Assembly (NCBI GenBank): GCA_903827975.1
Contig: CAIKKG010000024.1
Span: 64,523 to 107,690 of the forward strand
DNA length: 43,168 nucleotides
Direction: 5' to 3'
DNA from: an uncultured bacterium
GTDB taxonomy: Bacteria > Patescibacteriota > Minisyncoccia > UBA6257 > GWB1-50-10
Shown piece after piece: positions 1-43,168 of this stretch. The notes beneath the pieces were generated by a model. The model was not told the DNA's origin, ran no database searches, and saw only the letters and a list, made by a program, of their open reading frames with translations. Each line of letters starts with the position of its first letter. The stretch's first letter is position 1. A program made the translations under genes and the position numbers.

Positions 1-238
1 CCTGCCTCTCTTTGTCGTCTTTGTGGTCTAGTTGAATCTTTTTTATGTGTGGTTGGATTCTCTGCATGAGGGCCTGATCTTTTGCTCCTTTATAAAAGAC
101 TGGAAACAAAACAACCCTAACAAATATTGTTAGAAATATAATAGCGAAGCCCAGGTCGTGGAAGGCGATTGTGTTGTATATAAACGATAGAGCCGCTACG
201 GTCGGCAAATAAAGGTATGTATGAAATAGTGCTGACAT
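1..238 (-). CDS. yidC: Membrane protein insertase YidC/Oxa1 family, N-terminal part of the domain (partial, runs off window)
   Basis: Minus-strand translation from ATG at 238: MSALFHTYLYLPTVAALSFIYNTIAFHDLGFAIIFLTIFVRVVLFPVFYKGAKDQALMQRIQPHIKKIQLDHKDDKE; YidC-like, and located next to rnpA. Confidence 0.85.
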   Translation of the reverse strand, partial: MSALFHTYLYLPTVAALSFIYNTIAFHDLGFAIIFLTIFVRVVLFPVFYKGAKDQALMQRIQPHIKKIQLDHKDDKERQ

Positions 239-243
239 CTGGC

Positions 244-492
244 TTATTGTACTATGAATGATTTTAATTCCGCAAACGACATTTTATCGGCCCCTGGTTT
301 TGTAATTACTGTTATATCACCCGCGTCCAAAAGTGTTGTTTTTTTGATTATAGCCCTTATTCTCCTTTTTATAAGATTTCTCTGGGTGGCTTTTTTTGCA
401 ACATTCTTGCCAACAGTAATAAGAAGTGGCTTCTTTTGGAAGCCACTTGGGTTTTTCTTTATTATAACTGGTGGTCCTTGTTTTTCTGCCAC
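244..492 (-). CDS. rnpA: Ribonuclease P protein component
   Basis: 82 aa with RNLIKRRIR motif; between yidC and rpmH. Confidence 0.9.
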   Translation of the reverse strand: MAEKQGPPVIIKKNPSGFQKKPLLITVGKNVAKKATQRNLIKRRIRAIIKKTTLLDAGDITVITKPGADKMSFAELKSFIVQ

Positions 493-499
493 TTTTTGG

Positions 500-634
500 T
501 TAGAGAGCTACGCGTTTTCGTCCTTTCTGCCTTCGGCGCGCAAGAACAGCTCGGCCTCCAGGAGACCTACTTCTCTTTAAAAACCCGTGTGTATTCCTTC
601 TTTTCTTCTTTTTTGGTTGATATGTTTGGCTCAT
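500..634 (-). CDS. rpmH: 50S ribosomal protein L34
   Basis: Translation [44 protein letters not shown] (44 aa); missed by the ORF track because it is short. Confidence 0.92.
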
Positions 635-867
635 ATGCTTATTTTCTTATGGCTATAATAACACATCCTTTTCTAAAATACAATTTTTTCCTTTCTTACG
701 CTGTTTTTTGTGTTGGTTTGTGTTATCAACAATTCGTGCACAATTAAAGCACAAACCAGACCTTGAATCAATATTGTAAGTTTTTGTAATAGCTTTATTA
801 TAGATGAGAAGTTTGCAATTTTATTTTCGTTTTTTAACTTTTTATTTCTTTTTCAAAAAATATATTT

Positions 868-2250
868 ATGGACCATCAAGAACTTTGGAAAACTGTGCTC
901 GGCGAAATAGAACTCCAGATTTCGCGACCAAATTTCTTAACATGGTTTAAAAACAGTCAGTTGGTAGATAAAAACGAAAAAGAGGGGATTGCTTTGGTTG
1001 GTCTACCTAATAATTTTGCAAAAGAGTGGATAAAAAATCGTTACCATAAAATAATTCTCGGTTCACTTAGAAATATTGATGGCTCTATTAAGTATGTAAA
1101 CTACGTTGTTGTTAATCACAACACCCCGGTTCAGGTTCCTAAACAATCTCGCAAACCAAAAGATGCGGAATTAACTGAGGAAAAAAATAATACTCCTATA
1201 ACTGAGTTGCGTGTTGATCCTAAAACAAATTTAAATCCAAAATATACTTTTGATACTTTTGTTGTTGGCTCATCAAACGAACTTGCTTGTGCTGCTGTTA
1301 ATGCTGTTATAGACAATGTTGGAAAAAAATATAATCCTTTGTTTATTTACGGTGGGGTAGGACTTGGGAAAACACACCTACTTCAGGCGGCTGGAAATGT
1401 TGTTATGGAGAAATACAAAGGAAAGGTAAATGTTCTTTATGTAACTTCTGAGAAGTTTGTTAATGATGTTGTTTGGGCTTTGAGGAATAAACGAGCAGAA
1501 GATATGAAGAAGAAATACAGAAACGTAGATATGCTTATTATTGATGACATCCAATTCATTGGAGGTAAGCCTGCAACAGAGCTAGAGTTTTTTTACACCT
1601 TCAACGCTTTATACGAAAACAACAAACAAATAATTCTTTCTTCAGATAGGCCTCCAGCAGCCATTCCAACACTCGAAGAGCGCCTCCGCTCTCGTTTTGA
1701 GGGTGGTATGATAGCTGATGTAGCCTATCCTGATTACGAAATGCGTTTGGCTATTCTTAAAACCAAGGCTCATTCGCATAATGTGGAGATTGATGAGAAA
1801 ACACTTGAATATATAGCAACAAAAGTTCAAAGAAACATCCGTGAAGTTGAAGGGGTTTTAAATAAGGTTCTTTTTTATGAGCAGTACAAAAATGAAAAAA
1901 TCGACCTTAAAAAACTGGACGATATTATAAACGAGACGGCTCAGTTGTCTCCTAAAAATATTACGGCTAATGAAATTATAAAAACTGTTTCCGATTTTTA
2001 TGAAATATCGCAGGTTGACCTAACAGATAGAGGGAGAAAACAAGAAGTTGTTGAACCAAGGCAGGTAGCAATGTTCCTTTTAAGAGAAATATTAAAACTT
2101 TCTTACCCAAATATCGGAGAGAAGATGGGGAAGAGAGATCACACAACTGTTATCCACGCCTATGAAAAGATTTCTAAAGAGATAACTACCAATTCTGCAC
2201 TAAATCAAAAAATACTGTTAATAAAAGAAAGGTTGTTTAAGAATGTATAA
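868..2250 (+). CDS. dnaA: Chromosomal replication initiator DnaA
   Basis: Walker A GGVGLGKTHL, Walker B LLIIDDIQF, C-terminal MGKRDHTTVIHAYEKI. Confidence 0.98.
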   Translation: MDHQELWKTVLGEIELQISRPNFLTWFKNSQLVDKNEKEGIALVGLPNNFAKEWIKNRYHKIILGSLRNIDGSIKYVNYVVVNHNTPVQVPKQSRKPKDAELTEEKNNTPITELRVDPKTNLNPKYTFDTFVVGSSNELACAAVNAVIDNVGKKYNPLFIYGGVGLGKTHLLQAAGNVVMEKYKGKVNVLYVTSEKFVNDVVWALRNKRAEDMKKKYRNVDMLIIDDIQFIGGKPATELEFFYTFNALYENNKQIILSSDRPPAAIPTLEERLRSRFEGGMIADVAYPDYEMRLAILKTKAHSHNVEIDEKTLEYIATKVQRNIREVEGVLNKVLFYEQYKNEKIDLKKLDDIINETAQLSPKNITANEIIKTVSDFYEISQVDLTDRGRKQEVVEPRQVAMFLLREILKLSYPNIGEKMGKRDHTTVIHAYEKISKEITTNSALNQKILLIKERLFKNV

Positions 2251-2441
2251 GGTCTTTATAAGTAGTGAATAAGAGTGGGAATAAGTGTGGTGAATATCAG
2301 CAAAATAGGAATTTACGAAATATTCATCAACAGCTATTTCTTTTCCATCCACAGGATTAGAAAAAAGAAACTTAGAACTGGTTTAGAAAAACAACAATAT
2401 CCACATATTCACAACACCTACTACTACTACTATCTTTATAT
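2251..2441 (+). promoter_or_regulatory. oriC: Probable oriC: DnaA-box cluster plus DnaA-trio array in dnaA-dnaN intergenic region
   Basis: Near-consensus DnaA boxes ATATCCACA (2397-2405) and ATATTCACA (2405-2413), weaker boxes near 2264 and 2346, then five consecutive CTA trios (2418-2432) and an AT-rich run. Confidence 0.8.
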
Positions 2442-3548
2442 ATGAAATTAATAATACTAAAGAGTAATATCATCGAGGGACTAAATGCTGTTGAAAGAGC
2501 TATTAGTTCTGTAGCAAATCTTCCGATATTAAAAAATCTTCTTATTAAAACGGAAAACGGGCGTATTTTATTTACATGTACAAATCTCGAGATCGCTATT
2601 ACTCAAGTTGTTCCAGGGAAAATTATTGAGGACGGTGAGATTACAGTTCCTGTTTCTGTTTTTGCTCCCGTAGCTAAAAACCTGAATGCTGAGCGTATAT
2701 CTCTCGAGGTTAAAGAAAAACAGATTCTTGTAACAACTGATAATTATGAAGCTTCTATTCAAGCTCAAAGCGCTAAAGATTTTCCTATAATTCCTGGAAT
2801 CAACGAGAAAGAAAATGTAATTAAAATGTCGGCTAGTCGTTTTTTGGAAGCGCTACAAAATGTTTTTGTAGCGACACAGTATTCCGAAATACGACCGGAA
2901 ATAAGCGGTGTATTCTTTAGGGTTTTTGATAACGAGATTATTCTAGCCGCAACAGATAGTTTCCGTTTAGCTGAAAGAATTATGAAGGTTGAAAATCTCA
3001 GTATTCAAGATGATATTTCAATGATTATTCCTTACAAAACGGCAGAAGAGTTAACAAGATTTCTATCAGGAGAGGTAGCCGACGTAGAGATTTTTATCGA
3101 GCAAAACCAGGTTTTATTTAAAACAAGTTCAAAACAATTAATATCTAGACTTGTTGACGGATCATTCCCGGAGTATAAAGCTATAATTCCTAAGCAAATT
3201 CAGAACGAAGCGACAGTTAATAAAAACGAGTTTGTTAACGCAATTAAGTTAGCCAGTTCTTTCTCAGGAAAAGGAAACAGCGTTACTATTTCAATAAACG
3301 AAAACAAAAAGTTTCTTGAACTATCTTCTTCAGACTCATCACTAGGAGAGAACCACTACAAAATACCGATAAAATTTAAAGGAGAAGCTTTCACGATCGT
3401 TTTTAACTGGAGGTATCTTTTAGAAGGAACAAAAATATATTCAACAGAAGAAATTATTTTAGGTGTTAACTCGCCAGACAGACCAGCCGTTTTAAAAAGC
3501 ACAAATGAAACAGGAATTGTTTATGTGGTCATGCCTATAAAAAGCTAG
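2442..3548 (+). CDS. dnaN: DNA polymerase III beta subunit (sliding clamp)
   Basis: 368 aa DnaN-like, C-terminal VMPIKS; follows dnaA. Confidence 0.96.
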   Translation: MKLIILKSNIIEGLNAVERAISSVANLPILKNLLIKTENGRILFTCTNLEIAITQVVPGKIIEDGEITVPVSVFAPVAKNLNAERISLEVKEKQILVTTDNYEASIQAQSAKDFPIIPGINEKENVIKMSASRFLEALQNVFVATQYSEIRPEISGVFFRVFDNEIILAATDSFRLAERIMKVENLSIQDDISMIIPYKTAEELTRFLSGEVADVEIFIEQNQVLFKTSSKQLISRLVDGSFPEYKAIIPKQIQNEATVNKNEFVNAIKLASSFSGKGNSVTISINENKKFLELSSSDSSLGENHYKIPIKFKGEAFTIVFNWRYLLEGTKIYSTEEIILGVNSPDRPAVLKSTNETGIVYVVMPIKS

Positions 3549-3562
3549 TAGTAACAAAAAAA

Positions 3563-3582
3563 CCCCGCTGTGCGGGGTTTTT
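3563..3582. terminator. Bidirectional intrinsic terminator between convergent dnaN and PBP genes
   Basis: CCCCGC-TGT-GCGGGG flanked by A-run and T-run. Confidence 0.85.
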
Positions 3583-3589
3583 ATCTTTA

Positions 3590-6055
3590 TTAGTGGTAAA
3601 CAGTCACCTTATCAGAAGACGTTAAACCACTGGCAGTTTTAACTTTAATCTCTATTAAGTTTTGAGGACTGAGAGGTATATTAATTTCATACTGATATAA
3701 ATATGTCTGCCCGTTTATATCCTCAGCTCCAACCAAAAGGTTATTGAAATAAAATTCAACTCTTTTTAAGGAATCGTTTGCGGCTTTTAAAGAGGCGGTT
3801 ATTTTTAATGGCGTATTAGAGAATACTGCATTTTTTGGTTCTATAATCGAGACAGAGACGGAAGCACCAACAGAAGGAGATTGAGTAATAATCGGCGTGT
3901 TAGTTGTATAAGATCCCAAACCATTAGGATTTTCTTTTAACCAATTATTAACCCCAGTTTCCCAGTTAGAAAACTGCGAGTCACTTGCTGGATCATCAGG
4001 CATTCCACCTAATGGATTAGATTTATCAACATAATAAAGAATAGAGTGAGACTGAGGAGATGGAACCCCGTTTATAACAGGTGAGTATACTGCATCACTG
4101 TTTAACATAGGTTTTGTTGGTAGAGAATATGGTTCGGGTTTCTCGAATAATTCAACAGGAAATTTTGGTAAGGCTTCTGTCATGAAAGCACTCCATATTG
4201 GAATAGCGGCCAAAACACTACCACCTTTATTGGATAAAGGTTTATTGTTATTGTTTCCAGCCCAAACACCAACCACTAAGTTCGGTGTGTACCCAAATGC
4301 CCACGCATCTCTATAATCCTGAGTTGTTCCTGTTTTAATAGCTACATCATGTCCCGGGAATATTGTTAAAGGAAGACTTGCATGTAACATAGGCGCGCGT
4401 AAATCAGAATCAGAAAGAATCTGGTTTATTAGTTTAGGATATTGTGAATCAATAACACTATCCGCTTTGTCTGTAAAATCTTCTAAGACAGCGCCTTTAC
4501 TATCCTCAACTTTTAATACAAGTTGTTGCTCATGAACCGTTCCGTTTTGAGATAAGACAGAATAAGCCTTAACAAGGTCTATTAATTTTATCTCACCACC
4601 ACCAAGAGTAAGAGATAAACCATAGCGCCATTTTTCTTTTAAAGTTGATATACCAAAAGAGCTAAGATTTTTTAAAACAGGGTCTAGTCCAACAAGATAT
4701 AATGTTTTTACCGCTGGCACGTTTAGTGACTGAGCAAGTGCTTGCTCCATACGAACCGGACCCCTAAAAAGACCGTCAAAATTACCTGGTTTGTAGCTTG
4801 TCTCTGGGTCATTTCTCGTATCAAATTCTGTTTCTGCATCAAACAAAAGAGTTTTGGGTGAGTATCCTTTTTGGAATGCTGTTAAATAAACAAAAGGTTT
4901 TAAGGAAGACCCTGGTTGCCTAAGTCCTTGTGTTGCTACATTAAAATTTCCTTCGAATAAACAATCAACCGTTGGTGTGCACCCGGCTGGCTCCGGGTCT
5001 CCAAAGTAATCCTTAGACCCAACCATTGCTAAAATCTGGCCCGTTTTAGGGTCTTCAGCTATCATCGCGGCGTTTCTACCGTTATACAAATCCGTGTTCC
5101 TTTTAACACCCTCTTCAACAGCTTTTTCTGCAGCGGTTTGCAGTTCGGTATCAAGTGTTGTTATAACTTTTAATCCACCGCTTGTTGCGGCCAACTCACC
5201 ATACTTATTAACTAAATATTCTTTAACAGCCAAAGAGAAGTGAGGCGCGGAAATAGAGCCAATAGAGGTTGGAGCAAAATCAATTTTTTCTTTTTTAGCA
5301 GAATCACCAACACCTTTATTTATAAACCCAAGAGCGATCATTCTATCTAGAACATAATCGCTGCGCTCATATAATTCTTTTGTATGGGAGCCCCAAGGGG
5401 AGTAATATGTTGGCGCTTTCAACATGCTAGCTAATATTGTTGATTCTCTTAAGGATAGGGATTTAACAGGTTTTTTAAAATAAATCTGACTTGCCGCCTC
5501 AACACCATATGCATTTGATCCAAAAGGAATCTGATTAAGGTAAAAACCAAAAATATCTTTTTTTGAATATTTCGATTCCAGTTCTATTGCAAGAATAAGC
5601 TCCTTTATTTTTCTTGTTAGTGTGCGCTCCGGAGTAAGAAGTGTGTTTTTTACTAACTGCTGAGATATAGTTGATCCACCCTGAGAAGTAGAACCACTTT
5701 TTAAATTAACAAGAAAAGCGCGTAAAATTCCTCGCCAATCAAAAGCCGGCTCATTATAAAAATTAGAATCCTCTGCTGCAAGAACCGCGTTTTTTAAAGT
5801 TTCTGGTATATCGTCAAATAAAACTATTGTTCTTTTTTCAGCCCCGTGTATCTCATAAATTAAGGTCTGGCCTGTTCTGTCGTAAAGTTTTGTTGACTGA
5901 CTAACCTCGCGATTCCCAAACTGATCCGGAGCTGGTAACTCACGCAACGTCACAACAACAAAAACAGCCCCAACAGCCAAAACACTAAGCAAGAAGCCCA
6001 AAACAACAACGAGTGAGAGCGACAAAAAACGTTTTTTCTTTTTAGTAATTTTCAT
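3590..6055 (-). CDS. Class A penicillin-binding protein (PBP1A-like glycosyltransferase/transpeptidase) with C-terminal Ig-like extension
   Basis: N-terminal TM; AAEDSNFYNEPAFDWRGILRA and GGSTISQQLVKN glycosyltransferase motifs; transpeptidase SSLK and KTGT motifs. Confidence 0.93.
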   Translation of the reverse strand: MKITKKKKRFLSLSLVVVLGFLLSVLAVGAVFVVVTLRELPAPDQFGNREVSQSTKLYDRTGQTLIYEIHGAEKRTIVLFDDIPETLKNAVLAAEDSNFYNEPAFDWRGILRAFLVNLKSGSTSQGGSTISQQLVKNTLLTPERTLTRKIKELILAIELESKYSKKDIFGFYLNQIPFGSNAYGVEAASQIYFKKPVKSLSLRESTILASMLKAPTYYSPWGSHTKELYERSDYVLDRMIALGFINKGVGDSAKKEKIDFAPTSIGSISAPHFSLAVKEYLVNKYGELAATSGGLKVITTLDTELQTAAEKAVEEGVKRNTDLYNGRNAAMIAEDPKTGQILAMVGSKDYFGDPEPAGCTPTVDCLFEGNFNVATQGLRQPGSSLKPFVYLTAFQKGYSPKTLLFDAETEFDTRNDPETSYKPGNFDGLFRGPVRMEQALAQSLNVPAVKTLYLVGLDPVLKNLSSFGISTLKEKWRYGLSLTLGGGEIKLIDLVKAYSVLSQNGTVHEQQLVLKVEDSKGAVLEDFTDKADSVIDSQYPKLINQILSDSDLRAPMLHASLPLTIFPGHDVAIKTGTTQDYRDAWAFGYTPNLVVGVWAGNNNNKPLSNKGGSVLAAIPIWSAFMTEALPKFPVELFEKPEPYSLPTKPMLNSDAVYSPVINGVPSPQSHSILYYVDKSNPLGGMPDDPASDSQFSNWETGVNNWLKENPNGLGSYTTNTPIITQSPSVGASVSVSIIEPKNAVFSNTPLKITASLKAANDSLKRVEFYFNNLLVGAEDINGQTYLYQYEINIPLSPQNLIEIKVKTASGLTSSDKVTVYH

Positions 6056-6090
6056 ATGTGCCTATCTCTTATGTTAGCAAATGACAAAGA

Positions 6091-6125
6091 AAAATCCCTT
6101 TGTTTTTCGGCAAAGGGATTTTTTC
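6091..6125 (+). terminator. Hairpin with T-run
   Basis: AAAATCCCTTTG-TTTTTCGG-CAAAGGGATTTTT; symmetric A/T flanks, so orientation is uncertain. Confidence 0.6.
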
Positions 6126-6134
6126 TTTTGTTTT

Positions 6135-6398
6135 TTAAAACTCTTCTGCACTACTCTCTTCTTCCTCGCCCGGTATTATTGGGGCGCTCTCCTCTCCTTC
6201 TCCCTCCAGTGGTAGTGTTTGGTCAAAAAGCGCTTCACCAAGGCTATTGGCCAAATCCTCATCTCCACTTGTAAATATTCCGTCGTCTTTCAATGATTGC
6301 ATGCTAGTAAAACGTTTGTTTTTCTCGACCGTTTTATTTACAGCTATATTTTTTACAGCTGAATGGCAGAAGTATACCTTTAAAGATTTTTGTGTCAA
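6135..6398 (-). CDS. Small acidic hypothetical protein
   Basis: 87-aa ORF with Glu-rich C-terminus (GEGEESAPIIPGEEEESSAEEF); start codon uncertain. Confidence 0.4.
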   Translation of the reverse strand: MTQKSLKVYFCHSAVKNIAVNKTVEKNKRFTSMQSLKDDGIFTSGDEDLANSLGEALFDQTLPLEGEGEESAPIIPGEEEESSAEEF

Positions 6399-6404
6399 GA
6401 AGGA

Positions 6405-6878
6405 CTAGACAACCCTCTTATTTATAGAAGAGATGGCTATTGCTAAAGCATCCGTCTCATCATCTAAAAGACCCACTGTTTTTATTTTCAATATAATAGA
6501 GACCATTTTAGCAACCGCTGATTTTGAAGATGTTCCACTGCCAGTAACAGCAATTTTAACTTCGTTTGGTGTTGGCTCAAAAAGAATAATACCCGCACTA
6601 GTTATTTTTTCAATAATAACACCACGAGCCTCAGCGACAGAAAGTGCTGTTTTTTTGTTTTTTGCAAAAAATAATCTTTCCACACCAACCTTCTCTGGTT
6701 TGACTAATTTAAGTAGTTTTTCTAACTCCAAACTTATTGAGCGCAATCTAAGTGCGCTGCTTTCTGTTTTTGTTATTTTTAAAACACCACTTGTTATGTA
6801 CTCAACAGAAGTGCTAGACGCATTAACAACCCCATATCCTATTCGAGTTGTGCCAGGGTCTATTCCTAAGACAATCAT
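6405..6878 (-). CDS. ruvC: Crossover junction endodeoxyribonuclease RuvC
   Basis: MIVLGIDPGTTRIGYGVV start, VERLFFAKNKKTALSVAEARG core. Confidence 0.93.
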   Translation of the reverse strand: MIVLGIDPGTTRIGYGVVNASSTSVEYITSGVLKITKTESSALRLRSISLELEKLLKLVKPEKVGVERLFFAKNKKTALSVAEARGVIIEKITSAGIILFEPTPNEVKIAVTGSGTSSKSAVAKMVSIILKIKTVGLLDDETDALAIAISSINKRVV

Positions 6879-6882
6879 AGTT

Positions 6883-8223
6883 TTAAAAAGATCCTATAAC
6901 TGTCTCACTTTTCGGAATAAGAGATTTATCAAGTGGTAATGTAAACCAAAAAGTTGAACCTCTATCTAACTCTGATTCCACATTTAAAACACCACCATGG
7001 CGAATAACAATGTTTTTTGCTATATAAAGCCCAAGACCACTACCATTCGGTTCTGTTTGAGCAGCATTAGATCCACGATATAGTTTTTGAAAAAGGTTTT
7101 TCATATCTTCTTTCGAGATTCCAATTCCGGTATCAGAGACAGAGACGCGCACAAAACGACCATCTGGTTCCTTGTTTATTGTAATTGTTACTCTACCATT
7201 CTTAGAATTATAACGAACAGCATTATCAATAAGATTAAAAACAACAGAGCTTAATTTATCTTGGTCTATTAACACATCGTCTATTGTGGTCTGTGGGGGA
7301 ATGAAGTCAATTGTTATGTTGTATTGAGCCGCCAAAATTTTCATTTCTTTTGCGATGTTTGAAACAAAATCAATAAGATTTGTTTGTTTAAAGGAGAATC
7401 CAAACTTACCATCCTCAATTTTAGAAACATCCAAAAGGTCGTTTGTTATTTTTAAAGAGCGCTCAGAAACAACCAAAGCCTCTTTCGCTATATCATGAAC
7501 CTCTTTGTTGTTTTCTGAGAATTTAACAATACTTTCCATTGCCCAATGAAGCGCTGTAAGCGGTGTTCTTAATTGATGAGCTGCAACACCAATAAAATCA
7601 GTTTTTGAACGAAGGAGATTTTTCTCTCTCGTCATGTTGTGAATAATCTTTATAAATCCAGTTGGCTTCCTATCCTCGTTTATAACTTGGTGTAATGTTA
7701 CACGAAGTTCAAGTGTTGGATTCTCAAAAGACAAATCTATTACTTGTGGCCAACTATCAGATTCAGATAATTGTGTCATTGACGGGGCAAGTGATGGAAA
7801 TAGTGTTTGAACAAAAATTCTATAACGAGAAACCTTAGTCATGCCAGGATTAAACTGTTTACCAACAACCTCCTCCGAAGAAACCCCAAACAATTTTTCA
7901 GAGGCAGTGTTTATTGTGAGAACGGTAAAATTTGGATCATACACAATTACGCCATCTTCCAACGAAGAAATAATTAAATCACGTTCCTCGGTTTTAAATT
8001 TTTCCTCGGCGCTTAAACGAGAAAGATTAACAAATTTACCAAAAAGATTTATGACAATTAAGCAGTACAAAAGAATTAAGAACAAACCAAAATAAAAATT
8101 GTATTGAGAAGATACAAACGTAAAAAGAGCAGCAAGAATCAAAAGAACAAAATATAAAGAAATCATTTCTTTATTTCTATAAACACGCAAAAAAGTTTTT
8201 ATTAATGATTTTTCTGGTCCCAT
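6883..8223 (-). CDS. PAS-domain membrane sensor histidine kinase
   Basis: TM segments, PAS region, H-box VAAHQLRTPLTALHWAMES, ATP-binding motifs DTGIGI and GSGLGLYIAKNIV. Confidence 0.93.
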   Translation of the reverse strand: MGPEKSLIKTFLRVYRNKEMISLYFVLLILAALFTFVSSQYNFYFGLFLILLYCLIVINLFGKFVNLSRLSAEEKFKTEERDLIISSLEDGVIVYDPNFTVLTINTASEKLFGVSSEEVVGKQFNPGMTKVSRYRIFVQTLFPSLAPSMTQLSESDSWPQVIDLSFENPTLELRVTLHQVINEDRKPTGFIKIIHNMTREKNLLRSKTDFIGVAAHQLRTPLTALHWAMESIVKFSENNKEVHDIAKEALVVSERSLKITNDLLDVSKIEDGKFGFSFKQTNLIDFVSNIAKEMKILAAQYNITIDFIPPQTTIDDVLIDQDKLSSVVFNLIDNAVRYNSKNGRVTITINKEPDGRFVRVSVSDTGIGISKEDMKNLFQKLYRGSNAAQTEPNGSGLGLYIAKNIVIRHGGVLNVESELDRGSTFWFTLPLDKSLIPKSETVIGSF

Positions 8224-8224
8224 A

Positions 8225-10663
8225 TTACTTCATTGTACCCCATTTTTTCCCTATTTTCATTTCAGTTGTTAGAGGTACCGAGATTGGGTATATACCCTCC
8301 ATTATGGATTTGAGGCGGGGTGCGAGTGTTTCAACAAACTCATCTTTAATCTCAAAAAGTAATTCATCGTGGATGGATAATAAAAGAAATGCGGAGTCTT
8401 TTGTTTTTACATTATTTTCCAACTCTTTTTCACAGGCAATCATTGCCATTTTCAATATGTCAGCGCCAAGTCCCTGTAGTGGCATATTAATTGCCGCTCT
8501 CTCAAATTCACCAAAAGCCCCATCCTTTGAAAACCATCGTTTTCTCCCATTTTCATTTTCAACAAACCCATTTTTTTTCATCTCAGTTTTTATATGCTCC
8601 TGCCATATTCCAACTTTTGGAAATGCGCGAAAATACTCAGCTATAAATTTCTTAGATTCATCAAGTGAAAACCCACTTGTTTTTGAAAATAAGCGAGGTC
8701 CCATACCATAAATAATTCCAAAATTTAAAGTCTTACCAATACGCCTTTGTTTCTCATCAATCTCATTTAAAGGTATTCCAAAAACCATAGAGGCTGTTAG
8801 TGTGTGAATATCGGACCCACTCATAAAAGCGGATGTAAGGGTCTCATCACGCGAAACATGAGCTAACAAACGAAGTTCGAGTTGAGAGTAATCAAGTGAC
8901 AAAAGGGTGAATCCATCAGTTGAGTGAAATGAGTCCCGTAAGTTTTTTGCCCAACGTCCGCCATTTGGAATATTTTGAAGGTTCGGTTTTTCTGAGGAAA
9001 GACGACCAGTTCCCGTGCCTGTTTGTAGATATGTTGTGTGAATTCTTCCGTCCAACAAAGCGGCCTCTTGTAGCGGAATTAAAAAACCCGAATATATTTT
9101 GAAGGTCTCTCTATATTGAATAATTAATTGGACAACTGGGTGCGCATCAACTAGCTCTGTAAGAATGTCTATCCCGGTTTTTCTTTGTCCGGTGGTTGTT
9201 CTTTTTTTGTTGCGTGTTTCTAGTTTTAAGCGCTCAAACAAAACCTCGCTTATCTGCTGAGGCGAGTTTATGTTAAAAGCCCCACCCGCGGACGAGTAAA
9301 TTTTTTCCTCCAAATCAATTAGTTCTTTTTTAATTTCAATACCAAGTTCTGAAATAACACCCTCATCTAAAGAAATTCCCCGTATTTCCATTTCTGCCAA
9401 AACACGAATAAGTGGCATCTCAATCTCATAAAAAACCTTCTCAAGATTATTGGATTCTATCTTCTCTCTGAAAAAAACAAAAAGTTTTTCTAATGCAACC
9501 AATTTTTCTAACGGACCACCAAGAATTTGTTCGGCCAATTCTTCAAAAGAAAGGTCCTTGTCGTCAGGGTTTGTAAGCCAGGCGGCTATGTGAATATCAA
9601 AAAAAGGGTCTTTTATTTCAACACCTGCTTTTGAAAACTCTTTTAATAATAACTTACAATCGTAAGCCACTTTTGTTTTCGAACTTATTAATTTCTCACC
9701 CAACCTATTCGAGTCTTCTGTGCCAGATAAGAAAACAAAATTATTTTCTTCAAAAACAAGACCAAGTCCTTGTTGTGGAATAACCTTTTGAAATTTCTGT
9801 TTTATCTTCTGTTTTGATCCAGCCATACTATCAAACCCTAGGCTCAGGAAATATTCAGACAAAACAACGTCGTCTGGTTTTTTATAAACCAAATCATCAA
9901 GTGATACTGTTATAGGTGTTTCTTTGTGTATTGTTGAAAGTTCTTTTGAGAAGAAAGCATCCTTTTTGTAAGGAAGAAATTTTTTGGCTAATTTGTGGGT
10001 TTCTGTCATTGAGGTATAGAGATTCTCAATGGTTCCAAACTCTTTTAGTGCCTCAAGTGCTGTTTTAGGCCCAACACCTGGAATGCCCGGGATATTGTCT
10101 GATGGGTCACCAACAAGACCTTTGTAATCGGTCATTTGTTCTGGGTTAAGTCCATATCTTTCTCTAACAGCGTCTGCGTCGTAGGTTATTGTCTCACTTA
10201 TTCCTTTTTTTGGAGCCCTAACAACAACGTGTTTATTTTTGACAAGTTGAAGCGTGTCCATATCTCCAGTGAGAATTGTTATTGTGAGGTCTTCATCATT
10301 ACCAAATTTAGTTGCTAGAGTCCCGATTATGTCATCACCCTCATACCCAGCAAGTTCAAAACAAGGAATATTTAATTTTGCAAAAAGTTCACGAGCTTTT
10401 ATAAGTTGAGAGACCAACTCATCAGGCGCTTTTGGGCGCTGAGCTTTATAACCATCAAACATTTCTTTTCGAAATGTTGGTTCCGGCCTATCAAATGCGG
10501 CCGCAACATAATCAGGTTCATGTTCGCGCATTGTTTTCATTAGTGCTCGTGTAAGTCCGTAAATAGCGCCTATTGGTTCTCCCGATGGGGTGGTAAGTGG
10601 GGGTATTGCATGAAAAGAACGGTGAATAAGTGCGTGCGCATCAATAAGAAGCAATGTCTTCAT
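8225..10663 (-). CDS. polA: DNA polymerase I
   Basis: 5'-3' exonuclease N-domain, polymerase motifs LLSLDYSQLELRLLAH and LLSIHDELLFEI; the 3'-5' exo domain appears degenerate. Confidence 0.96.
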   Translation of the reverse strand: MKTLLLIDAHALIHRSFHAIPPLTTPSGEPIGAIYGLTRALMKTMREHEPDYVAAAFDRPEPTFRKEMFDGYKAQRPKAPDELVSQLIKARELFAKLNIPCFELAGYEGDDIIGTLATKFGNDEDLTITILTGDMDTLQLVKNKHVVVRAPKKGISETITYDADAVRERYGLNPEQMTDYKGLVGDPSDNIPGIPGVGPKTALEALKEFGTIENLYTSMTETHKLAKKFLPYKKDAFFSKELSTIHKETPITVSLDDLVYKKPDDVVLSEYFLSLGFDSMAGSKQKIKQKFQKVIPQQGLGLVFEENNFVFLSGTEDSNRLGEKLISSKTKVAYDCKLLLKEFSKAGVEIKDPFFDIHIAAWLTNPDDKDLSFEELAEQILGGPLEKLVALEKLFVFFREKIESNNLEKVFYEIEMPLIRVLAEMEIRGISLDEGVISELGIEIKKELIDLEEKIYSSAGGAFNINSPQQISEVLFERLKLETRNKKRTTTGQRKTGIDILTELVDAHPVVQLIIQYRETFKIYSGFLIPLQEAALLDGRIHTTYLQTGTGTGRLSSEKPNLQNIPNGGRWAKNLRDSFHSTDGFTLLSLDYSQLELRLLAHVSRDETLTSAFMSGSDIHTLTASMVFGIPLNEIDEKQRRIGKTLNFGIIYGMGPRLFSKTSGFSLDESKKFIAEYFRAFPKVGIWQEHIKTEMKKNGFVENENGRKRWFSKDGAFGEFERAAINMPLQGLGADILKMAMIACEKELENNVKTKDSAFLLLSIHDELLFEIKDEFVETLAPRLKSIMEGIYPISVPLTTEMKIGKKWGTMK

Positions 10664-10706
10664 AAGGTTTATTTTACTATTTATAAACGGTTATGAACAA
10701 TAAAAA

Positions 10707-10724
10707 ACCCCGCCGATAGGCGGG
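10707..10724. terminator. Intrinsic terminator of the 10730-11047 gene
   Basis: CCCCGCC-GATA-GGCGGGG preceded by A-run (T-run on minus strand). Confidence 0.8.
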
Positions 10725-10729
10725 GATAC

Positions 10730-11047
10730 TTATCTCATGGGTTTGAGGTCTCTAATAATCGCGAACGTGATGCAGCTGGCCACTAACTCGCGGATTGTGT
10801 CTTTTACGTCCCCAGCATAGTGGACGTACTTGAAAAGCTCTTTTTGTGAGGCCTTCACCGAGCCGAACTCGAAAGAGTCCAGAAGCCCAACAAGTGTACG
10901 AACATTCATCTCACCAACCTCTCCATAGAGGACGTCGTGAAATACAAGTTCCGCAGCTTTTTCACGACTCAGGTCCTTGGTCCACTCAGCATAATTGTTC
11001 TTATGCGCGAGGTGGGTCACAAGTCTTTGGCTATTTATTCGCCCCAT
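10730..11047 (-). CDS. Hypothetical protein, GC-richer than its neighbours, own promoter, SD and terminator
   Basis: 105-aa ORF; upstream (minus) TTGACT-16-TATTAT promoter and AAGGAG SD before ATG. Confidence 0.7.
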   Translation of the reverse strand: MGRINSQRLVTHLAHKNNYAEWTKDLSREKAAELVFHDVLYGEVGEMNVRTLVGLLDSFEFGSVKASQKELFKYVHYAGDVKDTIRELVASCITFAIIRDLKPMR

Positions 11048-11129
11048 GCTTCACTCCTTTTCAAATGCACAAAAATGCAGTGCTGTGAAATAATACAATT
11101 TTTGGAGAAAAAGTCAACTTAAAAAACTC

Positions 11130-11582
11130 CTACACACCAGAGACCCTTAGAGAACGATCACTCTCTTTTTTTCCATAAGAGAATGTTACAGATGCTGCAC
11201 CACGCAATAAAGGGCTTTTTATGTTTTCAGCCCACTCAATAAGAATAATATTATTTGGATTTTTTATAATCTCAATAAAGCCAAGCGGATTCATATCTTT
11301 AATTTGTTTCATTCTATATGCATCAATGTGATATAGATTTTTATAACCACCATGTTTTGTTATGTGACGTTTCATGATTACAAAAGTTGGACTGGTAATT
11401 CGGCGGGTGATGCCCAGTGTTTTTGCAAACCCTTGTGTGAATGTTGTTTTTCCAGCTCCCAAGTCACCGTTTAATTTGATAACAAAAGCCCCAGCTTTTT
11501 TGTGTGGAGCCGAGATAATTTTTTCAGCAAGCGAGGCGGCAAAGAATTTTGTTTCTTTTTCTGAGGAACTTTTTAAAACCAT
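11130..11582 (-). CDS. tsaE: tRNA threonylcarbamoyladenosine biosynthesis ATPase TsaE
   Basis: LNGDLGAGKTTFTQGFAKTLGI P-loop, SPTF motif, LIEWAE. Confidence 0.9.
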   Translation of the reverse strand: MVLKSSSEKETKFFAASLAEKIISAPHKKAGAFVIKLNGDLGAGKTTFTQGFAKTLGITRRITSPTFVIMKRHITKHGGYKNLYHIDAYRMKQIKDMNPLGFIEIIKNPNNIILIEWAENIKSPLLRGAASVTFSYGKKESDRSLRVSGV

Positions 11583-11584
11583 TT

Positions 11585-12592
11585 TTAAATAAGACTACTT
11601 TTCTTTTTTAATCCAAGGTGCTCATATGCAAGGTCTGTTGTTGTTCGTCCGGCCGGGGTTCTATTTAACAATCCTAATTTCATAAGAAATGGCTCATATA
11701 CATCCTCGATTGTTCCAGGGTCTTCGTTTAATGCCGCGCCAAGAGCTTTTAATCCTGCTGGGCCACCACCAAATTTTTCAATAATTGCGATTAGTAATTG
11801 CCTGTCTGTTCTATCAAGTCCGAGCGAGTCAATTTCTAATAAATCTAAAGTTTTTCTAACAGCCTCCTCGTTTATTACATTATTTAAATATATCTGAGCG
11901 TAGTCGCGTGCGCGTTTTAACAAGCGGTTTGCTGAGCGAGGTGTAAAACGCGATGCCTCAGATATTAGTTTTGTTGCCTCAGGAAGAATCGAGACGTTTA
12001 ATAATTTTGCCGAGCGAAGAATTATGCGCTCAAGATCTTCTGGTGTGTAGTAGTCCAATCTAAATGTCGCGCCAAAACGTGAACGAAGCGGAGCCGATAG
12101 GAGATTAGCTTTTGTTGTTGCCGCTATTATTGTGAAAGGGGGTAGATCTAGAGAGAAGGTTCTTGCTGATGGGCCCTTCCCAACAATAAGGTGAAGTTTT
12201 CTACTTTCCATTGCAGGATAAAGAATTTCCTCAACCATTGTGTTTACTCTATGAGCCTCATCAATGAAAAGGATTTCATTTGGTTCAAGGTTTGTAAGTA
12301 GTGCGGCTATGTCACCAGTTTTTTCTAGCGCGGGACCGGATGTAGATTTTATATTCGCACCCATCTCTTTTCCAACAAGATAAGCGAGTGTTGTTTTGCC
12401 AAGACCAGGTTGGCCGTAAAACAAAAGGTGGTCGCATGTTTCTCCACGTCCTTTTGCTGCGTCAACAATAAGGCGAAGATTGTTTTTTACATTCTCCTGA
12501 CCAACATAGTCTTCCCATCTAGATGGGCGAAGAGATAGATCAAAATTTACTTCTTCAACCACATCATTTTTTTTCACATCTTTGTTGCTCAT
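11585..12592 (-). CDS. ruvB: Holliday junction branch migration helicase RuvB
   Basis: LRPSRWEDYVGQENVKNNL, GQPGLGKTTLA, LFIDEAHR, C-terminal GRTTTDLAYEHLG. Confidence 0.97.
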   Translation of the reverse strand: MSNKDVKKNDVVEEVNFDLSLRPSRWEDYVGQENVKNNLRLIVDAAKGRGETCDHLLFYGQPGLGKTTLAYLVGKEMGANIKSTSGPALEKTGDIAALLTNLEPNEILFIDEAHRVNTMVEEILYPAMESRKLHLIVGKGPSARTFSLDLPPFTIIAATTKANLLSAPLRSRFGATFRLDYYTPEDLERIILRSAKLLNVSILPEATKLISEASRFTPRSANRLLKRARDYAQIYLNNVINEEAVRKTLDLLEIDSLGLDRTDRQLLIAIIEKFGGGPAGLKALGAALNEDPGTIEDVYEPFLMKLGLLNRTPAGRTTTDLAYEHLGLKKKSSLI

Positions 12593-12696
12593 AGTCTTTT
12601 GTACAATTTAAGTTTGTGCCATTTCATCTGTTTCTGCAAACAGCCAACACTAAACCAATAACAAAAACCGCCATTTTCAGGAAAATTAATAAAAAA

Positions 12697-12713
12697 CCGC
12701 CTAAAATAGGCGG
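12697..12713 (-). terminator. Intrinsic terminator (minus strand)
   Basis: CCGCCTA-TTT-TAGGCGG followed by TTTTTT on minus strand. Confidence 0.7.
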
Positions 12714-12724
12714 GGAAGCGAGGG

Positions 12725-12753
12725 TTGACAAAAAAGTTGTTCTGTGACAGAAT
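12725..12753 (+). promoter_or_regulatory. Sigma70-type promoter for the structured ncRNA
   Basis: TTGACA (12725-12730), 17-nt spacer, CAGAAT (12748-12753). Confidence 0.65.
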
Positions 12754-12759
12754 AACCAC

Positions 12760-12936
12760 CAGAGATCCTGAATTGGATTCTGTGGGCATTCGGATTATTT
12801 CTTAGACCTTAGGATTGTTTGGCTTCGGCTGGATGACTCCTCGGAAACATCCGTTCCTCTCTTAAACTACATTTAAGAAAGGTTTTTCAAATGCCTTATG
12901 GGCGCCCTGCCCACAGAATTTAGTTCGGGATTTTTT
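12760..12936 (+). ncRNA. Candidate structured small RNA, 6S RNA-like architecture
   Basis: ~177 nt; near-continuous 24-bp closing helix (12765-12788 with 12908-12931, incl. perfect TTCTGTGGGCA/TGCCCACAGAA) followed by TTTTTT; internal hairpins GGATG..CATCC and CTTAAA..TTTAAG; no credible ORF. Confidence 0.55.
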
Positions 12937-12937
12937 A

Positions 12938-14629
12938 TTACCCCGAAAGTAAGGCACCTGACAGCCACTCAACAACACCTGTTGTCCTTTCTACTTCTGC
13001 AATACTAGTAACCCCAGATATAACTTTCAAAATACCATCTTCTTGCATTGTAACCATTCCTTGCGCTCTTGCCAATGTGAATAACTCTGTTTCGGACGGT
13101 GTGTGATAAATTGAGTCACGTATCTCACTGGTAATCTGGAAAAGTTCAAAAATTGATATACGCCCACGGTAACCAATATTGCCGCACTCAGTACACCCCT
13201 TTTTTTCGTAGATGGTAAAATCAGCATAATGGGTTTTGTCTACGCGTGTAGGTAGTTCAGATATAAACTTTTTAATCCTTTCATTTAGTTCCGTTGGTAT
13301 TTCTTTTTTAACCTTACATTTCGGGCAGAGTACGCGCGCTAGACGTTGAGCAATAACAAGATTGAGAGATGGCGCTAATATGTTTGGTTTTGCACCTAAA
13401 TCAATAAAACGCGGAATCGCACCAAGAGCGTCGTTTGTGTGGAGTGTTGAGAAAACAAGGTGGCCGGTGAGTGCGGCATTCACAGCAATCTCAGCAGTCT
13501 CTTTGTCACGAATTTCACCAATAAGAATAACGTTTGGATCTTGTCGAAGAATTGAACGAAGTCCGCTAGCGAAGGTGTAATTTACATCAGCATTAACTTG
13601 TGTTTGAGAAATCCCTTCAAGGTGATACTCAATAGGATCTTCAACTGTGATGATTTTAATTTCCGGAGAATAAACATTTTTTAAGAAGGCATAGAGAGTT
13701 GTTGTTTTTCCAGAGCCGGTTGGGCCAGTAGTAAGAATTAAACCGTTCGGTTTTACAATTTCTTTTTTTACAATATCAAGATCGTCAGAACGCCAACCAA
13801 GATCTACAAGGTTTACCTTGAGAGCTAGTGGATCCAAGATACGCATAACAACTGTTTCTCCAAACTCGGATGGGATGATGGATGTACGAATCTCGATATC
13901 TCTATTTGCTAGACCAACTGTGAAGCGACCATCCTGCGGCTCATCCATCACATTAAGTTTTAAATTAGAAAGAAGTTTTATGCGCATCACAATAGAGCGA
14001 TATGTGTGCATATTAAATTTTGCATATACTGAGTGTAGTATTCCGTCTATGCGGAAGCGCAATAAACCAAACTCTTGATTTGGTTCCATGTGTATATCAG
14101 ATGATTTTAGAGCCATGGAGCCACCAAGAATAATTTCCAAAAGTTTTGAAACAAGCGGACTTTTGAAGTCAGTAAATTCCTGATCCAACATCTCTATGGT
14201 TTTTATCTTTTCAAAAAGCTCCGCTAAACGCTCCTTATCTATGTTTACCTGACCGCTTATTTCCTTCGCTTCGTCTTGTACATACCGATAGTAACTCCAA
14301 GCATGTTCAAGACTAACTACTGACACAACAAAAATCTGAACCTCGTATTTCTTTTTTAACTCATCAATAACAGCAATGGCTGAAGGCATACTCGGGTCAA
14401 AAGCACCAATAAAAAGCTTTTTTCGTAGAAGTTGGAATGGTACGAGTTTGGCTTCTCTAGCAACCTCGGCTTTCACTAGTGCCATAGCCCTAATTTCTGT
14501 GGGAATTTTAACGGAGACTAGATTGAGGTATGGGATATTTAGTGCTAAGGCGCGACGTTTTGCGTCACTTTCCTCTCCCAATATTTTTGCTTTTTTTAAG
14601 CGCTCATCTAAATCACTTTTACTTAACAT
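12938..14629 (-). CDS. pilB: Type II secretion / type IV pilus assembly ATPase (GspE/PilB family)
   Basis: TGPTGSGKTTTLYAFL, LRQDPNVILIGEIRDKETAEIA, GHLVFSTLHTNDA, CPKC and CTECG zinc motifs. Confidence 0.93.
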   Translation of the reverse strand: MLSKSDLDERLKKAKILGEESDAKRRALALNIPYLNLVSVKIPTEIRAMALVKAEVAREAKLVPFQLLRKKLFIGAFDPSMPSAIAVIDELKKKYEVQIFVVSVVSLEHAWSYYRYVQDEAKEISGQVNIDKERLAELFEKIKTIEMLDQEFTDFKSPLVSKLLEIILGGSMALKSSDIHMEPNQEFGLLRFRIDGILHSVYAKFNMHTYRSIVMRIKLLSNLKLNVMDEPQDGRFTVGLANRDIEIRTSIIPSEFGETVVMRILDPLALKVNLVDLGWRSDDLDIVKKEIVKPNGLILTTGPTGSGKTTTLYAFLKNVYSPEIKIITVEDPIEYHLEGISQTQVNADVNYTFASGLRSILRQDPNVILIGEIRDKETAEIAVNAALTGHLVFSTLHTNDALGAIPRFIDLGAKPNILAPSLNLVIAQRLARVLCPKCKVKKEIPTELNERIKKFISELPTRVDKTHYADFTIYEKKGCTECGNIGYRGRISIFELFQITSEIRDSIYHTPSETELFTLARAQGMVTMQEDGILKVISGVTSIAEVERTTGVVEWLSGALLSG

Positions 14630-14781
14630 TACTTATAAGTTTACCCTTTTAAGCGTTTATTGAGTAGTGGAAAAACAACCATTGACTAAATCCAAACTAA
14701 ATATCATTCTATACCATAGAACTTTCACTTATAGCACTGGCTTAACTAGTGCATATCGGCCACGGGCCAGAAGGAGATTTT

Positions 14782-15336
14782 ATGAACATTAGAGCGTTAG
14801 CTCTTTTATTTGTAGCACCATTTTTTTTGGGGTGTATTCAGATGCGGGTATACAAGCCTGTTCCTGAAAATATTCCACCTGTTACACGTGTAATAACCTC
14901 AAATCAGACGGTTGTGAGTGTTTCGCTTCCGAACCAAAACCAGGATAAGCAGGTTGTTAAACCAACCGAGGTTAAGCCAACCAGCTCTGGTGTTACTACT
15001 GTAAAAAAAGAAGCGCCCATCCCAGCACCTGTAAAAGCACTACCCACAACTCCTCAAGAGGTTCGTGGTGTTGTTGTCTCTTGTCCAAACACACTCTCTC
15101 GTCTCGTTATTGAGAAGAAAGAGCTTGGGTCTGTCAGGCAGATAGAGTACCTGAACCCAGGGGAGGAGAAGAGGTTTTTACTTTCTTCGAGAAACACAAA
15201 AGACGGAATGGTTCTTATTGCTGCTGGATACACAAAGGAGAGTTGCGGAGATGTTCTTTTGGGGGTTATTTCCAAAAACTTTAATCCACGAGGTATAGAG
15301 CGATGGGCACCACAAAAAGCCGATTTTCATAAGTAA
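14782..15336 (+). CDS. Putative lipoprotein
   Basis: MNIRALALLFVAPFFLGCIQ signal peptide with LGC lipobox; SD AAGGAG before ATG 14782; upstream ORF-track start judged spurious. Confidence 0.75.
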   Translation: MNIRALALLFVAPFFLGCIQMRVYKPVPENIPPVTRVITSNQTVVSVSLPNQNQDKQVVKPTEVKPTSSGVTTVKKEAPIPAPVKALPTTPQEVRGVVVSCPNTLSRLVIEKKELGSVRQIEYLNPGEEKRFLLSSRNTKDGMVLIAAGYTKESCGDVLLGVISKNFNPRGIERWAPQKADFHK

Positions 15337-15345
15337 TATATAAGT

Positions 15346-15373
15346 AATGCCCCGCAAACACGGGGCATTTTAT
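15346..15373 (+). terminator. Intrinsic terminator
   Basis: AATGCCCCG-CAAACA-CGGGGCATT TTATT. Confidence 0.85.
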
Positions 15374-15386
15374 TACATAATACTAC

Positions 15387-15415
15387 TTGACTTATTCTTA
15401 AAATAATGCTATTTT
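15387..15415 (+). promoter_or_regulatory. Promoter of second lipoprotein gene
   Basis: TTGACT-17-TATTTT. Confidence 0.65.
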
Positions 15416-15475
15416 ATAGACAGTTAGTTTTACAACCCAACCAAATTTTCGGCGCCAATGCGCCAAGGAGATTTT

Positions 15476-15835
15476 ATGTTTAAGACTGCCATTGTTGCAA
15501 TTTTTTCAATAATTTGCACAGGGTGCTTGGTCCCCGTGGCCATGCCTGGCATGTCCATAAGGACGACTGGATTCGCCACAAGCAATGTGCTCGTGGTGGT
15601 CTGCCCTCCCCAATGTATGATGCGCGTTGAGCGTATCACTCCCTGGGGGCGCGAGAGTTTCAGCGTACAGGAGGGGGGGTCTGTCGCCATCCCTGGCGCC
15701 GGCATCTTCGGCGATGCGCCGTTTGTTGTGGTGGCCTACGGCTACCGAAACAACCGCCTCGTCGGGACTCAGACCCTGGAGGTCCGTTTCTACGGAAACG
15801 ACCCCCAGACCAGGGTATGGTCACCATCCTTCTAA
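15476..15835 (+). CDS. Putative small lipoprotein
   Basis: MFKTAIVAIFSIICTGCLVP signal peptide with lipobox TGC; SD AAGGAG before ATG; locally GC-rich. Confidence 0.72.
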   Translation: MFKTAIVAIFSIICTGCLVPVAMPGMSIRTTGFATSNVLVVVCPPQCMMRVERITPWGRESFSVQEGGSVAIPGAGIFGDAPFVVVAYGYRNNRLVGTQTLEVRFYGNDPQTRVWSPSF

Positions 15836-15853
15836 AGGATGGTACAAATCAAA

Positions 15854-15892
15854 CCCCGTTTAGCTGAAATATGCTAAACGGGGACTTTTTTT
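15854..15892 (+). terminator. Strong intrinsic terminator
   Basis: CCCCGTTTAGC-TGAAATAT-GCTAAACGGGG ACTTTTTTT. Confidence 0.9.
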
Positions 15893-15893
15893 A

Positions 15894-15925
15894 CTCTCTA
15901 TTATATATATGTATATAATAGAGAG
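15894..15925. repeat. Perfect 14-bp inverted repeat with 4-nt centre immediately upstream of holA
   Basis: CTCTCTATTATATA-TATG-TATATAATAGAGAG; contains a TATAAT -10-like element at 15914-15919. Confidence 0.85.
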
Positions 15926-15926
15926 A

Positions 15927-16733
15927 ATGATTGTGTATCTCTACGGGAAGGACTCATATCGCAGGACAAAAAAACTAAACGAGATTATTCGGTTAAATAA
16001 AGAAAAGCAACCAAATGCGGACATATTTTTTATTGATTTGTCTGAAGACCAGAGTGCCTGGCAAAAAGCAAAAGAATTTTTAGAACAACCCTCGATGTTT
16101 TCGGATTCAAAAACACTAGTAGTTTGCGAGAGTGGTGAGGTAGAGGAAAAGGAGTGGATTAAGATATTAAAAAAACAAGTTACAACATCAAAAGTATTTG
16201 TAATTATTTCGGACTCATGTGCAAAACCTAAAAAAGCATTTTCTTTTCTTATTAGTGAACCAGTAAAAATTCAGGAGTTTCCAGAATTAGAAGGTAAGAC
16301 ACTCGAGTCGTTTTTAAAAAAAGAAGCAGAGAAAAAAGGACTTATTTTCGACAAAGATTCATGGTATTATTTTTTGCAATTCCTTGATTCAAAAAAAGAA
16401 AAAGCTTGGGTTGGTATTCGTGAGCTGGAGAAGATGGAGTGTGCCGGATTCGGAAGCCCGATTTCTAAAAAAGAAATAACTAAGATTATTCATTTCGATG
16501 AGGAGACTAACATTTTTAATGCGTCACGCGAGTTAATGTGTTCTGGGCAGGTATATAAAAAAATGGCCCTACTTGAGGCACTTCTTATACAAAAAGAAGA
16601 CGCCCCGCACTTGTTTAACCTTCTGGCATATAACGCAAGCGGTGCACAAGCGGTTCGCTTGGCGGATCTAGATATAGCGATAAAAAGCGGAAACTCAGAC
16701 TACGAGGAGGCACTCCTAGATTTTATTCTATAA
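15927..16733 (+). CDS. holA: DNA polymerase III delta subunit (HolA-like)
   Basis: MIVYLYGKDSYR start, QPSMFSDSKTLVV, C-terminal HolA-like helical region; start chosen at 15927. Confidence 0.75.
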   Translation: MIVYLYGKDSYRRTKKLNEIIRLNKEKQPNADIFFIDLSEDQSAWQKAKEFLEQPSMFSDSKTLVVCESGEVEEKEWIKILKKQVTTSKVFVIISDSCAKPKKAFSFLISEPVKIQEFPELEGKTLESFLKKEAEKKGLIFDKDSWYYFLQFLDSKKEKAWVGIRELEKMECAGFGSPISKKEITKIIHFDEETNIFNASRELMCSGQVYKKMALLEALLIQKEDAPHLFNLLAYNASGAQAVRLADLDIAIKSGNSDYEEALLDFIL

Positions 16734-16750
16734 ATGCACACAAACAAAAA

Positions 16751-16767
16751 CCCGCCTGATAGGCGGG
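16751..16767. terminator. Bidirectional terminator between convergent holA and rpsT
   Basis: CCCGCCTGATAGGCGGG with flanking A/T runs. Confidence 0.75.
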
Positions 16768-16773
16768 ATTTTG

Positions 16774-17037
16774 TTACGCAACAACCTTAAGTTTCTTTGC
16801 TAAGCGCGATTTCATTCTGTTCGCCTTACCCTTTTTTATGAAGTTAACCTTGGCCATTTTATCAATGGTTTTGTAGGTTTCTTTTAAAAATGCTTGTGCG
16901 TCTGCTTTTGTCTCCGCAACGACAAGTTTTTTAAACTTTTTTACAGTATCCTTGAGTTTTTTCTCGCGGATAAGGTTTTGTTCGCGTCTTCGTACTGTCT
17001 GACGCAATGCTTTTTTTGCTGACTTCGTTCGTGGCAT
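16774..17037 (-). CDS. rpsT: 30S ribosomal protein S20
   Basis: MPRTKSAKKALRQTVRRREQN... start at 17037; upstream (minus) TTGACT-18-TAAATA-8 nt-ATG. Confidence 0.9.
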   Translation of the reverse strand: MPRTKSAKKALRQTVRRREQNLIREKKLKDTVKKFKKLVVAETKADAQAFLKETYKTIDKMAKVNFIKKGKANRMKSRLAKKLKVVA

Positions 17038-17166
17038 AGTGCATCTATTTAACCGCACCACGCATAAAAAGTCAATCCTGAGTGGTCTTCAAGCAACAAT
17101 AAACATACTAAAACAAGTAAGGAGGGGCTCGCTTCTAACAAGGCGGATTTCTGTTATTATTAACGC

Positions 17167-17745
17167 ATGCTACACACAATTAGTGGTAGGATTGTTTCTA
17201 AAAATACGGATTCTATTATCATTGAGGTTGGTGGACTGGGTTTATTTGCATACACAAATACACAAACATTATCATCTTTACCAGATGAGGGTGGTGAGGC
17301 GAAGATTTTTTGTCACCTTTTCGTGAGAGAGGAGAAGTTCGAACTTTATGGCTTCCACAATGAAGAGGAGTTAAGATTTTTTGAAATACTGAACTCTGTT
17401 GCGGGAGTAGGTCCAAAAACCGCTCTTGGTGTTTTAAACATGGACCGCGTTCCAAATATTATGGCGGCAATTTTAGAAAAAAGGGTTGATGTTCTAACGC
17501 GAGCATCTGGAATAGGTAAAAAGACTGCCGAACGAATTATTTTAGAATTACAGAGTAAGATAAAACTCCCAACAAACCACGCATCTTCAAAAGAGATGGA
17601 TCTGAATAATGATGTTGAAGATATTCTTGTTGGTCTCGGATATACACGAGGTGATGTTCGGGCAGTATTACAGACTATTGTAGAGAAAGAGACAATTGAG
17701 GAGCGCCTCCGCCACGCGCTAAGAGAATTAGGATCAACCAAATAA
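17167..17745 (+). CDS. ruvA: Holliday junction DNA helicase RuvA
   Basis: MLHTISGRIVSKNTDSIIIEVGGLG, GVGPKTALGVL, GIGKKTAERIILEL. Confidence 0.95.
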   Translation: MLHTISGRIVSKNTDSIIIEVGGLGLFAYTNTQTLSSLPDEGGEAKIFCHLFVREEKFELYGFHNEEELRFFEILNSVAGVGPKTALGVLNMDRVPNIMAAILEKRVDVLTRASGIGKKTAERIILELQSKIKLPTNHASSKEMDLNNDVEDILVGLGYTRGDVRAVLQTIVEKETIEERLRHALRELGSTK

Positions 17746-17765
17746 AAAGCTGAAAATTAGAATAA

Positions 17766-19031
17766 ATGAAATATATCTCATCTATATACCACTTAGCATT
17801 CGCATTTATAGGAAATATTATATATGGATTTCCTAGCCACAAAATTTATGTTGTTGGGGTTACTGGAACAAAGGGTAAATCCACGACAGTTGAAATAATG
17901 AGTTCAATATTTGAAGGGGCTGGAAAGAAGACATCAGTAATGTCTTCTGTCACAAGGAAAATTGGAGATAAGGTTGAGCGAAATATGACTGGCAACACTA
18001 TGCCTGGTCGTTTCGCAATACAGAAGTTTTTACGAGACGCTGTAAAAGCGGGGTGTGAGTATGCATTTATTGAGGTTACTTCTCAGGGTGTGATTCAACA
18101 TAGACATGAGTTTATTGATTGGGATTCAGCTGTTTTTTTGAATCTTGCGCCTGAGCACATTGAGTCGCACGGCTCATTTGAGAAGTATAGAGATGCAAAA
18201 GTTTCATTTTTTAAATATGTTGCTCGCTCACCAAAAAAGAAAAGAACATTTTTTGTAAACGAGAAAGACGAATCTTCTCCATATTTTGAGGATGCGGTAA
18301 GGCATAATTTTGCGAACACAATAATAAGGTTCAGTGGTGAGCGATTTTTAAGAGATGAGCTTGCTGAGCGACACGATTTAAGGGATGAAAAAAATAGAAG
18401 AATGTTTGGTGACTGGTTACTTGCAGAGTTTAATCTTGAAAATGCCGCGGCCGCATATGCACTTGCAACAGAGCGCGGGATATCTTGGGAGGTAATTGAG
18501 AAGGCCTTAATAAACTTTAAAGGGGTTCCAGGTAGGTTGGAGCTAGTTCAGAAGAAGCCATTTGTTGTTGTAATTGATTACGCACATACACCAGACTCCT
18601 TAAATAAGTTATACGTAACTTTAAAAAGAGATTATCTTGAGCCAGGTGGTAGGATGATTTGTGTCTTGGGTTCTGCTGGTGGTGGTAGAGACAAGTGGAA
18701 GCGACCTGAGATGGGTAAGATTGCGGCTGAATTTGCGTCATTTATTATTCTTACGAATGAAGACCCATATGAGGAGGAGCCCGAGGATATTATGAACGAT
18801 GTAAGGATTGGGGTTATAGAGAATCATTTTTCGCCAGCTAAATTATTTGAGATTGTTGATAGACGGGAAGCTATTCGTAAGGCCCTTTCACTAGCCGAGA
18901 GTAATGACGTGGTTGTAATGACCGGCAAGGGGAGTGAGACGTCTATTAATGGTAAAGGTGGTAGCAAGATTCCATGGGGTGAGAGGTCTGTGTGCGATGA
19001 ATTACTCTTTGAGCTTGGTGCTGGAAAATAA
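17766..19031 (+). CDS. Mur ligase family protein (MurE-like)
   Basis: VTGTKGKSTTVEIM P-loop, FIEVTSQG, DYAHTPDSL, CVLGSAGGGRDKWKRPEMG; DNPR-like position reads TNEDP. Confidence 0.88.
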   Translation: MKYISSIYHLAFAFIGNIIYGFPSHKIYVVGVTGTKGKSTTVEIMSSIFEGAGKKTSVMSSVTRKIGDKVERNMTGNTMPGRFAIQKFLRDAVKAGCEYAFIEVTSQGVIQHRHEFIDWDSAVFLNLAPEHIESHGSFEKYRDAKVSFFKYVARSPKKKRTFFVNEKDESSPYFEDAVRHNFANTIIRFSGERFLRDELAERHDLRDEKNRRMFGDWLLAEFNLENAAAAYALATERGISWEVIEKALINFKGVPGRLELVQKKPFVVVIDYAHTPDSLNKLYVTLKRDYLEPGGRMICVLGSAGGGRDKWKRPEMGKIAAEFASFIILTNEDPYEEEPEDIMNDVRIGVIENHFSPAKLFEIVDRREAIRKALSLAESNDVVVMTGKGSETSINGKGGSKIPWGERSVCDELLFELGAGK

Positions 19032-19101
19032 CAAAAAAATAAAACCTGGGGCAAATGCCCCATTTTTTATTTTTAGGTAAAACAAAGTATAATACCAATA
19101 T

Positions 19102-20457
19102 ATGAAGCTTTCATTTTTTGGTGGCGCAAAAGAGGTTACTGGATCGAATTACCTTTTAGAATCAGAAGGGACAAAAATTCTTATAGATTGTGGTCTTTTT
19201 CAAGGCTCAAACTATTGTGATGATTGTAACCACGAACAATTTCAGTTTAATCCAAAGGAGATTGATGCTCTACTTATAACGCACGCACACATAGACCACA
19301 TCGGAAGAGTCCCCAAATTATTCAAAGATGGATTCAGAGGGAAGATATTTTCAACCGAACCATCAAAGGATTTTGCGGAGCCACTTCTTTTAGATGCAGA
19401 GCACATGATGCGCGAGGAGAGCGCAAGAAGAGGAACGGAGGTTATTTATAACATCGATGATATTGATGGAGTTTTAAAACTTTGGGATGGTGTTAAATAT
19501 CACGAGAAAATGAACATCGGTCCTTTTGAGATTGAGTTTTATGATGCCGGGCACGTTCTCGGCTCATCGTCTATTTTAATAAAAGCGGAAGGTAAAAAAA
19601 TCCTTTTTTCTGGAGATCTTGGGAATGTGCCATCACTCCTTATAAAAGACACAGAATATTTTTCCGATGTCGATTATGCACTCATCGAGTCTGCTTACGG
19701 AGACCGAATACATGAAGACGTAGAACGAAGAGCAGATATTTTGGAGGATGCAATCGAAGAAACGGTAAAACAAAATGGAGTTGTAATGATTCCGTCGTTT
19801 GCTCTTGAACGAACACAGGAAATGATTGTTGAGATAAGCGAGCTTATAAAATTAGGAAAAATTCCTGATGTCCCAGTTTTTATTGATAGCCCACTAGCTA
19901 TTAAACTAACCGCAATTTATCAGAAATACGGAAGGAATCCAGACTATTTTAACGATAAATTCCTGGCTCGCGCACATAGCGGACAAGCAACATTCGATCT
20001 TCCAGGAATAACAATGTCCCAAACCCCAGAGCAGTCAAAAGAAATAAATGGTATTCCGGCTCCAAAGGTTATTATCGCAGGCTCCGGAATGTCTCAGGGT
20101 GGGCGAATACTTTATCACGAGATGCGATACCTACCCGACCCAAGAAGTTTGATTCTTTTTGTCGGGTATCAATCAAAAGGCTCTCTTGGTCGCGCGATTT
20201 TAGATGGGGCGCGGAAAGTTCGTATAATGGGCGAGGACGTTGACGTGAATTGCCGCATAGGTTTAATAGGTGGGTATTCAGCACACGCGGATCAAAATCA
20301 ATTACTAAAATGGCTTGAGCCAATGAGAGAAAAAGTTAAGAAAGTTTTTGTTGTTCAAGGTGAGGAAGAGAGCGCTGAGGCTTTAGCACAAAAAGCCAGG
20401 GATTTGCTTGCAATTGATGCTGAGGTACCATCAGTTAATACAACAGTAGTGTTATAA
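19102..20457 (+). CDS. Metallo-beta-lactamase fold hydrolase/RNase, beta-CASP family
   Basis: LITHAHIDHIGRVPKL, GDLGN, FIDSPLA, ASGMSQGGR-like motif IIAGSGMSQGGR, C-terminal GGYSAHADQ. Confidence 0.92.
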   Translation: MKLSFFGGAKEVTGSNYLLESEGTKILIDCGLFQGSNYCDDCNHEQFQFNPKEIDALLITHAHIDHIGRVPKLFKDGFRGKIFSTEPSKDFAEPLLLDAEHMMREESARRGTEVIYNIDDIDGVLKLWDGVKYHEKMNIGPFEIEFYDAGHVLGSSSILIKAEGKKILFSGDLGNVPSLLIKDTEYFSDVDYALIESAYGDRIHEDVERRADILEDAIEETVKQNGVVMIPSFALERTQEMIVEISELIKLGKIPDVPVFIDSPLAIKLTAIYQKYGRNPDYFNDKFLARAHSGQATFDLPGITMSQTPEQSKEINGIPAPKVIIAGSGMSQGGRILYHEMRYLPDPRSLILFVGYQSKGSLGRAILDGARKVRIMGEDVDVNCRIGLIGGYSAHADQNQLLKWLEPMREKVKKVFVVQGEEESAEALAQKARDLLAIDAEVPSVNTTVVL

Positions 20458-20464
20458 TTTATTT

Positions 20465-21085
20465 ATGCTTAAAAAAGTTATTAATTCAGACAAAGAATTT
20501 GCGGCAAACATTCATAAATTAAAATATAAGATTTGTGTTTCGGGTGCTGCTGAGACTGGTCACTGCTCAAAGGACGCATTTGAGAAAGCCGAGGCAATTG
20601 GTAGAGAGGTTGCAGAGCGCGACCTTGTTTTGGTAACTGGAGCGACAACTGGAATTCCGTATTGGGCAGCCAAGGGGGCTAAAATGGCAGGTGGTCTGGT
20701 TATTGGTCTTTCTCCAGCCGCATCAAGAACAGCTCACATCAAGTCATATAAATTACCAACCGACTATCACGACTTAATAATCTATACTGGGTTTGATTAT
20801 TCAGGAAGAAACCTTCTTTTAACAAGGTCTTCAGATGCAATCATAACAATCTGTGGGCGCGTTGGAACTCTAAATGAATTTACAATAGGATTTGAGGATC
20901 ATAAACCAATGGGGGTCCTAGAGGGCACGGGTGGAACGGCTGATTATATACGTGAACTTCTTGAAAAGTCGCACAGAGGAAGCGGGAATGTTTCATTTTC
21001 AAGCGATCCAGCGGAGCTTATTGATAAAGTATTGGCAACAATTAAGGAGGAAGAAGAGAAGAATGGCAAAAGCAGAATTTTATAA
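20465..21085 (+). CDS. SLOG/LOG-like Rossmann-fold nucleotide-binding protein
   Basis: KICVSGAAETGHC, LVTGATTGIPYWAAKGAK, GRVGTLNEFTIG. Confidence 0.75.
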   Translation: MLKKVINSDKEFAANIHKLKYKICVSGAAETGHCSKDAFEKAEAIGREVAERDLVLVTGATTGIPYWAAKGAKMAGGLVIGLSPAASRTAHIKSYKLPTDYHDLIIYTGFDYSGRNLLLTRSSDAIITICGRVGTLNEFTIGFEDHKPMGVLEGTGGTADYIRELLEKSHRGSGNVSFSSDPAELIDKVLATIKEEEEKNGKSRIL

Positions 21086-21087
21086 AA

Positions 21088-21486
21088 ATGAAAAAGAAAA
21101 TAAAAAAAGCGAAGCCAAAAGCGAAGAAAAAAATAGTTGTTAAGCTAAAAACAAAAACTAAACCAAAGCAAAAAACCAAACCTAAAAAGGTTGTAAAAAA
21201 AGTATCAGTAAAAACAAAAGCTGTAAAAAAAATAAGTGTTCCTAAGGCAATAGGTAGGGTGACTCATTTTTTCGGACATATAAAAGTTGCTATTGTTAAG
21301 TTTAAAGTTCCAGTTAAGGTGGGGGCAGAGATACACTTTAAGGGCGCAACAACCGACTTTAAAGAGGTAATAAAATCAATGCAGTTTAACCACGAGAGCA
21401 TAAAGATTGCGAAAAAAGGAAAGGAAATAGGGATTAAAATAAAGAAAAAAGTTAGGGAGGGGGACGAGGTGTTCCAGGTTAAATAG
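21088..21486 (+). CDS. Lys-rich (histone H1-like) tail fused to translation elongation factor-like beta-barrel domain
   Basis: N-terminal (KPKxK) tract, then IGRVTHFFGHIKVAIVKF...GAEIHFKG...KIAKKGKEIGIKIKKKVREGDEVFQ, EF-Tu domain-2-like. Confidence 0.7.
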   Translation: MKKKIKKAKPKAKKKIVVKLKTKTKPKQKTKPKKVVKKVSVKTKAVKKISVPKAIGRVTHFFGHIKVAIVKFKVPVKVGAEIHFKGATTDFKEVIKSMQFNHESIKIAKKGKEIGIKIKKKVREGDEVFQVK

Positions 21487-21498
21487 GTAATAAGGAAG

Positions 21499-21527
21499 CG
21501 AAGCGCTACGGAGCGCTTCGTTTTTTT
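21499..21527 (+). terminator. Intrinsic terminator
   Basis: CGAAGCGCT-ACGG-AGCGCTTCG TTTTTTT. Confidence 0.92.
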
Positions 21528-21555
21528 ATCAATCTTCATTTATAATGAGTGCGGT

Positions 21556-22668
21556 ATGAACCGAAACTTTATATTTGCGTCCAGCCTGCTTGCAAGAACA
21601 ATTATAGGCGCTGGAATATTCTCACTTCCGTTTGTTTTTTATTCTGTTGGGTTTGGTATTGGTATGTTATACCTTTTTGTTTTTGTGCTTGCATATTGCG
21701 CGATGCATATTATGTATGCCGAATCTATAGAAACAGAGCCCGAAGGCCACGACTTTGCACACCTGGCTAGAAAGTATCTCGGTAAAAAACTAGGTACTTT
21801 TGCTGTTTTAATAACACTCATAGAATTACTTATAGTTTTAACCGCTTACATTATTCTTTCACAGTCATTTTTCAGTATTTTATTTGGAATGCCTGGTATA
21901 TATGCGGCAATTCTTTTCTGGCTACTTGGAACTATTTTTATTTTTGTCGATCTTAAATGGATTGAGCGGGTCTCTGTTGGGAGTGTTCTTTTCTTACTTA
22001 TTACTGCTTTTATTATTTTCCAGTACTCACTACCTCATGTATTTACCACACCAACTTCTAAGTCGTTGGATTTATTTGTTTTACTTCTCCCATTCGGGCC
22101 ACTATTTTTTGCACTGAACGGAAGGCCGGGTATATCTAAAACGGTAGCGGTCTGGAGGAGTGCTAAAAAAAGTAACAGTCCATTCTCGTTAAGGAAGGCA
22201 ATTATAGTTGGAACACTACTTCCAAGTCTCGTTTATATAATATTTGTTATTGGTGTTTTAAAACTAAGCCCAATTCCATCACAAGACGCGATTTCTGGAA
22301 TTGCCAACATCCTTCCGTTGTGGATAGTAAAACTGCTTGGGGTTTTTGGATTCTTTGCTATCTGGGCGCCCTACTTCATGATTGGCTCAAATATAAAAGA
22401 TATTCTTGAGAAAGACCTACGCTTTGGACGGTGGATTGCTGCGTGGCTTATCATTCTTATTCCAATCGGTTTATTTTTTTCAGGTGTTACACAGTTTTTG
22501 TCAGTAATTGGTTTTGTTGGTGGTTTATTTCTTGCACTCGAGGGCATTTTCGTTGTAACAATATGGAGGAGGGCCTTCCCCAAAAGTAGGTTCCGCTCAG
22601 TTTCTTATTTTCTTTATTTGCTCTTTATCCTCTCAATTGCATATGAAATTATCTTTATAATTTTCTAA
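21556..22668 (+). CDS. Amino acid permease-like (APC superfamily, aromatic amino acid transporter type) membrane protein
   Basis: Multiple TM helices; N-terminal FASSLLARTIIGAGIFSLPFVF. Confidence 0.8.
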   Translation: MNRNFIFASSLLARTIIGAGIFSLPFVFYSVGFGIGMLYLFVFVLAYCAMHIMYAESIETEPEGHDFAHLARKYLGKKLGTFAVLITLIELLIVLTAYIILSQSFFSILFGMPGIYAAILFWLLGTIFIFVDLKWIERVSVGSVLFLLITAFIIFQYSLPHVFTTPTSKSLDLFVLLLPFGPLFFALNGRPGISKTVAVWRSAKKSNSPFSLRKAIIVGTLLPSLVYIIFVIGVLKLSPIPSQDAISGIANILPLWIVKLLGVFGFFAIWAPYFMIGSNIKDILEKDLRFGRWIAAWLIILIPIGLFFSGVTQFLSVIGFVGGLFLALEGIFVVTIWRRAFPKSRFRSVSYFLYLLFILSIAYEIIFIIF

Positions 22669-23982
22669 ATGCGTAAAATACTAAAAGGGTTAATTCTTAT
22701 ATTTTTTTTCTCTCTACCACTCGGGACAAAGAAATTTATTTCCATTCTTCTCCCGCAGTTTTTTGAGTATTCTCGCGAATTCTCTTCTTTATTTTTATAT
22801 GGCACAGACATACTTGCTGTAGTAATAATTATTCTATCTCTAATTTATTTTAAAAAAATTCACTTTGGCAAGGCAAAAATTATTCAGGTGCTGTCCGTGT
22901 TTTCCTCGCTTTTGATTCTTTCTCTTTTTTTTGTAAGCAATTTTTATTATTCTCTTTTTATTTTTATAGAACTAGCAATCGCAATTCTATCTGCTCTCGC
23001 CATACATAAAGTAATTGCAGATGAAATAGTAGACTTTAGAAGTATTTGCGTCGCGCTTGGTGTTTCTGCATTTTTTGAGGCTGTAATCGCAGTTATACAG
23101 TTTCATTTTCAGAAGAGTCTGGGTCTTTGGTTTTTGGGAGAGCCGGTGGTTGATGTAGCAACTCAGGGTGTGGCTAGAGTCACTATTGCGGGTATAAGTT
23201 ATTTGAGAAGTTTTGGTACTTTGCCACACGCAAACATTCTCGCATCATTTCTTATAGTTGGGTTTATATCTATAGCATATTTATATTTCACAGCTAATAA
23301 AAATATAATGGTTTCGCGGAGCATTTCTATTTTTGGTATTTTAACAATTCTATATGCTCTTGTTCTTACGTTCTCACGATCAGGTTGGATTATAGCCGGT
23401 ATATCAACGCTTGTGTTGTTGATATATGGATTTAGTGTGCGCGAACTTAGAAAAACAACAACAACCTTCTTACTTGTTATTTTGGCCTCGTCTATCTTAA
23501 TCACATATTATCTTTGGTGGGCGATAGCACCACGCTCAAGTTTTGTAAAAGGGGAGGCCTCTGTAGACCACAGGGTTTTTTATAACGAGATTGGTCTTTC
23601 ACTAGTAAAAAAATATCCGCTTGGTGTTGGAGTCGGTAATCAGGTAATTACCGCAGCACAAAACGGTTTATATTTGGAAAAGGGATTGAAGCAGGCCTGG
23701 CTCGCTCAACCAATTCATAATATTTATATTTTAATAATGTCAGAGGTTGGCGTCTTTGGTTTATTCACTTTTTTACTGCTTATTTTTTATTCATATAAAG
23801 CAGTAAGAATACGGCATCCAAAAACTGTATTTGCTGGAATTATGTTTGGGTCACTACTTTTATTCGGCCTTGTTGATCACTTTTCATGGGACCTACATGC
23901 TGGGCGACTGATGTTTTTTGTGATGTTAGGAACAATAATGGGACTTTCTATGGATAATAAGTCATCGTCTTTCAATGGATAG
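22669..23982 (+). CDS. O-antigen ligase (Wzy/WaaL-like) family membrane protein
   Basis: ~10 predicted TM segments; FSRSGWIIA and GVGVGNQ...PIHNIYILIMSEVGVFGL, typical of Wzy_C-type ligases. Confidence 0.8.
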   Translation: MRKILKGLILIFFFSLPLGTKKFISILLPQFFEYSREFSSLFLYGTDILAVVIIILSLIYFKKIHFGKAKIIQVLSVFSSLLILSLFFVSNFYYSLFIFIELAIAILSALAIHKVIADEIVDFRSICVALGVSAFFEAVIAVIQFHFQKSLGLWFLGEPVVDVATQGVARVTIAGISYLRSFGTLPHANILASFLIVGFISIAYLYFTANKNIMVSRSISIFGILTILYALVLTFSRSGWIIAGISTLVLLIYGFSVRELRKTTTTFLLVILASSILITYYLWWAIAPRSSFVKGEASVDHRVFYNEIGLSLVKKYPLGVGVGNQVITAAQNGLYLEKGLKQAWLAQPIHNIYILIMSEVGVFGLFTFLLLIFYSYKAVRIRHPKTVFAGIMFGSLLLFGLVDHFSWDLHAGRLMFFVMLGTIMGLSMDNKSSSFNG

Positions 23983-24030
23983 GATGCTAGCCTCCGAAGC
24001 CAGAAATTGAGGTTCGACTCCTCAAAAAAA
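23967..24030 (+). pseudogene. tRNA-Arg(CCG)-like remnant overlapping the 3' end of the O-antigen-ligase-like ORF
   Basis: D-stem GTCT/GGAT, anticodon arm CTAGC-CTCCGAA-GCCAG (anticodon CCG, one stem mismatch), T-arm TGAGG-TTCGACT-CCTCA; no matching 5' acceptor strand for AAAAAAG. Confidence 0.6.
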
Positions 24031-24046
24031 GATTTAAATATAATAA

Positions 24047-24958
24047 GTGATAAGAATCGAACGGAATAAAAACATAAGTAGCCTCACCACCTTTGGAGTT
24101 GGTGGAGGCGTAGAGTATTTTTGTTTAGTAAAAAACTCAAAAGAATTTTACGAGGCAATTGCTTTGGCAGATAAAAAGTGTCTTAAATGGCGACTATTTT
24201 CTGGTGGTAGTAATCTGGTTCTACCTGATAAAAGAATATCTGGACTAGTTATTCGAATGTATGGTGGGCAAATTAAAAAAGATAAAACAAAACTTATTAT
24301 TGATGCTGGGGTACTACTCTCACGAGTTGTTGCTGCGGCAATAAAGGCTGGATTTCAGGGTATAGAGCAGCTGTCTGGAATTCCTGGGACGGTTGGTGGA
24401 GCGATCGTTGGGAATGCTGGGGCCTACGGGTGTTCAATCTCAGATCTCGTTTCGCGGGTGCTTGTGTGGGATGGGTGCGGTGAGCGATGGATTTCTGTCA
24501 AAGAATGCGGATTTAATTATCGTGAAAGCATATTTAAAAATAATGGGTGGATTGTTCTTCGTGTTGAATTAATTTTTGTAAGCGGTGATAAGAATAAAAT
24601 CAATGAACGTTCTAAGGAAATTATTGCGGAGCGGTTAAAGAAATATCCAAAAGGGCTTATGTGCCCAGGAAGTTATTTTAAAAATATTCTCGTCGCCGAA
24701 CTTTCCGGTGAGGCACTAAAAAAAATTGATAGAACAAAAATTATTGGTGGTAAGGTACCGGTCGGATATTTATTAGAGGTTGTTGGTGCAAGGGGCATGA
24801 GGCGGGGAGACGTGTGTGTGGCTACATATCACGGAAACCTAATTTTAAATAAAAATAATGGAACAACGCATGACGCAAAATCACTCGCGCGAGCGCTTAA
24901 GTCTAAGGTTTTTAAAAAATTTGGAATACTAATTGAAGAGGAGGTAAGATATTGGTAA
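24047..24958 (+). CDS. murB: UDP-N-acetylenolpyruvoylglucosamine reductase (GTG start)
   Basis: NISSLTTFGVGG, GGSNLVLPD, IPGTVGGAIVGNAGAYG, YRESIFK, CPGSYFKN. Confidence 0.95.
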   Translation: MIRIERNKNISSLTTFGVGGGVEYFCLVKNSKEFYEAIALADKKCLKWRLFSGGSNLVLPDKRISGLVIRMYGGQIKKDKTKLIIDAGVLLSRVVAAAIKAGFQGIEQLSGIPGTVGGAIVGNAGAYGCSISDLVSRVLVWDGCGERWISVKECGFNYRESIFKNNGWIVLRVELIFVSGDKNKINERSKEIIAERLKKYPKGLMCPGSYFKNILVAELSGEALKKIDRTKIIGGKVPVGYLLEVVGARGMRRGDVCVATYHGNLILNKNNGTTHDAKSLARALKSKVFKKFGILIEEEVRYW

Positions 24959-25524
24959 TGGATAAGTGTAAGGCATTAAAAAAACTCGAGGAAGAAATTG
25001 AGAATAATAAGGGTCTCCCGCTTTTGGAGGCTAATCTTGTTTTTGGCGAGGGTAATGCGGACTGCAAAATTCTTTTTATAGGTGAGGCACCAGGGAAAAA
25101 AGAGGACGAGTTGAGAAGACCATTTGTGGGGCGCTCTGGTAAGTTGCTCGAAAAAACACTCTGTGGAATCGGTATTAGTCGAGATGATGTGTATATTACA
25201 AACATTATTAAGAGGCGACCTCCGGAAAATAGAGATCCATCCAAGAGCGAGATAACGGCATATACCCCTTATTTAATTCGCCAGATAGATATTATAAAAC
25301 CAACCGTTATTGCAACACTTGGTAGATTTTCAATGAATTATTTTCTGCCAGATGCAACGATTTCTATAGATCAAGGGCACGTGTTTAAAGTGGGTGAGTA
25401 TTTTGTATATCCCATTTATCACCCAGCTGCTGCAATGCGTAATAAGAAAACGATGGCTGAGTTTAAGAATAGCTTTAAAAAACTACAACTAGCTATAAAA
25501 AAGTGCGAGGGTTTAAATAAGTAA
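24952..25524 (+). CDS. Uracil-DNA glycosylase, family 4-like
   Basis: FIGEAPGKKEDELRRPFVGRSGKLLEKTL, DVYITNIIKRRPPENRDP, YHPAAAMR. Confidence 0.9.
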   Translation: MVMDKCKALKKLEEEIENNKGLPLLEANLVFGEGNADCKILFIGEAPGKKEDELRRPFVGRSGKLLEKTLCGIGISRDDVYITNIIKRRPPENRDPSKSEITAYTPYLIRQIDIIKPTVIATLGRFSMNYFLPDATISIDQGHVFKVGEYFVYPIYHPAAAMRNKKTMAEFKNSFKKLQLAIKKCEGLNK

Positions 25525-25578
25525 AATTCTGACTTTTCTACTACTCATAAAACCCTAAAACAGGTATAATTAGATTAT

Positions 25579-25920
25579 ATGGATTTTGCGCTCACGTATG
25601 TGATTTGGCGCTTTTTCTACCGAATCGGCGATTTCTTGCGCCATTGGTATGTCAGAAGCCCACACATGTATATGGAATTTGTTATTGATATTTTGCGTCG
25701 CATGGACAACACGCTTGCTTGGCGCATAACACTGAAATACATATTTAAACCGTTATACGGAGATTATTCCCTAATCGGTCATATTTTGGGTTTTATATTC
25801 AGATTTAGCAGGTTGTTAATTGGTGGCGTAGTATATCTTTTTGTTTTTGCACTTGCTGCACTCGCATATTTGTTGTGGTTACTAATTCCACTATATATTC
25901 TTTACCTAATAATTTATTAA
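25579..25920 (+). CDS. Small hypothetical membrane protein preceding the Clp-like ATPase
   Basis: 113 aa, hydrophobic C-terminal half; TATAAT 8 nt before ATG. Confidence 0.7.
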   Translation: MDFALTYVIWRFFYRIGDFLRHWYVRSPHMYMEFVIDILRRMDNTLAWRITLKYIFKPLYGDYSLIGHILGFIFRFSRLLIGGVVYLFVFALAALAYLLWLLIPLYILYLIIY

Positions 25921-25929
25921 TAGAAAATA

Positions 25930-28440
25930 ATGTTATATTTTGATGAACAAAGATTAAGATTTACAGCTATAGGTGATTTTTTTGTTCGCTTAATCACATA
26001 CTCTGCTTATGCACTTTTATCAATTGGAGCATTTTTCTTTTTAGTTTCTACATCAACAAATATTAAAGCGCTTGGTGTCCTCTTCGCAATATTTCTTATT
26101 GATAGGGCATTACACGTTAAAGATGGTGAGAGATCAATTCCAGAACTTAAAGGTGAGAAGAGAAACGTGTCGCTTGCATTTACTCCGTCCGCACATAGAG
26201 TGCTTAGTCGCGCATTTAGGAAGTCGCGTGCCATAGGTAAGAATTTTTATCTTATTCTATTGCAGGAACTCATAGAACGCCACGATATAAAGGAGTCACT
26301 CACCAGACTATCAGTTAATATCCCTGAATTTGAGAAGAGGGTTAATAATGCAATAAGAGATTCAAAACAAGATTCACCAACAAAAGAAGAGTTGTTGAGT
26401 GTTGTTGAGTCATTATCTATCAGTGCCTATGGAGAGGCTGTTCAGATAGGAGAGGAGTATATCCATGGACGAAATTTATTCGTAGCGCTTTCCCTTGTAG
26501 GAGACCCGTCAATCGCGAGACTTTTTGAATTAGCAGAGCTTTCAACAGCAAATATAAAAGAAGCAATAATTTTTGGGAGATGGAGAAAGGCGTTTTTCGG
26601 TGGGATACCATCAGCATTAAGTGGGTTTGTTAATATACACAGAAGTCGTGGGACTCGTAAGGTTATGAATCGTGCGTGGACATCAAGGCCAACACCGCTA
26701 CTAGATAGGTTTAGTACCGACATTACTGATGTCGCGCGAGGTGGTGGGGCTGGTTTCTTAATAGGTCATGAGAAAGAGTATGACGCATTATTGCGAGTTG
26801 TTTCTCGCATAGGAAAGCCAAATGTATTGATAGTTGGTGAGCCAGGATCAGGAAAAACATCAATTATCGCACACCTAGCATATCGCATGTCTAAGGATGA
26901 TGTGCCGGCAGTTTTATTTGATAAACGATTAATCTCTATAGATATTGGAGCTCTTATTTCTGACACAAATACAGAAGCACTTGCAGGTAGGTTGAAGGGT
27001 ATCACAGACGAGATTCTCTCTGCTGGTAATGTGGTTCTTCATATTGCAAATATGCACGACCTTTTCCGCACTGGTCAGGCCAAGGCAATAAACGCAATTG
27101 ATATGTTGTTGCCAGTCATAATAAACGAGGGTATTCCTGTTATTGGTGAATCATTTCCACGAGAGTTCAAGCAGTTTATAGAACCAAGAACAGATTTTTT
27201 GGCGCAGTTTGATGTTGTAAATGTAGACGAGTTGTCTGAGGAGGATTCAGTTAGGTTCCTTATTTATAGCTCACTTATTCTAGAGAGGGAGTATGGTGTT
27301 TTTATAACATTCAGAGCGATTGAAAAAGCTGTTAATCTTGCGCATAGATATTTTCACGAAAGACTTTTGCCGGGAAGTGCTGAGGATCTTTTGAAGCAGG
27401 CATTATCAAATGCAAAAACAGAAAAGCTTAAAACACTAGACGCATCAGCAGTTATTGCTGTAGCAGAAAAACAAAGCAAGGTTCCAATTGAGCAAGCGAG
27501 TGAGTTGGAGGCGGAAAAACTTCTTAATCTTGAAAGCATAATCCATGAGAGATTTGTAAATCAGGATTCTGCTGTAAGCTCAGTCTCACGAGCACTTCGC
27601 GAATATAGGAGTGGACTTTCACGTAAAGGTGGTCCGATAGCAACGTTCCTTTTTGTTGGGCCAACCGGAGTTGGAAAAACTGAGTTAGCGAAAATTCTTG
27701 CGGGAATTCAATTTGGTTCTAAGGACTTAATGCAGAGATTTGATATGTCAGAGTATCAGGACAAGCAAAGTATTTTTCAATTAACTGGAACGCCAAACGG
27801 AGATAGGGGTGGAGCGCTTACAGACGCCGTGTTAAAAAATCCATATTGCCTAGTTTTGTTAGATGAATTTGAAAAAGCACACCCTGATATTTTGAATTTA
27901 TTCTTGCAGGTTTTTGATGATGGACGACTTACAGATAGCTCGGGGCGAACCGTTGATTTTCAAAACACAATTATAATTGCTACATCTAATGCAAACTCAA
28001 AATATATTAAAGATGAGATAGAAAAGGGAACTAAAATTGAAGATATCGCTGTTGAAATAAAGAAGAAGCTGACCGACTATTTTAAACCAGAACTTGTTAA
28101 TCGTTTTTCTGATATTATCGTTTTTCGTGATTTGAAGCCCGAGGAGATATATGTTGTTGCTAAATTCCTTATTAAGGACGTTGTTGGAACACTAAGAACA
28201 GCACAGGGTGTGGACCTTCGTGTAGATGATTCAGCTCTCCTTAAAATATCTGAGTTAGGATTTAGTCCAGTTTTTGGAGCCAGACCACTTAGACAGGTTG
28301 TTTCTGAAAAGGTAAGAAGCACGCTTGCGGAAAAGATATTAAGGCGCGAGATTGTGCGCGGCTCAGTTCTTTTGCTTAAGTATGAAAATGAAAAGTTTGT
28401 TTGGGAAAATGTCGATGACGGCGTAAATAAGGTACAATAG
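25930..28440 (+). CDS. Membrane-anchored Clp/HSP100-like double AAA+ ATPase
   Basis: N-terminal TM helices; D1 Walker A VGEPGSGKTS; D2 VGPTGVGKTELAK, LLDEFEKAHPD, PELVNRF, GARPLRQ. Confidence 0.92.
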   Translation: MLYFDEQRLRFTAIGDFFVRLITYSAYALLSIGAFFFLVSTSTNIKALGVLFAIFLIDRALHVKDGERSIPELKGEKRNVSLAFTPSAHRVLSRAFRKSRAIGKNFYLILLQELIERHDIKESLTRLSVNIPEFEKRVNNAIRDSKQDSPTKEELLSVVESLSISAYGEAVQIGEEYIHGRNLFVALSLVGDPSIARLFELAELSTANIKEAIIFGRWRKAFFGGIPSALSGFVNIHRSRGTRKVMNRAWTSRPTPLLDRFSTDITDVARGGGAGFLIGHEKEYDALLRVVSRIGKPNVLIVGEPGSGKTSIIAHLAYRMSKDDVPAVLFDKRLISIDIGALISDTNTEALAGRLKGITDEILSAGNVVLHIANMHDLFRTGQAKAINAIDMLLPVIINEGIPVIGESFPREFKQFIEPRTDFLAQFDVVNVDELSEEDSVRFLIYSSLILEREYGVFITFRAIEKAVNLAHRYFHERLLPGSAEDLLKQALSNAKTEKLKTLDASAVIAVAEKQSKVPIEQASELEAEKLLNLESIIHERFVNQDSAVSSVSRALREYRSGLSRKGGPIATFLFVGPTGVGKTELAKILAGIQFGSKDLMQRFDMSEYQDKQSIFQLTGTPNGDRGGALTDAVLKNPYCLVLLDEFEKAHPDILNLFLQVFDDGRLTDSSGRTVDFQNTIIIATSNANSKYIKDEIEKGTKIEDIAVEIKKKLTDYFKPELVNRFSDIIVFRDLKPEEIYVVAKFLIKDVVGTLRTAQGVDLRVDDSALLKISELGFSPVFGARPLRQVVSEKVRSTLAEKILRREIVRGSVLLLKYENEKFVWENVDDGVNKVQ

Positions 28441-28448
28441 ACTCTGAC

Positions 28449-29000
28449 ATGAACATCAAGCCAGTTATTAAAACAGATATCACAAAAAAGGAATTCTCAG
28501 CAGGAATTATTATTTTTAGGCGCACCAAGGAGGGGCCTAAGTTTTTAATTTTGTACCATGGCGGTCCTTATTGGAACTTTCCAAAGGGAAAACTAGAAGG
28601 GGAGACAAATTTTAAAGCAGCCCTTCGCGAGGTAAACGAGGAGACGGGGATACAGCAGGATGAGCTTAGATTTAAGAGTTGGTTTAAAGTACAGGATAAA
28701 TTCACTTATGTGCGGAATAAGGAGAAGATTGCCAAGGTGGTTACATACTATTTGGCGGAAACAAAACAAAAAGAAATTAAATTGCACATTGTCCCAGACA
28801 CGCACGAAGGGGAGCAGCACGAGGGATACGGATGGTTCTTATATCGAGATGCTGTTCGCCTGCTAATTTCTCCAACACTTAAACAAAATCTTAAACGAGC
28901 ATACTTGGCTATAACAAGGAAGAAAGTGACGCCAACCACACAAAGAGTAGTGCCACAAATAATAAAGGCGATTCCAGTAATAAAAAACCCGCTCGAGTAG
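28449..29000 (+). CDS. NUDIX hydrolase
   Basis: Complete Nudix box GKLEGETNFKAALREVNEETGI. Confidence 0.93.
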   Translation: MNIKPVIKTDITKKEFSAGIIIFRRTKEGPKFLILYHGGPYWNFPKGKLEGETNFKAALREVNEETGIQQDELRFKSWFKVQDKFTYVRNKEKIAKVVTYYLAETKQKEIKLHIVPDTHEGEQHEGYGWFLYRDAVRLLISPTLKQNLKRAYLAITRKKVTPTTQRVVPQIIKAIPVIKNPLE

Positions 29001-29012
29001 AGCGGATTTTTT
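28989..29012. terminator. Intrinsic terminator overlapping NUDIX stop codon, between convergent genes
   Basis: CCGCTC-GAGTA-GAGCGG with A-run and T-run. Confidence 0.8.
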
Positions 29013-29013
29013 A

Positions 29014-29367
29014 TTACTTTGCGCTTGTTGCTGCCTCTACTATCTTCACAAATACTTTTGGTTCTGTTTTTGCTAGTTCAGAGAGAATTTTGCGATCTAT
29101 CTCAATGTTCTTTTTCTTTAATGCTCCCATCAAGACACTGTAGCTTACGCCCTGCTGTCTTGCTGCTGCATTTACCTGAACCTGCCAGAGAGCTCTCATA
29201 TCGCGTTTCTTTTCCTTGCGACCCTTGAACATTCTGCTTTGTGAGTGTAGCAATGCTTCTTTTGCTGCACGCTCTTTTGATTTTCTTCCCCATTTAAAAC
29301 CCTTTGTGAGTTTTAAAACCTTTTCTCTTTTTTTGTGGGCTACTACACCCCTTTTTACGCGTGTCAT
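29014..29367 (-). CDS. rplT: 50S ribosomal protein L20
   Basis: MTRVKRGVVAHKKREKVLKLTKGFKWGRKS... Confidence 0.97.
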   Translation of the reverse strand: MTRVKRGVVAHKKREKVLKLTKGFKWGRKSKERAAKEALLHSQSRMFKGRKEKKRDMRALWQVQVNAAARQQGVSYSVLMGALKKKNIEIDRKILSELAKTEPKVFVKIVEAATSAK

Positions 29368-29370
29368 ATA

Positions 29371-29547
29371 TTAAAAATATTTCTTTACTAATTCTTTTGA
29401 GTTTACTAATCCACGATTAAGCTTCTTCCTATTCATCTGCGAGCTCGACTTATTAACCCTTGAGTGACCAAGTGCCATGGCTCGGCGGACAACCTTCCCC
29501 TTTTTTGTTATTCGTATTCTTTTTGAAATACTTTTCGGTGTTTTCAT
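29371..29547 (-). CDS. rpmI: 50S ribosomal protein L35
   Basis: Translation MKTPKSISKRIRITKKGKVVRRAMALGHSRVNKSSSQMNRKKLNRGLVNSKELVKKYF*; between infC and rplT; missed by ORF track. Confidence 0.93.
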   Translation of the reverse strand: MKTPKSISKRIRITKKGKVVRRAMALGHSRVNKSSSQMNRKKLNRGLVNSKELVKKYF

Positions 29548-29549
29548 AT

Positions 29550-30050
29550 TTATTTTTTTGCAATTTGTGTTATAAATCCTCTTCCTCCTTGTTTTGGTGG
29601 CAATGTAACTAGGTGTGGGGTAGTAATCATTTTTAGAAATTCTTTTAATTTCTGAAGTCCCCAGTCTTTATTACCTTTTTCTCTGCCTTTAAGGAACAAA
29701 CCAATCTCAACCTTATGACCACCAGCAAGAAACTCCTCAACCCTCTTCACCTTAACCATAAGGTCGTTTTGAGCGGCCCTTGGTGTTATGCGTACCTGCT
29801 TTAGCTCTTTAGCCTTCTGCATGGTTCGCTTCTTTTTCTCTTCTTTCTCCTGTTGGTATCTAAACTTATCAAAACCTATGATTTTTGCAACTGGTGGCTT
29901 AGCCATCGGGGCAATCTCTATTAGGTCCAGACCCCTCTCCAATGCCGCCTTTAGTGCCTGACTTAGAGACATAACACCAAGGTTCTCTCCCGCATCGGTT
30001 ACCACACGGAGTTCTGCTGCCTGTATTTGGTTATTTATTCTGTATTGAAT
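29550..30050 (-). CDS. infC: Translation initiation factor IF-3, probable AUU start
   Basis: (I)QYRINNQIQAAELRVV...; ATT codon at 30050-30048, 6 nt downstream of TGgTATGAT; ORF-track ATG at 30152 would include promoter and terminator sequence. Confidence 0.88.
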   Translation of the reverse strand: MQYRINNQIQAAELRVVTDAGENLGVMSLSQALKAALERGLDLIEIAPMAKPPVAKIIGFDKFRYQQEKEEKKKRTMQKAKELKQVRITPRAAQNDLMVKVKRVEEFLAGGHKVEIGLFLKGREKGNKDWGLQKLKEFLKMITTPHLVTLPPKQGGRGFITQIAKK

Positions 30051-30085
30051 AGGAAAATCATACCACAGATTTTCTATTTGTAAAA
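30048..30085 (-). promoter_or_regulatory. infC promoter
   Basis: Minus strand TTTACA-16-TATGAT with extended TGG; -10 at 30062-30057, 6 nt before ATT codon. Confidence 0.65.
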
Positions 30086-30106
30086 TATTTGGAGGTGCCT
30101 TTGGAT

Positions 30107-30130
30107 AAAAAAGGAGCCCCGAAGGGCTCC
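30107..30130 (-). terminator. Terminator of the 30136-30675 gene (UUCG tetraloop)
   Basis: Minus strand GGAGCCC-TTCG-GGGCTCC TTTTTT. Confidence 0.88.
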
Positions 30131-30135
30131 GAAAC

Positions 30136-30675
30136 TTATGAGTTGATGACAAGGATGGCTAACGAGGCCTCCTCACCGGAGACAACTCCGCGCTCTACGG
30201 CCGCGGCAAGCTGGTATCTGGTAAGCCTAACAGCCTTTATTGCCGTACTAAACGGCATGAATAGTGGGCGGACAAAGCTGTCATTTTCTCTGTCGCCCAT
30301 GCCGTCGTAGTACTCTGCCCCAACCCGGACCTCTCCCTCCAGTGGGTCGGGGGATAGGCGCGTTATCATACCTATCAGGACCTCCCCTGAAAACCGCTGA
30401 CTGTGCTCGAAGCACCTGAGGTCAACGTATGGCATGATGACGGGCCTCTGCGCCTCCTCCTTGGCTTGTTCCGCCAAGTAGGAGGGGTTGAAAGCCTTGA
30501 TAGCCTCCTTCAACTCTTCCAAAGTTTCAATGATTTCGGCCTCGTGCTTTCGCACGATATAGGCCTCCGCACTGTTGTTCTTTAGGCGGAGTCGTGAGGC
30601 ACTAGCCTCGTTGCCCACGCGGTTAAGCACCGCGGCCAACTTCATTCTTGTGTCTACGACCTTCACCATCTTCAT
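30136..30675 (-). CDS. Hypothetical protein, markedly GC-richer than background
   Basis: 179-aa ORF; own promoter (minus) TTGACT-17-TATTAT, 5' UTR and GGAGG SD; own terminator. Confidence 0.72.
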   Translation of the reverse strand: MKMVKVVDTRMKLAAVLNRVGNEASASRLRLKNNSAEAYIVRKHEAEIIETLEELKEAIKAFNPSYLAEQAKEEAQRPVIMPYVDLRCFEHSQRFSGEVLIGMITRLSPDPLEGEVRVGAEYYDGMGDRENDSFVRPLFMPFSTAIKAVRLTRYQLAAAVERGVVSGEEASLAILVINS

Positions 30676-30761
30676 ATTGCCTCCGATGTGTGGGTTAGGT
30701 TTTTAAAGGATTGCTGAGTAAATAATAAACCAAAATCACGAAAAAGTCAATACCGGTGTGA

Positions 30762-32219
30762 TTATGGATATGGTATGAGCGAGCCCCCTTGTGGCGTGAT
30801 GTTTGGAATATTTTTATTTACTTCACGTGCTTTTCTCATGTCCGCCCTAAATCCGAATAGTGTGGATTGTAGTTCGCTCTCTATCGAAAGACCAGTCCCA
30901 ATCAAATTATTTTGTTCATTTGGATCATTTGTGAGATCATATAACTCATCTTTTGTGTTTATTGGCTCGTGCGTTATTAGTCTTTTCATCCAATAGTCAT
31001 ATGTGTTGAGTCCATCCTTTATTGCTGGGTTTCTCATAATGTATTTCCAATTGCCACGACGAACAGCGTATTCATCAAAGGGTGGTCGTTCTGTAAAAAT
31101 ATCATGTGATAAAACCTCACCATTTATGAGTGGAATGATGTTTGTTCCACTTGTGTGTTCTGGCGGTACACCCTGCGCTATAGCAACGAGTGTGGGCATA
31201 AGATCCATCGTATTTACAGGCGTCGCAATGCGCATCGGTTTAATATATGGGGGATAGATGATAGCAAGTGGAACGTGTGTGTTTACCTCGTAAAGATCAC
31301 GATGGAAGAAGTATCCGTGCTCTCCAAGATCATCACCATGCTCACTGCTTATAATAAACATTGTGTCTTTATACCAAGGTTCATTTTTAATACTTTCAAA
31401 GAATGTTCGGAGTTCCTCATCTACGTACTGAACACCTCTGTCATATGCCTCATTTAGGTATTTCTTATCATCATCTGTAAATTGGTGGAGGGTTGTTGCA
31501 TCTCTTTTTTCGGATGTATACATCGGGATAGACGAGGTACTCTGTGCTTCCCAAATAAACGAATGTTCCATTTTTGAATCATCAAAGACACTATTGTAAG
31601 AGCTCGACGCGCTCATATATGGAGAATGAGCGTCATAGATGTGCCAAAATATAAATGTAGAATTTCCCTTTTTTAAATATTCAGAAACATCCGTTTTTGA
31701 AAACGCAACATTCTTTGTGTTTTCGCTCATTTTGTAATACTGGAAGCTAGTACTCCACCCAAAGCGCGGCCATAGGCTTGGTGAAACAAATCCTGCTGTG
31801 TTGTATCCATAGTTTGTAAGTATGGAGGGGAGTAAAGGAAGAGATTTATTTATTGGGGTAGTCCACTGAATAACATTATTTTCCGAAGGATAGAGGCCGG
31901 AAAATAGCGCTGCATCACTTTGGAATGTTAGATATGCTGGAGTTTCAGCATTCTCAAAAATTGCACCCTTTTTCATAAGTGAATCAAGAAACGGTGTTGT
32001 GTCTTTTGAGTATCCATAGATGCCCATGCGGTCAGCACGCAACGAGTCTATATTTATAACTACAATGTTTTTAGGTTTTGGTATTTCTAGCGGATGAATA
32101 GATTCACTTTTTTGTATTTTTAAAACAATAATAACCGCGGTTATTATTGTCGCGGTTATTGTAAGCACTAACGCTTTATATATTATTTTTTTCCTGTTGG
32201 TTTTGTAATCGGTAGACAT
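30762..32219 (-). CDS. Membrane-anchored sulfatase/alkaline-phosphatase-superfamily protein (paralogue 1)
   Basis: TM helix then NIVVINIDSLRADRMGIYGYSKDTTPFLD, FSGLYPSENNV, SEHGDDLGEHG; start MSTDYK at 32219. Confidence 0.85.
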   Translation of the reverse strand: MSTDYKTNRKKIIYKALVLTITATIITAVIIVLKIQKSESIHPLEIPKPKNIVVINIDSLRADRMGIYGYSKDTTPFLDSLMKKGAIFENAETPAYLTFQSDAALFSGLYPSENNVIQWTTPINKSLPLLPSILTNYGYNTAGFVSPSLWPRFGWSTSFQYYKMSENTKNVAFSKTDVSEYLKKGNSTFIFWHIYDAHSPYMSASSSYNSVFDDSKMEHSFIWEAQSTSSIPMYTSEKRDATTLHQFTDDDKKYLNEAYDRGVQYVDEELRTFFESIKNEPWYKDTMFIISSEHGDDLGEHGYFFHRDLYEVNTHVPLAIIYPPYIKPMRIATPVNTMDLMPTLVAIAQGVPPEHTSGTNIIPLINGEVLSHDIFTERPPFDEYAVRRGNWKYIMRNPAIKDGLNTYDYWMKRLITHEPINTKDELYDLTNDPNEQNNLIGTGLSIESELQSTLFGFRADMRKAREVNKNIPNITPQGGSLIPYP

Positions 32220-33583
32220 TGATCTGCATATACTGGTGAGCAACCTAGTATCCATGGCCCCTTATCCGCATTCATTGCCTTAAGGTGTGCGAATAGTTTT
32301 TGTTCTAGTTCGTATGCTATTTTACCCTCTTTTACAGAAAGGTTTGTCTGTTCGTTTGGATCAGTATTCAAATTATACAACTCCTTTTTCCCGGTCTCCA
32401 TTGTTTCAATAAATTTCCACCCATCAACCGTTGTTATGCTGCGCTTATGTGTGTAGAGCCTGTAATCCGTTTCTGAATATACGTCATGCGCCACAGGTGT
32501 TCCTGAAAAGGATGGTGAGATATCAACTCCTTTCATAGCTTCTACAGGAGCAATTTTGAGCATTGAGAGTACTGTTGGCGCAAGATCAAGCGTACTCACA
32601 AGATCTGTGATTGTTTTTGGTTGTGTCTGTCCAGGTGCGTGAATTGCAAAAAGCGTATTAAGTAGCTCACCATAGAGTGTGTGCCCATGATCAATGCCAT
32701 TGTGCTCAAAGAACTCGGTTCCATGATCACTTATAACGGCAATAATTGTGTTATCCGATATACCTAATGAATCTACATATTTCATAAAGTCACCGAACTC
32801 AGCATCTGCTCTTGAAATCTTCTCATCGTAGATTGCTCTCCAGAAGGCTTTATCTTCTGCGGAAAGCGAGAGGCCATGATTTGCAAGACTCTGTTCGCGA
32901 AGTATTCCTTGTTCCTTTGTACTACCAGTATATATTCCATTATATGGTTTCTGTACGTAACGGTAGTCATACTCCTTTGGTGCATACTGACCATGAACGT
33001 CATAACCATGTACGAATAGGAAGAATTTATTATCCTTATTTTTTGAGAGCCAGTCCTTAGCCATCGGCACGCTTGTATCTAACCCACCAAATGTTGTCTT
33101 GTCGTAATACGTATCAAATCCTTGCGCGTGGCCAAATGCAGCACTGATGCCAGCATCGCCGGTGAATCCTGCGGTTGCATATCCATTTTGTTTTAAGATT
33201 TGCGCAAGTGTTACTGCGTTAGGACTTAGGTTTTTTAAATTAGCTTTTACTAGCGATGTTGTTGCTCCAGTAACATCTTCAACCATCTTGTTTACAACCT
33301 TGTGTTCGCTGGGGTATAGGCTTGTGAATATAGACATAAAAGATGGAACGGTCCACGAGGCTGGGCTAACCGTGTTTCTGTAGAGGTATGAGTCTCCGAG
33401 AAACTTATCAAGATTTGGGGTTATATCTTTATCATATCCATATGCTGGTAGATGTTTTGCTTGGAGCCCATCAAACGCAAATACAATTAGGTTGCGCTGT
33501 TGTTTTGGTTTTATTGCAACAAAATAGATTGCGGAAATGATTGCAATACCAACAAGAAGTGTGGTGATGAGTTTCGGTTTCAT
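32183..33583 (-). CDS. Membrane-anchored sulfatase/alkaline-phosphatase-superfamily protein (paralogue 2)
   Basis: MKPKLITTLLVGIAIISAIYF TM; NLIVFAFDGLQAKHLPAYGYDKDITPNLD; ISDHGTEFFEHNGIDHGHTLY; start 33583, upstream track N-terminus spans tmRNA-derived repeat and judged spurious. Confidence 0.85.
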   Translation of the reverse strand: MKPKLITTLLVGIAIISAIYFVAIKPKQQRNLIVFAFDGLQAKHLPAYGYDKDITPNLDKFLGDSYLYRNTVSPASWTVPSFMSIFTSLYPSEHKVVNKMVEDVTGATTSLVKANLKNLSPNAVTLAQILKQNGYATAGFTGDAGISAAFGHAQGFDTYYDKTTFGGLDTSVPMAKDWLSKNKDNKFFLFVHGYDVHGQYAPKEYDYRYVQKPYNGIYTGSTKEQGILREQSLANHGLSLSAEDKAFWRAIYDEKISRADAEFGDFMKYVDSLGISDNTIIAVISDHGTEFFEHNGIDHGHTLYGELLNTLFAIHAPGQTQPKTITDLVSTLDLAPTVLSMLKIAPVEAMKGVDISPSFSGTPVAHDVYSETDYRLYTHKRSITTVDGWKFIETMETGKKELYNLNTDPNEQTNLSVKEGKIAYELEQKLFAHLKAMNADKGPWILGCSPVYADQCLPITKPTGKK

Positions 33584-33600
33584 ATATTCCATTGTAACAA

Positions 33601-33648
33601 AAAAACACCCGAATGGGTGTTTTCTCTTTTGTGGAGATGACCGGAGTT
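33601..33648. repeat. Duplicate copy of tmRNA 3' end plus downstream terminator (copy A)
   Basis: 48 nt matching 33774-33821 with 2 mismatches, both in the hairpin loop. Confidence 0.9.
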
Positions 33649-33773
33649 TCACTGCTCGACCATTCAGAATGTTCTCCACTCTAAAACCCTGCGGTTTTAG
33701 TATTTCCGCCACGGGGAAACAAGTTTCCCCGACCCCCTTTTTCGGTTCAACTCCTCTGGTTATGTTAAAAAAT

Positions 33774-33821
33774 AAAAACACCCGTTTGGGTGTTTTCTCT
33801 TTTGTGGAGATGACCGGAGTT
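33774..33821. repeat. tmRNA 3' end plus terminator (copy B, the functional one)
   Basis: aaaaacacccgtttgggtgttttctcttttgtggagatgaccggagtt. Confidence 0.9.
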
Positions 33822-34143
33822 GAACCGGTGTCCAAAATACTTCTCACAAACCGTCTACAAGCTTAGTTCGATTTAACTCGGAACAAATGATTCTAATTTT
33901 AACAACGGTTTACGAATCATTACGCCGTTGCGATTTTCAAATATAACACCGGCACTCCTCTATGAAACCTCGAGGACCGATGCCACTGCTATAAAAGCGG
34001 TGGAACACATTCATTACGCAAAAGCGAATGAAGGTGCTGCAACACGAGTGTTGTCAGTTAATGTTTTTTGAATGGTTTATACGAGGCACTCAGCTCGGCC
34101 TGCAAATTTATGAGTGGGTATTCTGTCAAAGCCCAACATCCCC
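33805..34143 (-). ncRNA. ssrA: Transfer-messenger RNA
   Basis: Minus strand 5' GGGGATG...TTTGACAGAATACCC; 3' ACACCGGTTCAACTCCGGTCATCTCCA; acceptor GGGGATG/CATCTCC; tag reading frame ...DNTRVAAPSFAFA TAA TGA; adjacent to smpB; CCA not fully encoded. Confidence 0.93.
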
Positions 34144-34161
34144 ATTTGAATTAGTAATGAA

Positions 34162-34596
34162 CTAGATATTCCTTCGGATTTCGCGCTCAGTATCTCTCTT
34201 CTTAATTGCTTCGCGTTTGTCAGCCTTATTTTTACCACGCCCTAATCCGAGCTCAATCTTTATAAACCCACGAATATTATACGATTTTAGGGGTACAAGT
34301 GTCAATCCTTCGTTTAGTTTACCAAAAACATGCTGTATCTCCTTTTTTGTTAGTAGGAGTTTTCGTGTGCGCATCGGGTCATAATTACTAGGAGCATTCT
34401 TTACCTGGAATGGATGTATTGTTGCTCCAACTAGGTATGCCTCACCACCACGAATAATCGCGTGACTTCCTGACAAATCAAACCTGCCCATTTTAACAGA
34501 TTTTGCTTCATGACCAAGAAGCTCAACACCAGCTGTGAGTTTTTCCTGAATCTCGTAATCGAATGTTGCCTTTTTGTTTATTGAGTATGGTTCCAT
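34162..34596 (-). CDS. smpB: SsrA-binding protein SmpB
   Basis: YEIQEKLTAGVELLGHEAKSVKMGRFDLSGSHAIIRGGEAYLVGATIHPF. Confidence 0.96.
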   Translation of the reverse strand: MEPYSINKKATFDYEIQEKLTAGVELLGHEAKSVKMGRFDLSGSHAIIRGGEAYLVGATIHPFQVKNAPSNYDPMRTRKLLLTKKEIQHVFGKLNEGLTLVPLKSYNIRGFIKIELGLGRGKNKADKREAIKKRDTEREIRRNI

Positions 34597-34672
34597 TACT
34601 ACTTCAAAATAGCACTTTATTTAATGGGTTGAAAGACTTTTGTATTTTGCCAACGTCTGCTTTAATGAGTAT

Positions 34673-36256
34673 ATGAGAGAGAAGATAATATCTTTGCTTA
34701 AAAAACAAATTTCAGAGGATGTAATGCCTGTGGTTTCTGTTGCGGAAAATAAAGTGTTTGGGCACTACACAACAAATATTGCATTCAGACTTGGTAAGCT
34801 TCGCGGGAAAAATCCGCGCGATGTGGTTGAGGATTTGGCAAAAGAAATAAAAAAAGAAAAGTTATTTGAACGTGTCGAGGTTGCCGGTGGGGGATTCTTA
34901 AATTTTTGGATTTCGCAAAAAACTCTCGCTAAGGAACTCACTGAGATTTTAAATAAGAAAGATTTATATGGTAAAAAGAAACTTCCAAAAGGAAAGAAGA
35001 AGAAAATCCAAATTGAATTCATTTCTGCAAACCCGACTGGACCACTTACACTTGCGAACGGCAGGGGCGGTTTTTTGGGTGATGCGATTGCAAATGTATT
35101 AGAGTCCGCGGGTCACAATGTTGAGCGTGAATATTATGTAAACGATGCTGGTAATCAGGTGCGCACGTTTGGACTTTCACTTATTGCTTGTGCTGGCATA
35201 ATTCCCTTTGAGGAGAATTTTTATAAAGGCGAGTATGTAAAGGAGTGGGCAGAAAAGAATGTTAAAACCGTAAAAAAGCTAAAAGATGATCCAGAAAAAC
35301 TTGGAGCAACAGCAGCGAAAGATTTTTTGAAGTTAATTAAAATTGCAGTAGAGAAGAAGGCGGGGATAAAGTTTGATAGGTATACATCGGAGAAGCTGGA
35401 TGTTCATGATAAAAAGTATATTGAGAAGACACTTAAACTTTTTAGTGAGCTTGGGGTGTCTTATGAGCAGGATGGTGCGTTGTGGCTTCGAACAACAGAC
35501 TACGGTGATGATAAGGATAGAGTTCTTATAACTAGTGAAAAAACGCCAACATATTTTTTGGCAGATGCTGGGCATTATCTAGAAACAAAAAAGAGGGGAT
35601 TTGATGGCAAGATTCTTATTCTAGGTCCAGATCACTACGGATATGTAAGCAGAATTCAGGCTGCCGCAAAGATTGTTGGGTTAGAGAATTCAGACGTTAT
35701 AATCACCCAGGCTGTTAGATTATTAAGTGGTGGAAAGGAGGCTAAAATGTCTAAGAGAAAGGGCGTTTTTGTTACGTTTGGAGAGCTTGTTGAGGATGTC
35801 TCTGCTGATGCTGCCAGGTTCTTCTTTTTGATGATTTCTCCTGATACTCATATGGACTTCGATATTGATTTAGCAAAAGAGCGCTCACTTAAGAACCCCG
35901 TATTCTATGCCCAGTATGCTCATGTGCGAGCGCTTAGCATTATTAAAAAAGCGCGGGTTAAAAAAGGTAAGATTGATTTGTCTTTACTAGATACTAAGGA
36001 GGATATAAATCTCATCCTTAAGCTTTCTGAATTCCCAGAAATTCTAGAGGATTCTTCAAGTGACTATGCAATTCATAGAATAACGCGATACATCCTGGAA
36101 CTTTCAAAAACATTCCATAACTTCTATGAGGTTGAACGGGTAAGTGGGGTATCAGATGAGCTTGCTCGTGCAAGACTTGAGCTCGTATCTGCTTCTGCAA
36201 TTGTTATTAAAAATGCACTTGATGTTCTCGGTGTTGGCTCGCCAAAAAAGATGTAA
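34673..36256 (+). CDS. argS: Arginyl-tRNA synthetase
   Basis: IEFISANPTGPLTLANGRGGFLGDAIANVLE, VNDAGNQ, MSKRKG. Confidence 0.96.
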   Translation: MREKIISLLKKQISEDVMPVVSVAENKVFGHYTTNIAFRLGKLRGKNPRDVVEDLAKEIKKEKLFERVEVAGGGFLNFWISQKTLAKELTEILNKKDLYGKKKLPKGKKKKIQIEFISANPTGPLTLANGRGGFLGDAIANVLESAGHNVEREYYVNDAGNQVRTFGLSLIACAGIIPFEENFYKGEYVKEWAEKNVKTVKKLKDDPEKLGATAAKDFLKLIKIAVEKKAGIKFDRYTSEKLDVHDKKYIEKTLKLFSELGVSYEQDGALWLRTTDYGDDKDRVLITSEKTPTYFLADAGHYLETKKRGFDGKILILGPDHYGYVSRIQAAAKIVGLENSDVIITQAVRLLSGGKEAKMSKRKGVFVTFGELVEDVSADAARFFFLMISPDTHMDFDIDLAKERSLKNPVFYAQYAHVRALSIIKKARVKKGKIDLSLLDTKEDINLILKLSEFPEILEDSSSDYAIHRITRYILELSKTFHNFYEVERVSGVSDELARARLELVSASAIVIKNALDVLGVGSPKKM

Positions 36257-36263
36257 ACAAAAA

Positions 36264-36287
36264 CCACCCTTTCGGGTGGATTTTTTT
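36264..36287 (+). terminator. Intrinsic terminator downstream of argS
   Basis: CCACCC-TTTC-GGGTGG ATTTTTTT. Confidence 0.88.
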
Positions 36288-36669
36288 AATTAGCTATTAC
36301 TTCTTTAACCTTAGCTACCACATCCTCAAGCTTCCAATCCGCTTTTACTAGGTAGTAAACCGGCTCAGTCTCCACTACCTCACGCATTATCTTGTCATCT
36401 GGAGAGAGGTTGGAGAGTATTATAACTGGAACCTTCTTACCCCAATCATCCTTTCGTAATTCCTCTAACATCGCCATTCCACCCATTCTCGGCATTATTA
36501 TGTCTAACAATATAAGATCTGGCTTTTCTTTTAGTGCTGTGGCTAGCCCTTCCTCACCGTCCTTAGCTTCAAGGGCTACCATTCCTTCGTGAACAAGCTT
36601 TTCAGCTAGCGCCTGCCTGATAGGTCCATGATCCTCAACTATTAGAACTTTTTTTTCATTATTTGCCAT
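36286..36669 (-). CDS. CheY-like response regulator receiver protein
   Basis: VLIVEDHGPIRQAL, LILLDIIMPRMGG, VIILSNLS. Confidence 0.9.
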   Translation of the reverse strand: MANNEKKVLIVEDHGPIRQALAEKLVHEGMVALEAKDGEEGLATALKEKPDLILLDIIMPRMGGMAMLEELRKDDWGKKVPVIILSNLSPDDKIMREVVETEPVYYLVKADWKLEDVVAKVKEVIAN

Positions 36670-36683
36670 TTTATTATTTTATC

Positions 36684-37049
36684 TTATGCGATGCGCGCAC
36701 TTTCTATTTTTTCTATTATTTCGTTAATTGGGTGTTGCGCCTTAACAAAATAATCAATTGCACCCAAAGCAAAAGCCTTTTTAATATTTTCGTCTTCTCC
36801 AAGGTTGGAAAGGACAATAACGGGAATCATTTTTAATTCCTCATCGGCTTTTAACTCCTTTAAAACGGAGAAACCATCTTTTTTTGGTAGAATCAAATCA
36901 AGAAGAATCATCTCAGGTTTAAATGAGCGAGCAATCGCAATTGCTACCTCACCATCCCCAGCAACCCTTGTCTCAAAATTCGCCTTTTTTAGTTTCTCAT
37001 CCAGAACAAAGGATAGTGTCTTTTCATCCTCCACAATTAGAATTTTCAT
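36684..37049 (-). CDS. CheY-like response regulator receiver protein
   Basis: ILIVEDEKTLSFVL, MILLDLILPKKDG, VIVLSNLG, YFVKAQH. Confidence 0.92.
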   Translation of the reverse strand: MKILIVEDEKTLSFVLDEKLKKANFETRVAGDGEVAIAIARSFKPEMILLDLILPKKDGFSVLKELKADEELKMIPVIVLSNLGEDENIKKAFALGAIDYFVKAQHPINEIIEKIESARIA

Positions 37050-37101
37050 ATAATATAGACTTTTGTTATTGTATCACAATAATAAAGCTAGGTCACTATT
37101 A

Positions 37102-38829
37102 CTAATCCTCAATCTCCGAGATGTTTTCAGTTATGTACTTTTCAGTCTTATCAAGCGAAGAAACCATCTTTTTTAGAGAAAATTCAATATTTGCTATGTC
37201 GTCACTATTCATTTTCTTAGCATTGAAGACTTCCATTGCTGAAGTTATTTCATTTTTCACCATTCCGAACGCGTGAACCACGTCGCGGTTCGCTATTATA
37301 ATCTGATTCTCCCTTCTTCTAATAGATTTCTTATTGTAAAAGAAGCCAAGTAAAAAACTTAGTATTAACGTAGTAAGAAGTGTCCAAATAAGGGCCATCT
37401 GTGTTACGGGGATTCCAAAAAGAATAGCAAGTGGCCTGTCCTTAACCGAGATCATGAGTGGTTTGGCCGGCATGCTTAGTGCGCCCCTATCATCTATAGT
37501 TGTTGCGATTACGGAATATGTGCCACGAGGAAGTAGATTATCAACTAGAAAATCATAAATTCCGAACGGGTCCGCGTGGGCAGTCTTTTCAAATGAAATT
37601 CCTGAAGCTGTGTTCTTGACCTCAATTTTTACATTTTTGTCGGGTTGTGTTGTACCGCGGAAACTCAAACCACTTTCATTTGTATATATATCCCTGTTCG
37701 CGAGTGAGATTGTGGGGGAGTCAAGCGGGACTATTTTTATATCTAAGTAGTTTTCAGTTATGTTTCCAGCTATGTCTAATGCACTAACTTTCACTTGGTG
37801 TTTGCCTGGGGTTTGTGCTGGAACAGCAAATGATGTGCTTGTTGCGTATCCAACTTCTTTTCCGTCTATAGTAATCTCATATTTGTTTATTCCAGAAAGT
37901 TGGTCAGCGCTTTCGAATGTCAGTATTGGACTCGGATTAGTGACTGAGTTACCGAAGTCCGCCTTTATTTCGAAAGGAATTGGAGGCGCTGTGTCTATTG
38001 AGATTTTATAGTGCTCTGCTGGGCCCCAACCTACATTATTTTTATACTGCGCATGTAGATACCAGATCCCATCAGTTAGAGTATCAAAACTTTTGTTGTC
38101 AAAAAGACCCTCAGATTTAATAGTTGTATCTGTCGGATTTTTTGAAATCAGTGTTGAGATGTCTGTTATGTCTCCAGGAAGAACAAACTCCACATTGAAG
38201 CGTGTAGAGATTGAAGACCAACCAGTTGATGTTGGATATACCTTTATTGAGAATTTTGGTTTTGATGGAAGGCCTGAAGCTATTGTAGCTTGGCGCGTAA
38301 TCTGTGATGGAGTGATTGCTATAATATTGCTCTGACTAGCACTTGTTATCTGCACGCCAGTTGTTCCTTTCATTACATTTGTTCCACTTCCATCACTTGC
38401 TGTTATTGCACCATCAATGAATGTGATGTCAGACTTTCCAATTCCCTTTACCTTGAAGGTAACCCTAAATACCTCAAGCGAGGTTCCAGCAAACCCACTC
38501 GTTGAACCACCAAGGAAGGTGACCCTACCAGTTGAATTTGTAAATGATGGTTCCTGGAGCCAGAAATTAAATACAGAATTTGTTCTATCAATTTTTAATA
38601 CGGATAAAACGTCGGGAGAGAATGAAATAGTTCCCTGAGATGCATTTATTCCGACGCCTTCTGTATCCATTTTTACGTCCGCTGTAAATTCACTCCCTAC
38701 AGGAAATGCCTGTTTGTCCAGAGAGAGTGTGAATGTTGCGGCGCGCGCAATAAATGGTGTTGCTAAAAGTGTGTACGCAATAAATATAAGCGCGCCAAAT
38801 ATTTTTTTCTTTTGGAAAATATTATTCAT
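37102..38829 (-). CDS. Cohesin-domain surface protein with Ig-like domain and C-terminal TM anchor
   Basis: Signal peptide, then FTLSLDKQAFPVGSEFTADVKMDTEGVGINASQGTISFSPDVLSVLKI...FWLQEPSFTNSTGRVTFLGG...FRVTFKVKGIG (cohesin-like); C-terminal TM MALIWTLLTTLILSFLLGFFYNKKSIRRR. Confidence 0.82.
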   Translation of the reverse strand: MNNIFQKKKIFGALIFIAYTLLATPFIARAATFTLSLDKQAFPVGSEFTADVKMDTEGVGINASQGTISFSPDVLSVLKIDRTNSVFNFWLQEPSFTNSTGRVTFLGGSTSGFAGTSLEVFRVTFKVKGIGKSDITFIDGAITASDGSGTNVMKGTTGVQITSASQSNIIAITPSQITRQATIASGLPSKPKFSIKVYPTSTGWSSISTRFNVEFVLPGDITDISTLISKNPTDTTIKSEGLFDNKSFDTLTDGIWYLHAQYKNNVGWGPAEHYKISIDTAPPIPFEIKADFGNSVTNPSPILTFESADQLSGINKYEITIDGKEVGYATSTSFAVPAQTPGKHQVKVSALDIAGNITENYLDIKIVPLDSPTISLANRDIYTNESGLSFRGTTQPDKNVKIEVKNTASGISFEKTAHADPFGIYDFLVDNLLPRGTYSVIATTIDDRGALSMPAKPLMISVKDRPLAILFGIPVTQMALIWTLLTTLILSFLLGFFYNKKSIRRRENQIIIANRDVVHAFGMVKNEITSAMEVFNAKKMNSDDIANIEFSLKKMVSSLDKTEKYITENISEIED

Positions 38830-38847
38830 ACTATTATTATAGCAATT

Positions 38848-41800
38848 TTACTTTCCGATGTTCTGTGCAAAAATACTTAAATCCTGGATATCTACCTTAC
38901 CGTCTCCATTGAAGTCTAAACTTCCTTTTGTTGTTGGATCGGTTGATAGCCATTTTGCGAGGAAGATGCTTAAATCACTTGCATTTATTGTTCCATCACC
39001 ATTTAGGTCTGTTTGAGGAACTAGAAGATTTGTCACAATAAATGTGCGTTCTATTGAAGAGTCACTAATTTCACCACTTGTTCTTGTCTGATACGCACGT
39101 ACTGGGTGTGCACCAAATGGAAGATTAAATGTATTGAAGAGAAGTGTATATTCTCCAGTGCTTTCAGCTTTTGCTGTCTCGGTTATTTCATTTCCATCCA
39201 CACTGGCACTTATTGTCGCGCCAGGCGTTGCAAACCCTTTAATTCCTAGGAAACCACCCTTAATTACTGCGCGTTGCGTAAACCCGATTGTAGGTGGTAA
39301 GAACACATCGCGAACAATTAACTGTTGATTTACATTCACGTTATAAACCTTTGTTTGTGTTAGGCGACCATCTTTATCTATTACAGATAAAAAGTATGAC
39401 TTTATACCTGGGGTTATATCGCTGAAACGAAGCGTAAACGAACCATCTGCGCGCGCTATCGTTCCTTGGCGTACTGGTATATCACCATTTCCAGTTCCAA
39501 CAATTGTTAGTTTTGCACCAGCAAATGCTGTGCCTGAGAATACTACCGTTGAACGTACTGGGGCTGAGACAACCTGACTTCCTCCAGCTGTGACAATCGG
39601 TTGTGCGGAGAAGAGGACGTCCTGTATTGATGAGGTGTCTAATCCTGTTACTGCAGAGTCTGTAAGTGTGAGAGTCACAGTTTCTGCAACAGCATCAGTT
39701 ATTGATTTTGTTCCAACACCATTTTGTATAGTTACCACACCTCCTCCAGTTGCTGAGCCTGATACATTAAGTGTTACATTGCGATTGTATGTTGTTTGTA
39801 CATTACCATTAATATCTTCAGCGCGAACCGTGACTACTGTGCTTCCTCCAACCATAACATCAGATGGGTTTAATATTGTGAAGCGCGTTGCGACGATTGG
39901 AATGCTCGATATCGTAACAGAGTCAGACGCATCTGCAATTCCTGCTCCGCCATTTGCAGTTGGTGTTGAATCAGACACAGTTATTGTGACGATTCCGGCT
40001 GCCTCATCGTAATACCAGAAGCCTGCTGATGATGCTCCACTATTTATTGTGCGCACGCTGATTGGGGAGCCACCACTTGCCGAGCTGTAAAACGCGCTTG
40101 ATGTGCTCACAGGACTTGCGTACAGATAAACTGATTCACTTCCAGAGGTAACCAAATTTCCAAATTGGTCCTCTCGCGATACCGTGTATCCAACGCGTGT
40201 GCCGGCTGTTATATCTCCCGGATCATTCAATATATATTGTGATGTTGCGGCTGGGGTTACTACTATAGCGTCTGTTGCATCGATTATTCCTGTTGCGTTA
40301 TCAGCTGTCGGCGTTGCATCGGACGCGGTTACACCCCATGAGCCCGCCTTACCTTCGTAATACCAGAACGATGCAACTGATGAACCATTTGCGATGCCTA
40401 TTGAAGGAGAAAGAGTTCCTCCGCTTGCAGCATCATAGAATTCACTAAGTCCTCCTGTTGCATTTGAGTAAAGATAAACCGTTTCGCTTCCCGAGGTTAC
40501 AAGATTTCCATACACATCTTTTCGCGTAACGGTATATCCAGCACGTGTGCCAGCAGTTATGTCGCTCGGACTATTTAAGAAGTATTGCTTTGTGGCGCCA
40601 GGGGAGAAGATAACATCTTGTGTTGAAAGTCCAAACCCCGTTGCTGCAGAGTCTGTAAGTGTAAGTGAGACGGTTTCGGCTTTCGTATCTGTAATATTAG
40701 TCGAACCACGACCACCAGTAATTGTTACTACCACTCCATTTTGTGGGGTTGCCTGACCGGATGTATTTAGTGTTACAGAACCACTATAAGAAGTATCTAG
40801 GCTACCACTATTATTTTCTGCACGAATAAGAACGGCGATTGTGTCACCAACTACACCGTCTGTAGGATTAACGATAGTAAACTGGGATGCGATAATAGGT
40901 GCCGTGCTTACCGTTATTGAATCAGTTCCATCAATAATTCCAGTTACGCCATTTGCTGGGGAGCTGTCTGACGCTGTTATTGTCCATAGTCCAGCCTGCT
41001 CATCAAAATACCACGCAGTTGCGGATGAAGAGCCATCAGCAATCGTGACATATGTGATTACTGCACCACCCACATCCGAGTTATAAAACGCCGTTGTTCC
41101 ACCAGGAAATCCAGTAGAATTTGAGGAAAGGTACACGGTGTCAGAGCCAGTCGTTACTGTATTTCCGAATGCGTCCTGTCTCGAAATTGTATACATTATG
41201 AATGTTCCAACAGTCATATCTCCAGGATTATCAAGAATAAATTTTCCAGTTGCTCCAGGCGTGACAATTATTGAGTCGGTCGCATCTGCAATTCCTGCTC
41301 CACCATTCGCCGGAGTGCTGTCTGACGCGGTTACGGTTGTAGTGCCTGCATGTTCATCATAGTACCAGGCGTTTGCGGACGACACTCCATTTCCGATTGT
41401 TACGTACGTAATTATATTTCCATTCGTTGCTGCGTCATAAAATCGTTTCGTGCCAGCTGAATCACTAAATAGATATACTGTTGTGTCACCAGAAGTAGAG
41501 AGATTATTGAATGCGTCTTTACGTGTAATCGTATATGCAACTCGCGCGCCAGCGGTCGTTGTTGTCTCATCGTTTAAATAGAGTTGTGAAGGCGCTGCGG
41601 CTGTGACTGTTACCGCATCTACTGCATCCACAACACCACTTGCTCCATCCGCAGGAGATGTGTCTGAAACTGCTACAGTTGAATTTCCTGCAAATTCGTC
41701 ATGGTACCAGAAGGCACCAGTTGATGTACCATTTTGAATTGTTACTGTTGTGACAACATTTCCATTCGTTGCTGCATCATAAAATCGTTTCGTGCCAGCT

Positions 41801-43168
41801 GAATCACTTGAGAGGTAAAATATTTCACTACCGACAGTTTTAAGATTATTGTATTGATCTTTTCGAGTTACTAAATATGGAAGTCGCGTACCGGCAGTCA
41901 TACTTACCTGATCATTTAAAGAAAGATATTTTGTTGCACCAGCCGTAAATACAACATCTTGTGTTGATGAGGTATTAAGGCCAGTACTTGCAGTGTCTGA
42001 TAGCGATAGGTTAACAGTTTCTGCAACAGTATTTGAGATGGTTGTTGTTCCGACACCATTCTGAATATTTACCAACCCTCCTCCAGTTGCTGAGCCATCT
42101 TTTAATAATGTGACGCCATGTCCATATGTAGTCGCAACATCTCCCGAATTATTTTGCGCTTCAATTGTGACAACAATAGGGGAGTCGGTTGTTCCGTCTG
42201 TAGGATTAAGAATCACAAATTTTGTTGGCACCACTACTCCAGACTCTATTGTAAATGTCTGTGCATTTGATGCCCCTCCTCCAGGTGTTGGGCTTACTAC
42301 TGTTACAGATGCAGAGCCTACCGATGCAACGTCGCCTGAGGTAATTACTGCCGTAAGTTTAGTAGGTGATACATATGTTGTTGTGCGTGATGCTCCATTC
42401 CAATAAACCTCGGAACTTGTTATGAAGTCGGTTCCATTGACAGTTAGCGTGAATCCTCCAGTTGCAACAATTGTTGATGTTGGTGAGATCGATGTTATTA
42501 CTGGTGTTGGATTTAAAACAGAAAAATCTGTTGAGGTTGCACTACCACCACCATTTGTTACTACAATAGTTTTTGTACCAGCTGTTGCTGTGTTTGACGA
42601 GTTAAGCGTTATTGTTAACTCATTTACAGAATTAATAGTTGGGGTCTTACTTGAACCATTAAACGTTACTGCTGTGCCAGTTGCGAATCCCGTTCCTGTA
42701 ATTGTTAGTGTTGGTGTTGTTGAAAGGAGTGTTGAGGTTGGAGAAACGTTTGTGATCGTAGGAGGTGCCTGAGTTATTGTTAGGTTTGCAGAAACAAAAT
42801 TTGATATTGAATAATTAGTTCCGACAATAGCAAGTGATCCTATTGTCATTGCATATACTCCAGCGCTTTCTCCAGGATCGCGACTTAGTGTTCCTGTGAA
42901 GGTCGCACTTAGGTCAGATGATGTATATAAGAATGTTGGGTCGGTATCTCCAAAAACTTTTGTCGCAGCTTGTGCGGTGACAGTTATATTTTTTGGAGTG
43001 AGAGTCACATTGATCGCCGCACTTGTCGCAGAATTGTAATTGCTATCAGCCGCCTTTGTTGCAGTTACTGAACACGTACCAGCTGCATCACTTACATTAA
43101 GAGTTGTAGTCGCCGTGATGTTACATCCAGTTGATGAGCCAACAGAGAATGTGACAGTTCCAGTTCCA
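38848..43168 (-). CDS. Giant secreted repeat protein with IPT/TIG and other Ig-like repeats and C-terminal dockerin type I-like domain (5' end outside window)
   Basis: Frame open through 43168; MBG-like KNITVTAQAATKVFGDTDP; two IPT-like units; five ~115-aa and three ~100-aa repeat modules; C-terminus DLNGDGTINASDLSIFLAKWL...LDFNGDGKVDIQDLSIFAQNIGK. Confidence 0.9.
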   Translation of the reverse strand, partial: GTGTVTFSVGSSTGCNITATTTLNVSDAAGTCSVTATKAADSNYNSATSAAINVTLTPKNITVTAQAATKVFGDTDPTFLYTSSDLSATFTGTLSRDPGESAGVYAMTIGSLAIVGTNYSISNFVSANLTITQAPPTITNVSPTSTLLSTTPTLTITGTGFATGTAVTFNGSSKTPTINSVNELTITLNSSNTATAGTKTIVVTNGGGSATSTDFSVLNPTPVITSISPTSTIVATGGFTLTVNGTDFITSSEVYWNGASRTTTYVSPTKLTAVITSGDVASVGSASVTVVSPTPGGGASNAQTFTIESGVVVPTKFVILNPTDGTTDSPIVVTIEAQNNSGDVATTYGHGVTLLKDGSATGGGLVNIQNGVGTTTISNTVAETVNLSLSDTASTGLNTSSTQDVVFTAGATKYLSLNDQVSMTAGTRLPYLVTRKDQYNNLKTVGSEIFYLSSDSAGTKRFYDAATNGNVVTTVTIQNGTSTGAFWYHDEFAGNSTVAVSDTSPADGASGVVDAVDAVTVTAAAPSQLYLNDETTTTAGARVAYTITRKDAFNNLSTSGDTTVYLFSDSAGTKRFYDAATNGNIITYVTIGNGVSSANAWYYDEHAGTTTVTASDSTPANGGAGIADATDSIIVTPGATGKFILDNPGDMTVGTFIMYTISRQDAFGNTVTTGSDTVYLSSNSTGFPGGTTAFYNSDVGGAVITYVTIADGSSSATAWYFDEQAGLWTITASDSSPANGVTGIIDGTDSITVSTAPIIASQFTIVNPTDGVVGDTIAVLIRAENNSGSLDTSYSGSVTLNTSGQATPQNGVVVTITGGRGSTNITDTKAETVSLTLTDSAATGFGLSTQDVIFSPGATKQYFLNSPSDITAGTRAGYTVTRKDVYGNLVTSGSETVYLYSNATGGLSEFYDAASGGTLSPSIGIANGSSVASFWYYEGKAGSWGVTASDATPTADNATGIIDATDAIVVTPAATSQYILNDPGDITAGTRVGYTVSREDQFGNLVTSGSESVYLYASPVSTSSAFYSSASGGSPISVRTINSGASSAGFWYYDEAAGIVTITVSDSTPTANGGAGIADASDSVTISSIPIVATRFTILNPSDVMVGGSTVVTVRAEDINGNVQTTYNRNVTLNVSGSATGGGVVTIQNGVGTKSITDAVAETVTLTLTDSAVTGLDTSSIQDVLFSAQPIVTAGGSQVVSAPVRSTVVFSGTAFAGAKLTIVGTGNGDIPVRQGTIARADGSFTLRFSDITPGIKSYFLSVIDKDGRLTQTKVYNVNVNQQLIVRDVFLPPTIGFTQRAVIKGGFLGIKGFATPGATISASVDGNEITETAKAESTGEYTLLFNTFNLPFGAHPVRAYQTRTSGEISDSSIERTFIVTNLLVPQTDLNGDGTINASDLSIFLAKWLSTDPTTKGSLDFNGDGKVDIQDLSIFAQNIGK
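39560..42240 (-). repeat. Degenerate tandem modules coding for Ig-like repeats
   Basis: Recurrent (L/I)NDPGDITAGTRVGYTVTRKDxFGNLVTSGSETVYLY...WYYDExAGxxTVTASDSTP modules; near-identical DNA at about 41423-41470 and 41763-41810. Confidence 0.88.

Follow-up and report, generated by a model that had tools for sequence, protein, structure and literature searches.

A membrane-anchored Clp-like ATPase without threading loops and its small membrane partner in Patescibacteria: a candidate two-subunit complex with a possible role in cell division or wall synthesis

What can a Clp-like ATPase do at the membrane when its first AAA+ module has lost catalytic residues, and does the small membrane protein encoded directly in front of it belong to the same machine? 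These questions are raised by a gene pair in the 43,168-nucleotide stretch of DNA analysed here (hereafter the window), which comes from an uncultured member of the Patescibacteriota (GenBank assembly GCA_903827975.1, contig CAIKKG010000024.1). As a preliminary description of this sequence had indicated, a 113-aa membrane ORF (P0002, here called p113) lies upstream of an 836-aa Clp-like ORF (P0001). The spacing between them is 9 nt. The features of the pair are as follows.

25579..25920, + strand: p113 (P0002), a 113-aa membrane protein of a new family, in which two long predicted helices flank the conserved loop F-x-P-L-Y-x-D-Y-S (residues 56-63)
25930..28440, + strand: membrane-anchored Clp/Hsp100-like ATPase P0001, 836 aa
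25930..26118, + strand: P0001 N-terminal membrane anchor, two helices, about residues 2-63 (hydropathy and AF2, with low confidence there)
26167..26601, + strand: P0001 helical region, about residues 80-224, that looks like a degenerate Clp N-domain (ClpA model match, AF2 overlay on ClpC)
26671..27495, + strand: P0001 D1 AAA+ module, about residues 248-522 (alignment, residue tallies)
27496..28401, + strand: P0001 D2 AAA+ module, about residues 523-824, with the GYVG pore loop deleted and no IGF (alignment, residue tallies)
27793..27816, + strand: P0001 D2 pore-loop segment TPNGDRGG, residues 622-629 (alignment)

P0001 matched ClpC, ClpB and ClpA across the D1-D2 core, and two tandem Clp-type AAA+ modules, a trait of class 1 Hsp100/Clp proteins, are present. 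Its NCBIfam bit scores are far under the equivalog cut-offs (468 vs 1232 for ClpB, 414 vs 993 for ClpA), thus P0001, judged by these scores, is a Clp relative rather than a recognised Clp. The top fold matches of the AF2 model (mean pLDDT 84.6, 39-sequence alignment) were ClpC chains. The N-terminal transmembrane (TM) helices proposed earlier were backed by hydropathy peaks starting at residues 21 and 45 and by AF2 helices at residues 2-39 and 43-63, where the confidence of the model is low. Residues 80-224 are all-helical in the AF2 model (pLDDT about 90) and were overlaid on ClpC, and the match to TIGR02639 (ClpA) starts at residue 88; Clp_N was neither among the 25 of 57 Pfam families listed for P0001 nor in the member tally. 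No residues of P0001 stand opposite the ClpB M-domain in the alignment, indicating that the coiled-coil M-domain is missing. When a viral or defence origin was considered, the PHROG and PADLOC matches of P0001 proved to be generic AAA+/Clp families, and a scan of viral contigs returned Clp relatives.

Motifs were placed by aligning P0001 to ClpC/ClpB and to the ordinary Clp of its own genome, and residues were tallied in three sets, namely 69 order-level orthologues, 52 family members found elsewhere in the phylum, and a control set of 76 ordinary Clps that the same search had, with few exceptions, returned from other bacteria. The D1 motifs fell where the preliminary description had put them. 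Walker A (GEPGSGKT) is retained, and Walker B reads VVLHIANMHDL against the aligned VILFIDELHTL (IANMH for IDEIH), the arginine-finger region TDFLAQF against ALERRF (FLAQF for LERRF), sensor 1 IGES against IGAT, and the pore segment DTNT-EALA for GTKFRGEFE. These losses are conserved. The Walker B D-E pair was found in 0/69 order orthologues and 11/52 phylum members vs 75/76 ordinary Clps, the paired arginines in 0/69 and 0/52 vs 76/76, and the pore aromatic in 0/69 and 0/52 vs 68/76, while the P-loop persists in its strict form in 60/69 and 38/52. Within the order, no Walker B or fingers were located elsewhere in D1 and no orthologue kept them together with an IGF loop; the 11 phylum members that keep the D-E pair have neither paired arginines nor IGF. 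Misalignment of the D1 motifs was ruled out by several alignments and the AF2 model, and an assembly or frameshift error by the occurrence of identical changes in more than 100 genomes.

The D2 module of P0001 carries Walker A GPTGVGKT, Walker B LLDEFEK, sensor 1 TSNA, finger LVNRF and sensor 2 FGARPL. Walker A, Walker B and the NR finger are kept in 69/69 order orthologues and 52/52 phylum members and are complete in ordinary Clps too; sensor 1 is kept in 69/69 order orthologues, and the GAR of sensor 2 in 69/69, 47/52 and 76/76 of the order, phylum and ordinary sets. Taken together, these tallies suggest that D1 probably serves as a scaffold that binds ATP, and that D2 is probably an active motor. 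D2 had been called intact, which holds for its catalytic residues and fails for its substrate-gripping loop GYVG. The G-aromatic of this loop occurs in 0/69 order orthologues and 3/52 phylum members (as G-Y or G-F), compared with 76/76 ordinary Clps. The P0001 segment TPNGDRGG has no aromatic and is four residues shorter than that of the control, SPPGYVGHDEGG, and within the order the loop is uniformly shortened rather than substituted. The pore could be lined by other residues. A ClpP-docking tripeptide after D2 sensor 1, already noted as absent in the first inspection, is indeed lacking throughout the family (IGF/LGF in 0/69 and 0/52 vs 70/76 ordinary Clps).

The small protein encoded upstream gave no family match in Pfam, NCBIfam, PHROG or PADLOC, and a Foldseek search with its model returned no match; p113 represents a new protein family. 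Its AF2 model, built on an alignment of only 4 sequences (pLDDT 72, pTM 0.39), places helices at residues 3-55 and 64-112. At the phylum level, p113 is encoded immediately 5' of the Clp gene in 61/71 loci, and in another 8/71 the two are joined in one protein with p113 at the N-terminus (e.g. L240, whose protein starts WWWYVRN...FRPYRRDYTWVGYLIG). That such fusions occur in some lineages argues strongly for joint action of the separate proteins. In an order-wide search, a P0001 orthologue (a match scoring well above the level of ordinary Clps) was detected in 123/150 genomes and P0002 in 121/150, with concordance in 148/150; G049, one of the two discordant genomes, has a divergent p113 just upstream. 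The pair was concordant in 42/42 genomes of the window's family (38 with both, 4 with neither). The proposal that p113 is a dedicated partner is thereby well supported, and linkage, fusion and conservation exclude that it is a chance ORF.

Members with a name include Ca. Magasanikbacteria (L082), a Parcubacteria MAG (L132) and a Saccharibacteria MAG (L153), all of Patescibacteria/CPR, and the full set of changes was shared by none of the matches from other bacteria. In the core tree, the alignment of which took in the D1 Walker B and D1 pore motif columns, 27 members stand on one side of a 100/100 branch and 18 ordinary Clps on the other, same-phylum Clps included; a D2-only tree gave the same split (SH-aLRT 94). 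Since the root of the tree is not fixed, these trees are compatible with a single origin of the loop-less family and do not prove it. The deep family is not uniform, given the 3 phylum members with G-Y/G-F in D2 and the 11/52 with the D1 D-E pair. No earlier description of the loop-less Clp/p113 pair was found in the open literature searched. According to a CPR-wide family survey, annotation is poor for most of the families enriched in CPR and many of them have TM helices, and Clp is not mentioned in its main text (PMC6744442); the main text of a Saccharibacteria study mentions neither Clp nor AAA (PMC10633639).

Two further sequence peculiarities were seen among the members. In many phylum members (L082, L225, L226, L171, L186 and others), the TM helices are preceded by a zinc-ribbon-like segment, CxxC...CxxCxG, at the N-terminus. 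In family f26 of the window's order (L387-L390, from G085, G101, G066 and G115), in-frame TGA occurs at conserved Trp positions of p113 (RHWYV -> KH-TGA-YV), of the Clp-like protein and of an ordinary Clp, and TGA is likely read as Trp in this family.

Outside the window's order, the arrangement mraZ-rsmH-ftsL-[p113-Clp]-GT4 occurs in 6-8 loci (L082, L225, L226, L229, L231 and similar), where GT4 is an MraY/WecA-family transferase and the label ftsL rests on size, position and look, with no Pfam match. Also outside the order are [p113-Clp]-mraZ-rsmH in 4 loci (L132, L241, L244, L251), ftsI-murE-[p113-Clp] in L245, and a fused Clp-prfB-x-ftsE-ftsX-M23 peptidase arrangement in 3 loci (L249, L256, L260). 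Within the order, [p113-Clp]-LCP-Mur ligase was found in 5 loci (L065-L067, L069, L070), and murB sits two genes upstream of the pair in the window; ribosomal or DNA-repair genes, rather than dcw genes, predominate around the pair in this order. An envelope or division neighbour within 1.5 kb was present at 18/52 member loci vs 0/28 ordinary Patescibacteria Clp loci (p = 1.5e-4, a value that overstates the case because the gene list was drawn up after the neighbourhoods had been viewed and the loci are related). The pair is missing from about 27/150 genomes of the order, some of them 100% complete; a role in division, if there is one, would therefore not be universal.

Other features of these surroundings are recorded here. 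In most loci of the order (L062-L067, L069-L074, L076, L080), the position immediately before p113 is taken by a TIGR00375 PHP-type protein, which we take to be EndoQ-like; in the window (24952-25524), L075 and L079 it is occupied by a type-4 uracil-DNA glycosylase. Possibly two unrelated families for the repair of deaminated bases swap in this position. At 30762-33847 (- strand), the window encodes two adjacent related membrane-anchored sulfatase/phosphatase-like proteins (497 and 554 aa) that fell into one cluster and seem to have arisen by tandem duplication.

By its sequence, the pair combines a membrane anchor and a constant small partner with a single AAA+ module that is catalytically complete, and it lacks both threading loops and ClpP docking. 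We propose with moderate confidence that P0001 and P0002 form a two-subunit, membrane-anchored, non-threading AAA+ (Hsp100) complex specific to Patescibacteria, with gene order pointing to the cell-division or peptidoglycan machinery as its target; a role in cell division or wall synthesis is the most likely one on that evidence. P0001 would form a ring on the cytoplasmic face of the membrane, with D1 as a nucleotide-binding platform and D2 as the sole motor. The ATP cycle of D2, acting by way of p113 and the anchor and without threading a chain, would then alter the conformation of membrane partners or their assembly, and the complex may serve these partners as a switch or assembly factor, its client being division or peptidoglycan machinery if gene order is a guide.

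A bolder form of this proposal is offered tentatively: an ancient, distinct Hsp100 class of Patescibacteria might have abandoned threading to become a membrane-embedded, ATP-driven switch for division or wall assembly, with p113 as an obligate subunit and the whole as a bacterial counterpart of Torsins.

The strongest competitor, which we still regard as somewhat unlikely, is that the pair serves the quality control or the insertion of membrane proteins, independently of division, and that its dcw location is incidental. The wide variation in gene order fits this, and so do the genes found beside the pair in the window's order (EndoQ-like, udg, nudix or rplT-infC), but several different arrangements independently adjoin division or wall genes and the control Clps never do (0/28).

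Pore loops of the kind lost here grip the substrate in ClpB (PMC6546751, PMC6593972), and the absence of both gripping loops from P0001 disfavours the unfoldase or disaggregase first suggested for it. Such an enzyme, bound to the membrane and working without ClpP, would have to thread or extract membrane or nascent proteins by non-canonical pore residues. We consider this rather improbable, since the aromatic loops are gone from the family (present in D1 of 0/121 and D2 of 3/121 members) and the D2 loop of the order shows a uniform shortening and not a substitution of residues, even though D2 is a complete Clp-type motor with a conserved DGRLTD segment, the modelled overall fold is ClpC-like, and three deep members do have an aromatic in the D2 loop.

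The same genome also encodes an ordinary Clp (L001) and a D2-only Clp (L003), both with IGF, and ClpP is present (L035), which rules out that ClpP is missing from this genome. L003 (G000:C24:530-1453) is a Clp of 365 aa whose only AAA+ module is of the D2 type; it has GYVG and an IGF motif and is a possible partner of ClpP. In L235, L258, L259 and L263, an ordinary Clp with intact motifs lies a few genes from the loop-less Clp, in the same 14-18 kb locus. That P0001 is a regulatory pseudo-subunit mixing with L001 or L003 and tethering their ring to the membrane finds some encouragement in these genes, but it is quite improbable, as the D2 active site is fully conserved in all members, unlike in a pseudoenzyme, ordinary Clp genes are seldom closely linked to the gene for P0001 or its relatives, and the constant partner is p113.

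Compared with known systems, the putative non-threading complex is closest to ClpC/ClpA in the tandem order of D1 and D2, the lids and the best sequence or fold matches (6em8, 9a66, 9rai), and it shares with ClpA the lack of a long M-domain. It differs from both in its two N-terminal TM helices and dedicated membrane partner, and in having lost the D1 catalytic set, both aromatic pore loops and the IGF loop. ClpB/Hsp104 resembles P0001 in the D2 catalytic motifs and the absence of ClpP docking, whereas P0001 has no M-domain or pore loops, a D1 that appears inactive, and a membrane anchor. FtsH is a membrane-anchored AAA+ ATPase with two N-terminal TM helices, as P0001 is predicted to be, but FtsH is not of the Clp type and carries an M41 peptidase domain, and no M41 was among the Pfam matches listed for P0001. 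Torsins are Clp/Hsp100 relatives on the membrane that lack aromatic pore loops and work with a membrane-protein partner (LAP1/LULL1) (PMC5425593), three traits that P0001 shares. However, Torsins are single-ring, ER-luminal proteins that have no arginine finger of their own and borrow one, whereas the modelled p113 has no AAA+ fold and the finger is not supplied by the partner, the D2 NR finger being present in all members. Torsins are a precedent for Clp relatives that have lost these loops and work with such a partner, and P0001, with two AAA+ modules and its own D2 finger, is not itself a Torsin. ClpI of Actinomycetota is also restricted to one lineage, as a third class of double-ring Clp that in part lacks LGF; its ATPase modules and translocation motifs are intact, and the abstract on it describes no membrane anchor (PMC10149685).

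The p113-Clp pair is a widespread unnamed pair in Patescibacteria, the division and envelope biology of which is little known, and the class is spread over one of the largest bacterial groups, mostly uncultured and tiny. Genetic tools exist for Saccharibacteria (PMC10633639), and a Saccharibacteria MAG carries the pair, so its role is directly testable. Hsp100 machines are defined by the threading of a polypeptide through their ring; the loop-less class would keep the motor and drop the gripping loops, two parts that nature has thus separated.
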